Source: Kiritimatiellia bacterium (lineage in GTDB: Bacteria; Verrucomicrobiota; Kiritimatiellia; SLAD01). From it: 14,331 nucleotides of DNA. Within the stretch, counting starts at the first letter, position 1. Every line of letters starts with the position of its first letter. Shown here piece by piece: positions 1 to 14,331 of this stretch. The translations under genes and the position numbers were made by a program. A model generated the notes under the pieces. That model did no database searches. It had not been told where the DNA came from and saw nothing but the letters and a program-made list of their open reading frames with translations. The stretch covers positions 1-14,331 of the forward strand of contig SLLF01000231.1 in NCBI GenBank assembly GCA_007134175.1, in the 5' to 3' direction.

Positions 1-1
1 A

Positions 2-121
2 ATCATGGTACGCGGCACACAGGTGGAATGTGTGCGGGCGCGGGAAACGTGGGACGATTTGGTGCGCGGGGAACGCATACCGGAATGGCCGGACAACGGA
101 ACGATTCAAGCGAAGGAGTAA
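2..121 (+). CDS. lysA: C-terminal end of diaminopimelate decarboxylase (probable lysA, 5' part outside window)
   Basis: Reading from base 2 gives 39 sense codons and a TAA stop at 119-121, so this is the tail of a gene that starts before the window. The segment VECVRARETWDDLVRGE followed by RIP resembles the usual C-terminus of LysA, where a beta strand precedes an R-x-RET-x-x-DL-x-x-x-E helix. LysA is the PLP-dependent enzyme that decarboxylates meso-diaminopimelate to lysine in the cytoplasm. The next gene is dapA of the same pathway, only 3 bases after the stop, and its ribosome binding site lies inside this tail, which supports the call. No catalytic residue is visible because only the end is present. 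The identity rests on a short C-terminal pattern plus context, so another gene is possible. Confidence 0.62.
   Translation: MMVRGTQVECVRARETWDDLVRGERIPEWPDNGTIQAKE
113..118 (+). promoter_or_regulatory. Shine-Dalgarno site of dapA
   Basis: AAGGAG lies 6 bases before the ATG at 125. It overlaps the last codons of the upstream gene, so translation of the two genes is probably coupled. It decides the dapA start. Confidence 0.85.
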
Positions 122-124
122 ATC

Positions 125-991
125 ATGTTTGCTGGAACCTACACCGCGATGGTCACACCTTTCGACCGCAACGAAGCGGTCGACTACGAAGCCTTTGGGC
201 GGTTAATCGACGCCCAGTTCGCCGCGGGCGTGGACGGCATCGTGCCGGTCGGCACAACCGGCGAATCACCGACCTTGACGATGGCGGAGCATGTGCGCGT
301 TATCGAGTTTTCAGTTGAGCGCACCGCCGGACGCGGCAAGGTGATTGCCGGTACCGGTGCCAATGCCACGGCGGAAGCGGTGGAATTGACCCGGCACGCG
401 CAGGCGGCGGGCGCGGACGGCAGCCTGCAGGTGACACCCTACTACAACAAGCCCAGCCAGGCCGGCCTGATCAAGCACTTCGAGATGCTTGCCGACATTG
501 GCTTGCCGCTGGTGCTGTACAATATTCCGGGGCGGACCAGCCGCGAACTGACCGTGGACACGGTGGTAACGCTGGCGCACCATCCCCACATCACCACCAT
601 CAAGGAAGCGGGTGGCGATGTGGACCGGGTCAGTCGCTATGTGGACCAGTGCGACATCGAAATTGTGTCGGGGGATGACAGTTTAACGTTACCGATGATG
701 GCGGTCGGCGCCGTCGGGGTGATCAGCGTGGTGGCCAATGTCGTGCCGGACCGGGTGCAGGCGATGGTGCAGGCGGCGTTGCAGGGGCAATGGGAAGCGG
801 CGCGTCAGGCCCATCAGGCGCTTTATCCCTTGTTCCGGGACTTGTTTGTCGAGACCAATCCGGTGCCGGTCAAAGCGGCCCTGGCGCTACTGGGGCGGGT
901 AGAGGAAGTCTATCGCTTGCCGTTGCACCCGCTGAGCGAAGCGCAGCGGGCGCAGGTCACGAACGCATTGCAACGGGTAGGCTTGCTATAA
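125..991 (+). CDS. dapA: 4-hydroxy-tetrahydrodipicolinate synthase DapA
   Basis: This cytoplasmic enzyme condenses pyruvate with L-aspartate semialdehyde, the first committed step of the diaminopimelate/lysine pathway, which also supplies peptidoglycan cross-link residues. The 288 residues match the usual DapA length of about 290 and form one (beta/alpha)8 barrel. Visible hallmarks are GTTGE at 43-47 (Thr of the proton relay), PYYNKP at 105-110, YNIPGRT at 132-138 (catalytic Tyr132 and semialdehyde-binding Arg137) and the Schiff-base lysine Lys160 in TIKEA. GDD at 189-191 is also typical. The start is fixed by a good Shine-Dalgarno site 6 bases upstream and by the canonical N-terminus (GTYTAMVTPF). 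The gene is intact. It follows the probable lysA tail closely and is followed 26 bases later by a DUF3108 gene, so it sits in the middle of an operon. Related aldolases (N-acetylneuraminate lyase, KDG aldolase) are less likely given the full DapA motif set and neighbour. Confidence 0.96.
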   Translation: MFAGTYTAMVTPFDRNEAVDYEAFGRLIDAQFAAGVDGIVPVGTTGESPTLTMAEHVRVIEFSVERTAGRGKVIAGTGANATAEAVELTRHAQAAGADGSLQVTPYYNKPSQAGLIKHFEMLADIGLPLVLYNIPGRTSRELTVDTVVTLAHHPHITTIKEAGGDVDRVSRYVDQCDIEIVSGDDSLTLPMMAVGAVGVISVVANVVPDRVQAMVQAALQGQWEAARQAHQALYPLFRDLFVETNPVPVKAALALLGRVEEVYRLPLHPLSEAQRAQVTNALQRVGLL

Positions 992-1044
992 AAAATGCAA
1001 CGTCGACGTGAACAAAAATGGTGCGGCACCGTCCAACACGGGAC

Positions 1045-2028
1045 ATGAGGATGGCAAGTAACAAGCTAGGCACCGCAGCGCGCTATGGGTTGCTGTGGTG
1101 GGTTATGGGCGGCTGGGGCGTGGGTTTAGGGTGGTCCGCCCAAGCGGACAAGGTGATAGCCGAAGCGCCGGAGGACACGGTGCCCGCTGCGGAACAAGCG
1201 ACCGATAAGACAGATGAGACAGAAGAACTGGACCCTAATGCCGAGGCCTATTGGGCCGGGGACCTGCATCCGGTTGAAGTGCAGGAGCCCGAACCCCCTG
1301 ACAAGCCATTGCCGGACCTTTGGTTTCCGGTCGGCGAGGAGATTCACTACCGGGTGTATTGGGGACGCATTCCGGTGGGCACATCGGTCATCAGCTCGCG
1401 CTGGGTAGAAGAATATGGTCGCACGCTGCTGGCCATCCAGATTCGCACCCAATCCAACCGGGTCCTGGACCGGATATACCCGGTGGACGACGTGATCGAG
1501 AGCATCATTGATCCGCACACCTTCCTGCCGCTGCGGTTCACCAAAAACCTGAGCGAGGGGCGCTACCGGGCGCACGAGATAACCAAGTTCGACTACGAGA
1601 ACAATATCGCCTACTGGCGATCACTCACTCGTGACCGGGAGGACACCTTTGAGCTCGAACCGGATACGCGTTGCCTGGTCAGCTTTGCCTACTACATGCG
1701 GAAAACAGGATTCGCCCCTGGCGAGCGACGGCATTTCCGGGTGATGGCCGATGACAAAATCTACGACTTGTGGCTGGAGGCGCGCGGTCACGACCGGATA
1801 CGGCTGCGTAATTACGGGCGGGTGCGCAGCATTGAAGTGGAGCCGGAGGCGGCGTTCGAAGGGCTGTTTGTGCGGCGGGGACGCATTATTTTATGGGTAT
1901 CCAGCGATGACCGGCGTGTGTTGACGCAAATGGTCGGCGAAATCCCCGTGGCCAGCATTCGCCTAGTCCTGGACCATGTGCAAGGACCCGGCGATGACGG
2001 GTGGATGCTCGAGCATCTCGCCGAGTGA
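1045..2028 (+). CDS. Secreted DUF3108 domain protein
   Basis: The product is an exported protein of the DUF3108 family (PF11306), whose biochemical role is not established; members are envelope proteins. From the ATG at 1045 it has 327 residues. A short basic start is followed by a hydrophobic stretch (YGLLWWVMGGWGVGLGWS) ending in AQA, a likely signal peptidase I site. Next comes an acidic, proline-rich linker (EETEELDPN type). The DUF3108 beta domain covers about 225 residues, beginning at FPVGEEIHYRVYWGRIPVG and running almost to the end. The start is uncertain: in-frame ATGs lie at 1018, 1045 and 1051, and none has a strong Shine-Dalgarno site. 1045 or 1051 gives a more normal signal peptide than 1018. 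It follows dapA by 26 bases from the earliest start and is probably co-transcribed with it. Confidence 0.85.
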   Translation: MRMASNKLGTAARYGLLWWVMGGWGVGLGWSAQADKVIAEAPEDTVPAAEQATDKTDETEELDPNAEAYWAGDLHPVEVQEPEPPDKPLPDLWFPVGEEIHYRVYWGRIPVGTSVISSRWVEEYGRTLLAIQIRTQSNRVLDRIYPVDDVIESIIDPHTFLPLRFTKNLSEGRYRAHEITKFDYENNIAYWRSLTRDREDTFELEPDTRCLVSFAYYMRKTGFAPGERRHFRVMADDKIYDLWLEARGHDRIRLRNYGRVRSIEVEPEAAFEGLFVRRGRIILWVSSDDRRVLTQMVGEIPVASIRLVLDHVQGPGDDGWMLEHLAE

Positions 2029-2189
2029 ACGAGCATTGCTCACCGCGCAAACGTATCTTACAGGCCTTAGGCAGGCGGTGGACGCGCACGGACCACGGCG
2101 CGGTTCGTTTGTCCACCGTAAGCGTCGCCCGTTCTCTCATGCCCGAACGAGCTCAAGTCGGACTCTTTCCGTCATAAAGAGCCGGAAAA

Positions 2190-2520
2190 AGGGTGGCGTA
2201 CGGGATGGCTGTCACATGATGGCTGAAGAAGCGGATATCGCGACCGCCATAAAGCGCCACGCAACGAACCCGTTCGGTTGCACCCCGGTGAGAATCCGCA
2301 AAGCGGCCTGATCCGCGTACATGGTCGATGCGTCCCCGCCATCGGGAATCTCCTCGTCGCAGTGTCTGGATACTTTGTGCGTACGCTTCCGGCCATGGGG
2401 AGGAAAGCCCAGGAAACAGACCAAGCAACTCCCCGGGGAACACCGAGCGCCAGCTCGGTAGATGAAAGACCCGAACGGGCGCTCGGGGAGCCCAGGACCC
2501 GGCACCCGCGCGGCGGGATG
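2190..2520 (+). ncRNA. Hairpin-rich stretch, candidate structured RNA of unknown class
   Basis: Many short perfect stems follow one another here. They are GCAAC-GAA/TTC-G-GTTGC (2261-2281), CCGC/GCGG (2296-2306), CGATG/CATCG (2326-2344), GGGGAG/CTCCCC (2397-2434), ACCGAGC/GCTCGGT with a GCCA loop (2442-2459), GCTC/GAGC (2481-2491) and CCCGC/GCGGG (2505-2517). A 7-bp long-range pairing, GCGTACG (2196-2202) with CGTACGC (2380-2386), could close the first half. GCGG at 2303-2306 can pair with CCGC on either side (2296-2299 or 2313-2316), so two folds compete. Purine-rich unpaired strings (GGAAAG, GGAAACAG, TAGATGAAAGA) separate the stems on the + strand, which is why + is preferred. No promoter was identified and the class is not recognised. 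It could be a structured 3' UTR, a free RNA, or chance pairing in GC-rich DNA. Confidence 0.35.
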
Positions 2521-2540
2521 GATCACTTTCGCCATTCTCT

Positions 2541-2570
2541 CTTATTGGCGTCTATTCGCGTTCATTCGCG
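2541..2570. repeat. Three tandem imperfect 10-base repeats
   Basis: Three consecutive 10-mers read CTTATTGGCG, TCTATTCGCG and TTCATTCGCG, followed by a partial fourth unit GTTGATC. They share the core ATTSGCG in exact 10-base register, close to one helical turn. The array lies in the noncoding gap just after the hairpin-rich stretch. Confidence 0.7.
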
Positions 2571-2687
2571 GTTGATCAGTTCCATGCCACCTCGCCCGAT
2601 CCTGGCGTTGTGGACATGCACGTTGCCCCCACCGTGCACCACATGGGTTTGGTGGTAAACCTTTCGCTTACCGGGGTGACTGCGTAT

Positions 2688-2723
2688 AAGCGCCGGCCGC
2701 AGCTTCTACTGTGACCGGCGCTT
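2688..2723 (-). terminator. Inverted repeat at the end of the minus-strand gene, probable terminator
   Basis: AAGCGCCGG (2688-2696) and CCGGCGCTT (2715-2723) form a perfect 9-bp stem around an 18-base loop. It begins 11 bases beyond the stop codon of the minus-strand gene. There is no clear U-run on either strand, so it may act with Rho, as a 3'-end stabiliser, or as a bidirectional block for the two converging transcripts. Confidence 0.5.
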
Positions 2724-2734
2724 TCCGGTGTCCC

Positions 2735-5353
2735 CTATTCCAGAATAAACGTTCGGAAAAACGACGGGAATTTGCCGCCGAGGATCCCGTCTGTTATGCC
2801 CAGCCAGTAACTGGCGCGCCGGCCGTCATCCGAGTCGGGGATACAGACATTGAAGCCGAAGGCTTTCCCCCTGATCCCTTGCTGAAACGGCGGCATTGTT
2901 TCCCAGGGCAGGGCGATTTGGTAAAGGGTGATATGCGTATCTTCGTCCCGGGTAATAGAAAATAACGGGAGATCGGTTAGCTGGGTATCACGCATCCCGG
3001 CTTGCGGCGGGGCGATATGACAATAGATTTGCGGACCGCGTTGCGTCAGGGCGGCCGAGAATTCATAGTCGTCTTCGTGGTAGCCAATCCGCCCCGAGAA
3101 GCTGGGGTCGAGGGCGGTGTTGCCCGTATCAAATGCGAATTGGATGGAGTCGTGCTGCCAGATATTGGGGCCATGCCGGTTCTGCACATGCACATCATCG
3201 GTCACCGCCAGCACCATGTAGAAGTTCGATGCGTCCCAACGGAACCACAAATCGGCGCTTAGATCGTCGGGTCCGGTCCAGAGCCCGGCCGGCACCGCAT
3301 CGTCGGGGAAGATATGGTCGATGCTGTCCAGCGTAAGCGTAGGGGGCTTGTTTTGGACATCCACCAGGTGGGTGCCAGGCTGCAAACGCGGTACAAAGAC
3401 CGGATCGAACGCCTGCGCAAATTCAAATTCCGCACCGCCGTCCGAGGCAATGGTCACCTCTATATCCTGACGCGCAACGGAACGGACACCACCGGGAAGG
3501 ACATAATCCAGACGGGCTTCGCCCGCGGGCTCAATGGCGATGGTTTGCGTCTTCCCTTTGATCGTGGCAGAAGCCGTGACCGCGTCCTGCGTCATATTCC
3601 TCAGATGAAGGCGAACCGTATGGCCATCGGCAATGGATAGCTCGGCGGCCACCTCCGGCAGGGCAAACTGCGCCTGTTCCAGCAGTGCCACGACGTCCGT
3701 CGCCGGCAGATCAACAGGAACAAATAACGGCGCATCGGACAGGACCAACCGGTTTCGACCTACCGTCAGCGTGCCGGCTGCGCGTTCCATGATGTCGTAC
3801 ACCGGGGCCTCCCGGGTGAACTCAAAATCCAACGGCACAGGCGACTGACTGATACTCCATAACGTCAGGACCGATCCGCTGTCGCGCTCAAAGACGTAAA
3901 TCCAGATGTCGTCGTGAAGCTCGACGCGCTGGGCTGGCGCCTTTGTGTGTGCCAATAGGTGCGCAGTGGTGGCATAGGTGGCCACGGCCGGGCGGGGATG
4001 CAAGTTGAAGTTGACGTACTGTCCGCCCTCAATTTCCCGCTTCCAGAGTCCGTAGTCGTCGTTTCCGTGCCAGCGGCTGCCGGTCACGGTGAAGTACATA
4101 TACCGGTTCACCCCCATGGCCTTGGCGACAATCAGGTGCCGTGAAATGACCTTGGCCATATCCTTGGCGTAGGGACTATCCACGGGCAAGGCGGTCAGAA
4201 TGGCGTTGCCCTTTTCCGCAATCGCCAGCCGATCTTTACCGTACTTCTCCATGATCGACCATGCATCATCAAGAATGTCCGGGAAATTCCCCCGCTCCGG
4301 CCCTACGATGTGACGCCCCGGCCCAAAGATCTTCGGGTTGACATAGGAGTTGAAGGCCATGCCGTCCAGGTAATCCTCCACCCGGGGCCAAATCTCCCGC
4401 GCCACCTGATGGCGGGGAGTGCGGTTGGTGTCCTGGCCGCTTACGCCGACGCCGTAGAGGATAATCTCCGGGTTGGCCGCCCGGGCCGCGTTGGAGCCGG
4501 CCCGGACCAGGCCTACGTAGTGCTCGAGCACCCCCGCCCCGTGGTGCATGGCCAGATCGATTTCCTGGCCAAACTCCCACGTGTCAATTCGGCCCCGGAA
4601 ATGCGTCACCGCCTGCCCCATAAAATCTCCGAACGCGGTGAACATTCGTTCTGAATGCTCGGGCACAAGCCCTGCCAGCTCCTGGGCCTGCTGCTCCGCC
4701 GTGCCGCGATGGGAGGAAGGAATGGCTCGCCTCGGCGTAACCCATACCATGGCGACGGGTTGAATACCTTGCTCCGCAAAAACCTCATAGCGCCCATCCA
4801 GGCCGGAAAAATTGGTGGCTTCTCCCCTGTAGGTGGTAGATCCCTGGAAGGTCAGGGCCACGGAACCGACCCCGATATGGGCGGCCGGTCGGGCCATCCG
4901 GTCGGACATAATGATGCCGTTCAAACCAAAAAAGAAATCGTTCTTCTCGCGTGGCACGGTCACAATGAAACTTGAAACCCGCTTCTGCGCGGGACGGTCT
5001 CCCTCCCGCAACACCAGCTCCACGGCGTAGAAGCCGTTTAGCGACTGCCCCGGCAGCGACACGGTGTGCGCTTCTTTTTCCGTATTGGCAGGCACCGTTA
5101 CCGCAAATTGGCCCGTTGCCAATTCCAGGCCCTCGAAATCACGGACGGCATAGTGTAGTGCAATGGCAGCGGGTTGGTCGTCACGATTGGCCAGTTCCAC
5201 TGTGAATTCCGGCGATTGCGCTGGACGGACGACTCCTTCATTCAGCGCAGGGTACCAATCCAACAAGTGGATGGATTCTGCGGCACGCGTTGTCGGCAGC
5301 CATAGCGACAGGACGGCGAATAAGGAAAAGAAAACCTTAGGTGTGACATGCAT
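2735..5353 (-). CDS. Secreted GH-A-like glycoside hydrolase with C-terminal CBM9-like domain
   Basis: The 872-residue product is probably exported and acts on or binds a polysaccharide; the substrate is not known. Residues 1-24 are a signal peptide ending TRAA. About 28-135 look like a beta-sandwich. About 140-465 resemble a clan GH-A (beta/alpha)8 barrel: TWEFGQE at 258-264 lies where these families have W-E-x-x-N-E, giving Glu264 as candidate acid/base, and LAIAEKG at 376-382 gives Glu380 as candidate nucleophile. Gln263 replaces the usual Asn before the acid/base, which is unusual. Beta-rich segments cover about 475-660. The last 200 residues (TLDSIDHIF, ADLWFRWDASNFYMVLAVTDD, WQHDSIQFAFD) match the CBM9/DOMON-like sugar-binding fold. 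The start has a Shine-Dalgarno site 11 bases upstream. The gene is divergent from the transporter operon and shares its promoter region. The exact GH family could not be assigned. Confidence 0.72.
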   Translation of the reverse strand: MHVTPKVFFSLFAVLSLWLPTTRAAESIHLLDWYPALNEGVVRPAQSPEFTVELANRDDQPAAIALHYAVRDFEGLELATGQFAVTVPANTEKEAHTVSLPGQSLNGFYAVELVLREGDRPAQKRVSSFIVTVPREKNDFFFGLNGIIMSDRMARPAAHIGVGSVALTFQGSTTYRGEATNFSGLDGRYEVFAEQGIQPVAMVWVTPRRAIPSSHRGTAEQQAQELAGLVPEHSERMFTAFGDFMGQAVTHFRGRIDTWEFGQEIDLAMHHGAGVLEHYVGLVRAGSNAARAANPEIILYGVGVSGQDTNRTPRHQVAREIWPRVEDYLDGMAFNSYVNPKIFGPGRHIVGPERGNFPDILDDAWSIMEKYGKDRLAIAEKGNAILTALPVDSPYAKDMAKVISRHLIVAKAMGVNRYMYFTVTGSRWHGNDDYGLWKREIEGGQYVNFNLHPRPAVATYATTAHLLAHTKAPAQRVELHDDIWIYVFERDSGSVLTLWSISQSPVPLDFEFTREAPVYDIMERAAGTLTVGRNRLVLSDAPLFVPVDLPATDVVALLEQAQFALPEVAAELSIADGHTVRLHLRNMTQDAVTASATIKGKTQTIAIEPAGEARLDYVLPGGVRSVARQDIEVTIASDGGAEFEFAQAFDPVFVPRLQPGTHLVDVQNKPPTLTLDSIDHIFPDDAVPAGLWTGPDDLSADLWFRWDASNFYMVLAVTDDVHVQNRHGPNIWQHDSIQFAFDTGNTALDPSFSGRIGYHEDDYEFSAALTQRGPQIYCHIAPPQAGMRDTQLTDLPLFSITRDEDTHITLYQIALPWETMPPFQQGIRGKAFGFNVCIPDSDDGRRASYWLGITDGILGGKFPSFFRTFILE

Positions 5354-5364
5354 GGGGGATGTAT

Positions 5365-5371
5365 CTCCTTT
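5365..5371 (-). promoter_or_regulatory. Shine-Dalgarno site of the minus-strand hydrolase-like gene
   Basis: Read on the minus strand this is AAAGGAG, 11 bases before the ATG at 5353-5351. The spacing is slightly long but the core is strong. It contrasts with the divergent gene at 5504, which has no such site. Confidence 0.75.
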
Positions 5372-5407
5372 GCTTGGTTAGACAGGTTGACTTGCGGTTA
5401 CTCGTGA

Positions 5408-5436
5408 TACTTTCACACAGAGACCGGAATAGTCAA
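5408..5436 (-). promoter_or_regulatory. Possible leftward sigma-70-type promoter
   Basis: On the minus strand a TTGACT -35 box (5436-5431) is followed by a poor -10 candidate (AAAGTA or AAGTAT, 17-18 bases on, about 5413-5407). This would start transcription roughly 45 bases before the hydrolase-like gene, leaving room for its Shine-Dalgarno site. The -35 is good and the -10 weak. Confidence 0.35.
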
Positions 5437-5472
5437 TATACATATTTATCATTCATCTTTTTGCAATTGACT
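5431..5472. repeat. Inverted repeat AGTCAAT/ATTGACT flanking an AT-rich core between divergent promoters
   Basis: AGTCAAT (5431-5437) and ATTGACT (5466-5472) are perfect inverted copies separated by 28 bases of AT-rich sequence, striking in this GC-rich window. Each copy contains the TTGACT -35 box of one divergent promoter. A third copy, as the direct repeat TTGACTTGC, lies at 5387-5395 and repeats at 5467-5475. The set may be paired -35 elements or binding sites for a shared regulator. Confidence 0.5.
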
Positions 5473-5495
5473 TGCCGGCGACCCGCCCATAGATT
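5467..5495 (+). promoter_or_regulatory. Rightward sigma-70-type promoter placing the transcript start at the start codon
   Basis: TTGACT (5467-5472) and TAGATT (5490-5495) are separated by exactly 17 bases. They match the -35 and -10 consensus at 5/6 and 4/6 positions. Transcription would start near 5502-5503, directly at the ATG of the DUF6785 gene at 5504. Confidence 0.5.
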
Positions 5496-5503
5496 CCGGC
5501 TAA

Positions 5504-8068
5504 ATGCATATTCACTCCGAGAAGTGGGCCCCCGCCCTGACGGTGCGCTCGTGCCTGGCCGCTATATTCTGCATGGTCGTTACGGCGGCATTGATCAATT
5601 ATGTGCATGTGATGCTGGCGGCGCACTCGCCCGGTGAACATGCCTTGGTAATCCCGGGCCTCTGGGTTTTCGGAATCATCCTGGCGCTGTGCGGCGTCGT
5701 GCACCGGTGTTTCAAGATTCGCCTGCTGTCGCGGCCGGAATTGATGTGCGTGCTCTATATTATGCTGTTGAGCGCACCGATGATGTCGCAGGGCTTTTGG
5801 CACCGCGTGGTTTCCATCTCGTCAACGATCCCCCGGACGGGCGACTTCGCGCGCAGCGACGCCTTCAGCACCAAATTCTGGCCGGCGGGTGAAAACCTGC
5901 TGCGCGCCACCGGTTTCCAACCCTCCCCGCAGGTCGAGCTCACGGGGACCTTCCGCCACGAGGTCCGCGACCATACCGCTCGCGACGGTGAGGAAATCGT
6001 CGTGCTGGAAAACCACGACAAGGGCGCACGCTCCAGTATCCGTTTTTCCATCCCGGTCAAGACGGACGAAGTCGCGAACGGCGTCATGCCGGGCACGCCC
6101 TATCTCGTCAGCGTGTTGTTGCGGCCACGCGAATTGGCCGGCGAATCACATTACTTTGTAAACCTCCTGGCGGACGACGATGACTCGTTTAACGAGCTGG
6201 TCTTTTCCCGGTCGATCCGCTCGCCATCCGTCATTCACCCACAAGGGTTCCAGCGCGAGGGGGTGTATGGCGTGGTGGTGCCCGATGCCCGGGAACGGGT
6301 CATACTGGAGGTCGGGCTGGCGGGCGAGGGCGTCCTGCACGTGGCCGATCCGCAGTTTATCAGTGTGCTGGCTTTGGAACAAATTTATACCGGCCGCCAA
6401 GTAGTCTCGCGCGATGTCTACGAGGCATTGCCGGTTCACGCGCGCCACGGCTTGATCGTTAAGCCCGACCGGTGGCTAAGTTTTGCGGGATTGACTTATC
6501 TTTTGACCGGGCACATCCCCTGGTCGGCGTGGTGGCGGCCACTGGTGGCGTGGGGGGGCTTCCTGGGTCTGGTGATGAGCGGGACCTTGAGTTTGGCCGT
6601 GCTCATGCGCCGCAAATGGGTGGATAGCGAGCGGTTCGCCCTCCCGCTTACACGCATTCCGCTCATGTTGATCGGCGAACCGGGTGAACCGGACCGGGGT
6701 TATGCCACGCCGATCTGGCGCAATCGCATGATGTGGATCGGGTTCGTTGCCGGCCTGGTGTGGTGCCTGCTGCGTATCTTCAGCTTCTACAATCCGGCCA
6801 TCCCCGATCCGACCATCGAAGTGGACCTGGCACCCTATTTCGGCCCGGAATGGGGACGTACCTGGGAGATCACGTTCACCGTCATGGCGCTGTTCGTCAG
6901 CATCGCGATTTTCGTTGAGTTGAACATTCTCATCAGCGCCGTCATCGGCTTTTTGATGTTTCGCCTGCTCTTTTGGTACGGCTACGTCTCGGGCATGGAC
7001 GCGACGCAAGGCTTTCCGTTTGACCACGAACAGCAGATCGGGGCCTATGTGGCCTATGCCGCCTGCATGCTGATCTTTTCCCGCAAATACTTCCGGGAGG
7101 TGTTAAAGGAAGCGGTAACCCGCCAGACACCGGACCGGGGTGAGATTTTTTCCTACCGGACGGCTTTACTGCTGCTGGCCGGTGTTTTCGCCGGCTCGGC
7201 CTGGTGGGCCGGCTGGATCGGACTCTCCGTTAGCGGACTGCTGCTGTTCATGGGGTTTCTCCTCCTCATCGGTTTCGTCGCCATGCGTATTCGGGCGGAG
7301 TGTGGGGTGCCCTACGGCTATTTTACCCCGACCAATCTGGCACCGGTGATGTTGCTGGCGGGAGGCATACCGGTCTTCGGCCCGGACTTGGTGGTCTTTA
7401 CCTTTGTGGCCAGCTTCTTTGTGACCGTGGCCAACTTCATGATGATTCCGGGGACACAGCTCGAAGTGATGGAGCTGGGCCGCCGCTATGGCGTCCGCCC
7501 GCGACACATCCTCGGCCTGTGCCTGATCGCCATGGTGGGCGGCCTGCTGATTGGCGGCTGGTCCTTTTTATCCATGAGTTACGCGGTGGGCGGCAATACG
7601 ATGCAATATGATTGGCCCTATATCCCCAAGAACTACTACCTGCGCCCACTGTATCAGGAGTTGATTCAGGTGAGTCGCCTGGCGGAGGAGTCAGCGGCCG
7701 TAACAGCCACGGAAGAGGGCATCGCCCCCTCAACCTATGGCTATCTCTACGGTGCCGGCGTCACCGCGTTGCTGGCGATCGGCCGGCAGCTGTTTGCGGG
7801 CTTCTGGTTTCATCCCATCGGCTTTATCCTCGGCACCACACTCCATATGGGCATGGGCTGGATCTCGGTTTGGGGCAGCATCCTGACGGCCTGGTTTATC
7901 CGCTTGCTGGTGGTCAAGATCGGCGGTGCGGAAACGGTACGCACTAAATTGCTCCCCTTCTTTGCGGGCGTCTTCCTGGCCGCCGTGACGGCTACGCTGT
8001 TCAATGCCGTGCATGCGACCTGGCTGCGCGCCCAAGGGGTGGAATTAATTTTCTGGAAACTACTGTAA
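5504..8068 (+). CDS. DUF6785/DUF6784-type OPT-like integral membrane protein with inserted beta domain
   Basis: The 854 residues form a polytopic inner-membrane protein with roughly 14 hydrophobic segments. Segments at about 17-38, 49-68 and 79-98 are followed by a long hydrophilic loop (about 100-330). The remainder run from about 344 to 840. Family marks of the DUF6785/OPT-like group are GHIPWSAWWRPLVAW at 336-350, DSERFALPLTRIP at 374-386 and RIRAECGVPYG at 595-605. The family's transported substrate is unknown. The loop carries an apparent beta-rich domain (about 135-310) beyond what the family usually has here. An in-frame TAA lies directly before the ATG, so no upstream start is possible. 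There is no Shine-Dalgarno site, so the mRNA is probably leaderless. The gene heads an operon with the FtsX-type permease 5 bases downstream. Confidence 0.82.
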   Translation: MHIHSEKWAPALTVRSCLAAIFCMVVTAALINYVHVMLAAHSPGEHALVIPGLWVFGIILALCGVVHRCFKIRLLSRPELMCVLYIMLLSAPMMSQGFWHRVVSISSTIPRTGDFARSDAFSTKFWPAGENLLRATGFQPSPQVELTGTFRHEVRDHTARDGEEIVVLENHDKGARSSIRFSIPVKTDEVANGVMPGTPYLVSVLLRPRELAGESHYFVNLLADDDDSFNELVFSRSIRSPSVIHPQGFQREGVYGVVVPDARERVILEVGLAGEGVLHVADPQFISVLALEQIYTGRQVVSRDVYEALPVHARHGLIVKPDRWLSFAGLTYLLTGHIPWSAWWRPLVAWGGFLGLVMSGTLSLAVLMRRKWVDSERFALPLTRIPLMLIGEPGEPDRGYATPIWRNRMMWIGFVAGLVWCLLRIFSFYNPAIPDPTIEVDLAPYFGPEWGRTWEITFTVMALFVSIAIFVELNILISAVIGFLMFRLLFWYGYVSGMDATQGFPFDHEQQIGAYVAYAACMLIFSRKYFREVLKEAVTRQTPDRGEIFSYRTALLLLAGVFAGSAWWAGWIGLSVSGLLLFMGFLLLIGFVAMRIRAECGVPYGYFTPTNLAPVMLLAGGIPVFGPDLVVFTFVASFFVTVANFMMIPGTQLEVMELGRRYGVRPRHILGLCLIAMVGGLLIGGWSFLSMSYAVGGNTMQYDWPYIPKNYYLRPLYQELIQVSRLAEESAAVTATEEGIAPSTYGYLYGAGVTALLAIGRQLFAGFWFHPIGFILGTTLHMGMGWISVWGSILTAWFIRLLVVKIGGAETVRTKLLPFFAGVFLAAVTATLFNAVHATWLRAQGVELIFWKLL

Positions 8069-8073
8069 GGCCG

Positions 8074-11000
8074 ATGACAAGCACGAAGGAAACATTTATT
8101 GGAGCGCTGGTCTTTCTGGCCTGCTTGTTGGCCGGGGCCACCCTGTCCATTACGTTCTTTAGTCCGTCGCGCTTCGAGCAGGAGGCCCCCTGGCTGCGTG
8201 ACTACGATCCAGCCGCCCTACGGGAAGCCACGGCCCCGGATGCCGTGGAGTCGTTGCGGGCCGCCCTGGACGGGCTCGGCCCGCGCGTGCTGGGCCAACC
8301 CGCACTGGAGGCAGCCGGGGATTTCATCCGGGCCCATTATGAGGCGTATGGATTGGACATCTACGAGTTGCAGGGGGAAACCGCCGCCCTGGTTACCCGA
8401 CAGCGCTCCCTGGCTGGAGCCGATGGCACCCCCCTGGCCGGCGTGGAGATCTATCCCTTCCCGCCCAACTATCTACAGCCGGTGGCGACGCCGGCCACCG
8501 GCATCACCGGCACCCTGAAATTAATCGATGAACAAACGATTCGGGAAGCGTCCTCTTTCGCCGGCTATATCGGCGTGGTCCGCACCGACTCGATTCCGCA
8601 CCGCCAAGGGCTGGATTGGACGCGCTATGCGCAATTGGGACTTAAGGGGCTGATTCTGGTGGCGCCCGATGGTATCGATGACATGCCGTGGGTGACGATT
8701 CACGCCGAGGGGGCATTGCGCAACGCCCTGCCGGTCAACTTCCCGCGCCTGGCCGCCAACGCCGCGTTGCTGGATCATCTGGGCGCCGACGTGCGCCTGG
8801 ATGTCACGGTTCGCTTTGAGCGCGTGCCCACCCGCACCCTGATCGGTGTACAACGCGCCCCCGCGCCGGCCCGCGAGGCGATGGTTGTAAATGTGGCCTA
8901 TGACCAGTACGGCCTGCTGCCGGATTACGGCGTGTCGTCGCTGCAGACCTACCCGCTGGCGCTCCATCTGGCGCTGGTGCAAGGGCTGGCGCCCTACACG
9001 GATGAGTTGCAGCGCGATATTATATTTGTGGCTTCCAGCGCGCAGGGCGCGGGCTTTGCCTGCCTGGATCATCTGCTGCGTATGCTCGGCCCGGCCTTCG
9101 CGCAACAACCGGCCTCCGCCCGCATTGACGAACAGTTGCACCGACACCGCGCCCGAAGCGACACGATCCTGCGCATCCAGGCGGCGCTGGACCGTACCGC
9201 GCTGCTGGACGACGTGTCCGGTACACTGGCCTTGCACCGGGATCTCACCAGCACCGACCGCCGCTTTTTCGATCAGCAATTGAACTACACCCTTAACACC
9301 CTGGTTTTTGATCAGACGGAACCCCGACTGCAGGCGCGCATCACATACGAGCGGGGCGACCGCCTTGACCTGACCCATCCCGCCTATCTGGATTACCTGC
9401 GGGAACAGCGCATCTATGACGACATGGCCGCCGCGGCGGGTTTATCGCTGGGCCGGTTGATGGAGCGGATGGCCATCGGCGTGGAGCCGCCCACACGTTT
9501 TGTCGACCACTACCGGGTAGCCGACCGCTTCCAAGCGCGCTTGACCGAACTGCGGGCCTATCATCAGGCGCAGGAGCAGATCTGGTCGGAAGGCCGCGTA
9601 CTGCACGACCTCTTCAGCGCCTACCTCGACGTAACCGTTTTTCATCCGGCCTTTATCCCGTCCATAGACGATGCCGGCGACACCGTGCGCCGGTTAATCA
9701 GCTTTGTGCCGGGCGGTCCGGCCTTTGTGAACCGACGGGTATCCGACGCGATAGGCCCCGGCTTGATACAGTCGCTGGACAGCACGATTCAACGCGTCGG
9801 ACTGGGTGATCGCCTTGGCGTTCAATCACCCGTGGGCCAGTCTCCCGGTATCGTTTACCGGACCACACACCGGTTTCCCTCGGCCGCCGCTAACTGGACC
9901 GGCCTGGGGTATCGCGCTTTTTCACTCATTAACACGGACCGCGCGACCGCCTACCGTGCGCTAACCCTCCCGCCCGACCCGCAGCGCCCGCCGCATGCCG
10001 CGCAGATGGCCACTTCGCTCGACTTTGCCGGCCAGTTCCTCCTGGCCTTTGCGCGCGGCGCCGGCCGGTTGGCGGTTCCCCCGAAGCTCAGTATCCAGCA
10101 GTTTAGCGGCAACGTATACGTCTCCGACGTGGGTCGGTCGCTGATTCCCAACTACCCGCTCGCCAACGCGCTGATTAAACCCATGGCCCGGGAGGATCTA
10201 TTTGGGAGCCGCGCGGGACGTATCGAAACCCTGGTTCACTTCACTGATCCCTACGGCCGCTACGAACTGCCCGACACCTCGTCGTTCATGTTGCCGCGCC
10301 GTTACAATCTACAGGTGGCCCGCTACGACGAACAGGGGCAACTGACCCATGTCAAAGACGAAAGCCGCACCACCCAGAACCTCTACCGCTCCGTCGATCT
10401 CGACCCGCACAACAGGGATTTTCGGCATGTCAATCTGGTGGCGTTCCGGGCCACGCCCGTGGCGGTGCTCGACCTGATCAACCCCCAGACCCTGCGGCCT
10501 TTCACCTCTGTTTCCTTGCTGCGGCAAGGCAGCCTGACCGGCTTTGCGCGGCACAACACCGTGGAAACCGAGGAGGGTCAAGTCACCTTCATCCCGCCGG
10601 AATCCTATTTTATAGCCACTTTCCGGGCCGGCACGCCTGACAACGAACTGGTGCAAACGGTCCGCTCCTTTATGGGCGGCGACCCCGTGGCGCGGGCGAT
10701 GACGGGTAGTGCCATCAGCGGCGCGGGCTACCTGGCCCAGGACCACCCGATCCTGCTGGATGCCACCTACGAGCAAGCGCGCTCCATGAATCGGCTGAAC
10801 AACACCCGGATCACCCTGCAACAGGCACGCGGCCTGACCGACCGGCATACGGTTGAATTTCACGAACAAAGCGCTGAACGGCTACGGGCCGTGGACGATT
10901 CGGCCCCTTCACAGAGCTGGCTGGAGCGACTCCTTGCGGCGCGCGACTCGCTCACCTATTCCATCATCGTCCACCCGATCCTGCGCGGTAATATCAACGA

Positions 11001-13155
11001 AGCCGTCATCAGCATTCTCTGGTACATGGGCCTGCTGGTTCCCTTCATGTTTTTCTTCGAGAAGCTGGCATTCGGATTCTCCGATATCCGCAAACAGTTG
11101 GCGGCGCAGGCGGTTATCTTTCTCGTGGTTTTCGTCCTGTTGCGCCTGTTGCATCCCGCTTTCGAAATGATCCGCTCCTCGCTGATGATCCTGCTCGGGT
11201 TTGTGATCCTCCTGATTTCCCTCGGCATCACGGCGCTTTTTGCCGGCAAGTTCCACGAGAACCTGGAGGAAATAAAACAGCGGCGCGGCCAGGTCACGGC
11301 CGCCGAAGTCAATACCATGGGCGTGATCGCTACGGCGTTCATGCTTGGACTCAATAATATGCACCGCCGCAAGGTGCGTACGGGCCTGACCTGCGCCACG
11401 CTGGTGCTGATTACGTTTGCCATGATCTGCTTTACGTCCATCTACAGCGATTTCGAGGACACGGAAATCACGCTGGGCCGCGCCAGCTACCAAGGTCTCT
11501 TGATCAAGAACGAGCAGTTCGGGCCCATCAGCGCCACCGAACTGTTCGCGCTCGAAGAGCGCTACGGCCACCGGTTCGCCATCGCCCCCCGTTTTATGTA
11601 CGTGGGCCAGATCACGGGGGAACGGGAGCTGGTCAATCCCGACCTGGAAATCATGCATGTCACGGATGGTGCGCGCACGCGCGTGCTGCCGTTCGGCTCC
11701 ATCATTCGCCTGGCACCGCATGAACCACTACGCCAGACGCTCCGTTTCGTCAGCGAACCGTACTGGTTCGACCCTGCCGAGTGGGCCGACCCCGCCGCGC
11801 CGCTAGCGGTCATTATCCCCGCCAGCATGGCCGAGCGACTCGGCATCCGCATCGCCGCCGTCAATGACGGCGGGGCACTGGTCCGCATCAACGGCAGCCC
11901 TTTTCTTGTACGGGGCGTGTTCGACGAGGAATCCTACTACGCCATGCACGACCTTGATGGTCGCCCGATCCTGCCCTTTGATGCTGTCGGGTTGCGCGAT
12001 GTCCAATTGGTGCCGGGCAGCACGCGCGAGCTGCTCGCCGATGAGGACGGCTACCTAATGGAGCCTGGCGATATCGTGCTGGCCCCGTCCATCAGCCTTG
12101 GCCTGGACGTCAGCGACGCCAATGACCGGTTGGTCTCGATCACGATCGACCTGGGCGGGCTCGCCTTTCGCGAGGCGCGGCAAGAGGTGGTCCAGTTTCT
12201 CGAACAGCGCGCCCGGCCCGCATTCTACGGCCTCGACAACACCGCCTACCGCGGCAGCCGCATGCGCGTCTCCAGCTTTGCCGGCCTGGTGGACCTCGTC
12301 ATTCCGCTCATCATCGCCGCCTTGACGGTGTTGAACACGATGAAGGGATCGGTGTACGAGCGGCGCGACGAAATCTACGTCTACAACGCCGTCGGGATCG
12401 CCCCCAAATTCATATTCTTCATGTTCTTCGCCGAGGCGTTTGTCTATGCCGTTGTCGGCTCGGTGCTGGGGTACCTGCTCAGCCAAGGCACCGGCACGAT
12501 CCTGACCGCGCTCGATTTAACCGGTGGCCTGAACATGACCTTCGCCTCGGTCAACAGCATCTACGCATCGCTGGCCGTCGTGGCGGCGGTCTTCATCTCG
12601 ACCTATTTCCCGGCTAAGTCAGCGGTGGAGATCGCGGCCCCCGCCGAGGAGTCGGGCTGGGATATGCCGGAACCGGAGGGCGACACGCTGACCTTTGATC
12701 TGCCTTTCACCTTCGACCAACGCGAACGCATCGCGGTGCTGGCCTTCTTCCATCGCCACTTGCTGGATCACGGCGAAGGCGGCGCAGGCGGTTTCGCCGC
12801 TGGCGTACCCCGTTTTCAACTGCGGGGCGATGCCGGCGGCGGCGCGAAAGGGGTTGTGCCTGCCCTTGCGGCGATGATCTGGTTGCAACCATACGATTTG
12901 GGGGTATCGCAGCAGCTCTGCATCGAAACCCCGCTGGACGATGAAACCGGCGAGTTTATCGCCTGTCTGCGCTTGACGCGCGTGTCCGGTACACAGGAAG
13001 CGTGGCGTCGCGTCAATCACCGCTTCATGGCCAGCATCCGGCGCCAATTTTTACATTGGCGGGCGGTCGCACCCGCTCAGAAACAGGAGCTGTTCGCGGA
13101 AGCCCGCGCACAGATCGAGGCCACCGGACCCCAGGAGCACACCCCGCATGGCTAG
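8074..13155 (+). CDS. Giant FtsX/MacB-type permease fused to an inactive M28-peptidase-like extracytoplasmic domain
   Basis: This 1693-residue inner-membrane protein is far larger than ordinary FtsX or MacB permeases (about 300-650). A signal anchor lies at 8-30. Residues about 55-350 resemble M28 peptidases (DGLGPRVLGQPALEAA, a PA-like insert near 140-240, then the core). However, the HxD zinc motif is AYD (275-277), the Glu-Glu motif is AQ (323-324), and the usual DD-containing loop is absent, so catalysis is unlikely. About 350-960 is a large extracytoplasmic region with a helical part, then beta domains (GRYELP near 728). Three membrane segments (about 977-997, 1008-1026, 1036-1057) precede the FtsX core: NNMHRRKVRTGLT before a segment at about 1105-1124, an extracytoplasmic domain to about 1400, and three segments at about 1403-1422, 1447-1470 and 1492-1512. 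A cytoplasmic tail of about 170 residues ends it. Such permeases normally work with an ABC ATPase, and none is in the window. The gene overlaps the next one by 8 bases. Confidence 0.83.
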   Translation: MTSTKETFIGALVFLACLLAGATLSITFFSPSRFEQEAPWLRDYDPAALREATAPDAVESLRAALDGLGPRVLGQPALEAAGDFIRAHYEAYGLDIYELQGETAALVTRQRSLAGADGTPLAGVEIYPFPPNYLQPVATPATGITGTLKLIDEQTIREASSFAGYIGVVRTDSIPHRQGLDWTRYAQLGLKGLILVAPDGIDDMPWVTIHAEGALRNALPVNFPRLAANAALLDHLGADVRLDVTVRFERVPTRTLIGVQRAPAPAREAMVVNVAYDQYGLLPDYGVSSLQTYPLALHLALVQGLAPYTDELQRDIIFVASSAQGAGFACLDHLLRMLGPAFAQQPASARIDEQLHRHRARSDTILRIQAALDRTALLDDVSGTLALHRDLTSTDRRFFDQQLNYTLNTLVFDQTEPRLQARITYERGDRLDLTHPAYLDYLREQRIYDDMAAAAGLSLGRLMERMAIGVEPPTRFVDHYRVADRFQARLTELRAYHQAQEQIWSEGRVLHDLFSAYLDVTVFHPAFIPSIDDAGDTVRRLISFVPGGPAFVNRRVSDAIGPGLIQSLDSTIQRVGLGDRLGVQSPVGQSPGIVYRTTHRFPSAAANWTGLGYRAFSLINTDRATAYRALTLPPDPQRPPHAAQMATSLDFAGQFLLAFARGAGRLAVPPKLSIQQFSGNVYVSDVGRSLIPNYPLANALIKPMAREDLFGSRAGRIETLVHFTDPYGRYELPDTSSFMLPRRYNLQVARYDEQGQLTHVKDESRTTQNLYRSVDLDPHNRDFRHVNLVAFRATPVAVLDLINPQTLRPFTSVSLLRQGSLTGFARHNTVETEEGQVTFIPPESYFIATFRAGTPDNELVQTVRSFMGGDPVARAMTGSAISGAGYLAQDHPILLDATYEQARSMNRLNNTRITLQQARGLTDRHTVEFHEQSAERLRAVDDSAPSQSWLERLLAARDSLTYSIIVHPILRGNINEAVISILWYMGLLVPFMFFFEKLAFGFSDIRKQLAAQAVIFLVVFVLLRLLHPAFEMIRSSLMILLGFVILLISLGITALFAGKFHENLEEIKQRRGQVTAAEVNTMGVIATAFMLGLNNMHRRKVRTGLTCATLVLITFAMICFTSIYSDFEDTEITLGRASYQGLLIKNEQFGPISATELFALEERYGHRFAIAPRFMYVGQITGERELVNPDLEIMHVTDGARTRVLPFGSIIRLAPHEPLRQTLRFVSEPYWFDPAEWADPAAPLAVIIPASMAERLGIRIAAVNDGGALVRINGSPFLVRGVFDEESYYAMHDLDGRPILPFDAVGLRDVQLVPGSTRELLADEDGYLMEPGDIVLAPSISLGLDVSDANDRLVSITIDLGGLAFREARQEVVQFLEQRARPAFYGLDNTAYRGSRMRVSSFAGLVDLVIPLIIAALTVLNTMKGSVYERRDEIYVYNAVGIAPKFIFFMFFAEAFVYAVVGSVLGYLLSQGTGTILTALDLTGGLNMTFASVNSIYASLAVVAAVFISTYFPAKSAVEIAAPAEESGWDMPEPEGDTLTFDLPFTFDQRERIAVLAFFHRHLLDHGEGGAGGFAAGVPRFQLRGDAGGGAKGVVPALAAMIWLQPYDLGVSQQLCIETPLDDETGEFIACLRLTRVSGTQEAWRRVNHRFMASIRRQFLHWRAVAPAQKQELFAEARAQIEATGPQEHTPHG
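13133..13137 (+). promoter_or_regulatory. Shine-Dalgarno site of the downstream OPT-like gene
   Basis: AGGAG lies 10 bases before the ATG at 13148, inside the last codons of the permease gene. With the 8-base overlap of the two genes it suggests translational coupling and supports 13148 as the start. Confidence 0.65.
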
Positions 13156-14331
13156 AGTCGACAAAGAACTGGAACAGTATCGCAACCTGCTTGAGATGCC
13201 GACCGAGTACCAGGACGGCTTCGGCTGGTCGACCGTACTCGGCATCATCTTCTGCGGCTTGGTTATGATGCCCGGCTCCATCTATCTCGGCCTGATGACC
13301 GGCGGCGATATGACGTCGGCGGCCACCTGGGTAACCGTGATCTTGTTCAGCCAAGTCGCCAAACGCGCACTGAAACCGCTTTCCAAACAGAACCTGGTCA
13401 CGCTGCTTTATGCCAGCCGCTTCATGATGACCGGCTACCTGCTGATGCCCGGCGGCCCGATCGGGCCGTTGATCTACCGCGCGTTCCTCATCAACAGCAA
13501 CGCCGTGCGCGAGCAGGGCTTGACCGGCGCCTTCCCCCACTGGTGGGTCCCGCCGCACGACAGCCTGGCCATCGTCGAGCGCAACCTGCTCCACATCGAC
13601 TGGCTGATCCCGATCGGACTGGTGGCCTTTTTGATGATCATTGCCGGCATCAAGAAGTACACGATCGGCTATTTCTTCTATCGCTTGACCTCCGACATCG
13701 AGCGCCTGCCCTTCCCGCTCGCGCCGATCCAGGCACAGGGCGCAATGGCCATGGCGGAAGAGGACGGCCCGAAGAAAAAGAAATCGTTCCTCAAGCGGGT
13801 CGCGACCAGCGCACCGGCAGAGGAGGAACCGGCCGGTCAAAAGACCTTCTCGCGCTGGCGCCTCTTTTCGCTGGGCGCCGTGCTCGGTTGCTCGTTCGGC
13901 ATTATTCTGGTCGGGGTTCCGGCCATCACCGGCCTATTCCTTGAGGAACCGGTGTTCATCATTCCCCAGCCTTTCGTCGACCTGACCAACGTGACGGAAG
14001 GCTTTCTACCCGCCGCCCCGACCGGCGCCACGATCGATCTCGGGATTATCCTCATCGGCTTTGTCATCCCGTTCTGGGCGGTGATCGGTACGTTCCTTGC
14101 CGTGATGGTCACCTTTCTTGTCAACCCGATCCTGCAGCACGCGGGGGTCCTGACCACCTGGCAGCCCGGGATGGATACCATCAACACCCAGTTTTCCAAT
14201 CATGTGGACTTCTGGCTCAGCTTCAATGTGGGCACGGCGCTGGGCATCGCCATCGTGTCCATCTTTTCGGTTGTCCGCGCCTTTGTGCGCATCGGCCGCG
14301 AGCGCCGCCAAAAACAGGCCGCCGCCCCGCG
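13148..14331 (+). CDS. OPT-like (oligopeptide transporter superfamily) membrane protein, 3' end outside window
   Basis: The reading frame opens at ATG 13148, overlaps the permease stop (ATGGCTAG), and stays open to the window edge: 394 codons with no stop. The product is a polytopic membrane protein. Residues 28-50 contain MMPGSIYLGLMTGGDMTSAA, matching the G-x-Y-L-G-L-x-T-G motif of OPT transporters. Further segments lie at about 56-72, 82-105, 152-170, 238-262, 298-330 and 358-380. DIERLPFPLAPIQAQG (182-197) parallels DSERFALPLTRIP in the operon's first gene, so the two are distant relatives. A charged loop with a KKKKSF run (about 208-235) separates two membrane blocks. OPT proteins import peptides or metal chelates using the proton gradient, but these bacterial relatives have no assigned substrate. 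The start is supported by AGGAG 10 bases upstream. The C-terminal half is missing. Confidence 0.8.
   Translation, partial: MARVDKELEQYRNLLEMPTEYQDGFGWSTVLGIIFCGLVMMPGSIYLGLMTGGDMTSAATWVTVILFSQVAKRALKPLSKQNLVTLLYASRFMMTGYLLMPGGPIGPLIYRAFLINSNAVREQGLTGAFPHWWVPPHDSLAIVERNLLHIDWLIPIGLVAFLMIIAGIKKYTIGYFFYRLTSDIERLPFPLAPIQAQGAMAMAEEDGPKKKKSFLKRVATSAPAEEEPAGQKTFSRWRLFSLGAVLGCSFGIILVGVPAITGLFLEEPVFIIPQPFVDLTNVTEGFLPAAPTGATIDLGIILIGFVIPFWAVIGTFLAVMVTFLVNPILQHAGVLTTWQPGMDTINTQFSNHVDFWLSFNVGTALGIAIVSIFSVVRAFVRIGRERRQKQAAAP

Follow-up and report, generated by a model that had tools for sequence, protein, structure and literature searches.

A giant FtsX-type permease and two OPT-fold carriers belong to a conserved bacterial membrane module

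The stretch of DNA analyzed here (the window; 14,331 nt, the entire contig G000:C60) carries the opening three genes of a membrane module, conserved among bacteria, that pairs two OPT-fold carriers with a Type VII (MacB/LolCDE/FtsEX-like) ABC machine. The machine has two FtsX permeases, a giant one and a small one, and either one or two ATPases; a PqqD-domain protein is frequently added to the module, as is a 300-residue partner without known family. Sequence and models provide the parts of the module, their order and co-inheritance, the OPT fold of the DUF6785 protein, the ATPase motifs, and an M28 fold whose ligands are lost. We assign a probability of roughly 0.4 to the reading that the module works as a ligand-delivering or carrier-opening machine by the mechanism proposed below.

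The three open frames of the window (Table 1) are separated by a 5-base gap (8069-8073) and joined by an 8-base overlap (13148-13155), in agreement with the first-pass annotation in every coordinate. Its statement that all three products have big extracytoplasmic parts holds for the giant and, at low confidence, for the DUF6785 protein; the OPT piece, for which hydropathy indicates five membrane segments and loops, does not clearly have them. A search of the window for tRNAs and Rfam families gave no match at gathering score. Because the window is the whole contig, only the first part of the OPT gene is contained in it; the operon very likely runs on in another contig of the same genome (C133), where the C-terminal piece of the OPT gene is followed by three further genes, in the order small FtsX, ATPase and PqqD.

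Table 1. Positions of the module genes and of the domains of the giant permease
Feature	Position	Strand	Description
DUF6785/DUF6784 membrane protein	5504..8068	+	854 aa; OPT fold by fold search; inserted segment
Giant FtsX-type permease	8074..13155	+	1693 aa
M28-peptidase-like extracytoplasmic domain of the giant	8206..10083	+	about residues 45-670; long helical insertion; zinc ligands lost
FtsX unit of the giant	11386..12624	+	PF02687 at 1410-1517; hydropathy segments
C-terminal domain of the giant, ~164 residues	12661..13152	+	conserved columns in alignment; predicted cytoplasmic; without family match
OPT-family gene, 5' part	13148..14329	+	394 of about 670 residues
OPT C-terminal piece	G000:C133, locus L152, 2332-3108	minus	

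The presence of these genes together was surveyed in 387 genomes, among which OPT was found in 70, DUF6785 in 71 and the giant in 72, with all three in 67 of the 75 genomes having any of them and none in the remaining 312 (Fisher p from 8e-67 to 1e-71, uncorrected for kinship). These surveys undercount in crowded genomes, because only two candidates were scored for the giant and three each for OPT and DUF6785. Eight of the 75 genomes were without one or two of the genes; the DUF6785 gene of G217 and the OPT gene of G202 are actually there, cut by a contig end, and in one genome estimated as 99% complete (G076) there is no permease beside the DUF6785 gene, which is of another subtype. Adjacency in relatives, on which the first-pass proposal had staked itself, was borne out, as the giant lies 5' of OPT within 1 kb in 89/106 OPT matches (median gap of 59 bases between match ends, OPT following directly) and likewise, on inspection, in 9 of the other 17. 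Nor were free-standing OPT genes of this kind seen, the other outcome that it had named as contrary: 69/70 OPT-bearing genomes have a giant, the sole exception being a fragment. At the level of named OPT loci, a whole or cut giant is present at 76/80, and the genomes of the other four each have a giant elsewhere; at two loci, L142 and L163, OPT is not adjacent to the giant that each of these genomes has.

Additionally, pairwise distances are strongly correlated between OPT and giant (0.94, n = 78), OPT and DUF6785 (0.92, n = 49) and giant and DUF6785 (0.95, n = 46), with 0 of 999 permutations exceeding 0.201; less favorably to the reading, the nearest relative of OPT is that of the giant in only 16/24 loci compared (6/11 for loci of multi-copy genomes). 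A merely chance neighborhood was rejected, given the same genes adjoining in many genomes together with the co-occurrence and distance correlations. The module occurs in records titled under several phyla, one named strain being Desulfacinum hydrothermale DSM 13146, and OPT has at least 551 relatives.

The first gene matches DUF6785 (5.4e-68) and DUF6784 (1.8e-11) and, at E-values up to 1, no other Pfam family, the cut-off for PF03169 not being reached. Profile comparison of the OPT and DUF6785 alignments gave a weak N-terminal match only (probability 64), and a PDB search with the DUF6785 alignment (A2) returned nothing convincing; the question was then settled by fold search, in which the modeled DUF6785 protein has the same OPT fold as the solved OPT carrier YS1, upholding the earlier label of this gene as OPT-like. 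The model is unreliable in the insert (approximately residues 110-331), which is placed outside the membrane at low confidence. Pfam scans gave no significant match for the window's 394-residue OPT fragment alone and no PF03169 match for the C133 piece, and a PDB profile search with the OPT alignment (A1) returned nothing. Nevertheless, as judged from its members' sequences, the family of the third gene is the OPT family: PF03169 is matched by 8 of the 16 members of A1 at E-values up to 0.01 (best 7.2e-11), and the member at locus L048 scores 37.1 bits against a curated cut-off of 25.8.

The giant matches the Pfam FtsX family (PF02687) with an E-value of 1.3e-12, and hydropathy places the four hydrophobic segments of its FtsX unit at residues 1105-1123, 1402-1420, 1447-1465 and 1490-1508, the first two being separated by an outer loop of ~280 residues; its extracytoplasmic parts span about residues 27-976 and 1124-1401, and a membrane block takes up residues 977-1055. 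A profile of its family matches M28 aminopeptidases in the N-terminal part and MacB, LolC and YtrF in the C-terminal part, so that the N-terminal outer domain is, by sequence profile or model, an M28 fold. In the columns that we take to hold the M28 ligands, assigned from profile alignments and the M28 motif, the histidine is kept in 4/45 giants, the base glutamate in 2/45 and the ligand glutamate in 0/45, with none of the three in the giant of the window. With zinc ligands and catalytic glutamate lost at these frequencies, an active peptidase was rejected, and the outer domain is enzyme-like but apparently inactive. The profile E-values (nicastrin, 1.6e-9; nicalin, 1.6e-6; transferrin receptor, 3e-5; active aminopeptidases, 1.7e-16) led us also to reject a special kinship with nicastrin, which the active aminopeptidases surpass and which is absent among the 50 matches listed. 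Frame errors splitting or fusing the giant were rejected in view of its long frame, seen in the window as well as in 19 relatives. Its C-terminal domain found nothing in a whole-protein Pfam scan, or in PADLOC when searched alone.

The giant probably forms a pair with another permease, because the gene of a small FtsX protein is situated between those of OPT and the ATPase; both permeases have an FtsX domain with four segments and an outer loop, the segments being assigned by hydropathy only. An ABC ATPase gene had been anticipated just beyond the right edge of the window, and there is indeed one in the operon, both on C133 and in all 9 of the relatives that were inspected for gene order of the window's type, where FtsX and then ATPase follow OPT; it is not the very next gene, as the small FtsX intervenes. 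The Walker A motif and the SGG signature are intact in 122/122 aligned module ATPases, and the Walker B motif and H-loop in all of these except one cut or gapped case. A crude four-motif pattern matched only 64/141 ATPase frames; this pattern required L or V ahead of SGG, at a position that is mostly M or L in the alignment of 122. One locus (L140) has giant and OPT, with neither ATPase nor small FtsX in the stretch covered. The PqqD protein of C133 exceeds the PF05402 cut-off (31.1 versus 23.4 bits) and has no match in NCBIfam. Clusters recurring beside the module parts in 100 loci and the window are the 300-residue partner and apparent shadow frames, and the neighboring genes, few of which are annotated, gave no clue to the substrate.

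ABC proteins of the FtsX type perform work on the outer side of the membrane (PMC5985334), and the account of YbbAP suggests that it presents substrates to TesA (PMC12646458). YS1 is described as a dimeric, proton-driven importer (PMC9691689). In the mechanism that we propose, the dead-peptidase domain would bind, on the outer side of the membrane, a ligand that is peptide-like or a metal chelate, and ATP binding and hydrolysis would set the FtsX pair in motion together with the outer domain (mechanotransmission). The ABC part itself would not pass the ligand; rather, the moving outer domain would deliver it to, or open, the adjoining OPT-fold pair, which would move it inward with the proton gradient, and the PqqD-domain protein may receive or recognize a peptide on the inner side. 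Co-inheritance is consistent with the permease energizing or gating the carriers or handing them a ligand, as first suggested, without proving any of these. In its strictest form, a hybrid transporter in which the FtsX machine physically gates or loads the proton-driven pair, the dead M28 domain serves as a ligand-capturing arm and each uptake event draws on both ATP and the proton gradient, the proposal is unlikely. OPT carriers already run on the proton gradient, so the need for ATP is not obvious.

It is somewhat unlikely, though the strongest of the rival accounts, that the carriers import alone and that the FtsX machine has an envelope task of its own (for example sensing, or release from a carrier) concerning the same compound or state, the two being co-inherited since both are needed. 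The varying gene order between lineages, the genome of L142 with its carriers and giant on separate contigs, and the diverse stand-alone roles described for Type VII ABC systems (PMC5985334) would fit such a pathway without coupling; the OPT gene standing straight after the giant in those 89/106 matches, 59 bases away at the median, and the distance correlation of 0.94 argue against it. The PqqD domain would instead fit a peptide export or maturation system, where PqqD would recognize a ribosomal peptide, which the FtsX machine would expel from the periplasm, and transfer of this peptide or its metal complex across the membrane would fall to the OPT-fold proteins. The L048 PqqD protein is weakly similar to the ScmD and PqqD models of NCBIfam, below their cut-offs, and two of the loci inspected encode PqqD and the 300-residue partner as one fused protein; however, no maturation enzyme stood out among the recurrent flanking clusters (which were not annotated singly) and PqqD is present in only 24/35 loci with room for it, leaving this account improbable.

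Poorer still are the prospects of an extraction machine like LolCDE or YbbAP, with the two FtsX permeases pulling a lipid or lipoprotein from the membrane and the OPT-fold proteins holding or flipping the lipid instead of carrying a soluble solute. The closest models of the C133 ATPase are LolD and MacB, and YbbAP is proposed by its authors to extract hydrophobic compounds and present them to a partner (PMC12646458); yet the LolD score of 226.6 bits is far under the cut-off of 307.75, the LolCE model gives 48.8 bits for the small FtsX and 10.8 for the giant against 362.45, and the N-terminal outer domain of the giant is an M28 fold. Finally, the match of the giant's membrane half to the PADLOC model PDLC01991 (3.1e-38 in the window; 1.2e-54 at L048, residues 961-1494) would fit a signaling or defense machine akin to CARF_m8 LolE_TM proteins, with a permease half that relays a signal from the inside to the outside or in the opposite direction. 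The best stretches stop at positions 560 to 656 of the 810 in the model, the unmatched remainder presumably being the CARF part, so that the sensor part giving these proteins their name was not seen. The C-terminal 181 residues of the window giant alone match nothing in PADLOC, the corresponding 179 residues at L048 match over 33 residues only (0.0015, model 529-561), and neither the carriers, PqqD nor the 300-residue protein is matched; this account is very improbable, and a known defense system was rejected, as PADLOC matches are limited to the giant's membrane half, the small FtsX and a generic ATPase.

It is usual to treat Type VII ABC machines as a kind apart from secondary carriers, and the conserved set described here contains both and is inherited as a unit. 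Should its parts cooperate, they would represent an unfamiliar means of powering or gating uptake, and whether the mechanical work of an FtsX pair can load or gate a secondary carrier becomes testable, with D. hydrothermale as a named strain in which the module could be studied. Furthermore, DUF6785 and DUF6784, Pfam families without known role, gain a likely functional frame, and the giant is an example of an M28 domain, dead by the loss of its ligands in sequence, fused to a bacterial permease.

No description of an FtsX/OPT pairing was found in the open-access literature searched, where a survey of transport proteins mentions the OPT family, FtsX and ABC transporters together, without PqqD. 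Compared with the OPT family (barley YS1, 7wst; PF03169), half of the sampled third-gene members match its model and DUF6785 shares the YS1 fold; unlike it, the module's OPT is accompanied by an FtsX giant in nearly all OPT-bearing genomes surveyed and DUF6785 is without a PF03169 match. Nicastrin, nicalin and the transferrin receptor are inactive M28-fold receptors that, like the giant, use this fold outside the membrane; to our knowledge they are not fused to any permease, and closer kinship is not claimed. The CARF_m8 LolE_TM proteins (PDLC01991, PDLC01990) are also long, one kind being named with an enzyme-like fusion, and have a similar membrane half over about 490-630 model positions, whereas the giant does not match the final part of the model, its M28-like outer part is without a PADLOC match and carriers are in its operon. 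With MacAB-TolC, LolCDE and FtsEX the module shares the FtsX domain, the four-segment topology with outer loop and a LolD/MacB-like ATPase with intact motifs; it differs in the giant outer domain and in scores below the curated cut-offs of the MacB, LolCE, LolD and FtsX models, on which grounds a standard LolCDE or MacAB was rejected, and no MacA- or TolC-type gene was noticed among its recurrent neighbors, as judged without model search. The E. coli Type VII ABC system YbbAP-TesA likewise combines an FtsX-type permease and ATPase with an outer enzyme-fold protein, to which presentation of substrates is proposed (PMC12646458); in the module, by contrast, the permease itself bears the enzyme fold, which is without catalytic ligands, and the set also includes another, small permease together with two OPT-fold carriers.

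The window is one complete contig (C60) of a 2.35-Mb draft genome (G000; 76% complete, 383 contigs), and the three genes of its operon are spaced as the first-pass annotation had described, with a 5-base gap followed by an 8-base overlap. Domain assignments and neighbouring features are collected in the table. A Pfam scan of the window piece of gene 3 alone gave no significant match; since its protein is about 670 residues long in relatives, and 8 of the 16 members of its family match the OPT family, we take gene 3 to belong to that family and to be truncated at residue 394. At about residues 206-231 the fragment carries a charged, lysine- and glutamate-rich loop insertion, longer than in the 15 other aligned members.

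Coordinates of features in the window, on contig C133 and at fetched loci (L numbers)
Feature	Location	Direction	Description
Gene 1	5504-8068	same as genes 2, 3	DUF6785 and DUF6784 (Pfam)
Gene 2, giant	8074-13155	same as genes 1, 3	FtsX domain, residues 1410-1517 (Pfam)
Gene 3, OPT 5' piece	13148 to contig end (fragment 13148-14329)	same as genes 1, 2	
CBM9-like protein gene	2735-5353	minus, divergent from operon	872 residues; carbohydrate-binding domain; 150 bases off operon start
Dihydrodipicolinate synthase gene, then DUF3108 protein gene	125-2028	module's strand	upstream
Contig C133	locus L152	minus strand genes	3,110 bases; same genome as window
Approximately 300-residue protein	L048:12387-13274	minus	recurs in module
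Same	L146:12103-12996		
Same	L053:193-1653		
Second DUF6785 kind and divergent giant	L160:13599-19565		giant frame 1240 residues, incomplete
Same	L159:4489-10965		giant frame 1384 residues, incomplete
GT28-type glycosyltransferase	L146:2-1209		adjoins module; Desulfobacterota-type locus
Same	L147:242-1363		adjoins module; Desulfobacterota-type locus

C133 encodes an OPT C-terminal piece, a small FtsX permease, an ABC ATPase and a PqqD-domain protein. Its OPT piece covers model positions 413-660 and the window piece ends at 365; these complementary halves, together with the gene order, suggest that C133 continues the window. The ATPase has all ATPase motifs, with LolD and MacB as its closest models. 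An ABC ATPase gene had been expected just beyond the right edge, and one is indeed present on C133, one gene further along. Nine relatives were compared, chosen for closeness to the window giant, for a DUF6785 gene directly before the giant or, for genome G217, as an apparent exception; FtsX and then ATPase followed OPT in all nine, with a second ATPase in eight and PqqD found in five.

In 89 of 106 OPT matches, a giant of the same orientation lay no more than 1 kb 5' of OPT, with a median gap of 59 bases between match ends. The remaining 17 comprised six fragments or split pieces (C133 included), which were left out of inspection, nine in which inspection showed a giant in that position after all, one starting at a contig edge, and one, L163, truly without a neighbouring giant. 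A scan of named genomes gave at least 551 relatives of OPT; of the loci of the best 80, mostly from metagenome bins, 76 held giants, whole or cut, 69 ATPases, 47 small FtsX, 39 DUF6785 and 34 PqqD. Where there was room (more than 8.5 kb before OPT and 2.5 kb after; 35 of these 80), the counts were 34 for giants, 33 for ATPases (two or more in 28), 31 for small FtsX, 24 for PqqD and 22 for DUF6785. The four loci of the 80 lacking a giant (L132, L133, L142 and L143) come from genomes with one elsewhere, and a search of these and the genomes of seven other loci found giant and OPT in all 11. Record titles among the best 80 name Kiritimatiellae, Lentisphaerae, Verrucomicrobia, Planctomycetota, Chitinivibrionales and Omnitrophota, as well as Desulfovibrio-, Desulfobulbus- or Desulfacinum-type organisms.

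The recurrent protein of about 300 residues is sometimes fused to a PqqD domain; those of its copies that were scanned matched neither Pfam nor NCBIfam. The second DUF6785 kind, near the Pfam profile, stands directly before the divergent giants at L160 and L159, after which no OPT gene was seen. A DUF2334/polysaccharide deacetylase-like gene also lies beside the module at one of L146 and L147.

Across 38 genomes including the window's own, the giant (E < 1e-40) occurred in 21, OPT in 21 and DUF6785 in 22. In 387 genomes drawn evenly across the phylum, with few candidates scored per genome, OPT was found in 70, DUF6785 in 71 and giants (above 150 bits) in 72; 67 genomes had all three, 75 any and 312 none (Fisher tests, p 8e-67 to 1e-71, uncorrected for relatedness). 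One DUF6785 subtype occurs alone in genome G076. Distance correlations were 0.94 for OPT-giant (n=78), 0.92 for OPT-DUF6785 (n=49) and 0.95 for giant-DUF6785 (n=46); permutations reached 0.201 at most. OPT and giant had their nearest relatives at the same locus for 16 of the 24 loci compared; for loci of multi-copy genomes the figure was 6 of 11. On the whole, the module behaves like a single unit of inheritance.

Our preferred account, with a probability of 0.42 as a whole, is that the giant and the small FtsX would form a permease pair whose dead-peptidase arm may capture a peptide-like or chelate ligand, ATP-driven motion then feeding or gating the OPT-fold pair; we infer the steps from capture to delivery. 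Shared inheritance also belongs to its main rival, in which carriers and FtsX machine are uncoupled in action, a reading we consider unlikely. Peptide export appears improbable, lipid extraction somewhat more so, and CARF-like signalling very improbable. The giants' membrane half (about residues 960 to 1560) resembles the PADLOC CARF_m8 LolE_TM and CARF beta-galactosidase LolE_TM families, a likeness that suggests a broader superfamily, in which giant FtsX proteins can exchange their outer domains.

The open-access literature searched named DUF6785 nowhere, and no paper in it joined OPT family, FtsX, PqqD and ABC transporter; one combined all of these except PqqD. The coupling account puts together three known systems: MacB-type ABC proteins, in which ATP hydrolysis moves outer domains and no substrate passes through the proteins themselves (PMC5985334); YbbAP, for which substrate presentation to TesA is suggested (PMC12646458); and barley YS1, a dimeric, proton-driven symporter of iron chelate (PMC9691689).
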